Under the pieces are notes generated by a model. It was not told where the DNA came from, searched no databases, and saw only the letters and a list, made by a program, of their open reading frames with translations. This document shows, piece by piece, positions 1 through 50,211 of a stretch of DNA of 50,211 nucleotides (its first letter is position 1; each line of letters begins with the position of its first letter). This stretch comes from Nitrospirota bacterium (GTDB lineage: Bacteria; Nitrospirota; Thermodesulfovibrionia; Thermodesulfovibrionales; UBA6898). Location of the stretch: NCBI GenBank assembly GCA_012026685.1, contig VEOY01000185.1, positions 1 through 50,211 of the forward strand. The letters run 5' to 3'. The translations under genes were made by a program, and so were the position numbers.

Positions 1-881
1 GAGGTGCTCAGGGAGGAGAGGTTGTATCCTCCTTCAAGACAGAAAATATAGGGAATTCCCTTTTTTGATGTAAGTATAGACCTGACGATATTCCTGATAC
101 CCTCATCGGTTACCCGTATACCTGCAAGCGGGTCGGCTACGTGCAGATCATATCCGGCGGATACCAGAACGATATCAGGGGCAAAGCGCGCGATCAACCC
201 CGGAAGGATGTCCTGATATGCGTGGAAGTAATCTTTGTCGCCTGCTCCATGGTGCATCGGAATATTATAGGTACAGCCCTGTCCGGCTCTTTTACCACAT
301 TCGCTGTCTTTCCCTGTCCCCGGGTAATGCGGAAACTGGTGCGTGCTGAAGTAGAAAACGGAATTATCCTCTTCAAAGATATGCTGTGTGCCATTTCCGT
401 GATGTACGTCAAAATCAATAATGAACACCTTGCGGTATCCGACTTTTTGGGCATATCGTGCTCCCACAGCGACATTATTGAATATACAGAACCCCATGGC
501 GCGGTCTGCTTCTGCGTGATGTCCTGGCGGCCTTACGGCGCAGAAGGCCCGCTCTATCACGCCAGCCTTGCATCCATCCACCGCGCTGATGACCGCACCT
601 GCCGCAAACAGCGCAGCCTCTACTGAATGGCGCGAAACGTAGGTGTCCGGATCAAAATAGCCGGTGAAATGAAGGATCTCAGATAAATAGGCTGCCGTAT
701 GCACTGAGAGGATATCCGCCTCGTCCGCTTTTTTCGGTTTAAGATGGCGCATCGCCTTCCAAAGGGATGAACCCTTTAACGTATTGTTAATTACGACCAG
801 GCGGTCAACTGATTCCGGATGGCCGGGAGGCATTTCGTGCAGAAGAAAAACATCATCGTAGACAAATCCGACTTTATGCAT
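1..881 (-). CDS. Histone deacetylase / AcuC-like family hydrolase (3' end cut by window edge)
   Basis: Zinc hydrolase of the arginase/HDAC superfamily, which deacetylates acetyl-lysine or acetylpolyamine substrates in the cytoplasm. The reading frame is open from an ATG at 881 to the window edge (293 codons), so only the C-terminal tail is missing. Visible motifs are RPPGHHA with the His pair at residues 121-122, DFDVHHGNG with the zinc ligands Asp158 and His160, AGYD with Asp245, and LEGGYNL near the edge. There is no Shine-Dalgarno sequence; a TAGAAT box lies 6 nt before the ATG. The exact substrate (acetoin-utilisation AcuC-like, acetylpolyamine or other) cannot be told from sequence alone. 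Confidence 0.9.
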   Translation of the reverse strand, partial: MHKVGFVYDDVFLLHEMPPGHPESVDRLVVINNTLKGSSLWKAMRHLKPKKADEADILSVHTAAYLSEILHFTGYFDPDTYVSRHSVEAALFAAGAVISAVDGCKAGVIERAFCAVRPPGHHAEADRAMGFCIFNNVAVGARYAQKVGYRKVFIIDFDVHHGNGTQHIFEEDNSVFYFSTHQFPHYPGTGKDSECGKRAGQGCTYNIPMHHGAGDKDYFHAYQDILPGLIARFAPDIVLVSAGYDLHVADPLAGIRVTDEGIRNIVRSILTSKKGIPYIFCLEGGYNLSSLST

Positions 882-887
882 GCGGTA

Positions 888-896
888 ATTCTACCA
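888..896 (-). promoter_or_regulatory. Extended -10 box abutting the HDAC-like gene
   Basis: On the minus strand TGG-TAGAAT reads as an extended -10 element. It lies 6 nt upstream of the ATG at 881, which would put the transcription start at or next to the start codon. I see no good -35 box. The stretch 897-1030 behind it shows no recognisable gene or RNA. Confidence 0.4.
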
Positions 897-1030
897 AAAA
901 CATTGGATGAATGGCGAATTGACCTGTATTGTCATTCTGACAGTTAGAGCTCATTGGCGCCGCAGGGATTCCATGAATAGTCCTGTCCGATATGTCTTGA
1001 GGAGGTTCGCCATGGGCACTGCCATGTCAC

Positions 1031-1063
1031 AAAAAAGCCCCCCCTGAGTCAGCAGGGGGGGCT
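1031..1063 (-). terminator. Intrinsic terminator of fhs
   Basis: Read on the minus strand, a 9-bp GC-rich stem (AGCCCCCCC paired with GGGGGGGCT, 1063-1055 with 1044-1036) with a 10-nt loop is followed by a run of U (1036-1031). It lies about 20 nt after the fhs stop codon. Confidence 0.9.
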
Positions 1064-1083
1064 GAATTACAGACCAGTGGCTG

Positions 1084-2847
1084 TTAGAACAGTCCGCTCA
1101 CCTTTCCGGTATTGACATCCACATCGATCCTTCTGAATGCAGGATTAGAGCTCGTCCCGGGCATGAGACTGATCGTCCCGGCCATGGGGCAGAGGAACTT
1201 GGCCCCGGAATAGATCAGCACGTCCCTGATAGGAAGAACCCAGCCTTTCGGCACGCCCTTAAGCACCGGGTCATGGGTGAGGCTCAGGTGGGTCTTGACC
1301 ATCATGGTTGCATAGTCGGCGTACTGAGGGTCCTCTTCCAGCATTTTGGCTTTGGCTTCTGCATCGGGAAGCCAGGACACGCCGTCTGCACCGTAGACCT
1401 CTTTCGCGATGATGGCGACGCGGTCGCGCAGTTTCATCTCAAGGGGATAGAGGAACTTGAAGTTGTTATTTTCCTTGCAGGCGTCGATGACCGCATCTGC
1501 CAGTTCCAACGCTCCCTCGCCGCCTTTGAGCCAGTGCTGGGATTCTGCGCAGCGGGCGCCTGCAGCCTCGGCAGCCTTCTTGACAACAGCGACTTCGGCG
1601 TCGGTATCTGTATAGAACCGGTTGATGCAGACCACCGGGTTGATGCCCGACTTGCGGATGACATTGATCATGTGGACCATGTTGGCGCAGCCTTTTTCGA
1701 CCAAAGCAATGTTTTCTTTGGTGTACTCATCGGGCAGGGCCTTGCCGGCCACGACCTTGGGTCCTCCGCCGTGCATCTTCAGCGCCCGCACCGTAGTCGT
1801 GAGCACCGAAACATGGGGCTTCAGGCCGCTGAAGCGGGACTTCACGTTCCAGAATTTCTCGAACCCGATGTCTGCGGCAAACCCGGACTCGGTCACATGG
1901 TAGTCGAAGAGCTTCAGGCCGACCCGGTCGGCGATAATGGAAGACTGTCCGACCGCGATGTTGGCGAAGGGACCTGCGTGAACGAAGCAGGGGTTATATT
2001 CAGCTGTGCACATGAGCGTGGGGTTGATGGTGTTGCGCATGAAGGCAGCCATGGCGTTGCCCACTTCAAGGTCTCCGGTGGTGACCGGCTTGCCGCTCTT
2101 GTCGAAGGCGACAGTGATCCTGTTGAGGCGCTGCTTGAGGTCCGCAAGATCGTTGGCGATGGAGAGGATGGCCATACATTCCGAGCCCACGGCAATGCCG
2201 AACTTCGACTGCATCATATAGCCGTCCTGTCTGCCGCCCATGCCGATAATGATGTTGCGGAGGCTCTGGGCGCAGAAATCCATGATCCAGCCCATCTCCA
2301 CCCGGGTCGGATCGATGTCCAGTCTCTTCATCTTTGTAAGCCTCGCCAACTGCTCATCGTTATAGTTCCTCTCATGCTGCATCCGGGAAGTCATTGCCAC
2401 CATAGCCAGGTTGTGGGCGTTCATGATGTCGTTGATGTCACCGGTGAGGCCGAGGGAGAACTCGGTCATGGGGATCAGCAGAGAATTGCCGCCGCCGGCC
2501 GCCGTACCCTTGACATTCATGGTAGGACCGCCGGAGGGCTGCCGCAGGGCGCCGCCTACGTTGACACCCCGCTTGCCGAGGCCTTCCATAAGACCGCATG
2601 ACGTGGTGCTCTTGCCTTCGCCCAGCGGGGTGGGGGTGATGGCAGTAACCTCAATATACTTACCGTCGGGTTTTCCCTTGAGACGCTCGATGACCTTCAG
2701 GAAGTCGATCTTCGAGAGGCGGCCCATGGGAAGCATCTCGTCCTTCTGCAGGCCAAGTTTCTCGCGCCATTCATCCGGGGTGGGCATGTTCTTTTCAGCT
2801 TCTTCGGAAATCTGCCAGTCGGCTAACTTCGTTGCATCATAGGGCAT
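1084..2847 (-). CDS. fhs: Formate-tetrahydrofolate ligase
   Basis: ATP-dependent ligase that makes 10-formyl-THF from formate and THF. It is the formate-entry step of the methyl branch of the Wood-Ljungdahl pathway and supplies C1 units for purine and fMet-tRNA synthesis. The 587-residue product is slightly longer than the usual 555-560 because of an N-terminal extension. The ATP-binding P-loop [11 protein letters not shown] is at residues 71-81, followed by the conserved family segments [10 protein letters not shown] and [15 protein letters not shown]. The start is set by AGGAGG just upstream of the ATG. The gene is monocistronic, with its own promoter (2947-2976) and terminator (1031-1063). 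No other Wood-Ljungdahl genes are present here; purN and fmt elsewhere in the window use its product. Confidence 0.98.
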
Positions 2848-2946
2848 ACTAACCTCCTAAAAAATATAGTTTTTATTGTGCTGCTGTGAGGCGATAATTG
2901 ATCCTTTTGTCCGCAGGTTTTCATGCGCTGCTTGAACAATTGCGTG

Positions 2947-2976
2947 ATTATAGCAGTATTACAAAATAATCTTCAA
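2947..2976 (-). promoter_or_regulatory. Sigma-70 promoter of fhs
   Basis: On the minus strand: TTGAAG (2976-2971), an 18-nt spacer, and TATAAT (2952-2947) preceded by TGC (extended -10). The predicted leader is about 90 nt. I looked for a THF riboswitch in this leader and did not see one. Confidence 0.75.
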
Positions 2977-3066
2977 TATAAAAAAAGCTAATAAATTTAT
3001 AAGAGAAAATACTCGTAGATTTTCTGAAAAAACATGGTATATAGTATAAATTCTGGAGGTTTACTA

Positions 3067-4020
3067 ATGAAAAAGAAGTTGATATTGTTTTGTATTTTCT
3101 GCCAGCTTTTCCTGCCACGGGCGGACGCATCGTATCTGTTGGACAGGGTTGTAGCGGTCGTCAATGATGAAGTGATAACCTGGAGCGAGCTTTACCGTTC
3201 TATGGAGACGGATGCAATGCCAGAAGTCAGGAAACTCAGCGAAGACGAACGAAAAAAGGTATTTAGAGAGAATGAGACCGTATTCCTTGAAAATCTCATC
3301 AACGTGAAGCTTCAGCTTCAGGAGGCCCGAAATACGGGCATTCGGGTGACCGACGCAGAATTAAAAGACGCCATTGATGGCATAAAGAACAAATACGGCA
3401 TGTCCGAAGAGAAATTCATGGAATCTCTCAAGGCTGAAGGATTTACGATCGATGAATACAAAAAGCGCTTGCGGGAACAGATCATGCTCAGCAAGATCGT
3501 AAATCAGCAGGTCAGGAACAAGGTGCTGGTGAATGATCAGGACATCGATGCTTTTATTCGCGACAATAGCGATTTTAAGGCATCCACGGAAAGATATCAC
3601 TTACGCCACATTTTTTTTAAGAAGCCGGGAAATCCTGCTGACAGACCTAAGGTCGAAGAATTGGCACAATCCGTATATGCAAAGATCACAGGTGGCGGAG
3701 ACTTTGTAAGCCTTGCGAAGGAATATTCCGAAGATGCTACCAGGAATAACGGCGGTGACCTGGGGTTTTTTGAACAGGAAAATCTTACTAAGGAATTCAG
3801 TTCCGCGCTGTCTCAGATGAAGCCGGGAGATGTGAGCAAGCCTCTCTGGACCAGCGCGGGGCTTCATATCATCAAACTTGAGGAAAAGTCGGCAAAGAAA
3901 TCGCCTGAAGAGATCAGGGAAAAAGCAAAGACAACCCTCAGTAACAAGCTCTTTATGGAACGGTACAACACTTGGCTCAAGTCGCTCCGGGAGCGGGCCT
4001 TCATTGATATCAGGCTATAG
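3067..4020 (+). CDS. SurA-like parvulin peptidyl-prolyl isomerase
   Basis: Periplasmic chaperone and PPIase of the SurA/PpiC type, which assists outer-membrane protein folding. The 317-residue product starts at ATG 3067 with TGGAGG upstream; an upstream in-frame ATG at 3034 lacks a ribosome site and would disrupt the signal peptide. The signal peptide ends near PRADA (about residue 21). It is followed by the SurA N-terminal segment (LLDRVVAVVNDEVITWSEL) and one canonical parvulin domain from about residue 175 (RHIFF, GGDLGFF, GLHIIKLEE). The C-terminal helix (YNTWLKSLRERAFIDIRL) resembles that of the gene at 48550. The gene lies 51 nt before purN and probably shares its transcript. Confidence 0.92.
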   Translation: MKKKLILFCIFCQLFLPRADASYLLDRVVAVVNDEVITWSELYRSMETDAMPEVRKLSEDERKKVFRENETVFLENLINVKLQLQEARNTGIRVTDAELKDAIDGIKNKYGMSEEKFMESLKAEGFTIDEYKKRLREQIMLSKIVNQQVRNKVLVNDQDIDAFIRDNSDFKASTERYHLRHIFFKKPGNPADRPKVEELAQSVYAKITGGGDFVSLAKEYSEDATRNNGGDLGFFEQENLTKEFSSALSQMKPGDVSKPLWTSAGLHIIKLEEKSAKKSPEEIREKAKTTLSNKLFMERYNTWLKSLRERAFIDIRL

Positions 4021-4071
4021 CTTTTTTTATCGCTTGCCATAATTTCGGAGACATTTCATCAGGAGGCATGA

Positions 4072-4728
4072 ATGGAGATGCTTTCCATCGGGGTCCTCGC
4101 TTCAGGGCGGGGCGCGAATTTTCAGTCGATCATTGATTGCATTGAATCAGGATACCTCAAGGCAAGGATCGCGTTGCTTGTCACGGATAACCCGAACTCG
4201 TATGCCATTGAAAGGGCCAGAAAGCACGGGATCGAGACCCTTATTCTCATCCCCGAGCACTATGGTTCGCGAAGTGACTATTACAGAAAGGTTGCCCACG
4301 AGCTGAAAATTCGCGAGACAGGACTGGTTGTTCTTGCCGGGTTCATGCGGATAGTGGGAAAACCGCTCATCGAAGCCTTCCCGAACAGGATCATGAATAT
4401 ACATCCCGCTTTGCTTCCATCTTTTCCCGGCCTTCACGGGCAGGCTCAGGCAATCGATTATGGAGTAAAGATTTCCGGCTGCACGGTTCATTTTGTCGAT
4501 GAAGGCATGGATACCGGTCCAATTATCATCCAGGCTGCGGTCCCGGCATTTTTCGATGATACCGAAGATGTCCTGTCGGAAAGGATCCTGAAACTGGAGC
4601 ATCGGATTTTTCCTGCTGCCATCAGGCTATTTTCCGAGAACCGTCTCCAGGTCGTGGGGAGAAAGGTAAGAATTCACGGTCCGGTCCCCGATGACCTCTC
4701 TTTGATAAATCCACAAATCCCGGAGTAG
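4072..4728 (+). CDS. purN: Phosphoribosylglycinamide formyltransferase
   Basis: Transfers the formyl group of 10-formyl-THF to GAR in the third step of purine synthesis. The product is 218 residues. The catalytic triad is visible as Asn109 and His111 in MNIHPALLPSFPG and Asp147 in EGMDTGP, with the same spacing as E. coli Asn106/His108/Asp144. The GAR-binding loop SGRGANFQ is at residues 11-18. The start ATG at 4072 follows AGGAGG by about 6 nt. It is followed after only 2 nt by an ECF sigma gene, an uncommon neighbour for purN. Confidence 0.97.
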   Translation: MEMLSIGVLASGRGANFQSIIDCIESGYLKARIALLVTDNPNSYAIERARKHGIETLILIPEHYGSRSDYYRKVAHELKIRETGLVVLAGFMRIVGKPLIEAFPNRIMNIHPALLPSFPGLHGQAQAIDYGVKISGCTVHFVDEGMDTGPIIIQAAVPAFFDDTEDVLSERILKLEHRIFPAAIRLFSENRLQVVGRKVRIHGPVPDDLSLINPQIPE

Positions 4729-4730
4729 GG

Positions 4731-5288
4731 ATGGAGGAGACTGACATCGCCTTAATGGCCCGCATCAAGATGGGCGATGCAAAGGCCTTTGAAGTTCTTC
4801 TTGCCCGACACCAGAAATCTGTGTTTAACCTCGCCCTGCGCTTTCTGGGGGATCCTGACGAAGCGGAAGACATTATGCAGAATACCTTTCTGCGCATTCT
4901 AAAAGCATCACGGACCTATACCCCGGAAGCCAAATTCACCACATGGCTGTACACTATAGTAAAAAATTTGTGTTTCAATGTGCTGCGGAGCAGGAAGTCA
5001 GTAGAGCTTGTCTCCATGGATAATGAATATCTGCCGGACTTACCTGCAACAGAAGAGAATCCAATAGCGCGCATTTCGCAATCGCAACTCAGGGAGACGG
5101 TGATCGGGGCCATCGGTAAGTTACCGAAAAATATGCAGATGGCGGTCATTCTCAGCAAATATCACGGGCTTCAATACGATGAGATCGCGGCTATCATGGG
5201 ATGTTCTGTCAACGCGGTTAAACTTCGTGTCCATAGGGCCAAGCTAATCCTCGCACAGGAATTAAAGGGGCTGAAACAGGAAACCTGA
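4731..5288 (+). CDS. ECF-type RNA polymerase sigma factor (RpoE-like)
   Basis: Group 4 sigma factor of 185 residues with only regions 2 and 4. Region 2 contains LALRFLGDPDEAEDIMQNTFLR and the -10 recognition helix FTTWLYTIVKNLCFNVLR. Region 4 (about residues 125-180) contains LPKNMQMAVILSKY, then a helix-turn-helix YDEIAAIMGCSVNAVKLRVHRAK. Two nt separate it from purN, and the next gene is a zinc anti-sigma factor, so the two form a sigma/anti-sigma pair. Its regulon is unknown; the surrounding foldase and DUF3106 genes suggest envelope stress (inference). Confidence 0.95.
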   Translation: MEETDIALMARIKMGDAKAFEVLLARHQKSVFNLALRFLGDPDEAEDIMQNTFLRILKASRTYTPEAKFTTWLYTIVKNLCFNVLRSRKSVELVSMDNEYLPDLPATEENPIARISQSQLRETVIGAIGKLPKNMQMAVILSKYHGLQYDEIAAIMGCSVNAVKLRVHRAKLILAQELKGLKQET

Positions 5289-5324
5289 GACTTTTTGGGC
5301 GTGTTTAATAGGAGGAGGAGAGCT

Positions 5325-5861
5325 ATGGATTGCAGGAACATCCAGCGGTTGTTGCCCGCGTATCAGGATAAGGAACTGACGGGGGCTCAAGTTAGGGAGA
5401 TCGAGGATCATCTGCTGACCTGCACGGCATGCCGGGACATGAAATCAGCTGTTTCAGAGTCGTGGAGCAACCTTGGTGCGTGGGAGGATTCTGAAGTTCC
5501 GCGAAGGGCAAGGGAAAGTCTCATGTCTTGCGTTTCGCGACAACGGAAAATGCTTTGGATAAAGATAGCTCTTCCTGTAGCCGCAACGCTTGTCATTATT
5601 TTCGGATTAACGATAAGGTATATGGGATACAGGAACGAAGGCCGGATTCAAGTCCCGTTGGCATCAACGGATCAGATGTCTACGGAGCATGCCGACGTCG
5701 ATGAAGATGAATTGATCGCTGATCTTCACATCCTGCAGGATGAAGAGTTCTTTGATGCAGTAGAAGAACTTGTAAGCATTGATTATCTCCCTCTTGTTGA
5801 GGAACCTTCTCAAACAGAAACCGATGAACAGAGAAGTTCCCTGCCGGTAATTGTCACATGA
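5325..5861 (+). CDS. Membrane-anchored zinc-finger anti-sigma factor
   Basis: This 178-residue protein has an N-terminal anti-sigma zinc finger with the H-x3-C-x2-C motif (His29, Cys33, Cys36) that in this family clamps the cognate ECF sigma. One transmembrane helix (about residues 77-98) follows, then an acidic, presumably periplasmic, tail of about 80 residues with no recognised domain. The ATG at 5325 follows AGGAGGAG; an upstream in-frame TTG at 5295 is disfavoured. It overlaps the next gene by ATGA, so translation is coupled. Confidence 0.88.
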   Translation: MDCRNIQRLLPAYQDKELTGAQVREIEDHLLTCTACRDMKSAVSESWSNLGAWEDSEVPRRARESLMSCVSRQRKMLWIKIALPVAATLVIIFGLTIRYMGYRNEGRIQVPLASTDQMSTEHADVDEDELIADLHILQDEEFFDAVEELVSIDYLPLVEEPSQTETDEQRSSLPVIVT

Positions 5862-6346
5862 CCAGAAGCATGGTGGTGCTTCTGACAGCTGCATTTGTTT
5901 TGCTCCAGGGGCTTAGCGCTCACGCTGATGAGGCAATGATGCGCAGAAACAAGATCCTCTGGGAATCCATGTCATCCGAAGAGAAAGATCGGGTCATCAG
6001 GAGCTATCATGAATGGAAATCGAGTCCGCCCCAAAGGAAAGAAAGGATACGGCGGAACTATGATACTTTTAACGATCTTTCTCCCGAGGAAAAGAGAATG
6101 CTGAGAGCTCGCTACCGGAACCTCAACAGCCTCCGACCGAGTGTTCGCGAGAGAGTCCGGGAGAAGATTAATCGGGTCGAGTCACTGCCTCCTGAAAACA
6201 GAGCGGAGATCGAGAAGAGGTACCTCAAAGAGAGGGAGCGGTCAGCAGATGAACGAATGAGACATCTTCAGGGTTCGCGATTTTGGAAGGATCTCTCGGA
6301 TGAGGAAAGGGATATCTTCAAAAAGCTCATAAATCCAATGGAGTAG
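5858..6346 (+). CDS. Exported DUF3106 helical-repeat protein
   Basis: This 162-residue protein has a signal peptide (cleavage near AHA, residue 23). The rest is highly charged and helical, with repeated units of about 20-25 residues of the form SxEEKxRxxxxYxxWxxL (WESMSSEEKDRVIRSY, FNDLSPEEKRMLRARY, VESLPPENRAEIEKRY, FWKDLSDEERDIFKKL). This is the pattern of DUF3106. Its function is unknown. It is translationally coupled (ATGA overlap) to the anti-sigma gene, so it is probably a periplasmic effector or sensor partner of the ECF module. Confidence 0.8.
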   Translation: MTRSMVVLLTAAFVLLQGLSAHADEAMMRRNKILWESMSSEEKDRVIRSYHEWKSSPPQRKERIRRNYDTFNDLSPEEKRMLRARYRNLNSLRPSVRERVREKINRVESLPPENRAEIEKRYLKERERSADERMRHLQGSRFWKDLSDEERDIFKKLINPME

Positions 6347-6399
6347 GGCTATATCGTAAAGAATTACATTAAGTGGTGCAGCCAGCACCCATGCATGCT

Positions 6400-6649
6400 T
6401 TATGGAAGGTAGTGTTTCAAGATTATCCTTCCGAGTGGATCTTTTCTGACATCCTCAGCATCAAGAACTACTAAAAAGCTATTCCCTTTCGTGCGGTCGT
6501 AAACTTCGGTCATGATCCATCCCTGTCCATCGGTATGAGACATCAATAGATATGACTCCGGGCACGGGAATGAACAACGGTTCACCGCAATACAGCCATT
6601 TGCCGAAATCGTACGTTTCAGAATTCCTGGTAGACTGCAGGCAGAACAC
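6400..6649 (-). pseudogene. Decayed C-terminal part of a carotenoid oxygenase (RPE65/CCD family)
   Basis: Two adjacent minus-strand reading frames together match the C-terminal region of carotenoid cleavage oxygenases. Frame one (about 6649-6557) reads STRNSETYDFGKWLYCGEPLFIP, close to the family pattern DLxTGxxxxxDFGxxxxxGEPxFVP. Frame two (about 6545-6400) reads DGQGWIMTEVYD, then NSFLVVLDAEDV, then GRIILKHYLP, close to DDGWLLxxVYDxxxxxSELVVLDAxD and VARVxLPxxVP. A single indel between about 6545 and 6557 joins them. A TAG interrupts the first frame upstream, and the frame stops at KHYLP before the usual GFHG end. It is therefore a broken remnant, not a gene. Confidence 0.65.
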
Positions 6650-6749
6650 CTATGGAGATATGCTGAGATCGACGCCAAACCAAATGACTGTAATAATGTC
6701 CTGCGTGTGATCCCCTCTCTCCCTCAGCGCAAATTCATTCACAAATTCC

Positions 6750-6778
6750 TTGATGCAGACGGTATAAGAGGATATAAT
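6750..6778 (+). promoter_or_regulatory. Sigma-70 promoter of the rsmD-coaD-EamA-queE operon
   Basis: TTGATG (6750-6755), a 17-nt spacer and TATAAT (6773-6778): a near-consensus promoter with a leader of about 80 nt before rsmD. Confidence 0.75.
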
Positions 6779-6864
6779 TTCAGGACAATGAATCAATATC
6801 CCCTGTTCGTATCTTCGATGGCTCGAGGACCGGCAGGAAGCGACAGCGGAAGGATCATGCACGA

Positions 6865-7437
6865 ATGAGAATTTCCTCCGGGGAACTGAAGGGTCGAAAG
6901 ATCGGGAAGAAAAAACTGTTTGCAGGGAGGGGTGGAAAGGATGACCTGAGGCCTACTTCTGCAAAAGTTCGGGAGGCCATTTTTGATATTCTGAGGAATA
7001 ATCTGGCTGGGGCATCTTTCCTTGACCTGTACGCAGGCTCTGGAACCGTAGGAATCGAGGCTGCATCAAGAGGTGCGGACAGGGTTATTTTTGTCGAGGC
7101 CGTTCGGTCGCGGGCTAAAGCAATAGATGAGATAACCGGAAAGCTTGCACTCACAGGCAGGACACGCGTTTATTGTGAACGAATAGAGGAATTTCTGAAA
7201 CGAAGCTCTCGATCAGGTGACCGGTTTGACGTCATATTTGCGGATCCCCCCTACGATTCGGAAGAAATTGATAAAATTCTGCCATTGATCGACGAATATG
7301 GTATCTTAAATGATCAGGGAGCCGTTCTCATTGAACATACACGAAAGAAGAAGGTCCCCGAGCGGATAGCAGCCTTGCTGCTCAAAAAACAGTACCGGTA
7401 TGGAGATACCATGCTTGCTCTGTACAGGAAATCATAA
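6865..7437 (+). CDS. rsmD: 16S rRNA (guanine966-N2)-methyltransferase
   Basis: SAM-dependent methyltransferase that modifies G966 of 16S rRNA. The product is 190 residues. The family signature LRPTSAKVREAIFDIL is at residues 28-43, the SAM-binding motif DLYAGSGTVGIEAASRGA at 54-71, and the catalytic DPPY at 127-130. Its stop codon overlaps the coaD start by one base. The rsmD-coaD pairing is very common in bacteria. Confidence 0.96.
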   Translation: MRISSGELKGRKIGKKKLFAGRGGKDDLRPTSAKVREAIFDILRNNLAGASFLDLYAGSGTVGIEAASRGADRVIFVEAVRSRAKAIDEITGKLALTGRTRVYCERIEEFLKRSSRSGDRFDVIFADPPYDSEEIDKILPLIDEYGILNDQGAVLIEHTRKKKVPERIAALLLKKQYRYGDTMLALYRKS

Positions 7438-7925
7438 TGATGAAACGTACTGCCATTTACCCGGGAACATTCGATCCGTTCACGAACGGTCACCTTGATC
7501 TTGTGCGGAGAGGGCTCCGGATATTTGACCACCTGATCATTGCCGTCGCTCCGAGCCCCAAAAAGAACCCTCTGTTCACCGTCGATGAACGGTTGGGTTT
7601 CATCCGAAAGACGCTGAGAGGGTACAAGAGGGTGAGCATGGAGATGTTTGACGGACTGCTTGTGGACTATGCACGCGAGAAAAAGGGAGCGGCTATAATC
7701 AGAGGGCTGAGGGCTGTTTCTGATTTTGAATATGAGCTGCAGCTGGCACTGATGAACAGGCGGCTTTCATCGGACATCGAGACGGTATTCATGATGCCGA
7801 GTGAGGAATATTCGTATCTGACCGCAACCATTGTCAAGGAAATCTCGTCACTTGGGGGGATGGTAAGGGGTCTTGTCCCCCCTCATGTGGAACGTGCCCT
7901 GCAAAAGAAGTTCGGAAGTAGCTGA
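7437..7925 (+). CDS. coaD: Phosphopantetheine adenylyltransferase
   Basis: Catalyses the penultimate step of coenzyme A synthesis (4'-phosphopantetheine + ATP to dephospho-CoA). The product is 162 residues, typical for the family. The nucleotidyltransferase motif YPGTFDPFTNGH is near the N terminus and KGAAIIRGLRAVSDFEYE is mid-protein. The C-terminal ATP-binding element reads YLTATIVKEIS in place of the usual ISSTxxREI form. Two consecutive ATG codons (7437, 7440) are possible starts. AGGA lies 8 nt before the first, which overlaps the rsmD stop. Confidence 0.97.
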   Translation: MMKRTAIYPGTFDPFTNGHLDLVRRGLRIFDHLIIAVAPSPKKNPLFTVDERLGFIRKTLRGYKRVSMEMFDGLLVDYAREKKGAAIIRGLRAVSDFEYELQLALMNRRLSSDIETVFMMPSEEYSYLTATIVKEISSLGGMVRGLVPPHVERALQKKFGSS

Positions 7926-7934
7926 CAGAGCCTG

Positions 7935-8771
7935 ATGGGCCAGCTGTATATCCTGTCTGCCATAGTCCTCTGGAGCTCTCTCGGCATTCTCGTCAGGCTG
8001 GCTGCAGTTCCTGTCCATGTCCTCATTTTTTATACACTTATCGTATCCGGCGTACTTCAGGGAACATATATCGTATTCAAAGGGTATCATCGTGAAATAG
8101 CCCATCCCGGGCGGCTCAGGTATCCGATATTTCTGGGGGTCGTCAGCGCGGTAAATATGCTCACGTTTTATTTCGCATTCACCAGGACGACCATTGCCAA
8201 TGCGATATTGACTCACTATATCGCTCCGGTTATCGTTGCTTTTCTCGCTGTAATTTTTCTGAAAGAAAAGATCACCTTGCATCTCGTTGCTGCCATTTTG
8301 CTGGCATCAGCAGGCCTGTGGCTCATGCTGAACGGCCTTTCTTTCATTGAGAGCCAGTCTGCCGGTATTATCGCGGGGGTCATTTCGGGAGGTGCATATG
8401 CACTTATCGTGATCTTGGGTCGTGTCTCTGCTCAGCAATTTCGCCCTGTCGTACTGACATTTCTGGTAAATACTACGAGCGTCATTCTGCTGGCGCCGTT
8501 TATCCGTGGAATTCCGCTTCACGCGATCTGGTTTTTCATCTTGATGGCCATTGTGCATTCAACGATAGCGCCGGTACTCTACTATCGCGGATTACGTGAT
8601 GTCAGCGCCAGCAGGACTGCAGTTCTCGGTTATCTTGAACCTCTCTGTGCGATAGTGCTTGGCATGCTCATTCTGCATGAGATCCCGGGTGCATACTCGC
8701 TGTACGGAGGCATTCTGATCATATGCGCCGGCCTTATAACGATGACGGCGAAATACCAGGAATCCACATGA
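7935..8771 (+). CDS. EamA/DMT-family membrane transporter
   Basis: Integral membrane protein of 278 residues built from two EamA repeats of about five helices each (first about 1-130, second about 145-275). This is the architecture of drug/metabolite exporters such as YdcZ/RhaT-like permeases. The second repeat carries SASRTAVLGYLEPLCAIVLGMLILHE, a typical EamA element with the conserved Glu-Pro. The substrate cannot be inferred. It sits between coaD and queE and overlaps queE by ATGA. The ribosome site is weak. Confidence 0.88.
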   Translation: MGQLYILSAIVLWSSLGILVRLAAVPVHVLIFYTLIVSGVLQGTYIVFKGYHREIAHPGRLRYPIFLGVVSAVNMLTFYFAFTRTTIANAILTHYIAPVIVAFLAVIFLKEKITLHLVAAILLASAGLWLMLNGLSFIESQSAGIIAGVISGGAYALIVILGRVSAQQFRPVVLTFLVNTTSVILLAPFIRGIPLHAIWFFILMAIVHSTIAPVLYYRGLRDVSASRTAVLGYLEPLCAIVLGMLILHEIPGAYSLYGGILIICAGLITMTAKYQEST

Positions 8772-9406
8772 AAGTCTGTGAGATATTTACGAGCATTCAG
8801 GGCGAATCCACCTACGCCGGCATTCCCTGCGTATTCGTCCGGCTGAGCGGCTGCAACCTCAGATGTACGTATTGCGACACCCGATACTCCTATGAGGAGG
8901 GGGAGAAGCTTGCGGTTGACGACGTCATGAAACGGGTGGAACAGGCCGGGAGGCGACTTGTAGAGATTACGGGTGGCGAGCCGCTGCTTCAGAAAGATGA
9001 CACTGACCAACTTTCACGTATGCTTCTCGATGCCGGATATGCTGTATTGATTGAGACAAACGGCACCTTCCCTATCGGGGCTATCGACAGAAGGGTAACG
9101 GTGATTATAGATGTCAAGACCCCAGGGAGCGGCATGAGCGAACGGATCGATGTCACCAACTTTGAACATCTCAAAACAACGGATGAGGTAAAATTCGTCA
9201 TCTGCGACAGGAACGACTATCTGTGGGCAAAGAACATTATCGAGAAGCGCGGACTTTCGGGGCGTTGCACAGTTCTCTTTTCTCCCGCCTTTGGGTTACT
9301 GGAACCGCGGAAGCTTGCGGAATGGATCCTTGAGGACAGGATAAACGTGCGGTTTAATCTTCAGCTGCATAAATATATCTTCCGGCCTGATGAACGCATG
9401 GTCTGA
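8768..9406 (+). CDS. queE: 7-carboxy-7-deazaguanine synthase
   Basis: Radical SAM enzyme that converts 6-carboxytetrahydropterin to 7-carboxy-7-deazaguanine in queuosine/preQ0 synthesis. The product is 212 residues. The start is chosen at ATG 8768 because it forms an ATGA overlap with the transporter stop and begins with the conserved MKVCEIFTSIQGES. The cluster motif C-x3-C-x2-C is Cys29, Cys33 and Cys36 (CNLRCTYCDT), and EITGGEPLLQ follows. No other queuosine genes (queC, queD, queF) are in the window. Confidence 0.95.
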   Translation: MKVCEIFTSIQGESTYAGIPCVFVRLSGCNLRCTYCDTRYSYEEGEKLAVDDVMKRVEQAGRRLVEITGGEPLLQKDDTDQLSRMLLDAGYAVLIETNGTFPIGAIDRRVTVIIDVKTPGSGMSERIDVTNFEHLKTTDEVKFVICDRNDYLWAKNIIEKRGLSGRCTVLFSPAFGLLEPRKLAEWILEDRINVRFNLQLHKYIFRPDERMV

Positions 9407-9468
9407 CGTTCCTGCAGATGAATTTCGGCGCATCGCGCGAAAGACCTGGATCTATCCGAAAAAAGTTA

Positions 9469-10371
9469 TCAGGGCAAATCCCGGTGGATGATATGTCTCT
9501 CAATCGTATCGCCGGGAAGGGACTTTGCTATTTTCTCCACAATGGCGGGGGAACGGTGCTTCCCCCCCGTGCATCCGAATGCGATTGAGATATATGTCTT
9601 GCCTTCCTGAATATACTGAGGAATGAGAAAAGCGAGAAGATCACGTATTTTTTTCACGAACTGCCGTGTGACAGCGTGGGAAAAAACAAACTGTGACACC
9701 TCCGTGTCCGTTCCGTCAAGGTTTTTAAGTGACGGAATAAAATAGGGGTTCGGAAGGAAGCGGACATCGAAGAGCAGGTCTATGTTTTGTGGAATGCCAT
9801 ACTTGAAGCCGAAGGATATGAGGCTTACCGCAAGGTCCTTATGGACTGAACGGGGTGCATAAAACGATACGACAAGCTTTCTCAGGTCATGGGGAGAGAG
9901 CGCCGAGGTATCGATCACGCGGTCAGCACTGTTTTTTAATACCGAAAGCATTCGTTTTTCATTCTGCAGAGCATGGTCGATGGTCCCGCCAAGTGGATGC
10001 GGCCTGCGTGTTTCCTTGAAACGCCTGATGAGAACTGACGGCTCTGCCTCAAGGAACAGCACATCAACGGGAAAGACCTTCCTGAGTTCCGCGATGCTAT
10101 GCCTAAAATCGCCGAGAAACTCTTTTTCACGGATATCAATACCAATGGCTATATGCGCCGCGTGATGCTGATGGGAGATCTTCTCGATCAGCGAGGCGAT
10201 AAGAGACACGGGTATGTTGTCTACACAATAGAACCCCGAATCCTCAACCGCACGCAGTGCCACGGTCTTTCCGGCCCCGGAAAGACCGCTTACAATAAGG
10301 ATCCGCGAACGGCGGCTCGGGCCCGGCGTCAGCCGTCTTTTTTCTGCTGCAGTTAATGGCGGTTGTCCCAT
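9469..10371 (-). CDS. rapZ: RNase adapter / nucleotide-binding protein RapZ
   Basis: P-loop protein of the RapZ (YvcJ) family, which in E. coli binds GlmZ/GlmY small RNAs and steers RNase E. The product is 300 residues. Walker A GLSGAGKT is at 29-36, VDNIP follows, and the conserved C-terminal segment IAFGCTGGKHRS ends in a putative RNA-binding region. An arginine-rich N-terminal extension of about 20 residues (RRLTPGPSRRSR) precedes the P-loop. It starts 7 nt after the hpf stop, as the last gene of the lpt-rpoN operon. Its target RNA here is unknown. Confidence 0.95.
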   Translation of the reverse strand: MGQPPLTAAEKRRLTPGPSRRSRILIVSGLSGAGKTVALRAVEDSGFYCVDNIPVSLIASLIEKISHQHHAAHIAIGIDIREKEFLGDFRHSIAELRKVFPVDVLFLEAEPSVLIRRFKETRRPHPLGGTIDHALQNEKRMLSVLKNSADRVIDTSALSPHDLRKLVVSFYAPRSVHKDLAVSLISFGFKYGIPQNIDLLFDVRFLPNPYFIPSLKNLDGTDTEVSQFVFSHAVTRQFVKKIRDLLAFLIPQYIQEGKTYISIAFGCTGGKHRSPAIVEKIAKSLPGDTIERHIIHRDLP

Positions 10372-10378
10372 CAGTAGC

Positions 10379-10903
10379 TTATTTTGCCGGTTCTATGAGG
10401 CCGAAATTGCCGTCCTTTCTTCGGTAGATGACATTGATGTCGCTGCTCTTGTCATTAATAAAAACAAAAAAATCCTTGTCAAGCAATTCCATCTGCATGG
10501 AAGCTTCGTCGGGACTCATCGGCTTGAGGTCAAATCGCTTGTTTTTGATGATCCGTCCCCCTTCCACCGGGGCTCCGGCCTTCTCGAGCTTCCCGGAAGG
10601 TTTTGCCGCGCCTTTCCGGTACGAGGTATGCTTTTCTTTATATCTCTTTACCTGCCGGTCAAGCTTCTCGGATACCTCGTCAATGGATGAATATATCTCT
10701 CCGGTTACACTTTCTGCCTGGATCAGGACACCGTTGGTCTTAAGGAGCACCTCTGCCTTGTGCCGGTATTTCTCGATGCTGAGTGTCACGATCGCTTCGG
10801 ACGCCTCGGGGAGATACTTTGCAAATTTCTTGATCTTCTCCTCCGAATAATTACGCAATGCGGGTGTTACTTCAAGGTGTCTTCCGTTTACCACGATATT
10901 CAT
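10379..10903 (-). CDS. hpf: Long-form ribosome hibernation promoting factor
   Basis: Ribosome-associated protein (HPF/RaiA/YfiA family) of 174 residues. The N-terminal domain (MNIVVNGRHLEVTPALRNY to about residue 100) blocks tRNA sites. A variable linker precedes a C-terminal dimerisation domain (MSPDEASMQMELLDKDFFVFIN to VIYRRKDGNFGLIEP), which in long-form proteins promotes 100S ribosomes. The start is ATG 10903 because it has AAGGGG upstream and the family's N terminus; an in-frame ATG at 10924 would add MKKKGEH. It follows rpoN, the classical position. Confidence 0.95.
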   Translation of the reverse strand: MNIVVNGRHLEVTPALRNYSEEKIKKFAKYLPEASEAIVTLSIEKYRHKAEVLLKTNGVLIQAESVTGEIYSSIDEVSEKLDRQVKRYKEKHTSYRKGAAKPSGKLEKAGAPVEGGRIIKNKRFDLKPMSPDEASMQMELLDKDFFVFINDKSSDINVIYRRKDGNFGLIEPAK

Positions 10904-10947
10904 GTGTTCCCCTTTCTTCTTCATATGTCCGGTATTGCTATTGCCCG

Positions 10948-12384
10948 TTATCTTCTTCTCTGGCTTTGGGAAGGGATCTTCAGCTCTTCCCGGTATTTTG
11001 CGATGGTCCTCCGTGCAATGGTGATATTCTGGTTCTTGAAGATATCGCCTATTTTCATGTCGCTGAGAGGCGAAGACGGGTCTTCCTCCGATATGATCTT
11101 TCTGATCATCTCCTTTACCGATGTGGATGACAGCTCTCCAGCCTCGCTCGGTATCGCGTTACTGAAAAAATATTTGAAGCTGTATATGCCATGAGGACAG
11201 GCAAGATACTTATTGGACGTAACCCTGCTGATCGTGCTTTCATGCAGGCTCAGTTCGGTTGCTATATCCTTCAGGTTGAGCGGCTTCAGGTTGCTCACAT
11301 CCCCGTCAAAGAAGTTCTTCTGATAGGTGAGAATACTTTCCGTCACCCGATAGATCGTTTTGTTCCTCTGGTCAAGACTCTTGATCAGCCATACTGCCGA
11401 GCGGAGCTTATCTTCAAGAAACTGTCGCTCTTCCTTGGAAACAAGGTTCTTCTGGGTCAGCAGACGGTGGTAATAGCTGTTAATCCTGAGTTTCGGCAGT
11501 CCCTCATCGTTCAGAACGATCTGGTATCCCGAATCAGCTTTAACAATGAAGACGTCCGGGCTGATATAGTTGGCCGATGATACGGAAAAGTTGCGGGCAG
11601 GTTTCGGATCGAGATCCTCAATGATTTTGACCGCGGCCATCACATCGTCCATGGAAACATTGCAGAGCCGGGCAATGTTCTGATACTTCTTCCTGCTGAG
11701 CAGATCAAGATGATTGCTGATAATTGACGCCGGCAGCGTGTCAAGCAGGTTAAGCGGCCTGAGTTGCAGAAGGAGACACTCCTTCAGGTCGCGTGCGGCG
11801 ATACCCGGCGGATCAAATCCCTGAACGAGGATAACCGCTTCCTCAACGATCTCAGGTGGTGCTTCGGAGAGCCTTTCGATCTCCTCCTTCGTGGCCGTAA
11901 GATATCCGTTCTCATCAATATTGCCGATTATGAGCTCGGCAACACGCCGCACATCTTCATCATCACGCGAAAGCCGCAGCTGCCAGATAAGATGATCATA
12001 CAGATCGGGAGCACTGCTCAGAAACTGCTCGAACGAGGGATGGGTGACCGTGCCTGACGTGAAATAGCCGAGATCCCTGCCGTCAGAACTGCGCTCATCA
12101 AAATAATCGTCTGCAGTAAAGGTGCCCAGTCCTTCAAGGGGGATCTCCGCATCGTCACGGGGATCATCTGTCTGTTCGACCGATTCCTTTTCTTCAAATG
12201 AAAGTTCTTCATCGGAAATTGCATCCGACGTTTCTTCGAGAAAAGGGTTTTCTGTAAGTTCCTGGGTGAGCGTCTGTGAAAGCTCCAGTTGCGGCATCTG
12301 GAGCAACTTGATGGCCATCTGCAGCTGCGGGGTAAGGACCAGCTTTTGCGAAAGCTTAAGCTCAAGTCGGCTCTCGAGTGCCAT
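10948..12384 (-). CDS. rpoN: RNA polymerase sigma-54 factor
   Basis: Alternative sigma factor that recognises -24/-12 promoters and needs enhancer-binding ATPase activators. The product is 478 residues. Region I is Gln/Leu-rich (LSQKLVLTPQLQMAIKLLQM), an acidic region II follows (about 50-85), then the core-binding domain. The DNA-binding C-terminal domain includes an HTH (LSLHESTISRVTSNKY) and the RpoN box ARRTIAKYRE at 457-466. Its ATG overlaps the lptB stop (TGATG). I found no convincing -24/-12 promoter in the window, so its targets lie elsewhere. Confidence 0.98.
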   Translation of the reverse strand: MALESRLELKLSQKLVLTPQLQMAIKLLQMPQLELSQTLTQELTENPFLEETSDAISDEELSFEEKESVEQTDDPRDDAEIPLEGLGTFTADDYFDERSSDGRDLGYFTSGTVTHPSFEQFLSSAPDLYDHLIWQLRLSRDDEDVRRVAELIIGNIDENGYLTATKEEIERLSEAPPEIVEEAVILVQGFDPPGIAARDLKECLLLQLRPLNLLDTLPASIISNHLDLLSRKKYQNIARLCNVSMDDVMAAVKIIEDLDPKPARNFSVSSANYISPDVFIVKADSGYQIVLNDEGLPKLRINSYYHRLLTQKNLVSKEERQFLEDKLRSAVWLIKSLDQRNKTIYRVTESILTYQKNFFDGDVSNLKPLNLKDIATELSLHESTISRVTSNKYLACPHGIYSFKYFFSNAIPSEAGELSSTSVKEMIRKIISEEDPSSPLSDMKIGDIFKNQNITIARRTIAKYREELKIPSQSQRRR

Positions 12385-13106
12385 CAGAGCCTGAACTCCT
12401 CACCAAGATAGGCTTCCTTCACCTTGGGGGTTGCAATGAGCTTCTCGGGCGTCCCTTCCTCAAGAATCTCGCCATTGCTGATGATATATGCCCTGTCAGT
12501 GATCGAAAGAGTGTCCCTGACATTATGATCGGTTATGATTATACCGAGGCCTTTTTCCTTAAGGTAGGTCATCATCTTTTTCAGTTCTATGATGGCAAGC
12601 GGATCGATCCCTGCAAAGGGTTCATCGAAAAGCATGAACGTGGGACGTGTTGCGAGAGCGCGAGCAATCTCGCAACGACGTCGTTCGCCGCCGGAAAGTT
12701 TGTATCCCTCTCTCCTTGAAAACTCTTCAAGATGGAACTCTCTGAGCAGCATCTCGACCTCGGAGTCGATGTCAGCCCCGGATAAGCCCTTAATTTCCAG
12801 TACGGCCCTGAGATTCTCTTCGACAGTGAGCTTCCTGAATATAGACGGTTCCTGGGGAAGGTAGCTGATACCCTTGAGAGCGCGCTGATACATGGGAAGG
12901 GCGCTGATATCTTTACCGTCAAGAAGAATGCTGCCGCCTTCCGGCCGCACAAGCCCGAGTATGCTGTAAAATGTCGTGGTCTTACCTGCGCCGTTGGGCC
13001 CCAAAAGACCGACGATTTCGGAGGTGGAAACGTGGAGATCGATATGCCTGATGACGACCTTTTTCCCGTATTGCTTGTGCAGCCCGGCGACTTCAAGGGT
13101 ATGCAT
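12384..13106 (-). CDS. lptB: LPS export ABC transporter ATP-binding protein
   Basis: Cytoplasmic ATPase of the LptB2FG complex that extracts lipopolysaccharide from the inner membrane. The product is 240 residues. Walker A GPNGAGKT is at 36-43, signature LSGGE at 137-141, Walker B FMLFDEP with Asp161 and Glu162, and a switch His in ITDHNVRD. The start has AGGA upstream and is 2 nt from the lptA stop. lptF and lptG are not in the window. Confidence 0.97.
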   Translation of the reverse strand: MHTLEVAGLHKQYGKKVVIRHIDLHVSTSEIVGLLGPNGAGKTTTFYSILGLVRPEGGSILLDGKDISALPMYQRALKGISYLPQEPSIFRKLTVEENLRAVLEIKGLSGADIDSEVEMLLREFHLEEFSRREGYKLSGGERRRCEIARALATRPTFMLFDEPFAGIDPLAIIELKKMMTYLKEKGLGIIITDHNVRDTLSITDRAYIISNGEILEEGTPEKLIATPKVKEAYLGEEFRL

Positions 13107-13108
13107 TA

Positions 13109-13576
13109 TCAGTCCTGTTTATTCTTGAGGATAACCTTGCTGTTTTCAACAATGGAACGATCGTCCTTTGTAAAGTACGTAATCTTGGTGCCGGTTACGA
13201 CATTTTCGCCGTCTACGGCACGGGGGCTGCCGGTGAAAACAACTTTTTCCTCATCGGCAAAATATGTGGCCTCTTTTGAGGTGATCACCTTTCCTTCCCT
13301 GTAGACCTTGACGTTCCCTTTTGCCTCGATCTTCGTAACATCTCCACCCTGTTCATTGTAATAGACAAGCATCCAGTCAGCATGTATGGTCATGTCCGTC
13401 GTCTTGGCGACTACGTTTTTTTCAAAAAGGGCAGTATGCTCCTTGTTGTCTGCAGTAAGTGTTTCGGATGTGACCGTTATGGGCCCCTTTACCTTCGCTT
13501 TCGGCTCTTCAGAAGAAGCCCAAACGGGCACGAGCAGGAGCAAAGATAGACTAGCGGTTAAAAGTAGCCTTGACAT
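13109..13576 (-). CDS. lptA: LPS transport periplasmic protein LptA (OstA-like)
   Basis: Periplasmic bridge protein of the Lpt system, of 155 residues. A signal peptide (LLLTASLSLLLLVPVWA) precedes an OstA/LptA beta-jellyroll region starting at ITVTSETLTADNKEHTALF. Conserved elements include TIEAKGNVKV-like strands and EEKVVFTGSPRAVDGENVVTG. It overlaps the end of lptC by 26 nt and is followed by lptB, the standard order. Confidence 0.92.
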   Translation of the reverse strand: MSRLLLTASLSLLLLVPVWASSEEPKAKVKGPITVTSETLTADNKEHTALFEKNVVAKTTDMTIHADWMLVYYNEQGGDVTKIEAKGNVKVYREGKVITSKEATYFADEEKVVFTGSPRAVDGENVVTGTKITYFTKDDRSIVENSKVILKNKQD

Positions 13577-14063
13577 TGTTCAGTATCCTCACTTTTTGCT
13601 CATTATTGTCAGCTTTCATGCCTCTGCCTTCAAGGTTGAACTTTTTGCCTTCGATCTTGACCTCGTCCCCGGTTTCCAGTATGCCTCCCGTGCTGTCAAT
13701 AAGCACCTGGCGCGTCGTGATGACGTAATTCTCATTATGGGCAGTGATGACCCCGTCGATCGAAACGTGCTTCGTCTCCATATCGTAGAGGCCTTTTTCT
13801 GCCTGAACGATCATGCCCTGTTTTTCCAGCTTCATCTCAATGCCGCTCAGAAGAGCTTCCTTCCCGTCTTTCGCAAGATCCGCCCTTCTTGCAGTTAGTA
13901 TCCACTCGGTGACCCCATTCTTCTTGTTGATGATTTTAAGCCCCTCAAAGAAGGAATCACTCCCAAATTGGATGTTCAGCCGGGCCATTTTGTCGGACCT
14001 GACATAAGAAAAAATGGCAAAGGAAATGAGCATTACCAAAAGAAAAATAAGCTTTTTTTTCAC
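13551..14063 (-). CDS. lptC: LPS export protein LptC
   Basis: Bitopic inner-membrane protein of 170 residues that passes LPS from LptB2FG to LptA. One N-terminal membrane anchor (LIFLLVMLISFAIFSYV) is followed by an LptC-type periplasmic domain (WILTARRADLAKDGKEALLSGIEMKL, ILETGDEVKIEGKKFNLEGRGM). The start is GTG at 14063. There is no Shine-Dalgarno sequence, and a consensus -10 box lies only 7 nt upstream, so the mRNA may be leaderless. It is the first gene of the lptCAB-rpoN-hpf-rapZ unit. Confidence 0.9.
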   Translation of the reverse strand: MKKKLIFLLVMLISFAIFSYVRSDKMARLNIQFGSDSFFEGLKIINKKNGVTEWILTARRADLAKDGKEALLSGIEMKLEKQGMIVQAEKGLYDMETKHVSIDGVITAHNENYVITTRQVLIDSTGGILETGDEVKIEGKKFNLEGRGMKADNNEQKVRILNNVKATFNR

Positions 14064-14070
14064 TTAAAAA

Positions 14071-14099
14071 ATTGTATCACAGAGGAGGAGTTAAGTAAA
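14071..14099 (-). promoter_or_regulatory. Promoter of lptCAB-rpoN-hpf-rapZ
   Basis: On the minus strand: TTTACT (14099-14094), a 17-nt spacer and TACAAT (14076-14071), preceded by TGA (extended -10). Only 7 nt separate the -10 box from the lptC GTG. Confidence 0.6.
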
Positions 14100-14119
14100 G
14101 GCAAAAAGTATGCCAGAAT

Positions 14120-14944
14120 TTACTTGACAACGCTCAAAAGAGCTGTTCTCATTACTTCGGCCGGGGGCTGCATGCCGGTCCAGAGCTCAAAGGAATAAAC
14201 TCCTTGCCAGAGAAGCATGCCAAGACCATCCACTGTCCGGCACCCCTTTCGGGCCGCCTGCCGGAGAAGAGGGGTCTGGCGATAGATCAGATCACAGACG
14301 GACTGAGATGAACGTAATAGACCGGGATCGAGGGGAAGGGGGTCGTCATCCTGCAAGCCGAGCGGTGTAGCGTTGATGATAAGATCGTAATCCGATACGG
14401 ATGAGATATCGTCTATGACCATCGCGTTGCCCCCGGCATATGACAGCGCGGAAACCAGGGCTTCGGCTTTTTGGCGCGTCCGGTTGTAGATATAAAGGTT
14501 GGAAGCAGCTCTGCTCAGATAATACGCTACTGCCCGCGATGCGCCACCGGCACCAATGATGAGAGACCTGCTGCCCTCAATGGTAATACCCTGCTCCACC
14601 AGTGCCATGACAAATCCTCTCCCGTCGGTATTATGTCCGATAAGCCGGCCGGATTTTGACGTAATCGTGTTCACCGCACCAATGATCCTGGCTTCCTCAT
14701 CGAGCTGGTCGAGGCTGGGTATGCAGGCCTCCTTATGAGGTATCGTGAGATTGACCCCGCAGAGGCTCAGTGATCGTATTGCTTCGACAGCATTTTTCAG
14801 ACGGTCGGGATGGACGGAAAACGGCACATAGCAATAGTCGATCCCGCAGTGCGAGAACGCGGCATTCTGCATGTATGGTGAGAGGGTATGTTCAACAGGG
14901 TACCCGAAAAGTCCGATGATCTTCGTTTTTCCTGAAATATGCAC
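14120..14944 (-). CDS. aroE: Shikimate dehydrogenase
   Basis: NADPH-dependent enzyme that reduces 3-dehydroshikimate to shikimate in aromatic amino-acid synthesis. The product is 274 residues. Substrate-binding HTLSPYMQNAAF is near residues 19-30, the catalytic Lys is in NLTIPHKEA, the NADP Rossmann loop is GAGGASRAVAYYL with NRT downstream, and INATPLG follows. The start is GTG at 14944, 3 nt after the preceding stop, with AAGGA upstream. Confidence 0.96.
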   Translation of the reverse strand: MHISGKTKIIGLFGYPVEHTLSPYMQNAAFSHCGIDYCYVPFSVHPDRLKNAVEAIRSLSLCGVNLTIPHKEACIPSLDQLDEEARIIGAVNTITSKSGRLIGHNTDGRGFVMALVEQGITIEGSRSLIIGAGGASRAVAYYLSRAASNLYIYNRTRQKAEALVSALSYAGGNAMVIDDISSVSDYDLIINATPLGLQDDDPLPLDPGLLRSSQSVCDLIYRQTPLLRQAARKGCRTVDGLGMLLWQGVYSFELWTGMQPPAEVMRTALLSVVK

Positions 14945-14947
14945 GGG

Positions 14948-16255
14948 TCAGTCCTTGTTTTCGACGCTCATGAGCGTATCGACAAGCCCCTGCGGCGTTC
15001 CGTCCGTGACCAGCACGGCAAGTCCCGTCGCCTCTTCAATATCCGGAACGGATACATTATCAAGCAAGACATTGTCCCCATCTCTGAGAACAACTTCCGG
15101 GACGATCAGCACATCATAATGGTCTGCATTGTCATGCAGCGCTGAGATGATATCCCTGCCGGTAAGCAGTCCGGTAACTGTCACCTGAGGTCCAAAGAAC
15201 CTGTTTTCAATGGGGATTACATCGATTGCAATGCCATCTTTCTCAGAAAGTCGGGCAAGATATTTCTTCACATAGGGATAGAACGACGTCCCCGTGAAGG
15301 TCAGGTATCTTCTCTTTATCGTCCTGATTTTCGGGACCTTGACTTTCTTGGCCTGACTCATGAAGAGAGGTATCAGACCAACACCATTTTCGATCTGCGG
15401 TAGTTCACCGTAGAAGGATAAGTGAGGGAAGGGCATCTCAGCTTTTATGTACATTTCATCGGCGCAATAAACGATCGATTCCCCATGCTTTTTTCTGAAC
15501 CTTTTTTGGAACGTTTCAACGGTTGCTATGGCGCTACAGGCATCATCTTTGCTGACCGGCACGAGAGGCAGTTTCCTGTGCTTGGTCAGCCCGACGGGCA
15601 CGACCGCAATTGATGAAACATACGGATAGAACCGGTAAATGTCCTGAATAGTGCTCTGAAGCTCCTTACCGTCGTTGTATCCCGGACAGAGAACGATCTG
15701 TATGTGCATCCTGATCTTATGCGCGGCAAAGAATTTCAGTTCTTTCTTTATATCACCGGCTTTCGGGTTGCCGAGCAACCTGTTTCTGAGAGTCTTGCTG
15801 GAGGAGTGGACCGAAATATAGAGCGGGCTGAGCCGCTGCTCCACAATCCTCGTGCGTTCTTCGTTCGTAATATTGGAAAGAGTCGTATAGTTGCCATACA
15901 GAAAAGAAAGGCGATAATCCTCATCCTTGACATAGAGCTGTTTTCGCAAGCCTTTCGGCAGCTGCTTTACAAAACAGAATATGCAGTTGTTCCTGCACGT
16001 TTTGACCTTGAGCGGTTTGAATGTTATGCCGAGGTCCGCACAGGTATCAGAGATAATACGCACGCTTTTCTTTGACTGGTCCCGAAGATATTCTATGTCG
16101 AATACCTCGGCATCCTTGTAGTACATGAAGTCAATGACATCGCGTACCGGCATGGCATTAATGCCCGTGATTATATCGCCGGGCCTGATCCCTGCAGCCG
16201 CTGAGAGGCTGTCAGAGGCGATGCTGTCTACCGTTATGCCTCGTTTAGCGGACAT
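14948..16255 (-). CDS. PDZ/radical-SAM/DUF512 iron-sulfur protein
   Basis: Uncharacterised protein of 435 residues belonging to the DUF512 family. An N-terminal PDZ-like segment (IASDSLSAAAGIRPGDIITGINAMPV, about 10-45) precedes a radical-SAM-type C-x3-C-x2-C cluster motif (Cys87, Cys91, Cys94: CRNNCIFC). The C-terminal half is DUF512 and ends with a segment resembling VTGLLTGRDI and VPEVVLRDGDNVLLDNV. The reaction is unknown. It overlaps pgsA by 11 nt and is followed by aroE, so it belongs to the same operon. Confidence 0.85.
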   Translation of the reverse strand: MSAKRGITVDSIASDSLSAAAGIRPGDIITGINAMPVRDVIDFMYYKDAEVFDIEYLRDQSKKSVRIISDTCADLGITFKPLKVKTCRNNCIFCFVKQLPKGLRKQLYVKDEDYRLSFLYGNYTTLSNITNEERTRIVEQRLSPLYISVHSSSKTLRNRLLGNPKAGDIKKELKFFAAHKIRMHIQIVLCPGYNDGKELQSTIQDIYRFYPYVSSIAVVPVGLTKHRKLPLVPVSKDDACSAIATVETFQKRFRKKHGESIVYCADEMYIKAEMPFPHLSFYGELPQIENGVGLIPLFMSQAKKVKVPKIRTIKRRYLTFTGTSFYPYVKKYLARLSEKDGIAIDVIPIENRFFGPQVTVTGLLTGRDIISALHDNADHYDVLIVPEVVLRDGDNVLLDNVSVPDIEEATGLAVLVTDGTPQGLVDTLMSVENKD

Positions 16256-16775
16256 CTGCGAACCGTAACCCCTGATAAATATATTGCAGGCCGGAAACTG
16301 CAGTTAGTGCAGCCGTTGCGGCGAACAAGATATCCTTCGGCGGCCTGAATGCCGGAATATTGACGTTCATCAGCACCAGGGCAATTGTTATAAGCTGGAA
16401 TGCTATGGCAGTCTTGCCAAGCAGGACGGGTTCTATCCTGACATCATGAGTGATCATATAGAGAAGAAGCCATCCGATGACCACTATGAGATCCCTGCTT
16501 ATCACGGTGATAGTCAGCCAGAGAGGTATCCAGTTATAAAATGAGAAGAGGATAAAGGAAGACGTAAGAAGCAGCTTGTCCGCCAGCGGATCGAGGAACC
16601 TGCCCAACTCTGTCTTTTGATCGGTCATTCGGGCAATGAATCCGTCAAGAAGATCGGTAAGCCCCGCAAGCACGAAAAGAAAAAGTGCCGGCTGATGCAT
16701 CTTGTAGATGACGGCGGTAATGAACACCGGGATAAGAATGATCCGGACAACGGTCAACGAATTGGGCAAATTCAT
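16245..16775 (-). CDS. pgsA: CDP-diacylglycerol-glycerol-3-phosphate 3-phosphatidyltransferase
   Basis: Integral membrane CDP-alcohol phosphatidyltransferase that makes phosphatidylglycerophosphate. Starting at ATG 16775 gives MNLPNSLTVVRI, the usual N terminus, and 176 residues; an in-frame ATG at 16832 would add 19 atypical residues. The family signature D-G-x2-A-R-x8-G-x3-D-x3-D is complete (DGFIAR, then GRFLDPLADK). Several membrane helices follow. Other CDP-alcohol transferases share the signature, but length and N terminus favour PgsA. Confidence 0.9.
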   Translation of the reverse strand: MNLPNSLTVVRIILIPVFITAVIYKMHQPALFLFVLAGLTDLLDGFIARMTDQKTELGRFLDPLADKLLLTSSFILFSFYNWIPLWLTITVISRDLIVVIGWLLLYMITHDVRIEPVLLGKTAIAFQLITIALVLMNVNIPAFRPPKDILFAATAALTAVSGLQYIYQGLRFADVR

Positions 16776-16836
16776 AATTCTCAAGAAACAAGTCTCCCTG
16801 CGATATTCGAATAAGGTAAAGGTATGTGTCAACAGT

Positions 16837-17922
16837 TCAGGGAATATTAAACGGCGCCTTTGTAAACCCCAGCTTCACCCCAAGCCTATTATAACAAAGT
16901 GGTTTCTTTTTTCCACCGAGATAGGACAGCAGCATTTCCGCATGGCAGCGTTCAATTCTGAAGCCGTATTTTTTTGCCTCGGCCAGGGAACGACTGAAGT
17001 ATTTCTCCGCTCCTTTGGTATTGCCTTTCAACATGGCTATCTCACCGAACCCGAGCTGGCAGTATATGAGACCACGCGGGTCTTTCGTTATTCTGAAAAG
17101 CCCCTGGGCTTCCCTGAAATAGGCCTGTGCCGATGTCAGGTCCAGGAGCATCTTATGGGTCGTTCCCATGCTCCAGAGCGTATACGAATAGCTAACTCTG
17201 TCGCCGATCTTCCGGTAGAGGGTCGCGGCTTTCGAAAAGGCAACAAGTGCTTTCCCGTATTCGCCATACATGCGGTATGCGTTTCCTGTTCCGCAGTAGG
17301 AATAGGCTGTCCCGAAGGTATCGCCCAGCTTTCGGAAAAGAGCATTGGCAGACCGATAATACTCATGAGAGTCCTTGAACTCGCCCGCAATCCGGGAAGC
17401 GCCGCCGAGACCGCAGAGGCAGTATCCGACGCCGGCACGGGACTGAAGGGACTGAAATGAAGCCAAAGCTTCCCGGTATGTCTCCAATGCTTCAGGGATA
17501 TCACCCTTTATTCTCAGCGCTCCGGCCATAGACCAGAGGGTAAACGCGATCCCCTCCCTGTCATCATTTCTCCGGTAATACCGCAAAGCCTTTCGGAGGA
17601 GGGTCAGCCCGTTTTTCCAGTCGCCCCTGCCTCTTCGCGACAGACCCCAGCCCGCATGCGCATCTGCAACCGCCTCGGCATCAGCGATCTTCCGGGCCTC
17701 AGCCACAACCTTGACATATGCCCTTTCCGCACGGGTAAAGTCACCGGTCATGCGGCAGACGTCCCCGATGGAAAGCAGGCAGGCGATCATTGCATGAGCA
17801 TCCCCTGCTGCAACAGTCTTGTTCAGTGCACGTCTGAACGTCTGCAGCGCTTCGGAATATCTGCTTTTCTGCCGAAGGTATTCTCCTCTGGCGAACAGCC
17901 GGCTAATTTCCGAGGATTTCAT
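16837..17922 (-). CDS. Tetratricopeptide-repeat protein
   Basis: Soluble 361-residue protein made of about eight TPR units of roughly 38-40 residues (for example SRYSEALQTFRRAL, DFTRAERAYVKVVAEARK, DIPEALETYREALASFQSL, EYGKALVAFSKAATLYRKIGD, NTKGAEKYFSRSLAEAKKYG). The repeat pattern A-W/C-S-x-G/M-A/G-x-x-x-R resembles LGN/Rapsyn-like TPRs that bind peptide ligands. There is no signal peptide or catalytic domain. It overlaps the end of rpe by 20 nt, so expression is coupled. Function and partner are unknown. Confidence 0.85.
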   Translation of the reverse strand: MKSSEISRLFARGEYLRQKSRYSEALQTFRRALNKTVAAGDAHAMIACLLSIGDVCRMTGDFTRAERAYVKVVAEARKIADAEAVADAHAGWGLSRRGRGDWKNGLTLLRKALRYYRRNDDREGIAFTLWSMAGALRIKGDIPEALETYREALASFQSLQSRAGVGYCLCGLGGASRIAGEFKDSHEYYRSANALFRKLGDTFGTAYSYCGTGNAYRMYGEYGKALVAFSKAATLYRKIGDRVSYSYTLWSMGTTHKMLLDLTSAQAYFREAQGLFRITKDPRGLIYCQLGFGEIAMLKGNTKGAEKYFSRSLAEAKKYGFRIERCHAEMLLSYLGGKKKPLCYNRLGVKLGFTKAPFNIP

Positions 17923-18559
17923 TCAATTTCTCCATGGTCTTCCTGTAATCCTTCGCTTCAAAGAACGCGGAGCCCATAACAAGAATGTCGGCTCCGGCAT
18001 CAGCGATTTCCTTTGCGTTGTCAATTTTCACCCCTCCATCGATTTCGATGAACGGGGTGACGGAGGCGGCCGTGAGCATGGTTTTCAGATTCTTTATCTT
18101 CCCGATGGTCATGGGTATGAATTTCTGTCCCCCGAACCCGGGGTTGACCGACATCAGTAGTATAAGGTCCACGTCGGCGATGATATTTTCCAGGACAGCG
18201 ACGGGCGTGGCAGGATTGATTGATACCCCCGGCTTGCTGCCGTGTTCACGAATAACCTGTACAGACCGGTGCAGGTGCACCGACGCTTCTGCGTGGACGG
18301 TAAGAAAATCGGCCCCGGCTTCAGAAAAATTCCGAACGTATTTATCAGGGTCGTCTATCATCAGGTGAACATCGAGAGGGAGATCTGTGATCTTTCTGAT
18401 CGACTCGACGATCGAATATCCTATGGTGATATTCGGCACAAAATGACCATCCATGATATCAATGTGGAGCATATGGGCTCCTGCTTCCTCTGCCGCCCGT
18501 ATTTCCTCTCCGAGTCGCATAAAATCCGCAGAAAGGATTGATGGTGCTATTTTTGTCAT
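17903..18559 (-). CDS. rpe: Ribulose-phosphate 3-epimerase
   Basis: TIM-barrel metalloenzyme that interconverts ribulose-5-P and xylulose-5-P in the pentose phosphate pathway. The product is 218 residues. The metal-site residues His32 and Asp34 (LHIDIMDGHFVPN), His65 (VHLMIDDP) and Asp174 (EIDGGV) are all present, as are the phosphate-binding SVNPGFGGQ and the C-terminal VMGSAFF. It overlaps the PASTA gene by 4 nt. Confidence 0.97.
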   Translation of the reverse strand: MTKIAPSILSADFMRLGEEIRAAEEAGAHMLHIDIMDGHFVPNITIGYSIVESIRKITDLPLDVHLMIDDPDKYVRNFSEAGADFLTVHAEASVHLHRSVQVIREHGSKPGVSINPATPVAVLENIIADVDLILLMSVNPGFGGQKFIPMTIGKIKNLKTMLTAASVTPFIEIDGGVKIDNAKEIADAGADILVMGSAFFEAKDYRKTMEKLNEILGN

Positions 18560-19251
18560 GGGACCGTCACCTCTTTCATCTCTAAATATAGCTTGTCGCC
18601 GCTCCGGACAATGGTACCCGGTTTCGGCTTTTGTGCTGTAATTATCGTCCCTGCACCCTGTGTTTCGACAGAGAGAGACATCCTATTTGCAAGCTCCCGT
18701 GCTTCGTCTATCTGTTTGCCGTGGAAGTCCGGGCAGGTGTATGCCTGATCGTGCGGTCCCGCACTCACCAGCACGGTGACGAGATCGGTCAGCTTGTCAT
18801 CCGGTTCCGGATTCTGGGCTATGACGATGCCTTTTTCTGCCGAGGCAGAGTGCACGCTAATGACCTTGCCGATCCTGAGCCCTTTTTGTATGAGCACGGC
18901 TTCCGCATTCTGCTGGGTCTCATTTACCAGGAGAGGGACAGATGATACTTTCGGCCCCTTGCTCATGACCACCCTGATGGCTCTCTTTTCCTTGACCTTT
19001 ATCCCTGCGGGTACGTCCTGTCTGACGATCTTTCCCGCCGGCACGACCGAGTCAAAATCCTCTCCCTCAATTTTCAGCGAAAGACCCGCATTGGCCAGTG
19101 CCCTGTCAGCTTCTATCGGCGTCATATTGATCACCGGGGGCACTTCAACCGTCCTGCTGAAGCTCAGAACCTTGAAGGTAAGGAACCCGAACGTAAGACC
19201 AAGAGCTACGAACAGTGCAAAAAAGAGAGCAGCTTTGACAAAACTGTTCAT
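18556..19251 (-). CDS. Membrane-anchored triple PASTA-domain protein
   Basis: 231 residues from ATG 19251, chosen because it forms an ATGA overlap with the rsmB stop. One N-terminal membrane helix (ALFFALFVALGLTFGFLTF) is followed by three PASTA domains (about 35-100, 100-165, 165-230), each beginning with a VPxVxxxxxxxAxxxL-type strand-helix. PASTA domains bind peptidoglycan or muropeptides, usually attached to Ser/Thr kinases or PBPs. Here there is no kinase or transpeptidase domain. The protein is periplasmic by topology; its role is unknown. Confidence 0.88.
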   Translation of the reverse strand: MNSFVKAALFFALFVALGLTFGFLTFKVLSFSRTVEVPPVINMTPIEADRALANAGLSLKIEGEDFDSVVPAGKIVRQDVPAGIKVKEKRAIRVVMSKGPKVSSVPLLVNETQQNAEAVLIQKGLRIGKVISVHSASAEKGIVIAQNPEPDDKLTDLVTVLVSAGPHDQAYTCPDFHGKQIDEARELANRMSLSVETQGAGTIITAQKPKPGTIVRSGDKLYLEMKEVTVP

Positions 19252-20552
19252 GTTTTTTTGCACAATGCCGCTCCAAAAAAACCGTCCATCGCATGTTTAT
19301 GAGGATATGTCCTGAAAAAGCCGTTTTTCATGAATTCGGATACGAACCCCTGTCCGGCTTCTATAATACGGAATTCTTGCGCTGTCTTCAAGAAATCCCT
19401 GACGACATGCTCGCCTTCGCAGGGATCGAGCGAGCAGACCGAATAAACGAGTATCCCGCTACTCTTCAGCATCCGCGCAACAGCATTCAGGAGCAGAATC
19501 TGCTTCTTTCCGAACTGGGCCATGTCTTTCTCCGTATGCCGGTATTTGACATCAGGGTTTCTCCTGATCACACCAGTAGAAGAGCAGGGGGCATCGAGGA
19601 GTATCCGGTCAAATGTCCCGGCAGATGTCATCTCTGAGACGTCAGCCTGGACTATCTGCACTGAGCGCGTCCCGAGAGAACGGACATTCTCTTCTATCAG
19701 TACGGTGCGGTGCGGGTCCTTTTCTACGGCGACAATCTCTCCTTCATCTTCCATGAGCTGGGCAATGTGCGTTGTTTTCCCTCCCGGTGCGGCACAGGCG
19801 TCAAGTATCCTCTCCCCGCGACGGGGCGAAAGAAGATGGCAGATCAGCTGTGAGGCCTCGTCCTGGACGGCGAAGAGTCCGTAAAAGCCTCCGATGTCCT
19901 GATAGGACACGCTATCGTCCACCACGATGCCGTCGGGGGAGAACCGTGTCGGCTCTGCCGGGATCTTTTCCTCCTGAAACAGGCTAAGGAGATCACTTCT
20001 CGATATTTTGAGCGTATTTGCCCTCAGTATCAGCGGAGGCCTGGTATTGTTCATTTCAGCAAGAGAACGCGCCTCATCGAGGCCATATGCTTGTATCCAG
20101 CGTCTTACCAGCCATTCAGGGTGCGACGTATTTATCGAGACCTCTTTTACGGGATCCTCGAATGGAATGGGAAATGTGATCGTGTCCCGCCTGCGAATAA
20201 CGTTTCTCAGTACCGCGTTCACTAGTGATGGCTTTCCACGTTCTTTTTCCATTTCAACTGCCTCATTCACCACGGCAAAGTCCGGAACACGCATGAAGAA
20301 GATCTGGTACAGGGCAATGCGAAGATTGTTGAGCGTGGTGTCATGGAGCGGGCCGGTGTCACGCACGAACAAATCTATCACCCAGTCGAGAACAAAAAGA
20401 TGCCGCAGAACACCGTAGACCATTTCCATGACAAATGCACGATCGCGACGGTCAAGAGAACGCGCGAACTGTTCCAGTGAATGCTTTGGTTTGCCTTTCT
20501 TCCTGATGATATCGCTGAGGCATGCAACGGCAGAAGTGCGAGACCCTGTCAT
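19248..20552 (-). CDS. rsmB: 16S rRNA (cytosine967-C5)-methyltransferase
   Basis: SAM-dependent m5C methyltransferase of 16S rRNA. It has an N-terminal NusB-like RNA-binding domain (LDRRDRAFVMEMVYGVLRH) and a C-terminal Nol1/Nop2/Sun catalytic domain with the SAM motif ACAAPGGKTTHIAQ and the catalytic Cys in LLDAPCSSTGVIRRNPD plus YSVCSLDPCEGE. I prefer ATG 20552 (434 residues) because it gives the normal length. An in-frame ATG at 20624 would add a proline-rich 24 residues; neither start has a clear ribosome site. It lies divergently from def-fmt. Confidence 0.92.
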   Translation of the reverse strand: MTGSRTSAVACLSDIIRKKGKPKHSLEQFARSLDRRDRAFVMEMVYGVLRHLFVLDWVIDLFVRDTGPLHDTTLNNLRIALYQIFFMRVPDFAVVNEAVEMEKERGKPSLVNAVLRNVIRRRDTITFPIPFEDPVKEVSINTSHPEWLVRRWIQAYGLDEARSLAEMNNTRPPLILRANTLKISRSDLLSLFQEEKIPAEPTRFSPDGIVVDDSVSYQDIGGFYGLFAVQDEASQLICHLLSPRRGERILDACAAPGGKTTHIAQLMEDEGEIVAVEKDPHRTVLIEENVRSLGTRSVQIVQADVSEMTSAGTFDRILLDAPCSSTGVIRRNPDVKYRHTEKDMAQFGKKQILLLNAVARMLKSSGILVYSVCSLDPCEGEHVVRDFLKTAQEFRIIEAGQGFVSEFMKNGFFRTYPHKHAMDGFFGAALCKKT

Positions 20553-20730
20553 GCTATCGAAGGGCGCAGGAGTGCTGCGTTGAATTCCCGGCCTTAAGAA
20601 TACAGGAGAAAAGCACGATATCATGATATGTTGGGATTTTGATCATAACCATAGCGCCGGGAGCTCTCCCGGAAATTGTCTACATAATGCCATGCTTCCG
20701 GAGAAAATTCAATGGAATACGCGGATCGTA

Positions 20731-20760
20731 TCGACCCTGTACGGGCAAATGATTTATAAT
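20731..20760 (+). promoter_or_regulatory. Promoter of def operon, apparently leaderless
   Basis: TCGACC (20731-20736), an 18-nt spacer and TATAAT (20755-20760). The def ATG begins 5 nt after the -10 box, so transcription would start at the start codon. No Shine-Dalgarno sequence is present. A perfect inverted repeat (CCGGGAG and CTCCCGG, near 20658-20673) lies upstream in the divergent region. Confidence 0.6.
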
Positions 20761-20765
20761 AATAA

Positions 20766-21275
20766 ATGGCTGTGCTTGACATAAAAAAATACCCCTCGCC
20801 GGTCCTGAAGAAGAAGGCCGCACCTGTTTCTGTTTTCGATGAGGCGCTCCAGCAGCTCATCGAGGACATGGTGGAGACCATGTATGCCGCTCCCGGAGTT
20901 GGGCTGGCAGCCCCCCAGGTTGGGATTTCGAAGAGGCTGGCAGTGATTGATATCAGCTCCCGGGATGAAAAATACCCTCTTATCGTTCTTATAAACCCCA
21001 GCATAGTTAAATCGGAGGGAGAGATCGAGTTTGAGGAAGGTTGTCTCAGTATCCCTGAATATACGGCAAAAGTAAAGCGTTCGGAAAATCTTATTGTTCG
21101 TGCGCACGACCGCGCAGGGACCGAAGTCGAGATCGAGGCCGGGGGTCTTCTTGCGATAGCTTTACAGCACGAAATCGACCACCTCGACGGACTCCTGCTT
21201 ATTGACAGAATAAGCCCGATCAAAAGGGAATTCTTCAAAAAGCGCTACCGGAAAGCGCTGAAGACCGAGAAATAA
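20766..21275 (+). CDS. def: Peptide deformylase
   Basis: Metalloenzyme that removes the N-formyl group from nascent proteins. The product is 169 residues. All three family motifs are intact: GVGLAAPQ (44-51), EGCLS (91-95, metal ligand Cys93) and HEIDHLDG (His135, Glu136, His139). It is followed after 6 nt by fmt, the enzyme that adds the formyl group, the classical pairing. Confidence 0.98.
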   Translation: MAVLDIKKYPSPVLKKKAAPVSVFDEALQQLIEDMVETMYAAPGVGLAAPQVGISKRLAVIDISSRDEKYPLIVLINPSIVKSEGEIEFEEGCLSIPEYTAKVKRSENLIVRAHDRAGTEVEIEAGGLLAIALQHEIDHLDGLLLIDRISPIKREFFKKRYRKALKTEK

Positions 21276-21281
21276 TCGTAC

Positions 21282-22214
21282 ATGCGGATAATATTCTTCG
21301 GTACGCCTGACTTTGCCGTGCCATCGCTCAAGTCCCTGTTAGATGCCGGTGAAGATATTGTCGCCGTGGTCACGCAACCGGACAGGAACAAGGGACGCGG
21401 ACATAGGTTGACGCAACCTCCGGTCAAGGAATATGCAATGACTGGCGGGATCACCGTTCTTCAACCGGACAGCATTCGTTCCGCGGAATTTCTTGATACC
21501 ATATCACGGTTGAAGCCGGACATGATCGCCGTGGTCGCTTACGGAAAGATACTTCCTCGGGCTATTCTTGATCTGCCGCCGAAAGGTTGTATTAACGTCC
21601 ATGCATCGATACTTCCCAAATACCGCGGGGCTGCACCCATACAGTGGGCTATTGTCCGCGGCGAAAGAACTACCGGGGTAACGACCATGCTGATGGATGA
21701 GGGCCTCGATACCGGGGATACGCTTCTCATGGAAACAACGGAGATCTTACCGGAGGATTCTGCGCTGACGCTCGGCACCAGACTTTCCGCCATGGGCGCC
21801 CGTCTCCTGATAGAGACCATGAGACGCATCAGGGAGGGCTCCGTCAGACCGGTCCCGCAGTCGGGCGAGGCTTCATATGCACCAATCATTCAAAAAGACC
21901 ACGGAAGGATCGACTGGAATGTATCCGCCCTGGATATCCACAATCTGACGAGGGGGATGTATCCCTGGCCCGGTGCGGTTTGTTTTTTCCGTAATGAAAA
22001 GATAACCTTGATAAAGACGGCTATTACCGATTCTGCCGCAAAAGGTGAGCCGGGCATGGTCGAGCTGATCCTCGAGAATGAACTGCGGGTGTCTACAGCG
22101 GGAGGTACTCTCTCGATTGTCGATCTGAAGCCGGAAGGGAGACGGACCATGAGCGGTGGAGCGTTTGCCCGCGGACGCCACATCAGGGAAGGAATGCGGT
22201 TTGAGCATAAGTAG
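21282..22214 (+). CDS. fmt: Methionyl-tRNA formyltransferase
   Basis: Uses 10-formyl-THF to formylate initiator Met-tRNA. The product is 310 residues. The N-terminal formyltransferase domain has FGTPDFAVPSL at the start and the catalytic INVHASILPKYRGAAPIQWAI with an Asp in MLMDEGLDTGD. The C-terminal OB-like domain begins near IDWNVSALDIHNLTRGMYPWPGA. No strong ribosome site precedes the ATG, so translation may be coupled to def. Confidence 0.97.
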   Translation: MRIIFFGTPDFAVPSLKSLLDAGEDIVAVVTQPDRNKGRGHRLTQPPVKEYAMTGGITVLQPDSIRSAEFLDTISRLKPDMIAVVAYGKILPRAILDLPPKGCINVHASILPKYRGAAPIQWAIVRGERTTGVTTMLMDEGLDTGDTLLMETTEILPEDSALTLGTRLSAMGARLLIETMRRIREGSVRPVPQSGEASYAPIIQKDHGRIDWNVSALDIHNLTRGMYPWPGAVCFFRNEKITLIKTAITDSAAKGEPGMVELILENELRVSTAGGTLSIVDLKPEGRRTMSGGAFARGRHIREGMRFEHK

Positions 22215-22728
22215 GTTTTTCAGAGGTGTCGTTCTGAAGGTCTTTTACCCTGTCCTTATGCTGATTGCGGCATTCAGGAAAAGCAAAAAGGAAACGTTCC
22301 AGTATGCCGTCATCAGGATGAACAACAGGCTGGTAAAGGCAGAGAAGAAAAAGACGAAGAAGATCCTTATCCTGCTCCCTCATTGTCTTCAGATCAATGA
22401 TTGTTCGATCCGTTTAACCCATAACATTTTCAATTGCAAACGCTGCGGCAGATGTGAGATTAAAGATCTCATCGAGATAGCTGAACGCTATCAACTGGAC
22501 CTCTTTATTGCCACCGGCGGAACGCTTGCCCGGAAGATCGTCAGGGAAATAGCCCCCGAGGCGATCGTTGCCGTTGCATGTGAACGCGACCTGTCGAGCG
22601 GACTGGTTGACACCTATCCGCTTCCTGTCCTGGGCATCCCGAATGAGCGTCCCTTCGGCCCCTGTTTTAATACGCGGGTGGACCTTGCCCGGGTGAAAGA
22701 GGCCATAGCGTTTTTTGGCGCAGACTGA
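22201..22728 (+). CDS. DUF116 cysteine-rich protein
   Basis: Uncharacterised DUF116 family protein. The likely start is TTG at 22201, which has AAGG upstream and overlaps fmt by 14 nt (175 residues). An in-frame ATG at 22156 lies deeper inside fmt. A short hydrophobic N-terminal helix (VFYPVLMLIAAF) is followed by the DUF116 region with a cysteine cluster (CLQINDC, then CKRCGRCEI) suited to a metal or Fe-S site, and by ATGGTLARKIV and VACERDLSSGL. The reaction is unknown. The family is often found beside fmt/def, as here. Confidence 0.85.
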   Translation: MSISRFFRGVVLKVFYPVLMLIAAFRKSKKETFQYAVIRMNNRLVKAEKKKTKKILILLPHCLQINDCSIRLTHNIFNCKRCGRCEIKDLIEIAERYQLDLFIATGGTLARKIVREIAPEAIVAVACERDLSSGLVDTYPLPVLGIPNERPFGPCFNTRVDLARVKEAIAFFGAD

Positions 22729-22737
22729 GTGTCTCTT

Positions 22738-23610
22738 ATGCATAATAGACTGCCTCAGTGGATCAGGACACCGCACCGTTCGGGCCTTCATGAGGTAAAG
22801 CATCTCCTTCGAACGCACCGGCTCTCAACAGTTTGTGAAGAAGCACGGTGCCCGAACAGGGGGGAGTGCTTCTCGAAGCCGACCGCTACATTTCTGATAC
22901 TTGGTCCTCAATGTACACGGTCCTGTGCGTTTTGCTCTGTTGTCTCCGGCGACCCCCGCCCCGTAGACGACAGTGAACCTGAGAGGGTCGCAGCAGCTGC
23001 CTTACAACTGAATCTCAAATATGTTGTCATCACTTCGGTCAGTCGGGATGACCTTCCTGACGGCGGCGCCGAACAGTTTGCAAAAACAGTATATGCGCTG
23101 AGGTCTGCACTGCCAACGGCGAGGATTGAAGTGCTGGTGCCTGACTTTAGGGGTGATCTTGACGCTTTGAGGGCCGTGCTTGATGCGAAGCCTGATGTCC
23201 TGAACCACAATATGGAGACAGTAAAGCGGATCTATCCGCTGGTAAGACCTCAGGCCGATTATCAGCGATCCCTTGCTCTTCTTGCAGCCGCCAAGGACAT
23301 TTCTCCTGGCATGATTACAAAATCCGGACTCATGGTGGGTCTCGGTGAAACTCCGGAAGAGGTCAGAATACTCTTATCGGACCTGCGGGGCAGTGCTTGT
23401 GATTTTCTTACCGTCGGTCAATATCTTCGGCCCTCCAAGAAAAACTTTCCTGTGGTAGAATATATCCGCCCTGAAACCTTTGAGGAACTCGGGAAAGAGG
23501 CTCTCGCCTTGGGGTTCAGGTTCGTCGCCTCGGGGCCGCTCGTGCGCAGTTCCATGCATGCTGAGGAAATGTATCGCAACGGCAGTTCATCACGGCCGGC
23601 GCAACCGTGA
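22738..23610 (+). CDS. lipA: Lipoyl synthase
   Basis: Radical SAM enzyme that inserts two sulfurs into protein-bound octanoyl groups. From ATG 22738 the product is 290 residues; a GTG at 22729 would add three. The auxiliary cluster cysteines are Cys33, Cys38 and Cys44 (CEEARCPNRGEC), the radical SAM cysteines Cys59, Cys63 and Cys66 (CTRSCAFC), and the C-terminal RSSMHAEE supplies the serine ligand. No lipB or lplA is nearby. Confidence 0.96.
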   Translation: MHNRLPQWIRTPHRSGLHEVKHLLRTHRLSTVCEEARCPNRGECFSKPTATFLILGPQCTRSCAFCSVVSGDPRPVDDSEPERVAAAALQLNLKYVVITSVSRDDLPDGGAEQFAKTVYALRSALPTARIEVLVPDFRGDLDALRAVLDAKPDVLNHNMETVKRIYPLVRPQADYQRSLALLAAAKDISPGMITKSGLMVGLGETPEEVRILLSDLRGSACDFLTVGQYLRPSKKNFPVVEYIRPETFEELGKEALALGFRFVASGPLVRSSMHAEEMYRNGSSSRPAQP

Positions 23611-23648
23611 TCTTTTTTCGGGGGCGCATATGTCACTGAGGAGGAGTA

Positions 23649-24824
23649 ATGTTCGAGTTTAACAGGATCAAGAGGCTGCCGCCATATGTATTTGCTATTG
23701 TCAATAACCTCAAGATGGATGCACGGAGAAAAGGCGAGGACATCATTGACCTTGGCATGGGTAATCCCGACGGTCCGACGCCGAAACATATCATCGAAAA
23801 GCTCGTAGAATCGGCGCGCAAACCGAAAAATCATCGCTATTCGGCATCCAAGGGGATCAGTAACCTGAGGATGGCTATCAGCGAATGGTACGAGAGAAGG
23901 TTTGATGTGGACATTGACCCGGAGACCGAGGCATGTGTGACCATTGGCTCAAAGGAGGGGCTCTCACATCTCGTGCTGGCGACCGTGACGCCGGGGGATG
24001 TTGTCATGACCCCGACACCGGCGTATCCCATTCATCCGTACAGCGTTATCATCGCAGGCGGAGAAGTTCGTCATATACCGATCGGTCCCGGGATCGATTT
24101 TTTTGATGAGATGGAAAAGGCATACAAGACGACGTGGCCGAGGCCCAAGATGCTCATCATGAACTTTCCGCACAATCCGACCACGCAGGTTGTCGACGGA
24201 CTCTCCTTCTTCAAGAAGGTGATTGATTTCGCGAAAGAGAACAATGTAATCGTCATCCATGATTTTGCGTATGCTGACCTGACGTTCGATGGATATAAGG
24301 CACCCAGTTTCCTGGAGGTTCCCGGGGCAAAAGATGTTGGTGTAGAGTTCTTTTCACTGACCAAGAGCTACAACATGGCCGGCTGGCGGGTCGGCTTCTG
24401 TGTCGGAAACAAGGAGATCGTCGGAGCGCTCATCAAGATAAAGAGTTATCTCGATTACGGAATGTTCAATCCGATCCAGATAGCCAGTGTCATTGCGCTC
24501 AGGGGTGATCAGGACTGTGTTGAAGACATCAGACAGGTCTGCGAAAGGAGAAGAAATGTCCTGGTCAAGGGGCTGCGGCAGGCAGGGTGGATCATCGATC
24601 CTCCCAAGGCAACGATGTTCGCCTGGGCCGAGATACCCGAACCCTTCAAAAAAATGGGTTCCCTTGAATTCTGCAAAAAGCTCATCAGGGAGGCGGGAGT
24701 GGCAGTATCTCCCGGCATAGGGTTTGGTGAGGGCGGTGATAACTACGTCAGGTTCGCCCTTGTCGAGAACGAGCACAGGATCAGGCAGGCGACTAAGGGA
24801 ATAAAAAAGGTGCTGAACACATGA
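23649..24824 (+). CDS. alaC: PLP aminotransferase, AlaC/LL-DAP-aminotransferase-like
   Basis: Class I/II fold-type I aminotransferase of 391 residues, with the PLP lysine at Lys239 ([15 protein letters not shown]) and substrate/PLP-binding [18 protein letters not shown] and HDFAYADL. The overall sequence pattern is that of E. coli AlaC, a glutamate-pyruvate transaminase. Members of this family have also been annotated as LL-diaminopimelate aminotransferase, which cannot be ruled out. GAGGAG precedes the ATG. It overlaps hom by ATGA, so a role in amino-acid metabolism near aspartate-family synthesis is plausible. Confidence 0.85.
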
Positions 24825-26119
24825 TAAACATCGGTATTCTCGGCTTTGGAACTGTCGGCACGGGCACTGCCCGGATACTCCTGAAAAACCGGCGACTGCT
24901 CAAGGAGCGGACCGGAGTTGACATCAATCTCAGGAGGATTGCCGATCTCGATATCACAAGGGACCGCGGGATAAAGATCCCGGGGGGAATTCTTACGACG
25001 AGCGCCGCAAGCGTTATCGCAGATCCGGAGATTCATATTATCGTTGAACTCATTGGAGGCACAACGCTAGCAAAGGAATTTGTCCTTCAGGCGATACGGA
25101 ACGGCAAGCACGTTGTGACTGCGAACAAGGCCCTCCTGGCGACACACGGCATCGAAATATTCAGGGCTGCCGACAAAGCGGGAGTTGAGATCGGTTTCGA
25201 GGCATCGGTCGCAGGAGGCATTCCCATCATAAAGGTGCTCAGGGAAGGTCTTGTGGCCAATCGGATCAAGGCAGTCTACGGGATCATCAACGGAACAACA
25301 AACTATATCCTTACCAAGATGACCACGGAGAAGGCTGAGTATGCAGATGTTCTGAAGGAAGCGCAGAAGCTCGGATATGCTGAAGCTGATCCAACCTATG
25401 ACGTCGAAGGTGTGGACTCGGCGCATAAGCTCGCGATTCTCGCGTCTCTCGCGTTCGGGTCACCGTTTACGCTGAAAGATGTGCACCGCGAAGGCATTTC
25501 ATGGATTTCGCCGATGGACATTGAGTTTGCCCAGGAACTGGGGTACACGATCAAGCTTCTCGGCATAACAAAGGAGACAAACGGAAAAGTCGAGCTGAGG
25601 GTTCATCCCACGATGCTGCCTTCAGCGTTCCTTATATCAAAGGTCGACGGCGTTTTCAATGCGGTTTATGTTGAGGGAGACGCTGTTGGTTCGACACTTT
25701 ATTACGGTCGGGGAGCCGGCGACCTCCCGACGGGAAGCGCGGTGGTTAGCGATATCGCCGATATCTCCCGCCATATCATATCAGGATCTGCAGGGAAGTT
25801 TTCCGTATGTCCCGGGGCCGCAAGGCCCATGCCTCTGATGAAGATGGCCGATGTTACGTCGATGTACTACTTCAGGTTTTCCGCGATCGACAAGCCCGGC
25901 GTTCTTTCGAAAATCTCCGGTATTCTCGGCAAGCACAATATCAGCATAGCTTCGGTAATTCAGAAGGACCGTCATGAAGGCAAGGCTGTTCCTCTCGTTG
26001 TCCTCACGCATCGGGCCAGGGAAAAGGACGTTATGAGCGCAGTGAAAGAGATCAACCGGCTGCAGATCGTTGCAGGAAAGGCCATCTATATACGCGTTGA
26101 AGGTAAGGAGACCGGATAA
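24821..26119 (+). CDS. hom: Homoserine dehydrogenase
   Basis: Reduces aspartate semialdehyde to homoserine, the branch point to threonine and methionine. The product is 432 residues. It has an N-terminal NAD(P) Rossmann fold ([14 protein letters not shown]), a catalytic domain with [21 protein letters not shown] and [19 protein letters not shown], and a C-terminal ACT domain (about 355-425: [28 protein letters not shown]) that usually gives feedback inhibition by threonine. It is monofunctional, with no aspartokinase domain, and translationally coupled to the aminotransferase. Confidence 0.97.
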
Positions 26120-26173
26120 CACTCCTGCCATTATGCGATCATGGCTCGTGATTGATAGGAAGGAAAAAGACTG

Positions 26174-26977
26174 ATGGATTTTACCGAAGAACAACTGCAG
26201 CGCTACAGCAGGCATATAATTCTGCCGGAGGTTGGCGGGAAAGGCCAGGCCAAGATCGCTGGTGCGAAGGTCGTACTGATCGGCGCGGGCGGACTCGGCT
26301 GTCCTGTGGGATACTATCTGACCGCAGCCGGGGTCGGGACCATAGGCCTTATTGACAGCGATACGGTCGAGATGAGCAATCTCCAGAGACAGATCGCGCA
26401 TAACGTCAACACTATCGGCATGGCCAAGGTGGAGTCCGCTGCCAGGACTTTTTCAGCCCTGAATCCTGATGTCAAGGTCGTCCAGATGAAGGTGAGGATA
26501 TCAAAAGACAATATCATCGACCTTATTAAAGATTTCGATATCGTCGTTGATGGAAGTGACAATTTTCCGACAAGATATTTGGTGAACGACGCCTGTGTCA
26601 TGGCGGGGAAACCCTTGGTGAGCGGTGCTATCCTGAGGTTTGAAGGGCAGGTCACCACGATTATTCCCGGCAAGGGGCATTGTTATCGTTGTCTTTTCGA
26701 AGAGCCCCCTCCGCCGGGACTTGTGCCGTCATGTCAGGAGGCAGGTGTTCTCGGTGTCCTGCCCGGTGTCATCGGCGGTCTTCAGGCCACAGAGGTCCTG
26801 AAGCTTATCCTCGGCAAAGGAGAAACGCTCGTAGATGAACTTCTCATCTATAATGCGTTGAATACCTCTTTCCGTAAGGTCAGGGTCCCACGGAACCCTT
26901 TGTGTCCCATTTGCAGCGACCGTCCATCCATCACCAAACTCGTGGATTATAACGAGGGATACTGTACCCTCCCGTAG
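26174..26977 (+). CDS. MoeB/ThiF-family sulfur-carrier adenylyltransferase
   Basis: E1-like enzyme of 267 residues that adenylates the C-terminal glycine of small ubiquitin-like sulfur carriers (MoaD, ThiS, CysO type). It starts MDFTEEQLQRYSRHIILPEVG, typical of MoeB. The ATP loop is GAGGLGCPVG (37-46), followed by DSDTVEMSNLQRQ. Zinc cysteines are Cys170, Cys173, Cys244 and Cys247, with a conserved Cys187. No carrier gene is adjacent. A JAMM protease follows after 7 nt. Whether it serves molybdopterin, thiamine or cysteine synthesis cannot be decided here; the hom neighbour favours amino-acid sulfur (inference). Confidence 0.92.
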   Translation: MDFTEEQLQRYSRHIILPEVGGKGQAKIAGAKVVLIGAGGLGCPVGYYLTAAGVGTIGLIDSDTVEMSNLQRQIAHNVNTIGMAKVESAARTFSALNPDVKVVQMKVRISKDNIIDLIKDFDIVVDGSDNFPTRYLVNDACVMAGKPLVSGAILRFEGQVTTIIPGKGHCYRCLFEEPPPPGLVPSCQEAGVLGVLPGVIGGLQATEVLKLILGKGETLVDELLIYNALNTSFRKVRVPRNPLCPICSDRPSITKLVDYNEGYCTLP

Positions 26978-26984
26978 CTTTTGT

Positions 26985-27392
26985 ATGACTGAACTGATCA
27001 TCCCGAAAGATCTCTTCGAAACGATTCTTGACCATTGCAGGACTGCCCGTCCGAATGAAGCGTGCGGCATTCTGGCCGGAAGAGGTGAGCAGGTGAGCAG
27101 GGTATACGCCATGACGAACATTGAACCTTCCCCGGTCAGCTACTTCATGGACCCGGGTGAGCAGCTGCGTGTTCAAAAGGAAATGAGAGAGCGGGGCGAG
27201 GAAATGGTAGCCATCTATCATTCTCATCCCCAATCTCCGGCATATCCTTCGGTTAAGGATGTGACCCTTGCGTTCTACGAGGATTCCTTTTATGTAATCG
27301 TTAGTCTTTCTGAAGGCATTGTTAACGGGATGAAGGCTTTTTCCATCGTCGAGGGTACGGTCAGCGAAATCCCTCTCACGATAGCGGATTGA
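26985..27392 (+). CDS. JAMM/MPN+ metalloprotease (Mec/RadC-like)
   Basis: 135-residue zinc isopeptidase with the complete JAMM motif: Glu25 (NEACGIL), His79 and His81 (YHSHPQSPAYPS), Ser89 and Asp92. Bacterial stand-alone members such as mycobacterial Mec+ and its relatives process the C terminus of sulfur-carrier proteins or release cysteine from them. Pairing with the E1-like gene 7 nt upstream supports this role. It is the last gene before the riboswitch-controlled region. Confidence 0.9.
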   Translation: MTELIIPKDLFETILDHCRTARPNEACGILAGRGEQVSRVYAMTNIEPSPVSYFMDPGEQLRVQKEMRERGEEMVAIYHSHPQSPAYPSVKDVTLAFYEDSFYVIVSLSEGIVNGMKAFSIVEGTVSEIPLTIAD

Positions 27393-27398
27393 TTTCTA

Positions 27399-27427
27399 TT
27401 GACCGGACAATACGGATTTTTTAAAAT
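27399..27427 (+). promoter_or_regulatory. Promoter of the htpX transcript
   Basis: TTGACC (27399-27404), a 17-nt spacer and TAAAAT (27422-27427). The predicted start lies near 27434, exactly where the riboswitch P1 stem begins. Confidence 0.7.
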
Positions 27428-27433
27428 ATACTT

Positions 27434-27546
27434 GATAAAGGGGAGTAGCTCCCTGAGAGGTTGACTGGATCGTCAGCACGTCTGCAGCAGCAGGCCGGTC
27501 CATTCAGTTATACAGGAGATGGTGTATAACAGGCAAGACCTTTATC
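27434..27546 (+). promoter_or_regulatory. yybP-ykoY manganese riboswitch upstream of htpX
   Basis: Matches the Mn2+-sensing yybP-ykoY aptamer. The 5' element AAAGGGGAGTAGC and the 3' element GCAAGACCTTTATC are both present, and GATAAAGG (27434-27441) pairs perfectly with CCTTTATC (27539-27546) to form P1. The internal docking segment reads ATCGTCAGCACG followed by GCCGGTCC, comparable to GUCGUCAAUxCG and CCGGC of the known aptamers. An additional hairpin (GTTATACAG and GTGTATAAC) fills the last arm. The element lies just before a terminator and htpX. Confidence 0.93.
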
Positions 27547-27594
27547 CCGGCTGGTGAAAGGCGCATCTTCACACGGCAGGGGTAAGGGTTTTTT
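27539..27594 (+). terminator. Riboswitch expression platform (terminator) before htpX
   Basis: CCTTTATCCC (27539-27548) can pair with GGGGTAAGG (27579-27587) with one bulged base. An inner GTGAA/TTCAC stem lies inside, and six Ts follow at 27589-27594. The 5' strand of this terminator is the 3' strand of riboswitch P1, so ligand-stabilised P1 would prevent termination: a transcriptional ON switch. Confidence 0.8.
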
Positions 27595-27618
27595 AATTTG
27601 AGTACGAAGGAGGAATCA

Positions 27619-28458
27619 ATGAATACGGTAAAAACATTCATGCTAATGCTGTTTCTTACGCTTTTGCTGGTGTTCGGCGGGGCAGCGATCGGCGGACAGC
27701 GGGGGATGACCTATGCGCTGATGATGGCTTTTTTCATGAACTTCATCACGTATTTCTTCAGTGACAAGATCGTTCTGAGGATGTATCGCGCGCAGGAGGT
27801 TAGCGAGGCAGATGCGCCGGTCCTGTATCGCATTGTAAAAAGGCTCACCCAGAAGGCCGGCATGCCCATGCCGAAGGTCTACATCATCCCGGACGATTCG
27901 CCGAATGCGTTTGCTACGGGTCGGAGTCCGAAACATGCCGCGGTAGCAGCTACCGAGGGGATCATGCGGATATTAAGTGAGGATGAGCTTGCGGGGGTCA
28001 TGGCCCATGAACTGGCGCATGTAAGGCACAGGGATATTCTCATCGGCACGATCGCCGCGACAATAGCGGGCGCCATCAGCTACCTGGCACAGATGGCGTT
28101 CTTCTTTGGAGGCAGGAGCGACGATGACGAGGGTGGAAATCCTTTCGTGGCGATTCTCATGATGATCCTTGCGCCTATAGCCGCGATGCTGATACAGATG
28201 GCGATATCCCGTTCGCGGGAATATGCAGCCGATGCCGGAGGCGCACAGCTTCATGGTAATCCCATGGCACTCGCAAATGCGCTCAGAAAATTGCATGAAG
28301 GATCTCAGGCCATCCCAATGCATGCAACCCCCGCGACTTCCCATATGATGATCGTCAACCCGCTTTCGGGGGGGGCAATGATGAGACTGTTCAGCACGCA
28401 TCCGCCGGTCGAGGAAAGGATCGCAAGGCTTCAGTCCATGAGAATAGGCAGCATGTAA
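27619..28458 (+). CDS. htpX: Membrane M48 metalloprotease HtpX
   Basis: Inner-membrane zinc endopeptidase that degrades misfolded membrane proteins. The product is 279 residues from ATG 27619, which follows AAGGAGG; an in-frame TTG at 27598 is disfavoured. Two N-terminal membrane helices are followed by the active site HELAH (His130, Glu131, His134) and the third ligand Glu201 in [11 protein letters not shown]; two further helices lie between them, and the end is [12 protein letters not shown]. The unusual feature is control by a Mn2+ riboswitch with terminator. Confidence 0.95.
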
Positions 28459-28561
28459 GCTACAGGGACCAAGGCTCTTCGCCCTGACACTCGTCCCGGG
28501 AGACGGAGATGGTTGTAGGTCACAAAAACTGATTTTTTGAGATAATTCGGTGTGTTCGGAT
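28459..28561. other. Spacer between htpX and the second riboswitch
   Basis: About 100 nt without a gene or a clear terminator for htpX. It carries the extended -10 box at 28538-28546. Together with the riboswitch and its terminator it forms the 305-nt gap between htpX and the ATPase gene. Confidence 0.5.
28538..28546 (+). promoter_or_regulatory. Possible extended -10 promoter of the ATPase transcript
   Basis: TGA-GATAAT lies about 15 nt before the riboswitch P1 stem. No good -35 box is seen (GGTCAC at the expected place). If it is inactive, the second riboswitch would act on read-through from htpX. Confidence 0.4.
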
Positions 28562-28657
28562 GTAAAGGGGAGTAGCTGGACAGTGACTGTCGTCAATACG
28601 TCCGCCTGAGGTGGACCGGCGTCACTGGTCAGATAACCTGACAAGCAAGACCTTTAC
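28562..28657 (+). promoter_or_regulatory. yybP-ykoY manganese riboswitch upstream of P-type ATPase
   Basis: A second, independent copy of the Mn2+ aptamer. GTAAAGG (28562-28568) pairs with CCTTTAC (28651-28657) as P1. The conserved parts are AAAGGGGAGTAGC, TGTCGTCAATACG, ACCGGCG and ACAAGCAAGACC. The peripheral arms differ from the first copy, so this is not a recent tandem duplication of the whole element. Confidence 0.94.
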
Positions 28658-28709
28658 TGCAATTAATATGTGCGATAGGCTATTAGTTGTATTAGAGGTC
28701 TTTTCTTTT
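28647..28709 (+). terminator. Riboswitch expression platform (terminator) before the ATPase
   Basis: AAGACCT (28647-28653), which belongs to the aptamer 3' strand, can pair with AGGTCTT (28696-28702). TTTTCTTTT follows at 28701-28709. As with the first riboswitch, the terminator competes with P1, predicting that ligand binding allows transcription of the ATPase. Confidence 0.7.
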
Positions 28710-28763
28710 GGACGTGAATATGGTCGTTATGTCGGAGAAGCCGAATGAACGGGGAAGGAAATC

Positions 28764-31403
28764 ATGCGCTGGCACCAACACGGTATAAAAGAGATCCTAG
28801 AGAAATTGGATTCGTCAGCTCAGGGGATATCGTCAAAAGAAGCGTTGAAGCGATTCGAAGCGTTCGGACCTAATGAGCTGAAGGAAAAGAAAAAGAAGAC
28901 GCCGTTCATGATGCTCCTTGATCAGTTCAGGGATTTCATGATCCTTGTCCTTGTTGTGGCTGCTGTCATCTCGGGTTTCATCGGCGAACTTTCGGACACC
29001 GTTGCCATTATCGTCATCGTCGTTCTTAACGCGGTCATCGGCTTCATTCAGGAATACCGCGCTGAGCAGGCCATGGCAGCCCTTAAAAAGATGTCTGCGC
29101 CGTCTGCCACGGTCATACGGGAGGGCCTGCCAGCGGTCATCGCGGCATCTCATCTCGTTCCCGGAGATCTCATCGTTCTTGAGGCCGGAAATATTGTCCC
29201 GGCAGACGCGAGATTGATAGAGTCTGCTCAACTGAAAGTGGAGGAAGCAGCTCTTACCGGGGAATCCATTCCAGTTGATAAACGGACGGAAACGCTGCGT
29301 GACGAACAGCTGCCGGTCGGAGACAGGAATAACATGGCATATAAGGGCACATTCGTTACCTACGGACGCGGCAAGGGTATCGTTGCGGCAACGGGAATGG
29401 ATACGGAGCTTGGCCACATTGCCAGGATGCTTCAGGAGGAGGAAGAGGTGAAGACCCCTCTTCAGAAAAGGCTTGCCGGGTTCGGCCAAAAACTTGCCAT
29501 TGCTGTCCTTGCAATATGCGCCGTTGTCTTCGCTATCGGTATCATGCGCGGAGAGCCCCCCCTGCTGATGCTGCTCACTGCCATCTCTCTGGCTGTTGCG
29601 GCAATACCTGAGGCCCTTCCCGCAGTGATAACTATTTCGCTCGCTCTCGGGGCCAAGAAGCTGGTAAAGCAGAATGCTTTGATCAGAAAGCTGCCGGCCG
29701 TGGAGACGCTTGGTTCGGTAACGTATATCTGCTCTGACAAGACAGGGACGCTCACGTTGAACCGGATGTCTGTTGAGGAGATGTACGCTGACGGGAAAAT
29801 AGTCACAAGTCAGTCGCTGGGAGCCGGGAATGAAGAGAAAACAACGGATATCTCACGCAGCACGCCTTATCACCCGCTTCTGATCGCCCTTGCACTGAGT
29901 AACGACGTCCGTAAGGATGGCGCAGGCAGTGTTATTGGCGATCCGACGGAAGTCGCACTTTACAATATCGCCGGGGAAAACGGTTTTAAAAAGAATGAGG
30001 TTGAGGGTCTCCATGTTCGAGTAGCGGAGATTCCGTTTGATTCTGACAGAAAGCTCATGACAACAATTCATGCGTGGAACGAGGGATTTGTTTCTTTCAC
30101 GAAGGGCGCGATAGATGTCCTGATAGACAGGGCGGACATGATATTGACCTCAAGGGGTCCCGAACCCATAAACAAGGAGGAAATTCATCGGGTCAATGAC
30201 AGGATGGCGGCCGATGGCCTGAGAGTGCTCGGCATTGCCATGAGGAAATGGGATGCAGTCCCGAATGATATGTCGCCTGAATATGTGGAAGCAGACCTGA
30301 CGGTGTTAGGTCTTGTCGGCATTATGGACCCCCCGAGGGATGAGGCAAAAGAGGCGGTCAGGGTGTGCAGAACGGCAGGCATAAAGCCGGTCATGATAAC
30401 CGGCGATCATCCCCTTACCGCAAGAGCCATAGCCAGAAGGCTGGACATTCTGGAGGATGATTCAAGGGCGATAATCACGGGGAAAGAGCTCGATAAACTG
30501 TCATTGGAGGAATTTGAAGAAAAGGTTGAGCATATCAGGGTCTATGCGAGGGTCGCACCTGAACAGAAGTTAAAGATAGTCAAGGCACTCCAGGACAAGG
30601 GACAGTTTGTTGCCATGACAGGTGACGGGGTAAACGATGCCCCGGCGCTGAAAAGAGCGGACATCGGCATTGCGATGGGGATTACCGGCACAGATGTCTC
30701 CAAGGAAGCTGCACATATGATACTTCTCGACGACAATTTCGCTACCATTGTGAAAGCCGTCAGGGAAGGTCGCAAGATTTATGATAACATCAGAAAATTC
30801 ATAAAATATCTCCTTACAACGAATTCGGGCGAGATATGGACCCTTTTCCTTGCTCCGCTGGTAGGCCTTCCTGTACCCCTTCTGCCCATCCACATACTCT
30901 GGATAAACCTGGTGACTGACGGGCTTCCGGCACTCGCACTCTCCGTTGAGCCTGCAGAAGGGGATGTTATGAGCAGACCTCCGCGGCATCCGAAAGAAAG
31001 TCTGTTCGCCCACGGTCTTGGCGCCCATGCGATCTGGGTCGGCCTCTTAATGGCCGGCGTTGTTCTCTTAGTTCAGGCATGGGCTATCAGGACGGAACAC
31101 GTTCACTGGCAGACCATGGTATTTACCGTGCTCTGCCTGACACAGCTTGGACATGTCCTGGCCATACGGTCGGAAAAAGAATCATTGTTCAAGATAGGGA
31201 TATTTTCCAATAGGTATCTTCTCTGTGCGGTCCTCCTGACCTTCGCCCTGCAGATGGCTACAGTATACGTGCCGGTACTTCAGCCGATATTCAAGACTGA
31301 GTCCCTGACCCTGAACGAATTCGTTATAACGATCCTGCTTTCATCGGTGGTGTTCATTGCCGTCGAGATGGAAAAACTTTTAAAGCGAAAAAAAGCCTTC
31401 TGA
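28764..31403 (+). CDS. SERCA/PMR1-like P-type cation-transporting ATPase (probable Mn2+/Ca2+ exporter)
   Basis: P2-type ATPase of 879 residues with a cation-ATPase N-terminal domain, an actuator loop ALTGESIPV, phosphorylated Asp325 in CSDKTGTLT and a hinge GDGVNDAPALK. Ion-site residues resemble SERCA: M4 PEALP (Glu283), M5 TTNSGE (Asn687, Glu690) and M6 WINLVTDG (Asn715, Asp719). By hand alignment the M8 position of SERCA Glu908 is Gln, which is tentative. The family exports Ca2+ or Mn2+. The Mn2+ riboswitch directly upstream argues for Mn2+, as for riboswitch-controlled homologues in other bacteria. GGGGAAGGA precedes the ATG. Confidence 0.93.
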   Translation: MRWHQHGIKEILEKLDSSAQGISSKEALKRFEAFGPNELKEKKKKTPFMMLLDQFRDFMILVLVVAAVISGFIGELSDTVAIIVIVVLNAVIGFIQEYRAEQAMAALKKMSAPSATVIREGLPAVIAASHLVPGDLIVLEAGNIVPADARLIESAQLKVEEAALTGESIPVDKRTETLRDEQLPVGDRNNMAYKGTFVTYGRGKGIVAATGMDTELGHIARMLQEEEEVKTPLQKRLAGFGQKLAIAVLAICAVVFAIGIMRGEPPLLMLLTAISLAVAAIPEALPAVITISLALGAKKLVKQNALIRKLPAVETLGSVTYICSDKTGTLTLNRMSVEEMYADGKIVTSQSLGAGNEEKTTDISRSTPYHPLLIALALSNDVRKDGAGSVIGDPTEVALYNIAGENGFKKNEVEGLHVRVAEIPFDSDRKLMTTIHAWNEGFVSFTKGAIDVLIDRADMILTSRGPEPINKEEIHRVNDRMAADGLRVLGIAMRKWDAVPNDMSPEYVEADLTVLGLVGIMDPPRDEAKEAVRVCRTAGIKPVMITGDHPLTARAIARRLDILEDDSRAIITGKELDKLSLEEFEEKVEHIRVYARVAPEQKLKIVKALQDKGQFVAMTGDGVNDAPALKRADIGIAMGITGTDVSKEAAHMILLDDNFATIVKAVREGRKIYDNIRKFIKYLLTTNSGEIWTLFLAPLVGLPVPLLPIHILWINLVTDGLPALALSVEPAEGDVMSRPPRHPKESLFAHGLGAHAIWVGLLMAGVVLLVQAWAIRTEHVHWQTMVFTVLCLTQLGHVLAIRSEKESLFKIGIFSNRYLLCAVLLTFALQMATVYVPVLQPIFKTESLTLNEFVITILLSSVVFIAVEMEKLLKRKKAF

Positions 31404-31405
31404 GG

Positions 31406-31426
31406 TAAAATGTATGACCCATACAT
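31406..31426 (+). promoter_or_regulatory. TAAAAT box with palindrome upstream of purC
   Basis: TAAAAT (31406-31411) overlaps a perfect inverted repeat ATGTATG-ACC-CATACAT (31410-31426), placed 17 nt before the purC start. It looks like an operator over a start site, but there is no good -35 box and no U-tract, so it is only a candidate. Confidence 0.3.
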
Positions 31427-31443
31427 GACGCGAGGAGAGATCA

Positions 31444-32322
31444 ATGGATGACGTTCTTCTTCAGACCAATATGTCTGACATCACATTCCTGAGAAAAGGG
31501 AAGGTACGTGATATCTATGAGATAGAGGATTATCTGCTGCTGATTGCATCAGACCGCATATCTGCTTTCGACGTGGTCCTGCCGAACGGCATTCCGGGCA
31601 AGGGACGCGTACTGACGCAAATATCCCTCTACTGGTTCCGCCAGATGGAGGGTACTATCAAGAACCATATTGTGGCCACAGAAGTGAAGGATTATCCCGC
31701 GGTCTGCCACAAATATGCTGACCAGCTTGAAGGCAGAAGCATGCTCGTGAAAAAGGCAGCGCCCATGCCGGTGGAGTGTATTGTAAGGGGATATCTCTCG
31801 GGGTCAGGCTGGAAGGAGTACCAGAAGAGCGGCACGGTATGCAAGATGAAGCTGCCTGGGGGGCTGGTCGAGTCCTCAAAGCTGCCTGAACCGATATTTA
31901 CACCAAGCACCAAAGCAGAAGAAGGGCATGACATCAACATATCCTATGAGGAAATGGCAGAGATTGTCGGCAGGGACACTGCGGAAAAACTGAAGGACGT
32001 GAGTTTGAAGGTTTATACAAAAGCACGTGATATTGCCGAAGAGAAAGGTATTATTATTGCGGATACCAAGTTCGAGTTCGGTGTAGTCGATGGCGAACTG
32101 ATCCTCATCGACGAAGTGCTGACACCTGATTCATCCCGGTTCTGGTCAGCCAGAACCTATCAGCCCGGAAAGGGACAGGACAGCTATGACAAGCAGATCA
32201 TTCGTGACTACCTCCTGACGCTCGAATGGGACCAGACCTACCCCGGTCCGGTGCTTCCCGACGACATCGTCAGGAAAGCAATAGCCCGATACAAGGAAAT
32301 ATACGAGATCATTACAGGATAA
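31444..32322 (+). CDS. purC: Phosphoribosylaminoimidazole-succinocarboxamide synthase
   Basis: SAICAR synthetase of purine synthesis. The 292-residue product is of the longer ADE1-like type (about 290-305) rather than the short 237-residue bacterial form. Motifs are KGKVRDIYE near residue 20, [56 protein letters not shown] and [22 protein letters not shown] precedes the ATG. It is separate from purN at 4072; no other pur genes are in the window. Confidence 0.97.
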
Positions 32323-32418
32323 ATCGCCGCATTTCATTATTGGCGCACCACGAAACAGAGCCGCACAGCCGTTGCGTAGTTGTCAGAAAATGCTGTACTG
32401 AGACAGTCCTGCGGGACG

Positions 32419-33171
32419 TTATTTGGCAGACTTATAGAGAAGCATTCCTATATATTTATTGATCGGGTTGCTGCGGTGGAGAAAGGGAAGGGCCGGTTTT
32501 CTGCGGGCACCGAGTTTCTGCATCTCCCACTTTAGGTCCTTATTTTCAGGGTCATGTTTCAGGCCCTTTTGAAATACGCTGATCGCCTCGGATTTTTTTC
32601 TGCCTTTGAGGTATGCCCGGCCGAGATTAAGATAAAAGACAGGATAGAAGAACTCCGCTCCAAACGGCATGGATGTTTCAAGTGATTTAACGGCTGCCTC
32701 GCAGATTGCAATGCCTTCACGCGGATTATTCTCAACGATGGCGATAAGACAGCCGTAGTAGGACAGGAGAAAGGGATCAGAAGGGAATTTGGCAAGAGCT
32801 TCTCTCAGGGTTTCAAGGGCCTGCTTGCTGTTTCCTCTTCGCAGGAGCTGCTGAACTTCAGAAAAGAAATCGGATTTGCCTTTCTGCTTTCTTAACTGTT
32901 CTGCCGCGAATTCATCGATGGCAGATTTGTGGTGGCGTTCCATCATGGAACCGAGCCGTGACTCAAAATCCTTCAGTTTGGTCAGATGTCCGTAATCGGA
33001 TTTCTTGGATTTTACCACCTTACCCTTCAGGTAGATGTTGGATATGATTTTGCAGGTTTTTTTGCCCATATCCTCGGTCTGGACGTGATAGGTAATATTA
33101 TCCACGGTGATATTGCTGCTGAATTCATGGAGCTTCCTGGATGTGACCTTGATGGTGTCTTTATCAGCCAT
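32419..33171 (-). CDS. TPR-containing cytoplasmic protein of unknown function
   Basis: 250 residues. The N-terminal part (about 1-75) has a beta-rich segment, VDNITYHVQTEDMGKKTCKIISNIYLKGKVV, that I recognise only as a recurrent uncharacterised domain. A charged linker precedes two or three TPR units (NSKQALETLREALAKFPSDP, FFYPVFYLNLGRAYLKGRKKSEAISVFQKGLKHDPENKDL). The basic tail ends PINKYIGMLLYKSAK. There is no signal peptide. A TAGAAT box lies 5 nt before the ATG with no Shine-Dalgarno sequence. It is convergent with purC and downstream of ribD. Confidence 0.8.
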   Translation of the reverse strand: MADKDTIKVTSRKLHEFSSNITVDNITYHVQTEDMGKKTCKIISNIYLKGKVVKSKKSDYGHLTKLKDFESRLGSMMERHHKSAIDEFAAEQLRKQKGKSDFFSEVQQLLRRGNSKQALETLREALAKFPSDPFLLSYYGCLIAIVENNPREGIAICEAAVKSLETSMPFGAEFFYPVFYLNLGRAYLKGRKKSEAISVFQKGLKHDPENKDLKWEMQKLGARRKPALPFLHRSNPINKYIGMLLYKSAK

Positions 33172-33176
33172 GACTC

Positions 33177-33185
33177 ATTCTATCA
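33177..33185 (-). promoter_or_regulatory. Extended -10 box abutting the TPR gene
   Basis: TGA-TAGAAT on the minus strand, 5 nt before the ATG at 33171. This would give a leaderless transcript. No -35 box is recognised. Confidence 0.4.
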
Positions 33186-33243
33186 AAATCCTGCAATAAA
33201 TCGGCTAATTGTTTTCTTTGCCTATGAATGCTGTAGGACAAGA

Positions 33244-34323
33244 TCACGTCAGGTAACCTTCGAACAGGAAGTCGTCCCCAAGACGACGCACCCTGGTCCT
33301 CCGGAGCAAGACAGCATTGTTAAGACTTCTGAATACTTTTCCCCCGACAGCCGGGAACGAATCTTTCCCGCCGATGATCTTTGGGGCAATAAAGAACATG
33401 ACTTTGTCCACGATGCCGGCTTCAAGACAGGAGGAGTTGAGAGATGCGCCTCCTTCGATGAGAACAGAGGTGATTCCCATCATGTAAAGCTTCTCCATCA
33501 GCCTGTTGAGATCGACCCGTTCCGGTTCATGCTCAATAAAAAGAGCTCCTTTCTCTTTCAGGCTTTTTTTCCTGCGAAAAGACGCTCCCGTTCTGGTGAC
33601 TATCACGGTCGGGGGGGGGCAGGACAGAACACGGGCATCAGGGGATATTTCGCATTCGGGGTCAAGAATGACCCGTGTCGGGTCTTTTCTCCTCCCTGTC
33701 CTGCAGGTAAGTTGAGGATCGTCTGCCTTCACCGTGCCAATCGCGGTCAAAACGGCATCGACACTTCCGCGCAGACGATGGACCTCTCTGCGCGCTGCTT
33801 CGCCCGTGATCCACTTGGACTCACCAGACGGGGTAGCTATTTTCCCGTCGAGTGTCATGGCGACCTTCAGTATGACAAAGGGGGACCGCTTCGTGATATG
33901 TTTAATGTAGAATTCATTAAGATCCCTGGCTTTTTTATCGAGAACCCCGCTGACTACTGTTATGCCGGCTGTCCTCAGCTCTTCCAGGCCTCTCCCTGAC
34001 ACCTTCGGGTTGGGATCGCTCATGGCGACAACCACTCTGTCGATCTTGGATCTGATGATCCTTTCCGTGCAGGGAGGGGTGCGCTTGTCCTTGTGACAGC
34101 AGGGTTCAAGGGTCACGTAAAGGGTAGCGCCCTCTGCCCGGTCTCCGGCTGCATCAAGAGCGATCACCTCGGCATGCGGTGTCCCTGCTTTTTTGTGGTA
34201 TCCTTCGGAGATGATTCTGCCCCTTTTGACAACGACTGCTCCAACCATGGGGTTGGGACTCGTCCTGCCGCGTGCGCGCCGGGCAAGGGAAAGAGCACGC
34301 CTCATATAGATGACATCATGCAT
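33244..34323 (-). CDS. ribD: Bifunctional riboflavin deaminase/reductase
   Basis: Pyrimidine deaminase plus 5-amino-6-(5-phosphoribosylamino)uracil reductase, two steps of riboflavin synthesis. The product is 359 residues. The deaminase domain (1-145) has SPNPMVGAVVV, zinc ligand HAEV and LEPCCHKDKRTPPC. The reductase domain (about 150-359) has KVAMTLDGKIATPSGESKWITG, VLTAIGTVKADDPQLTCR and VLIEGGASLNSS. There is no other rib gene in the window, so it is an isolated copy. The ribosome site is weak. Confidence 0.96.
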   Translation of the reverse strand: MHDVIYMRRALSLARRARGRTSPNPMVGAVVVKRGRIISEGYHKKAGTPHAEVIALDAAGDRAEGATLYVTLEPCCHKDKRTPPCTERIIRSKIDRVVVAMSDPNPKVSGRGLEELRTAGITVVSGVLDKKARDLNEFYIKHITKRSPFVILKVAMTLDGKIATPSGESKWITGEAARREVHRLRGSVDAVLTAIGTVKADDPQLTCRTGRRKDPTRVILDPECEISPDARVLSCPPPTVIVTRTGASFRRKKSLKEKGALFIEHEPERVDLNRLMEKLYMMGITSVLIEGGASLNSSCLEAGIVDKVMFFIAPKIIGGKDSFPAVGGKVFRSLNNAVLLRRTRVRRLGDDFLFEGYLT

Positions 34324-34391
34324 CGTCTAAAGCATACCATAAAGCAATTTTCGCAGGGGAGAGGTCCCGGGGTTTCGTTCGACGGGAGGTG

Positions 34392-34400
34392 TGCTATAAT
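34392..34400 (+). promoter_or_regulatory. Extended -10 promoter upstream of DUF948/YtxH/hyp genes
   Basis: TGC-TATAAT (34392-34400) with no good -35 box, 15 nt before the DUF948 ATG. TTGGAGG lies in between, so a very short leader with a ribosome site is predicted. It may serve the whole run up to hypB or beyond. Confidence 0.5.
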
Positions 34401-34415
34401 GTTCTTGGAGGAAGC

Positions 34416-34799
34416 ATGAACACGATCATACTTGGCATCATGGCAGGAGTTCTGGTCATATTGGTGGCAGTGCTCATTCCTTTGATTCTGGAAATACGCC
34501 GGACAGTAGCATCGCTCCGGCAGACAACGGAACAACAGTTGAATCCCGCACTTGAAGAGCTCCAGGCAACGCTGAAGAACGTCAGGAACATCACGAATAC
34601 CGTGAACATCATTACCGATGATGTACGTGCGTTCTCCGGAGCTATCCAGCAGGTCGGGCAGAAGATCAATGCGGTCAATTCCGCCGTTGATTCCGTTGCA
34701 TCGTCCCTTACCGTCAGGACCATGAGTCTGAAGGCCGGGATTACCACAGCGATAGCTTTTCTGATCGCCAATATAGCAAGGAAAGGAGAGAGATCATGA
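34416..34799 (+). CDS. DUF948 membrane protein
   Basis: 127-residue protein with one N-terminal membrane helix (IILGIMAGVLVILVAVLIPLIL), then an amphipathic coiled-coil region (about 30-105: EIRRTVASLRQTTEQQL and similar heptads), and a short hydrophobic C-terminal segment. This is the DUF948 pattern. TTGGAGG precedes ATG 34416; a GTG at 34389 is disfavoured. It overlaps the YtxH gene by ATGA. Function is unknown; DUF948 and YtxH genes are often paired. Confidence 0.85.
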   Translation: MNTIILGIMAGVLVILVAVLIPLILEIRRTVASLRQTTEQQLNPALEELQATLKNVRNITNTVNIITDDVRAFSGAIQQVGQKINAVNSAVDSVASSLTVRTMSLKAGITTAIAFLIANIARKGERS

Positions 34800-35104
34800 A
34801 AGAAGAAGGGTACGGATCAGCTTCAATACTGTTGTCATTTCTTCTGGGAGGCGTCGTGGGTGCAGGACTTGCATTATTGCTTGCGCCCCAATCGGGCGAA
34901 GCAACGCGCAAAAAGATAAAGGAACTCGCTGATGAGGTGAAGGAAAAGACGAATGAATACGTCAGCCTGACGAAGGACAAGGTTGCCGGGGCGGTAGACG
35001 AAGGTAAGGGATATTATGAAGAGAGAAAATCCCTGATAAAATCCGCTATCGAGGCAGGCAAAGAAGCATACGAAAAGGAAAAAGAGAAATACGCAAAGGG
35101 CTAA
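34796..35104 (+). CDS. YtxH-domain protein
   Basis: 102-residue protein with an N-terminal membrane helix of the YtxH type (SILLSFLLGGVVGAGLALLLAPQSG, the LLAPxSG end being diagnostic). A long charged helix follows (KIKELADEVKEKTNEYVSLTKDK and onward) and ends KEKEKYAKG. It is like gas-vesicle GvpP/YtxH general-stress proteins. It lies 1 nt before hypA, so it is probably co-transcribed with the hyp genes. Confidence 0.85.
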   Translation: MKEEGYGSASILLSFLLGGVVGAGLALLLAPQSGEATRKKIKELADEVKEKTNEYVSLTKDKVAGAVDEGKGYYEERKSLIKSAIEAGKEAYEKEKEKYAKG

Positions 35105-35105
35105 G

Positions 35106-35450
35106 ATGCATGAGCTGTCCATTGCACAGAATATCATCGAGATCATTTCCGAACAGTGCGTCAGAAGCGGATATAGCAGGATAGAATCCGTCAATCTCAG
35201 GATCGGCAGGGCGTCAGGAATCATGTCTGACGCCCTGCTTTTTGCCTTTGATGCCATCAAGACCGAGTCGGTGGCAGCCGATGCCCTCCTGTGTATTGAG
35301 GAAGTTCCGGTATCGGGAAGGTGCAGCGAATGTAATAGCGATTTTGCTGTTGAGGAAGAGTATATACTGTCTTGTCCCCACTGCGGCGGGAACTCTTTCA
35401 GGATGACGGCGGGAAGAGAGATGGATATCATCGACATGGAGGTTTCATGA
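35106..35450 (+). CDS. hypA: Hydrogenase nickel incorporation protein HypA
   Basis: Nickel metallochaperone for [NiFe]-hydrogenase. The product is 114 residues. The N-terminal MHELSIAQ supplies the Ni ligand His2. The zinc site is C-x2-C-x13-C-x2-C (Cys73, Cys76, Cys90, Cys93). It overlaps hypB by ATGA. Confidence 0.97.
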   Translation: MHELSIAQNIIEIISEQCVRSGYSRIESVNLRIGRASGIMSDALLFAFDAIKTESVAADALLCIEEVPVSGRCSECNSDFAVEEEYILSCPHCGGNSFRMTAGREMDIIDMEVS

Positions 35451-36094
35451 AGGTAAAAGTGGTGACGAAGATCCTTGAGGCAAACGACCGCATAGCCCTT
35501 GAGAACAGGAAGCTCTTTGACGGCGCGGGGATCTATGTCATTAACCTCATGAGCGGGCCTGGTGCCGGCAAGACATCTGTGCTCGAAAAAACATTGAATC
35601 TCGCCTCGGGACTGAAGATCGGGGTCATTGAAGGCGATATTGCCGGCAGCGACGATGCCGAGAGAATTGAGCGCTGCGGTGCTCCGGTCGTGCAGATAAA
35701 TACGGGAGGCGCCTGCCATCTCGATGCCAATATGATCTATGAGGTGCTCAGCGAGCTTCCGCTTCGCGACCTTGATCTCCTTTTCATCGAAAATGTCGGC
35801 AACCTTGTATGTCCGGCAGAGTTCAAGGTCGGCGAAAACATCAAGGTCATGGTGCTCAGCATCGCTGAAGGTCATGATAAACCCCTCAAGTATCCGCTTA
35901 TGTTTCAGGAATCTTCGGCCCTTATCCTTAACAAGATCGACCTTGCGCCGTATCTCGACGTAGACATGGAGAAGATACGCAGAGATGCACTTTCGCTCAA
36001 TCCCAAACTCAAGATATTTGAAGTCTCCTGCAAGACAGGGGTCGGCCTTCCCGAATGGATCGACTGGCTGAAAAAGCAGACACTGAAGCGCTGA
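35447..36094 (+). CDS. hypB: Hydrogenase nickel incorporation GTPase HypB
   Basis: SIMIBI GTPase that delivers nickel with HypA. 215 residues from ATG 35447. P-loop GPGAGKTS starts at 38. The metal-binding Cys/His of the G domain lie in ERCGAPVVQINTGGACHLD, followed by IENVGNLVCPAEF and NKIDLAPYL. It lacks the N-terminal CxxCxxC motif or His-rich tail of some HypB proteins, so it has only the G-domain metal site. Confidence 0.97.
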   Translation: MKVKVVTKILEANDRIALENRKLFDGAGIYVINLMSGPGAGKTSVLEKTLNLASGLKIGVIEGDIAGSDDAERIERCGAPVVQINTGGACHLDANMIYEVLSELPLRDLDLLFIENVGNLVCPAEFKVGENIKVMVLSIAEGHDKPLKYPLMFQESSALILNKIDLAPYLDVDMEKIRRDALSLNPKLKIFEVSCKTGVGLPEWIDWLKKQTLKR

Positions 36095-36147
36095 TGACTT
36101 TTCGTCTGTAATGCCTCCGCGATAACGTTTATTTCAGCGGGGAGGAC

Positions 36148-36819
36148 ATGAAGAAGAAAAAGAAACTAAGCAAGAAGAAACCTGAGGCACCGGTCATCTT
36201 CGCCAACCAGCCTTTCCGCAATCTCGATATCCTCTTCAGAAATGCCGTTACTGAAACCGAACAGTCAGTTCCCGAGGGTAATACCCCGGTCGATAAGAAC
36301 GACGACGAGTTCTTTTTTGAAGCCATGAGGGATGTGCAGGAGATCCGTGCATTCCGTGAGATCAAAGTGCCGGCCCGTCCTGCTGCCTCCATTTCAAAGA
36401 GAATGAAGAATCTGAATGAAGGACGTGCAGAACTTGAAGGGATCGTCAACGGCAAACAGCAGATACGGCTCTCTGATACCCAGGAATATGTCGAATGGGT
36501 CAACCCTCTGTATGGCCGGGAGATCGTCAGGGAGCTTCACCAGGGCAGATATGCTGTCCAGGATAGCATCGATCTTCATGGCTTCATTCTCGGGCAGGCT
36601 GAGGAGGCTCTGCGAACATTTCTTGCGGAAGCAAGGCGAAGAGGTTTCCGTTGCGTCAAGATCGTGCATGGCAGGGGCCTTAGGTCTCCGAACGGACCGG
36701 TACTCAAACACGCTGTGACAGCACTCCTGTCCTCCCGTTACAGGAAACGCATTATCGGGTTCTCGACCGCACGGAGCAACGATGGCGGCCTCGGCGCTCT
36801 TTACGTACTGCTCGCATAA
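36148..36819 (+). CDS. Smr-domain protein (MutS2 C-terminal-like nuclease domain)
   Basis: 223 residues: a basic N-terminal segment (KKKKKLSKKKPEAP), a linker, and a C-terminal Smr domain from about residue 144. The domain has the conserved DLHGFILGQAEEAL, KIVHGRGLRSPNGPVLK and GGLGALYVLL. Smr domains are predicted or shown endonucleases acting on branched DNA or RNA. GGGGAGG precedes the ATG. Its placement between hypB and hypF is unusual and no link to hydrogenase maturation is known to me. Confidence 0.9.
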   Translation: MKKKKKLSKKKPEAPVIFANQPFRNLDILFRNAVTETEQSVPEGNTPVDKNDDEFFFEAMRDVQEIRAFREIKVPARPAASISKRMKNLNEGRAELEGIVNGKQQIRLSDTQEYVEWVNPLYGREIVRELHQGRYAVQDSIDLHGFILGQAEEALRTFLAEARRRGFRCVKIVHGRGLRSPNGPVLKHAVTALLSSRYRKRIIGFSTARSNDGGLGALYVLLA

Positions 36820-36855
36820 CCCGGCGCGGTAGGGCACCGTATGTGTGTTATTGAG

Positions 36856-36861
36856 TATAAT
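36856..36861 (+). promoter_or_regulatory. TATAAT box just upstream of hypF
   Basis: A perfect -10 hexamer lies 8 nt before the hypF GTG. There is no -35 box and no Shine-Dalgarno sequence. It may be an internal promoter giving a nearly leaderless hypF-hypD-hypE transcript. Confidence 0.35.
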
Positions 36862-36869
36862 AAGAGATC

Positions 36870-39224
36870 GTGGCACAACAAAACGGATGTCTTGCCATAA
36901 CCATACAGGGGGTTGTTCAGGGGGTCGGCTTCAGGCCCTTCATCTATAATCTCGCCCGGGAACTTGGCATACGAGGGTTCGTCTCCAACACGGCAGAGGG
37001 TGTCATTATACGCGCGGAAGGGCCCGAGCTCGACCGCTTTATCGATCGCATTCGCCGGGATGCTCCTCCGCTCTCACGTATCGAAAAGGTGCAGATCATA
37101 CCCTCTGAGCCGTGCGGCCTTGCTGATTTTTCCATCCGGCAGAGCGAAGATGGCGACAGTTTTACGCTTCTTTCCCCGGACATATCCATATGCGAAGCCT
37201 GCCTCCTGGAGCTTTTTTCCGTGGGGGACAGGAGGTATCGCTACCCCTTCATCAACTGCACAAACTGCGGACCCCGGTATTCGATCACCCGATCGATCCC
37301 CTATGACAGAAGGAACACCACCATGAAGGGCTTCGATCTCTGTGATCCATGCGCGTCTGAATATCGCGATCCCTCAGACCGGAGGTTCCATGCGCAGCCG
37401 AATGCATGTCCGTCCTGCGGACCCCGGGTAACACTGCTGGACGCCCGGGGGAACAGGGTAGACTGTGCCGATCCCGTTGACCATGCGGTTGAACTTCTGA
37501 AAAGAGGGAAGCTCCTGGCTGTCAAGGGTCTGGGAGGCTTTCATATTGCATGCAATGCCATGGACCGTGAAGCGGTCGTGACCCTCAGGCGGCGCAAGAG
37601 AAAGAGCAACAAGCCCTTTGCGCTTATGTCTCCGGATATATCGTTCATCGGTGAATGCTGTACCATAACATCAAAGGAAGAGGAGTTGCTTTCATCCCCG
37701 CAGCGGCCTGTCGTGCTTCTCAGGAAAAAGGACCTCTCAATCCTTCCCGATGAAGTTTCTCCGGGCAATTCCTATCTCGGGTTCATGCTGCCCTATACCC
37801 CGCTCCATTATCTGCTGTTCTTCAGCCGACGGATCAGCGACATGAAAGCGCTTTTTCCCGCCCTTGTCATGACCAGCGGGAATCTGAGCGAAGAGCCGAT
37901 CATCGGTACGAACGCTGATGCCGTAGAGAAGCTAGCCGGCACCGTTGATGCATTTCTGGTCCATGACCGCGATATCTTTATGCGGGTTGATGATTCAGTC
38001 GTACGCACTATAGCCCGTCCGGGAAGACATCGGGGACAGACGGAGACCGCCGTTTCGTTCATCCGGAGATCGCGCGGATACGCACCTGAACCTGTCCCGC
38101 TCCTCAGTGACGGTCCCGTTGTCCTCGGTTGCGGTGCTGACGTAAAAAATACGTTTGCGTTGACCCGGGGCCAGTATGCGATCATGAGTCAGCACATCGG
38201 CGATATGGAAAACTACGAAACCCTGCAGTTCTTCGAGGAAACGCTTGCAAATTTGAGTCAGGTATACCGCGCTGTTCCTGAGCTTATCGCATATGACCTT
38301 CATCCGCGCTATCTCTCGTCATCCTGGGCGCTTGAGTACGCGCAGAGAAACAATGTGCAACTCATGGGAGTTCAGCATCATTATGCTCATATAGGATCTG
38401 TCATGGCAGAGCACGGATTGCGAGGCAACGTGATCGGGGTCGCATTCGATGGCACTGGCTACGGCACGGACGGTACGCTTTGGGGAGGGGAATTTCTTAT
38501 TGCTCACAGCAAGGGGTTCAGGCGGGCAGGACATTTGAAGTACATATCCCTTCCGGGGGGAGAAACTGCGGTCCGTGAACCCTGGCGTGTCGCTGTGAGC
38601 TTCCTGCGCGACGCCTTTGGACCTGAGGATTTCCTGAAACATATCGCACCAACGGGTCTTTTGGAGCGGTTCGGTACAAAGGAGATCGAAGATGTCCTGA
38701 AGATAGCGGGCAATCCTGCCTTTTCGCCGCTGTCATCAGGGGCCGGAAGGCTTTTTGATGCCGTGTCGGCGATCATCGGTGCGTGCGACTACAACTCATT
38801 CGAGGGAGAAGCGTCCATGGCCCTCGAATCTCTGGCTCGAGAGGACATAGATGAGGAATATCCTGTTGATATTCATTTCGGCGACGATGTTGAGGTCGAT
38901 TTCTCTTATGGCGTGCTCTGCATGGTAGAGGACCTTCGCAGGAGCACTGACCGCACGACAATAGCGTCAAAGTTCCATAATGCAGTGGCAGGCGCCATCG
39001 TCAGAGTTGTCATTAAACTGTCATTAATGAATAATATACGGATGGTTGCACTGAGCGGAGGCGTGTTTCAGAACCTCCATCTGACCGAGACGGTCATCAG
39101 GGGACTGCAGGCAGAGGGGCTCGCGGTTTATATCAACGAACAGGTGCCGTGCAATGACGCGGGCATTTCGCTCGGACAGGCGTATCTTGCCCGGGAGTTG
39201 AAGAAGGGCGGCGCGCTGCCATGA
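36870..39224 (+). CDS. hypF: Carbamoyltransferase HypF
   Basis: Makes the thiocarboxamide on HypE from carbamoyl phosphate, source of the CN ligands of the [NiFe] site. The product is 784 residues from GTG 36870. Domains are acylphosphatase (about 8-95: GVVQGVGFRPFIYNLARE), two C-x2-C-x18-C-x2-C zinc fingers (about 105-190, CEACLLELF and CDPCASEYR), YrdC-like (about 200-390) and Kae1/carbamoyltransferase (about 410-784: HHYAHIGSVMAEHGL, AFDGTGYGTDGTLWGGEF, SGGVFQN). It overlaps hypD by ATGA. Confidence 0.97.
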   Translation: MAQQNGCLAITIQGVVQGVGFRPFIYNLARELGIRGFVSNTAEGVIIRAEGPELDRFIDRIRRDAPPLSRIEKVQIIPSEPCGLADFSIRQSEDGDSFTLLSPDISICEACLLELFSVGDRRYRYPFINCTNCGPRYSITRSIPYDRRNTTMKGFDLCDPCASEYRDPSDRRFHAQPNACPSCGPRVTLLDARGNRVDCADPVDHAVELLKRGKLLAVKGLGGFHIACNAMDREAVVTLRRRKRKSNKPFALMSPDISFIGECCTITSKEEELLSSPQRPVVLLRKKDLSILPDEVSPGNSYLGFMLPYTPLHYLLFFSRRISDMKALFPALVMTSGNLSEEPIIGTNADAVEKLAGTVDAFLVHDRDIFMRVDDSVVRTIARPGRHRGQTETAVSFIRRSRGYAPEPVPLLSDGPVVLGCGADVKNTFALTRGQYAIMSQHIGDMENYETLQFFEETLANLSQVYRAVPELIAYDLHPRYLSSSWALEYAQRNNVQLMGVQHHYAHIGSVMAEHGLRGNVIGVAFDGTGYGTDGTLWGGEFLIAHSKGFRRAGHLKYISLPGGETAVREPWRVAVSFLRDAFGPEDFLKHIAPTGLLERFGTKEIEDVLKIAGNPAFSPLSSGAGRLFDAVSAIIGACDYNSFEGEASMALESLAREDIDEEYPVDIHFGDDVEVDFSYGVLCMVEDLRRSTDRTTIASKFHNAVAGAIVRVVIKLSLMNNIRMVALSGGVFQNLHLTETVIRGLQAEGLAVYINEQVPCNDAGISLGQAYLARELKKGGALP

Positions 39225-40291
39225 ACAAAACTATTGAAGCAATTCGCGAACTGACTTCAGCCGTGGGCAGGCCGGTCAGACTTATGGAAGTGTGCGGTAC
39301 GCATACGGTGGCAATTTTCCGTCATGGCATACGGGATATCCTTCCGACGGAGATAATGCTCCTGAGCGGACCGGGCTGTCCTGTCTGTGTCACCTCGATA
39401 CGGGATGTCGATACGGTCATAGAACTTTCAAGGCGTAAAGACACGATCATTGCGACATTTGGAGATATGATGAGGGTGCCGGGAGCCCGAATGAACCTTT
39501 TACAGGCAAAGGCGGAAGGTTCTGATATCAGGATCGTCTATTCCCCCCTTGATGCGCTGAAGTTTGCCGAGGCTGACCGGGACAAAAAAATCGTTTTCTT
39601 CGCGACCGGTTTTGAGACAACATCTCCCCTGGTTGCCGGTACGATGGCAGAGGCTGATGCCAGAAAGATCGGGAATTTCTCTATTTACTCTGTTCATAAG
39701 ACCGTCCCCCCTGCGCTGAAGGGGCTTGTTGAATCCCCAGATGTCCGCATCGACGGCTTTATTCTTCCGGGACACGTTACAACAATCATCGGCATGAAGC
39801 CCTACGAATTTCTTGCGGGGGACTATCAGAAGCCTGCCGTTGTGACCGGTTTTGATGCGCCGGATATCCTCAACGGCATCCTGATGCTGCTGAAACAGAT
39901 CGTGGGGCATGAATCACGTATCGAAAACGCCTACGCAAAGGTTGTAAAGGAAAAGGGCAATCCGCGGGCAGTTGAACTGCTTGAAGAGTTCTTCGAACCT
40001 GAGGACGTTTACTGGAGAGGTATCGGGATGATACCCGGCAGCGGTCTGCGGCTGAGAGACCGGCATGGAGAACGTGACATCATGCGCACCGTCGCTGTTT
40101 CGGTGCCTGAAGGTCACGAGCCGAAAGCCTGTTCGTGCGGTGATGTGCTCAGGGGAATCAAGGTTCCTACCGACTGCGTTCTTTTCGGCAAGGCATGCAC
40201 GCCGGATTCCCCCGTAGGAGCCTGCATGGTAAGCACGGAAGGAAGCTGCGCTGCATATTTCAAATACCGGGCCCTCCCCCGGGAGTCATGA
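39221..40291 (+). CDS. hypD: Hydrogenase Fe-CN/CO assembly protein HypD
   Basis: [4Fe-4S] scaffold on which, with HypC, the Fe(CN)2CO group is built. The product is 356 residues. Conserved motifs are MEVCGTHTVAIFRHG, LSGPGCPVCVTS, FATGFETTSPLVAG, ILPGHVTTIIG and the C-terminal cysteines in SCGDVLRG, GKACTPDSPVGACM and STEGSCAAYFKY. Its normal partner gene hypC, usually directly upstream, is absent; hypF overlaps instead. Confidence 0.97.
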   Translation: MNKTIEAIRELTSAVGRPVRLMEVCGTHTVAIFRHGIRDILPTEIMLLSGPGCPVCVTSIRDVDTVIELSRRKDTIIATFGDMMRVPGARMNLLQAKAEGSDIRIVYSPLDALKFAEADRDKKIVFFATGFETTSPLVAGTMAEADARKIGNFSIYSVHKTVPPALKGLVESPDVRIDGFILPGHVTTIIGMKPYEFLAGDYQKPAVVTGFDAPDILNGILMLLKQIVGHESRIENAYAKVVKEKGNPRAVELLEEFFEPEDVYWRGIGMIPGSGLRLRDRHGERDIMRTVAVSVPEGHEPKACSCGDVLRGIKVPTDCVLFGKACTPDSPVGACMVSTEGSCAAYFKYRALPRES

Positions 40292-40318
40292 AGATGCCGT
40301 TTCCCGACAGGAACCATC

Positions 40319-41317
40319 ATGGATAGGGTTCAGTTAAGCCACGGCGGCGGCGGCCGGTTGATGCACCAGCTTATCAATGACTACTTCGTGCCTGCCTTTG
40401 CGTTGCAGACACTGAACGATTCTGCTGTTGTGGAAATGTTGTCGGCTGACAGGGTTGCCCTGACCACTGATTCGTATGTGGTTTCCCCGTATTTCTTCCC
40501 CGGCGGAGATATCGGTCTGCTGTCCGTATGCGGAACAGCAAATGACCTGTCCATGGCAGGGGCAACACCATTGTTCATGACCGCGGGGTTCATTCTTGAA
40601 GAAGGATTGCCTATGGAGGACCTCAAAAGCATTCTCGCATCCATGAAAAGAACGTGCGACCGGATCGGTCTGCGCATTGTTGCCGGGGATACCAAAGTGG
40701 TCGAAAAAGGGAAGGGCGACGGCATCTATATCAACACTGCAGGCGTGGGCTCCGTGCGTAAGGGTGCCGAACTGTCTCCGGCTCTGGTCAAGCCGGGAGA
40801 TAAGATCATCATCAGCGGTTCCATAGGCAACCATGGCATGGCAGTCATGGCAGAGAGAAGCGGCATTACATTTGATCCACCCCTGCTGAGCGATGTGCGA
40901 CCCCTGAGCGGTCTGGTTGATGTCATGTTTTCAGTGACCGCTGAAATCAGGGTCATGAGAGACCCGACCCGCGGAGGTGTGGCCACAACCCTTAAGGAAT
41001 TTGCGAATGATTCAGGATGTTGTATGATGATACATGAGGAAGCGCTCCTGGTGAGGCCTGCAGTGCGGGGGGCATGCGATCTGCTCGGACTTGATCCGCT
41101 CTACGTTGCAAATGAAGGGGTGCTTGTAGCCGTGGTCTCTCCGTCCGTTGCGGAAGCGCTCGTTACGGCAATGAGAAACACGGAAGAGGGGGCTGAAGCA
41201 TGCATTGCGGGAGAAGTTCTGGAGGCCCCGACGAGTACGGTATTATTAAAGACCGCCGTAGGCGGGAACAGGATCATCGACATGATCTCAGGCGATCAAT
41301 TGCCGAGAATTTGTTAA
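40319..41317 (+). CDS. hypE: Hydrogenase maturation protein HypE
   Basis: PurM/SelD-like ATPase that dehydrates the carbamoyl group on its C-terminal cysteine to a thiocyanate. The product is 332 residues. The N terminus has LSHGGGGRLMHQLI, then DSYVVSPYFFPGGDIG, GDTKVV and RDPTRGGVATTL. The C-terminal tetrapeptide PRIC with the acceptor cysteine is intact. It is separated from hypD by 27 nt. Confidence 0.97.
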   Translation: MDRVQLSHGGGGRLMHQLINDYFVPAFALQTLNDSAVVEMLSADRVALTTDSYVVSPYFFPGGDIGLLSVCGTANDLSMAGATPLFMTAGFILEEGLPMEDLKSILASMKRTCDRIGLRIVAGDTKVVEKGKGDGIYINTAGVGSVRKGAELSPALVKPGDKIIISGSIGNHGMAVMAERSGITFDPPLLSDVRPLSGLVDVMFSVTAEIRVMRDPTRGGVATTLKEFANDSGCCMMIHEEALLVRPAVRGACDLLGLDPLYVANEGVLVAVVSPSVAEALVTAMRNTEEGAEACIAGEVLEAPTSTVLLKTAVGGNRIIDMISGDQLPRIC

Positions 41318-41334
41318 TACTTCAAGGAGGAATA

Positions 41335-42231
41335 ATGAAATTCAGCAGGATGGCAGCGATTTTTATGATGATGGGTATCTTCATGATCAGTGCTTGCTCG
41401 AAACCAGCCGCAACGGTGAACGGCAAGAAGATAAGCAAGGAAACCCTCCAGATGCACCTGAAAGAACGTGCAGAGGATCATAAGCGTCAGAATATCGCTA
41501 TTGACGAGAGGAAGTTGAGAGAATCCGTTCTCCAGGAATTGATCAGCGAACGTCTCGCGCTCGATGAGGCTGCCGCCAGGGGAATCACCGCATCGGATGC
41601 AGATGTAAATAAGGAAATAGATGCCATCAAGCAGCGCTTTGGCGATGAGAACTTCCAGAAATCGCTTAAGGAAAAGGGGATGACTGTCGATTCGTTCCGG
41701 CAGCGGGTCCGGGAAAAGATCGTTCTCGGACGGTTCATAGAGACCTTTGGCAAAGGGGAGGTCACAGACGCTGAGATCTCTGATTACTATAAGAATAGCC
41801 CCAGGCCGTTCCTCAAGCCCGCCAGGGTCAACATGAAGATCGTCGAGATTCAGTCTGAAGAAGCCGCGCTCGCCGCAGCCGATGAACTAAAAAAAGGGAA
41901 AATGGACTTTGATCAGTATGCGGAAAAGCTCAGCAAGGAAAACAAGGCAAACGTGACGGACTATGGGTGGGTGTCGCCTGAATTCTTTTCCCCGGCCATG
42001 GCGGCGTCGATCAAGTCCCTCAAGGAAGGGCAGTACGGAGGGCCATACAAGGGCCAGAAAAGCTTCTATCTGGTCAGAGTGAAAGAGCGTCAACCCGAGG
42101 GCATCGCCGCATTCGGCGAAGTGAAGGATATGATCAGAAATCAATTGGTCCAGCAGAAACGCATGGAAGAATATTCGAAATGGCTTGAGCAGAAACGCGG
42201 AAGCTCAATGATCTCGATCAACCTGTCATAG
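41335..42231 (+). CDS. Lipoprotein SurA/PrsA-like foldase with degenerate parvulin domain
   Basis: 298-residue lipoprotein from ATG 41335 (AAGGAGG upstream). The signal ends in a lipobox ISAC, with Cys21 to be acylated. A SurA-type N-terminal domain follows (ATVNGKKISKETLQMHLKER to about residue 165). The C-terminal half resembles a parvulin domain in length and ending (AFGEVKDMIRNQL), but I cannot find the usual catalytic pattern: the xRHI strand is RVNMKIVEI and the GGDLG loop is VTDYGWV. It is therefore a probable chaperone with weak or no isomerase activity. Confidence 0.85.
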   Translation: MKFSRMAAIFMMMGIFMISACSKPAATVNGKKISKETLQMHLKERAEDHKRQNIAIDERKLRESVLQELISERLALDEAAARGITASDADVNKEIDAIKQRFGDENFQKSLKEKGMTVDSFRQRVREKIVLGRFIETFGKGEVTDAEISDYYKNSPRPFLKPARVNMKIVEIQSEEAALAAADELKKGKMDFDQYAEKLSKENKANVTDYGWVSPEFFSPAMAASIKSLKEGQYGGPYKGQKSFYLVRVKERQPEGIAAFGEVKDMIRNQLVQQKRMEEYSKWLEQKRGSSMISINLS

Positions 42232-42240
42232 GAAGACATC

Positions 42241-42675
42241 ATGGCGTATGGCGAGAAAATCGTCCTCAGGTTCCTCGACGGGACGATACTCAAAGGATAC
42301 CTTGAAGGGTTCTCTGAGGAGGCGTCGATCGTAACCGTGCGGGCCGCTGCCATGGACCGCGCTGTCGAGGTCGATGTTGACAATCTGAAGGCGATATTCT
42401 TCGTTAAGACCTTTGAGGGTAATAGCCGCTACAATGAGAAGAAGTCGTACGGCATTCGCAAACCTCAGGGGAACAGGACATACGTAAAGTTCAATGATGG
42501 TGAAGATATGGTTGGTTTTATTACGGGTGAAGTGCCCTGGGATAAAGGATTCTTTCTTTCAGGGCATAAGGGGAAGGTGAAGGGATTCTACCTGCTTCCC
42601 ACAGACAAAGGTTCAAATAATATCAGGGTGTTCGTATACACAAGCGCCATAAGGGACATAACCGTTGTTCCCTGA
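42241..42675 (+). CDS. Conserved hypothetical protein with two similar beta-rich halves
   Basis: 144 residues, not assigned to a family with confidence. The two halves look alike: GEKIVLRFLDGTILKGYLEG (3-22) with VDVDNLKAIFFVK, and NRTYVKFNDGEDMVGFITGE (about 78-97) with FYLLPTDKGSNNIRVFVYTSAIRDIT. Each suggests a small barrel that starts with a hydrophobic strand, a DG turn and a glycine. There is no signal peptide. It lies 9 nt after the lipoprotein foldase gene and 21 nt before pdxJ, so it is probably in that operon. Function is unknown. Confidence 0.75.
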   Translation: MAYGEKIVLRFLDGTILKGYLEGFSEEASIVTVRAAAMDRAVEVDVDNLKAIFFVKTFEGNSRYNEKKSYGIRKPQGNRTYVKFNDGEDMVGFITGEVPWDKGFFLSGHKGKVKGFYLLPTDKGSNNIRVFVYTSAIRDITVVP

Positions 42676-42696
42676 ACGAGGAGACATTCATTACCT

Positions 42697-43410
42697 ATGA
42701 TATTGTGCGTGAATGTAGATCATGTCGCTACGGTCAGGCAGGCCCGCCTTGGGACTGATCCTGACCCGGTCATGGCAGCAACCCTGGCAATACTCGGCGG
42801 CGCTGACGGCATTACGGTCCATCTTCGTGAAGACAGAAGGCATATCAATGATCGTGACCTGGAGATGCTGAAGAGGTTCGTCCCGGTTGAGCTTAATCTG
42901 GAAATGGCAGCGACGGATGAGATGGTCAGGATAGCAGTGCGAACCATGCCTGACCTTGTAACGCTCGTTCCGGAGAAACGACAGGAGTTGACGACAGAAG
43001 GAGGCCTGAATCTGGGAACTGCCGGGAAGAATCTCAGGAAGGCCATACGGACGCTTAAGGCAAAAGGGATCATGACCAGCCTGTTTATTAACCCTTCTGA
43101 GGACGATGTCGACAGCTCAAAGGACATGGGTGCCGACATGGTGGAGATCCACACAGGCAATTATGCAAACGCGCGCGGAGATGTTCAGGAGCGCGAACTC
43201 GTCAAGGTCATGAAAGCAGTCCAACGGGCGGTTTCCCTCGGCCTGAAGGCCAATGCGGGTCATGGACTGAACTATTATAATGTTCTGCGCATTGCCGAAT
43301 CTGACAGCATTCGGGGATTGTATATTGGACACAGCATTATTTCACGGGCCGTACTGGTCGGCATGGAATGTGCCGTCAGCGAGATGAAGAACCTGGTGCT
43401 GCGATCCTAG
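42697..43410 (+). CDS. pdxJ: Pyridoxine 5'-phosphate synthase
   Basis: Condenses 1-deoxyxylulose-5-P with 3-amino-2-oxopropyl phosphate to pyridoxine phosphate. The product is 237 residues. N-terminal VNVDHVATVRQARLGTDPDP, then ITVHLREDRRHI, LNLEMAATDEM, TLVPEKRQELTTEGGL, EIHTGNYA and NAGHGLNYYNV are all family motifs. No pdxA is in the window. PdxJ-AcpS adjacency is common. Confidence 0.98.
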   Translation: MILCVNVDHVATVRQARLGTDPDPVMAATLAILGGADGITVHLREDRRHINDRDLEMLKRFVPVELNLEMAATDEMVRIAVRTMPDLVTLVPEKRQELTTEGGLNLGTAGKNLRKAIRTLKAKGIMTSLFINPSEDDVDSSKDMGADMVEIHTGNYANARGDVQERELVKVMKAVQRAVSLGLKANAGHGLNYYNVLRIAESDSIRGLYIGHSIISRAVLVGMECAVSEMKNLVLRS

Positions 43411-43427
43411 ATATGCGGTGATCGTCC

Positions 43428-43805
43428 GTGATTCGAGGGATCGGCATAGATATCGTCAAGACTTCGAGGATCCGCGCAGCAGTAGAACGTTGGGGAAACC
43501 GGTTTCTCGAAAGGGTTTTTACCTCGAGAGAGGTTGCATACGCATATCAGAAAAACGACCCGTTTCTGTCCCTGTCAGTCCGCTTTGCAGCCAAGGAGGC
43601 TTTCATCAAGGCATACCCTGATGCTCGTCCGATCTCTCTGACGGACATCGAAATCTCAAACACGGAAAACGGAAGGCCACAACTTCATCTCCGGGGCAGG
43701 GCAAAACAAACCATGGAACAGGCGGGCATGCGCAGAATTCATGTCAGCCTGAGCCATGAAAAGGATTACGGGATCGCCTGCGTAGTGATCGAGGAGGGAC
43801 ATTGA
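43428..43805 (+). CDS. acpS: Holo-[acyl-carrier-protein] synthase
   Basis: Transfers 4'-phosphopantetheine from CoA to acyl carrier protein. The product is 125 residues, typical of AcpS. The Mg/CoA-binding IRGIGIDIVKTSRI is at the N terminus, FTSREVAYA follows, and the catalytic FAAKEAFIKA has the Glu-Ala-Lys pattern. The start is GTG at 43428 with a weak ribosome site. It overlaps the next gene (TTGA). Confidence 0.95.
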   Translation: MIRGIGIDIVKTSRIRAAVERWGNRFLERVFTSREVAYAYQKNDPFLSLSVRFAAKEAFIKAYPDARPISLTDIEISNTENGRPQLHLRGRAKQTMEQAGMRRIHVSLSHEKDYGIACVVIEEGH

Positions 43806-45373
43806 AGATCGCAACAGCCGGAGACATGAGGGAAATCGACCGTATCACGATCGAGAAATACGGTATTCCCGGCGCTGTCCTGATGGAACGGGCCGGGCTA
43901 TCGGTTGCGCTCAAGGTCCGGGAACTCTCCGAAGGAAAAAAGGTCATTGTTCTCGCGGGCGGGGGCAACAACGGAGGGGACGGCATTGCCGCTGCCCGCA
44001 ATCTTTACAACTGGGGCTGGAACGTCAAGATCCTTCTTATGGTCGGGAAAGACAAACTGAGTCCGGACTGCCGTGCTCAGTACCGGATCGCAAAGCAGAC
44101 GGGTGTTGTTATGGAATTCAGGAGGAACATCGACCAACGCGACCTCCATGGGGCAATCGTTATTGATGCCCTGCTCGGCACCGGCATCAACAGGCCGGTA
44201 ACAGCGCCCATGACAAAGGTCATCAGGTATCTGAATGAGTTCCCGGTGAAGGTCGTCTCGGTTGATATGCCATCGGGAATATCATCGGATACAGGGCAGA
44301 TAATGACAGAGGCTGTTCGTGCTGACATGACCGTAACGTTCGGGCTCCCCAAGATAGGCCACATGCTCTTTCCCGGCGCAGACCATACCGGAACTCTTTT
44401 TGTGGAGGACATCGGTTTTCCCAATGTCCTGCTCAACGATGACCGGCTGTCTGCAGAGACTCTGGAAAAAGAGGCGATTTCCGGGTTGATACCGGAGCGC
44501 CGCAAATACTCCCACAAAGGTGACTATGGTCACGTCCTGATCGTGGCCGGTTCGCGGGGCAAGACCGGTGCCGCGCTCATGGCAGCAGAAGCATGTCTCA
44601 GGACAGGGGCCGGGCTGGTCACTATCGGCGTACCGGAGACGCTTGCCGGCATCTTCCAGTCACAGGTGAAAGAGGAAATGATCCTGCCCCTCCCTGATAC
44701 CGGCCAGGGCACCATCTCTGCGTCAGCGGCTGGCCCGATCAGGGATTTTCTTGATGAACGGGCAGATGTCCTCGCCATCGGCCCGGGGATAACCGCAAGT
44801 GAGAATACCGCCGGACTCGTGGCAAATCTGCTGGGAAGTGCTACTGTCCCGATGGTCCTCGATGCCGATGCCCTTAGCGTTATCGGCGGCAGAAAAGAGC
44901 TGATCAAGAAGGTCAAAGCTCCTGTGGTGCTCACGCCTCATGTCGGAGAGATGGCCAGGCTTTTGATATCTCGTTCCCCGGGTTCATCAACAAAGATTGA
45001 TGAACGCAAAATCAGAAAGGAGCTGGAAACGGCCAAGATATCTGTTTCCCGCTCATATGCCAGAGAAACAGGAGCATGTCTTGTTCTGAAGGGTGCTCCC
45101 ACTATTATTGCCGACCCCGAGGGAAGGATACTGTTCAATACCACGGGCAATCCAGGAATGGCAACTGCAGGGACCGGAGATGTGCTTACCGGAATGATAG
45201 CGGGGTTTCTCGGACAGGGACTGAACCCGCTTGACGCATCTTGTCTGGCGGTATTCATGCACGGACTTGCAGGAGACATCTCGGCAAAGCTGAAAGGCAT
45301 GCATTCCCTTATCGCTTCTGACGTCATCGGAGCGATCCCCAAGGCTTTTCTGTCACTTAGCTCCCATGCATAG
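43802..45373 (+). CDS. nnr: Bifunctional NAD(P)H-hydrate epimerase/dehydratase
   Basis: Repairs damaged NADHX and NADPHX. The product is 523 residues. The N-terminal YjeF epimerase domain (1-about 215) has GGGNNGGDGIAAARNL and DALLGTGINRP. The C-terminal ADP-dependent dehydratase domain (about 230-523) has KGDYGHVLIVAGSRGKTGAA, GPGITA, LDADALS, LTPHVGEMARL and NTTGNPGMATAGTGDVLTG. The start is TTG at 43802, supported by GAGGAGGGA upstream and overlap with the acpS stop. Confidence 0.96.
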   Translation: MKIATAGDMREIDRITIEKYGIPGAVLMERAGLSVALKVRELSEGKKVIVLAGGGNNGGDGIAAARNLYNWGWNVKILLMVGKDKLSPDCRAQYRIAKQTGVVMEFRRNIDQRDLHGAIVIDALLGTGINRPVTAPMTKVIRYLNEFPVKVVSVDMPSGISSDTGQIMTEAVRADMTVTFGLPKIGHMLFPGADHTGTLFVEDIGFPNVLLNDDRLSAETLEKEAISGLIPERRKYSHKGDYGHVLIVAGSRGKTGAALMAAEACLRTGAGLVTIGVPETLAGIFQSQVKEEMILPLPDTGQGTISASAAGPIRDFLDERADVLAIGPGITASENTAGLVANLLGSATVPMVLDADALSVIGGRKELIKKVKAPVVLTPHVGEMARLLISRSPGSSTKIDERKIRKELETAKISVSRSYARETGACLVLKGAPTIIADPEGRILFNTTGNPGMATAGTGDVLTGMIAGFLGQGLNPLDASCLAVFMHGLAGDISAKLKGMHSLIASDVIGAIPKAFLSLSSHA

Positions 45374-46043
45374 GGTCATTGTCCCTGATATTTTTCCGCA
45401 CTCTGTTACCGCATTTTTTACCGCGAAGGACCCGGGTTCCAACATTGATGATATCTCCTCAATGACCGGCATCTGCAGGACTCATATATATCTCCCAGTG
45501 CAAAAGCACACGGACCGTGTGCTCGTACTCAATGCCCTCCGTGAACCATCGATCGCAGATGCCGTAGTAACGAATGAGCGGGGCATTCTGATCGGGGTGC
45601 AGGCAGCCGATTGCGTACCTTTGCTTCTCTATGACCCCGGAAAGAAAGTGGCAGCTGCCATCCACGCGGGATGGAGGGGAACAGCATCATCCATAGTGAG
45701 GAAGACCATAGATGTGATGATGAACAGATTCTCGTGCGAGCCGGGCGACATCATGGTAGCAATAGGCCCATCAATTCGAGGCTGTTGCTATGCGGTTGGT
45801 CCGGATGTAATCGAAGCCATAGCGCATGCCAACGGAAACGGGTCATATTGTATGATACGGCAGGGCAGGTCCTGCATTGACCTGGCTATTGCCAACAGGG
45901 ATCAGGCGCTATGCATGAATATCCCGGAATCAAATATTTGGGTATCTCGAGATTGCACATTCTGCAATCCGGAACGGTACTTCTCATATCGCTACGCAAA
46001 AGGCAGCACGGGCAGACAGGCAGCTTTTATTGCTGTTCGTTGA
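45366..46043 (+). CDS. pgeF: YfiH/PgeF-family multicopper-oxidase-like (purine nucleoside phosphorylase) protein
   Basis: 225 residues of the YfiH/DUF152 family. Members act as peptidoglycan editing factor or as broad purine nucleoside phosphorylase/adenosine deaminase. Metal-site residues are His48 (QKHTDRV), Cys83 (QAADCVPLLLYD) and His100 (AAIHAGWRGT), with the spacing seen in E. coli YfiH. GPSIRGCCYAVGPDV and a C-terminal FSYR follow. It overlaps nnr by 8 nt. Confidence 0.9.
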   Translation: MHRVIVPDIFPHSVTAFFTAKDPGSNIDDISSMTGICRTHIYLPVQKHTDRVLVLNALREPSIADAVVTNERGILIGVQAADCVPLLLYDPGKKVAAAIHAGWRGTASSIVRKTIDVMMNRFSCEPGDIMVAIGPSIRGCCYAVGPDVIEAIAHANGNGSYCMIRQGRSCIDLAIANRDQALCMNIPESNIWVSRDCTFCNPERYFSYRYAKGSTGRQAAFIAVR

Positions 46044-46070
46044 CAGATTCGACAGTCTCACAAAATTACT

Positions 46071-46099
46071 TTCACAAATCGTTCCTAACATGCTAAAAT
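46071..46099 (+). promoter_or_regulatory. Promoter of the CBS-tsaE-nadK-udg run
   Basis: TTCACA (46071-46076), a 17-nt spacer and TAAAAT (46094-46099) preceded by TGC (extended -10). The leader before the ATG at 46123 is about 17 nt. Confidence 0.65.
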
Positions 46100-46122
46100 C
46101 ATTGAAAAAATAGAGGGCGACT

Positions 46123-46596
46123 ATGCTAAAAGCAAGAGATATCATGACAAAGGACGTTATCACTGTTCAGGAAGACATGACTGTCGAAGAGCTTGGCAGA
46201 ATTTTCATTGAAAGAAGGATCAGCGGTGCTCCTGTCCTGGACAGGGACAAGAAGGTTATCGGCGTGGTCACGGAAAATGATCTCGTGAGAAAGAACAGCA
46301 GGCTGCACATACCAACCATTGTCAGGATCTTCGATGCCTTCGTACCGCTCGGCGGCACTGGCCGGGTAGAGGAAGAAATACGAAGGATATCCGCCTCAAC
46401 GGTCTCTGAAATCTGCACGCGCACCGTGGTGACGGTATCACCTGATACGTCAGTCCAGGACGTTTCTTCTCTTATGTTCGAAAAAGGCGTCCATATCATT
46501 CCTGTGCTTGAATCGGGTGCTATCGTGGGCATAATCGGGAAGATCGACATCATCAGGGGGATGTTCGGTGAAGCTTCTCAGCAGAAGCCCGGCTGA
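46123..46596 (+). CDS. Two-CBS-domain protein
   Basis: 157-residue stand-alone CBS pair: domain 1 (about 5-60, ARDIMTKDVITVQEDMTVEEL to GAPVLDRDKKVIGVVTENDLVRK) and domain 2 (about 92-152, TRTVVTVSPDTSVQDVSSLM to IIPVLESGAIVGIIGKIDIIRG). CBS pairs bind adenosyl ligands such as AMP, ATP or SAM and regulate partners. The partner is unknown. Its end overlaps tsaE by 29 nt. Confidence 0.92.
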   Translation: MLKARDIMTKDVITVQEDMTVEELGRIFIERRISGAPVLDRDKKVIGVVTENDLVRKNSRLHIPTIVRIFDAFVPLGGTGRVEEEIRRISASTVSEICTRTVVTVSPDTSVQDVSSLMFEKGVHIIPVLESGAIVGIIGKIDIIRGMFGEASQQKPG

Positions 46597-47008
46597 AACA
46601 GAGTCTGTCGGTTATAACGTCGGGAAATTGCTGACTGCCGGCACAATTGTCAAACTGTACGGGAATCTCGGGGCAGGAAAGACGACCATGGTCAGGGGAA
46701 TTGCCAGGGCATTTGGCATCCCCTGTGAATCGGTGGTAAGTCCGAGCTTTACCATAATTACGGAATATGAAAGTTCACCTCGTTTCCTGCACATCGATCT
46801 CTACAGGATCCGGGGAAGCAGCGACCTGGAAAGCACCGGCTTCTGGGATGTGATCGGGAATGATGCCGTAGCTATCGTGGAATGGCCCGAACATGCCGGC
46901 GATGAGCTTCCCGATGACGCCGTCGTGATACGCATCGAACACCTGAGTGAAGATGAGCGGGAAATATCGATAGAGGGGATTGATGAAAAGAATTGGCATA
47001 ATCTGTAA
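46568..47008 (+). CDS. tsaE: tRNA threonylcarbamoyladenosine biosynthesis ATPase TsaE
   Basis: P-loop ATPase needed with TsaB, TsaC and TsaD for the t6A modification at tRNA position 37. The product is 146 residues from GTG 46568. Walker A LGAGKTTMVRGIA, SPSFTIITEY, the acidic HIDLYRI and VEWPEHA are diagnostic. It lies inside the end of the CBS gene and overlaps nadK, so the whole run is translationally coupled. Confidence 0.95.
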   Translation: MKLLSRSPAETESVGYNVGKLLTAGTIVKLYGNLGAGKTTMVRGIARAFGIPCESVVSPSFTIITEYESSPRFLHIDLYRIRGSSDLESTGFWDVIGNDAVAIVEWPEHAGDELPDDAVVIRIEHLSEDEREISIEGIDEKNWHNL

Positions 47009-47834
47009 GCTCAACCGCCCGGAGCCCCGGGATATTCTACGGGATTTCATCCCATGGCTTCATCAGAAGGGTTGCGAGGTCTTTGTCGATGTTGAAACGG
47101 CCTCACAGATGGGAATCAGGGGATACGAAAGGACGGAAATACCCTCGCTTGTGGAGGTCGTACTGGTGCTCGGCGGTGACGGAACCATGCTCAGCGTTAA
47201 CCGCCTGGTGGCAGGCAAAGGTATTCCGGTCCTGGGAATAAATCTCGGGAGTCTGGGATTCCTTACCGAGGTCTGCAAAGAAAATATCTATAGCGCAGTC
47301 GATAAGATGCTTGCCGGAGGATGTACCATTGAAGAGCGTTTGATGCTCAGGGCAAAAATAGACCGGGGGGGAACCACGATCGGCGATTATCTTGTGCTGA
47401 ACGATGTCGTTATAACCAAGGGTGCGCTTGCGCGCATCATAGATCTTGAGACCTTCATCGACAAAACGTACGTCACCTTGTTCAAGGCTGACGGCTTGAT
47501 CATTTCGACGCCAACCGGTTCCACGGCATACTCACTTTCTGCGGGAGGACCGATACTGTACCCGACCCTCGAAAGTATCGTTCTGACGCCTATCTGTTCA
47601 CACACGCTGACCAACAGACCGATTGTACTTCCGGACCATGTGTCCATAGAGATACGCCTGAAATCCCTGAGCGAGGACGTCTTTCTTACGCTGGACGGCC
47701 AAACAGGTTGCTCGCTGAAGCCGGATGACGTGATCGAGATCCGCAAGGCTGAACACAAGGCAAAGCTGCTTGTCCGGGGGGACAGGGGATATTTCGATGT
47801 TCTTCGCACAAAGCTGAAATGGCAGGAGCGGTAA
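46983..47834 (+). CDS. nadK: NAD kinase
   Basis: Phosphorylates NAD to NADP. 283 residues from ATG 46983 (GAGGGG upstream). The active-site GGDGT is at 64-68, followed by GINLGSLGFLTE, LNDVVITKG and DGLIISTPTGSTAYSLSAGGPIL. It overlaps tsaE by 26 nt. Confidence 0.97.
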   Translation: MKRIGIICKLNRPEPRDILRDFIPWLHQKGCEVFVDVETASQMGIRGYERTEIPSLVEVVLVLGGDGTMLSVNRLVAGKGIPVLGINLGSLGFLTEVCKENIYSAVDKMLAGGCTIEERLMLRAKIDRGGTTIGDYLVLNDVVITKGALARIIDLETFIDKTYVTLFKADGLIISTPTGSTAYSLSAGGPILYPTLESIVLTPICSHTLTNRPIVLPDHVSIEIRLKSLSEDVFLTLDGQTGCSLKPDDVIEIRKAEHKAKLLVRGDRGYFDVLRTKLKWQER

Positions 47835-47839
47835 TCGGC

Positions 47840-48553
47840 ATGAATCTCGATATCGCAGATATAAAGCATCTGCTGGCATATTATCAGGCCCTTGGTTTCG
47901 ATGATTTGCCGATTGCGCTCTGCACCAAACGCAATACCGCACAGGAGCCAGATGCTCACATGGACGCTGTTGACAAAAGCTCTCTGCTGGAAGATCTCCG
48001 GGCCGAGATCGGGGATTGTCAGCGTTGCAAGCTGGCGAAACACCGTTCTAACATTGTTTTTGGGGCGGGCAGTCCCTCCGCTCGACTCATCTTCATCGGT
48101 GAGGCCCCCGGAAAGGAAGAAGATCTGCAGGGTCTGCCCTTCGTTGGTGATGCCGGAACGCTCCTGACACGGCTCATTCTAAAAATGGGCATGAAGAGAG
48201 AAGACGTATATATTGCAAATATCATCAAGTGCAGGCCGCCCATGAACCGCGACCCCGAGGAGGATGAGATCGCCACCTGCAGGAAATTTATCGAAAGACA
48301 GATACAGATCATCAGACCACAGATCATTATGACTCTTGGACGCATAGCGCTCCAGGCACTCATGGATATGCCGAACCTCAGGATTACGTCCGCAAGAGGT
48401 CATTTTTATGACTATCACGGCATACCGCTCATGCCGACCTTTCACCCTGCCTACCTGCTGAGAAATCCAAAGGACAAAGTTCTGACATGGGCAGATGCGC
48501 AAAAGGTTATGGCAAAGATCGCTCACACATCCACCGGAGGAACCGCTTCATGA
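47840..48553 (+). CDS. Type 4 (Fe-S) uracil-DNA glycosylase
   Basis: Removes uracil from DNA and belongs to family 4 UDG, typical of thermophiles and many anaerobes. 237 residues from ATG 47840; an ATG at 47819 inside nadK is possible. An N-terminal segment of about 45 residues precedes the core, which starts DCQRCKLAKHRSNIVFGAG. Cluster cysteines are the CQRC pair, IKCRPP and TCRKF. Catalytic motif GEAPGKEEDLQGLPFVGDAG and FHPAYLLRNP are present. Confidence 0.94.
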   Translation: MNLDIADIKHLLAYYQALGFDDLPIALCTKRNTAQEPDAHMDAVDKSSLLEDLRAEIGDCQRCKLAKHRSNIVFGAGSPSARLIFIGEAPGKEEDLQGLPFVGDAGTLLTRLILKMGMKREDVYIANIIKCRPPMNRDPEEDEIATCRKFIERQIQIIRPQIIMTLGRIALQALMDMPNLRITSARGHFYDYHGIPLMPTFHPAYLLRNPKDKVLTWADAQKVMAKIAHTSTGGTAS

Positions 48554-49491
48554 AGCGCATGAAGCATGCCGGAGACGTTGTGCTGTTATTCTGGAGATTC
48601 GTGCTTGGCCCATCCATGCTTGCCTTAATGAGCAGCGTGGCCTACGGACTAACCGTGGACAGAGTACTTGCAATTGTCAATAATGAGGTTATCACTCTTT
48701 CCGACTATAAGAAGCAGGCAGCAAAAAATGATGCGGATGCTGATCGGGAGAAGGTGAACGAAGCATATCTCAGGCGCATGATAGAAGAGAAGCTCATTCT
48801 TCAGGAAGCAAGAAAAGCAGGAATAGATACCACGGAAAAAGAGATATCCCTCAGTATTGAGGATTTCATGAAGCAGATCGGCATCTCACGACAGGAATTG
48901 GAAAAAAGGCTGACTGATGAAGGTACGAACATGACAGAGTACCGGCAACTTCTGAAAGAAAATATCATGTCCCTTAAGATCATCGACAAGGAAGTAGACG
49001 CTAAAGTAGTCGTAGGAGCCGGAGACGTACGTCAGTTCTACGAAACTAACAAGGATCTTTTCCTGGAAGCCCCTGAAAAAGTTCTGATAAAGGCCATTTA
49101 TCTGAAGCTCAGCGACAACGCGTCTGTTACCGAGATCACTGACCTCAAGATAAAGTCGCTTAAGATCTATGACGAAATAAAAAAAGGTGCTTTGTTTGAT
49201 ATGATAGCCATGAAGTATAAGGAAATACAGGGAGAATTCGAAAGGGGAATGCTGATACCGGTTCTTGACTATAAGATATTCTCCATGAAGGAGGGAGAGG
49301 TCAGTGAGCCCGTCTGGACGAAAGACGGTGTTTATATAATCAAGGCCGTTAAGACATTCGGAAAGTCCTACAAGCCTTTTGAGACAGCAAGAGAGGATAT
49401 CCGTCAAAAATTATATGAACGACGAAGGGAAGAAAAATATAACGAATGGGTGAAGTCTCTATGGGAAAGATCTTCAGTAAGCATACGATAG
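48550..49491 (+). CDS. SurA-like periplasmic chaperone with degenerate parvulin domain
   Basis: 313 residues from ATG 48550 (GGAGGA upstream, ATGA overlap with the UDG stop). A signal peptide or anchor (VVLLFWRFVLGPSMLALMSSVAYG) precedes a SurA N-terminal domain (VDRVLAIVNNEVITLSDYKKQ to about residue 170). The following parvulin-like region keeps the fold pattern (AIYLKL, EGEVSEPVWTKDGVYIIKAV), but the usual RHI is LIKAIYL and the GGDLG loop is missing. The C terminus resembles that of the gene at 3067, so the two are paralogues. Confidence 0.87.
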   Translation: MKRMKHAGDVVLLFWRFVLGPSMLALMSSVAYGLTVDRVLAIVNNEVITLSDYKKQAAKNDADADREKVNEAYLRRMIEEKLILQEARKAGIDTTEKEISLSIEDFMKQIGISRQELEKRLTDEGTNMTEYRQLLKENIMSLKIIDKEVDAKVVVGAGDVRQFYETNKDLFLEAPEKVLIKAIYLKLSDNASVTEITDLKIKSLKIYDEIKKGALFDMIAMKYKEIQGEFERGMLIPVLDYKIFSMKEGEVSEPVWTKDGVYIIKAVKTFGKSYKPFETAREDIRQKLYERRREEKYNEWVKSLWERSSVSIR

Positions 49492-50211
49492 CAGCTACAG
49501 GCTTCTTCCTTTTTGTGCTTCTTTTAAGCGGCATGGCGGAAGCCGTGCATGAGGAGGCTGATCTTTTCGAAAAGGCTTACGGTTACTATCTTTCCTACCA
49601 GCCCGAGAAGGCCATAGAAGCCTTTGATCAGTTCATAGACAGGTTTCCTTCGAGTTCGGCAATGGACTCGGTGATGTTTTGGAGGGCGAAGTCCCTTGTT
49701 CAAATGAAGAGAATTGATGAAGCAGCCCGTGACTTTAGCCTGATGAAGGAACGATATCCGGACAGTTCCTATACGGTATTTGCAGAAAAGGAACTCGATG
49801 CAATTCAGCAGTCCTCCCGCAAAGCCGAAAAGCAGGATGTTTCAAAAGAACGCGATCCAAAACAGGGTGAAGCAAGGTCTTCCGTATACGAAGAGAAGAT
49901 CGGCAGGCTCGAATCAGAGATATCCGGCCTCGAAAAGAAACTGGGAGATTCAGAAAAACTGCGTCAGCTCACAGAAAAAGGGCTGGTAAAAGCGCTCGAT
50001 GACAAAAACGGTCTGGAAGCCCAGGTAGAAGAGGCGCGCAGGATACGGGAGGACCTCGGCAGGAAATTGACGTCAGCGGAAAAAAGCGAAAAAGAATATG
50101 CCCGCCTCATCGAGGACCGCAAGGCGCTTGAGGCGAAGCTGAAGGACCAGGAGGATAAGCTCAAGGCGGTCTCCACTCAGGCGGAGCATCAGAAGGACCG
50201 TGATAAGGAAC
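49461..50211 (+). CDS. Periplasmic TPR/coiled-coil protein (3' end cut by window edge)
   Basis: Open from ATG 49461 to the right edge (250 codons), overlapping the upstream gene by 31 nt. A signal peptide (IAATGFFLFVLLLSGMAEA, cleavage near residue 30) is followed by a YbgF/BamD-like TPR region (ADLFEKAYGYYLSYQPEKAIEAFDQFIDRFPSSSAMDSVMFWRA, interrupted here only by its repeats, to about residue 110). From about residue 135 to the edge it is a long charged coiled coil (KIGRLESEISGLEKKL and onward). Its function is unknown; it may be an envelope scaffold linked to the SurA-like protein upstream. Confidence 0.8.
   Translation, partial: MGKIFSKHTIAATGFFLFVLLLSGMAEAVHEEADLFEKAYGYYLSYQPEKAIEAFDQFIDRFPSSSAMDSVMFWRAKSLVQMKRIDEAARDFSLMKERYPDSSYTVFAEKELDAIQQSSRKAEKQDVSKERDPKQGEARSSVYEEKIGRLESEISGLEKKLGDSEKLRQLTEKGLVKALDDKNGLEAQVEEARRIREDLGRKLTSAEKSEKEYARLIEDRKALEAKLKDQEDKLKAVSTQAEHQKDRDKE

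Follow-up and report, generated by a model that had tools for sequence, protein, structure and literature searches.

The htpX locus

HtpX is a membrane protease that acts on damaged inner-membrane proteins, and the question raised by the locus analysed here is whether, and by what means, a metal-sensing RNA governs transcription of its gene. The window, the whole 50,211-nucleotide stretch of contig VEOY01000185.1 (assembly GCA_012026685.1, Nitrospirota bacterium), carries htpX at 27619-28458 on its forward strand, to which all coordinates below refer. In the leader of this gene a preliminary description had read an aptamer and an intrinsic terminator that use one strand in common, so that binding of a metal should allow read-through into htpX. 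On the evidence given below, the leader is very probably a transcriptional ON riboswitch of the yybP-ykoY (Mn2+) class, in which the P1 helix and the terminator compete for that strand.

The 279-aa product is recognized as zinc metalloprotease HtpX by NCBIfam NF002826 (422 bits, cut-off 369) and by Pfam Peptidase_M48, its ATG start is the one found in homologues, and a Shine-Dalgarno sequence, AAGGAGG, is present at 27607-27613. A sigma70-like promoter (TTGACC-17-TAAAAT, 27399-27427) agrees with the consensus at 10 of 12 positions, a score for which the scanner expects 1.9 sites per 2 kb by chance; a similar TTGAC...TAAAAT occupies the same place in relatives, and as judged from its sequence the site would begin the transcript just upstream of P1. 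Further upstream (26174-27392) lie genes for a MoeB/ThiF-like E1 enzyme and for a JAMM-type protein resembling archaeal desampylase.

Architecture and class of the aptamer

The aptamer is closed by P1, the switch helix P1.1, an 8-bp helix with conserved and covarying strands in which GATAAAGG (27434-27441) pairs with CCTTTATC (27539-27546). The L1 region GGGGAGTAGC (27440-27449), a signature of yybP-ykoY aptamers, overlaps both neighbouring helices, its first two G lying within P1 and its last G and C within P1.2; the signature proper, GGGGAGUAG, spans 27440-27448 and closes on P1, the 3' side reading CAAGACC (27534-27540). It is followed by a short P2-like hairpin of 2-3 bp, CCCTGAGAGG (27451-27460), as read from the 13-copy alignment described below; it is weak in the window, better formed in relatives within the genus (CCC-TGAT-GGG) and missing from the copies with a three-way junction. 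The P3 arm (27462-27506) is built from 27462-27472 paired with 27496-27506, contains L3, TCAGCAC (27473-27479), and is extended by P3.2 (27480-27484 with 27491-27495), and the P4 hairpin GTTATAC...GTATAAC occupies 27507-27530. The aptamer folds more stably than its shuffles (z = -3.2). When it is folded alone and unconstrained by RNAfold, a local GGGGAG/CUCCC hairpin (27440-27454) competes with L1, which suggests that folding of the aptamer may depend on metal or on tertiary contacts.

No match in the window is reported by Rfam at the gathering threshold. Under permissive settings the top family at the site is the Mn2+ riboswitch, RF00080, with 20.2 bits (E 0.004), a score well short of the 45 bits of the gathering score, which is a detection threshold and not a biological property. 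Among five control genomes with matches, that of L. lactis included, the cut-off was exceeded in only two, and three relatives of the window locus are matched by RF00080 with genome-wide E values of 5e-5 to 2e-4. A covariance model, R1, was built from an alignment of 13 copies from the order, comprising the window locus and 12 relatives. All 13 have in common GGGGAGUAGC and CAAGACCUUU; L3, the loop that in this class bears the metal-contacting adenosine, reads UCANNAC in each, with both adenosines invariant. In this alignment 34 double-change cells were counted, against 13.3 in shuffled and 2-14 in slid alignments; the covariation score is 0.294 versus 0.176 for shuffles, double changes occur in 12 of 31 pairs, and helix 3 alone has six pairs with changes on both sides. 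A secondary structure with P1, P1.2, P3 with its L3 bulge and P4 is thus supported by covariation that was observed directly.

In the genome of E. coli, R1 recovers the two experimentally proven Mn2+ riboswitches, mntP (37.8 bits, E 9.5e-11) and alx (36.0 bits, E 3.7e-10), and the next match reaches only 9.0 bits (E 0.28). The alx aptamer (CGUCAUUACG) agrees with the L1/L3 signature (GGGGAGUAG, UCANNAC) and has the same 7-nt form of L3. Based on this reciprocal homology, itself a direct observation, the aptamer is assigned to the yybP-ykoY (Mn2+) class, with Mn2+ as its predicted ligand. Likewise, 18 named loci of Geobacter and Acidobacteria all fail at the Rfam gathering threshold and are recovered by R1 with E values of 1e-7 to 1e-15, which indicates that the silence of Rfam is a problem of sensitivity and not an absence of the aptamer.

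Mutual exclusion of P1 and the terminator

The intrinsic terminator (27537-27594) consists of a basal stem, an upper stem and a T-run. Its basal stem has 12 continuous pairs, G-U pairs included, between 27537-27548 and 27579-27590, and the run has exactly six T (27589-27594), as the preliminary description had stated. The same description took the whole of CCTTTATCCC (27539-27548) for a strand used by both structures; both roles were confirmed, and the overlap proved to be the 8 nt of CCTTTATC, the two C at 27547-27548 belonging to the terminator alone. The right arm that had been given as GGGGTAAGG does pair, without a bulge, and is in reality GGGGTAAGGG (27579-27588), one G longer. The hairpin has a folding energy of -26.1 kcal/mol (z = -5.3), a value equalled in none of 200 shuffles. 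A simple consensus scanner for terminators did not list the hairpin at 27537-27594, because its internal loop falls outside the rule of that scanner.

Since 27539-27546 is used by P1 as well as by the terminator, the two structures cannot coexist, and constrained folding bears this out. Left unconstrained, the leader (27428-27600) adopts the terminator state, with an energy of -67.1 kcal/mol, whereas the best fold with P1 enforced reaches -52.1 kcal/mol, a cost of about 15 kcal/mol. In the latter all that is left of the terminator is a hairpin of -12.5 kcal/mol (27547-27580), detached from the U-tract, with its base 8 nt short of it. The mutual exclusion proposed in the preliminary description is therefore a direct result of sequence and folding, with no coexistence of P1 and terminator found in either fold. 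When the growing transcript was folded, the pairing probability of P1 rose to 0.69 before synthesis of the right arm, and the terminator had taken over completely by position 27590. As the terminator wins at equilibrium, read-through would need P1 to be held by its ligand in the short interval before the right arm is made, and by the folding model the switch would operate in a kinetic regime like that reported for the riboswitch of L. lactis (PMC11087558).

The shared strand in other genomes

R1 matches were found in 58 of the 176 genomes of the order, from which 78 distinct aptamers were extracted. In addition, 84,980 species were scanned for AAGACCTTT with an htpX start downstream of it, which gave at least 119 matching stretches; among the 80 listed ones that were examined, 47 encode HtpX and 46 of these 47 have the aptamer directly upstream. 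Such loci occur in Nitrospirae (Thermodesulfovibrionia), in Geobacter, Geomonas, Geotalea, Citrifermentans, Desulfuromonas and related bacteria, and in Acidobacteria, and the order aptamer-terminator-htpX is accordingly conserved at no fewer than 46 loci in Nitrospirae, relatives of Geobacter and Acidobacteria, a link to htpX that is observed directly. Matches to the pattern in Clostridia, Bacillus, Psychrobacter and Legionella had neither an R1 match nor HtpX, and were dropped as chance.

Taken together, the order set and the species-scan set comprise 108 canonical aptamers, all of them distinct, which come from three phyla. GGGGAGUA is present in all 108, being the rule of inclusion for the count, GGGGAGUAG in 107 and GGGGAGUAAC in the remaining one, and L3 has the form UCANNAC (UCANNAC[GC]) in 94. 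An intrinsic terminator with the 3' strand of P1 as its left arm accompanies 99 of the 108. Because this count looked for stems able to pair with the shared strand, it partly selects for the terminator pairing; it does not select for P1 pairing, although the covariance model does favour the latter. Of the nine aptamers scored as lacking a terminator, four, from Acidobacteria, have a shared-strand stem with a weaker U-tract (TCTTTCG). Where a base of the shared strand changes, from A to G or from A to T, both of its partners tend to follow, giving the combinations A-U/U, G-C/C and U-A/A, the last of which occurs in Acidobacteria. Both pairings are kept at position 5 in 91 of 99 cases (73.7 in shuffles) and at position 6 in 83 of 99 (62.5 in shuffles), values reached by none of 2000 shuffles, uncorrected for kinship. 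A strand constrained in this way by two alternative partners is the signature of a switch.

Genes behind the aptamers and a second riboswitch

Among the 74 aptamers of the order with readable downstream sequence, the commonest first gene is htpX (31 of 74, in five families), followed by beta-carbonic anhydrase (11), P-type ATPase (9), a Zn-ribbon protein that is often followed by an ATPase (7), GDT1/UPF0016 (6), TerC and UPF0114 (3 each) and UPF0182 and Band-7 (2 each). Riboswitches of the yybP-ykoY class usually control GDT1, TerC and cation ATPases. The known or likely Mn2+ exporters among these genes, namely GDT1/UPF0016, TerC (a Mn2+ transporter; PMC10550928) and P-type cation ATPases, place Mn2+/Ca2+ exporters in the regulon. 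Beta-carbonic anhydrase lies behind the aptamer at L074, L079, L080, L090, L093 and L096, among other loci, and a search of the literature for carbonic anhydrase with yybP-ykoY, which covered few of the subscription papers, found no prior report. At L085 and L097 the aptamer is directly followed by a gene for a Band-7/SPFH protein that may resemble HflK, a partner of FtsH, and this would fit a theme of membrane proteolysis.

The window itself holds a second aptamer of the same class, riboswitch 2 (28561-28657), which scores 87.0 bits with R1 and is not listed by an Rfam search that admits E values up to 10. It takes the three-way-junction form, with no counterpart to the P2-like hairpin of riboswitch 1, and its terminator (28647-28710), a stem at 28647-28702 and a T-rich run, also uses the 3' strand of P1, here CCTTTAC. 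Its L3 reads UCAAUAC where that of riboswitch 1 reads UCAGCAC. Behind it lies a gene for a PMR1/SERCA-like cation-transporting P-type ATPase (28764-31403), assigned by Pfam and by its best match, TIGR01522, whose 761.6 bits lie below the curated 798.3.

Comparable systems have been described. In L. lactis yoaB an intrinsic terminator takes the 3' segment of P1.1 as its 5' half, and Mn2+ stabilizes P1.1 and gives read-through (PMC11087558); the sharing of the P1 3' strand with the terminator is the likeness to the present leader, but the target there is a Mn2+ exporter and binding of Mn2+ was measured, whereas here the target is htpX and the binding is predicted. The X. oryzae member (PDB 6N2V) combines docking of L1 on L3 with a switch helix P1.1 that is invaded by a terminator strand (PMC6754395), so that in both species competition between P1.1 and terminator leads, with Mn2+, to read-through (PMC11087558, PMC6754395). 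The switch helix and the strand invasion are shared with the window, but the X. oryzae RNA has a full four-way junction, in contrast to the small P2-like hairpin of riboswitch 1 and its lack in riboswitch 2. Three-way junctions are known among published members of the class, and in Streptococcus such an aptamer precedes the Mn2+/Ca2+ ATPase gene mgtA, much as in riboswitch 2 (PMC9495176), in a regulon without htpX as far as described. E. coli mntP, recovered by R1 as was alx, differs in being controlled through translation and Rho (PMC11647493), where the window has a shared-strand intrinsic terminator.

Proposed mechanism and alternative explanations

We propose that the transcript would begin immediately upstream of P1. 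When metal is scarce, the 3' strand of P1, CCUUUAUC, would be captured by the downstream arm GGGGUAAGGG, and the resulting terminator would stop transcription before htpX; Mn2+ would dock L1 on L3 and stabilize P1 before the right arm of the terminator emerges, so that no terminator forms and htpX is transcribed. The copy at 28561 would act likewise on the P-type cation exporter, and the window would thus hold a metal-stress gene pair for cation efflux and membrane-protein quality control. Under metal excess htpX would be transcribed along with efflux genes, and HtpX would presumably clear membrane proteins that are damaged, stalled or mis-metalated by an excess of metal (Mn2+). We infer both that Mn2+ is the ligand and in which direction, and how strongly, the Nitrospirota organism would respond. 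As a prediction, the ON switch of the preliminary description is well supported, though not new, by the exclusive structures, the shared-strand architecture in 99 of 108 aptamers, the homology with mntP and alx, the exporter genes and the mechanism published for L. lactis and X. oryzae.

The aptamer might keep this fold and this ON mechanism and have another divalent cation, such as Ca2+, Fe2+, Cd2+ or Ni2+, as its physiological ligand. Such a ligand would agree with a gene set that, beyond Mn2+ exporters, includes htpX, beta-carbonic anhydrase, a Band-7 protein and UPF0114, with the suspicion of Breaker and colleagues that the ion sensed differs in some yybP variants (PMC7266159), with the Streptococcus mgtA aptamer, which binds Ca2+ more tightly than Mn2+ even though transcription responds more to Mn2+ (reviewed in PMC9495176), and with the contribution of E. 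coli HtpX to Cd2+ resistance (PMC6391850). Nevertheless, we consider it unlikely, given an L1/L3 signature that matches the alx aptamer. Moreover, GDT1 and TerC, found behind the aptamer, are Mn2+ transporters elsewhere.

A second alternative, in which metal plays no part and the hairpin serves as a plain attenuator or terminator that always forms, being some 15 kcal/mol more stable, or merely ends the upstream gene, is very unlikely. Equilibrium folding does favour the terminator overwhelmingly, and some sister genera have a promoter and a terminator before htpX without an aptamer; but kinetic control is the rule among known transcriptional riboswitches, in which the terminator is normally the more stable structure, a promoter-like site separates the aptamer from the upstream gene, and a near-invariant aptamer core with covarying helices in three phyla is not expected of an unused element. 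Less probable still is a control that is mainly translational or Rho-dependent, for which E. coli mntP offers the precedent (PMC11647493), since the Shine-Dalgarno sequence at 27607-27613 lies outside both alternative structures, which favours control at the level of transcription, and nearly all members have an intrinsic terminator.

Significance of the link to htpX

The switch mechanism of this class was already known, and in that respect the leader adds one member. The new part, judged from the distribution of loci, appears to be the target, a Mn2+-class riboswitch before htpX that recurs in at least three bacterial phyla; no prior report was found in a search of the literature on htpX or peptidase M48 with yybP-ykoY or manganese riboswitches, a search that covered few of the subscription papers. 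The pairing, found in three phyla, leads to the prediction that bacteria meet an excess of manganese, or of a related metal, in part through membrane-protein quality control. This prediction fits the co-purification of HtpX with TerC-family Mn2+ transporters in B. subtilis (PMC10246235) and the lowered Cd2+ resistance of E. coli upon loss of HtpX (PMC6391850), and the link is directly testable in culturable strains of the Geobacter group. Many yybP-ykoY riboswitches, and with them the widespread link to htpX, go unseen at the Rfam cut-off. A broader proposal is that Nitrospirota, relatives of Geobacter and Acidobacteria hold an overlooked branch of the class with a metal-stress regulon of cation export, membrane proteolysis (HtpX, Band-7) and carbonic anhydrase, some members of which may sense ions other than Mn2+; we regard it as unlikely.

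In sister genera, some htpX leaders (L006, L008, L013, L014, L019 and L020), about 110 nt upstream of the ATG, have lost the GGGGAGUAG aptamer and kept the promoter and a strong U-tract hairpin with a left arm of CUUUAUU or similar, and may represent either an orphan expression platform or a decaying switch. One genome (G001) has two htpX paralogues, L010 and L046; the best-matching copy has a degenerate leader, and the second, 67% identical to the HtpX of the window, bears the riboswitch.
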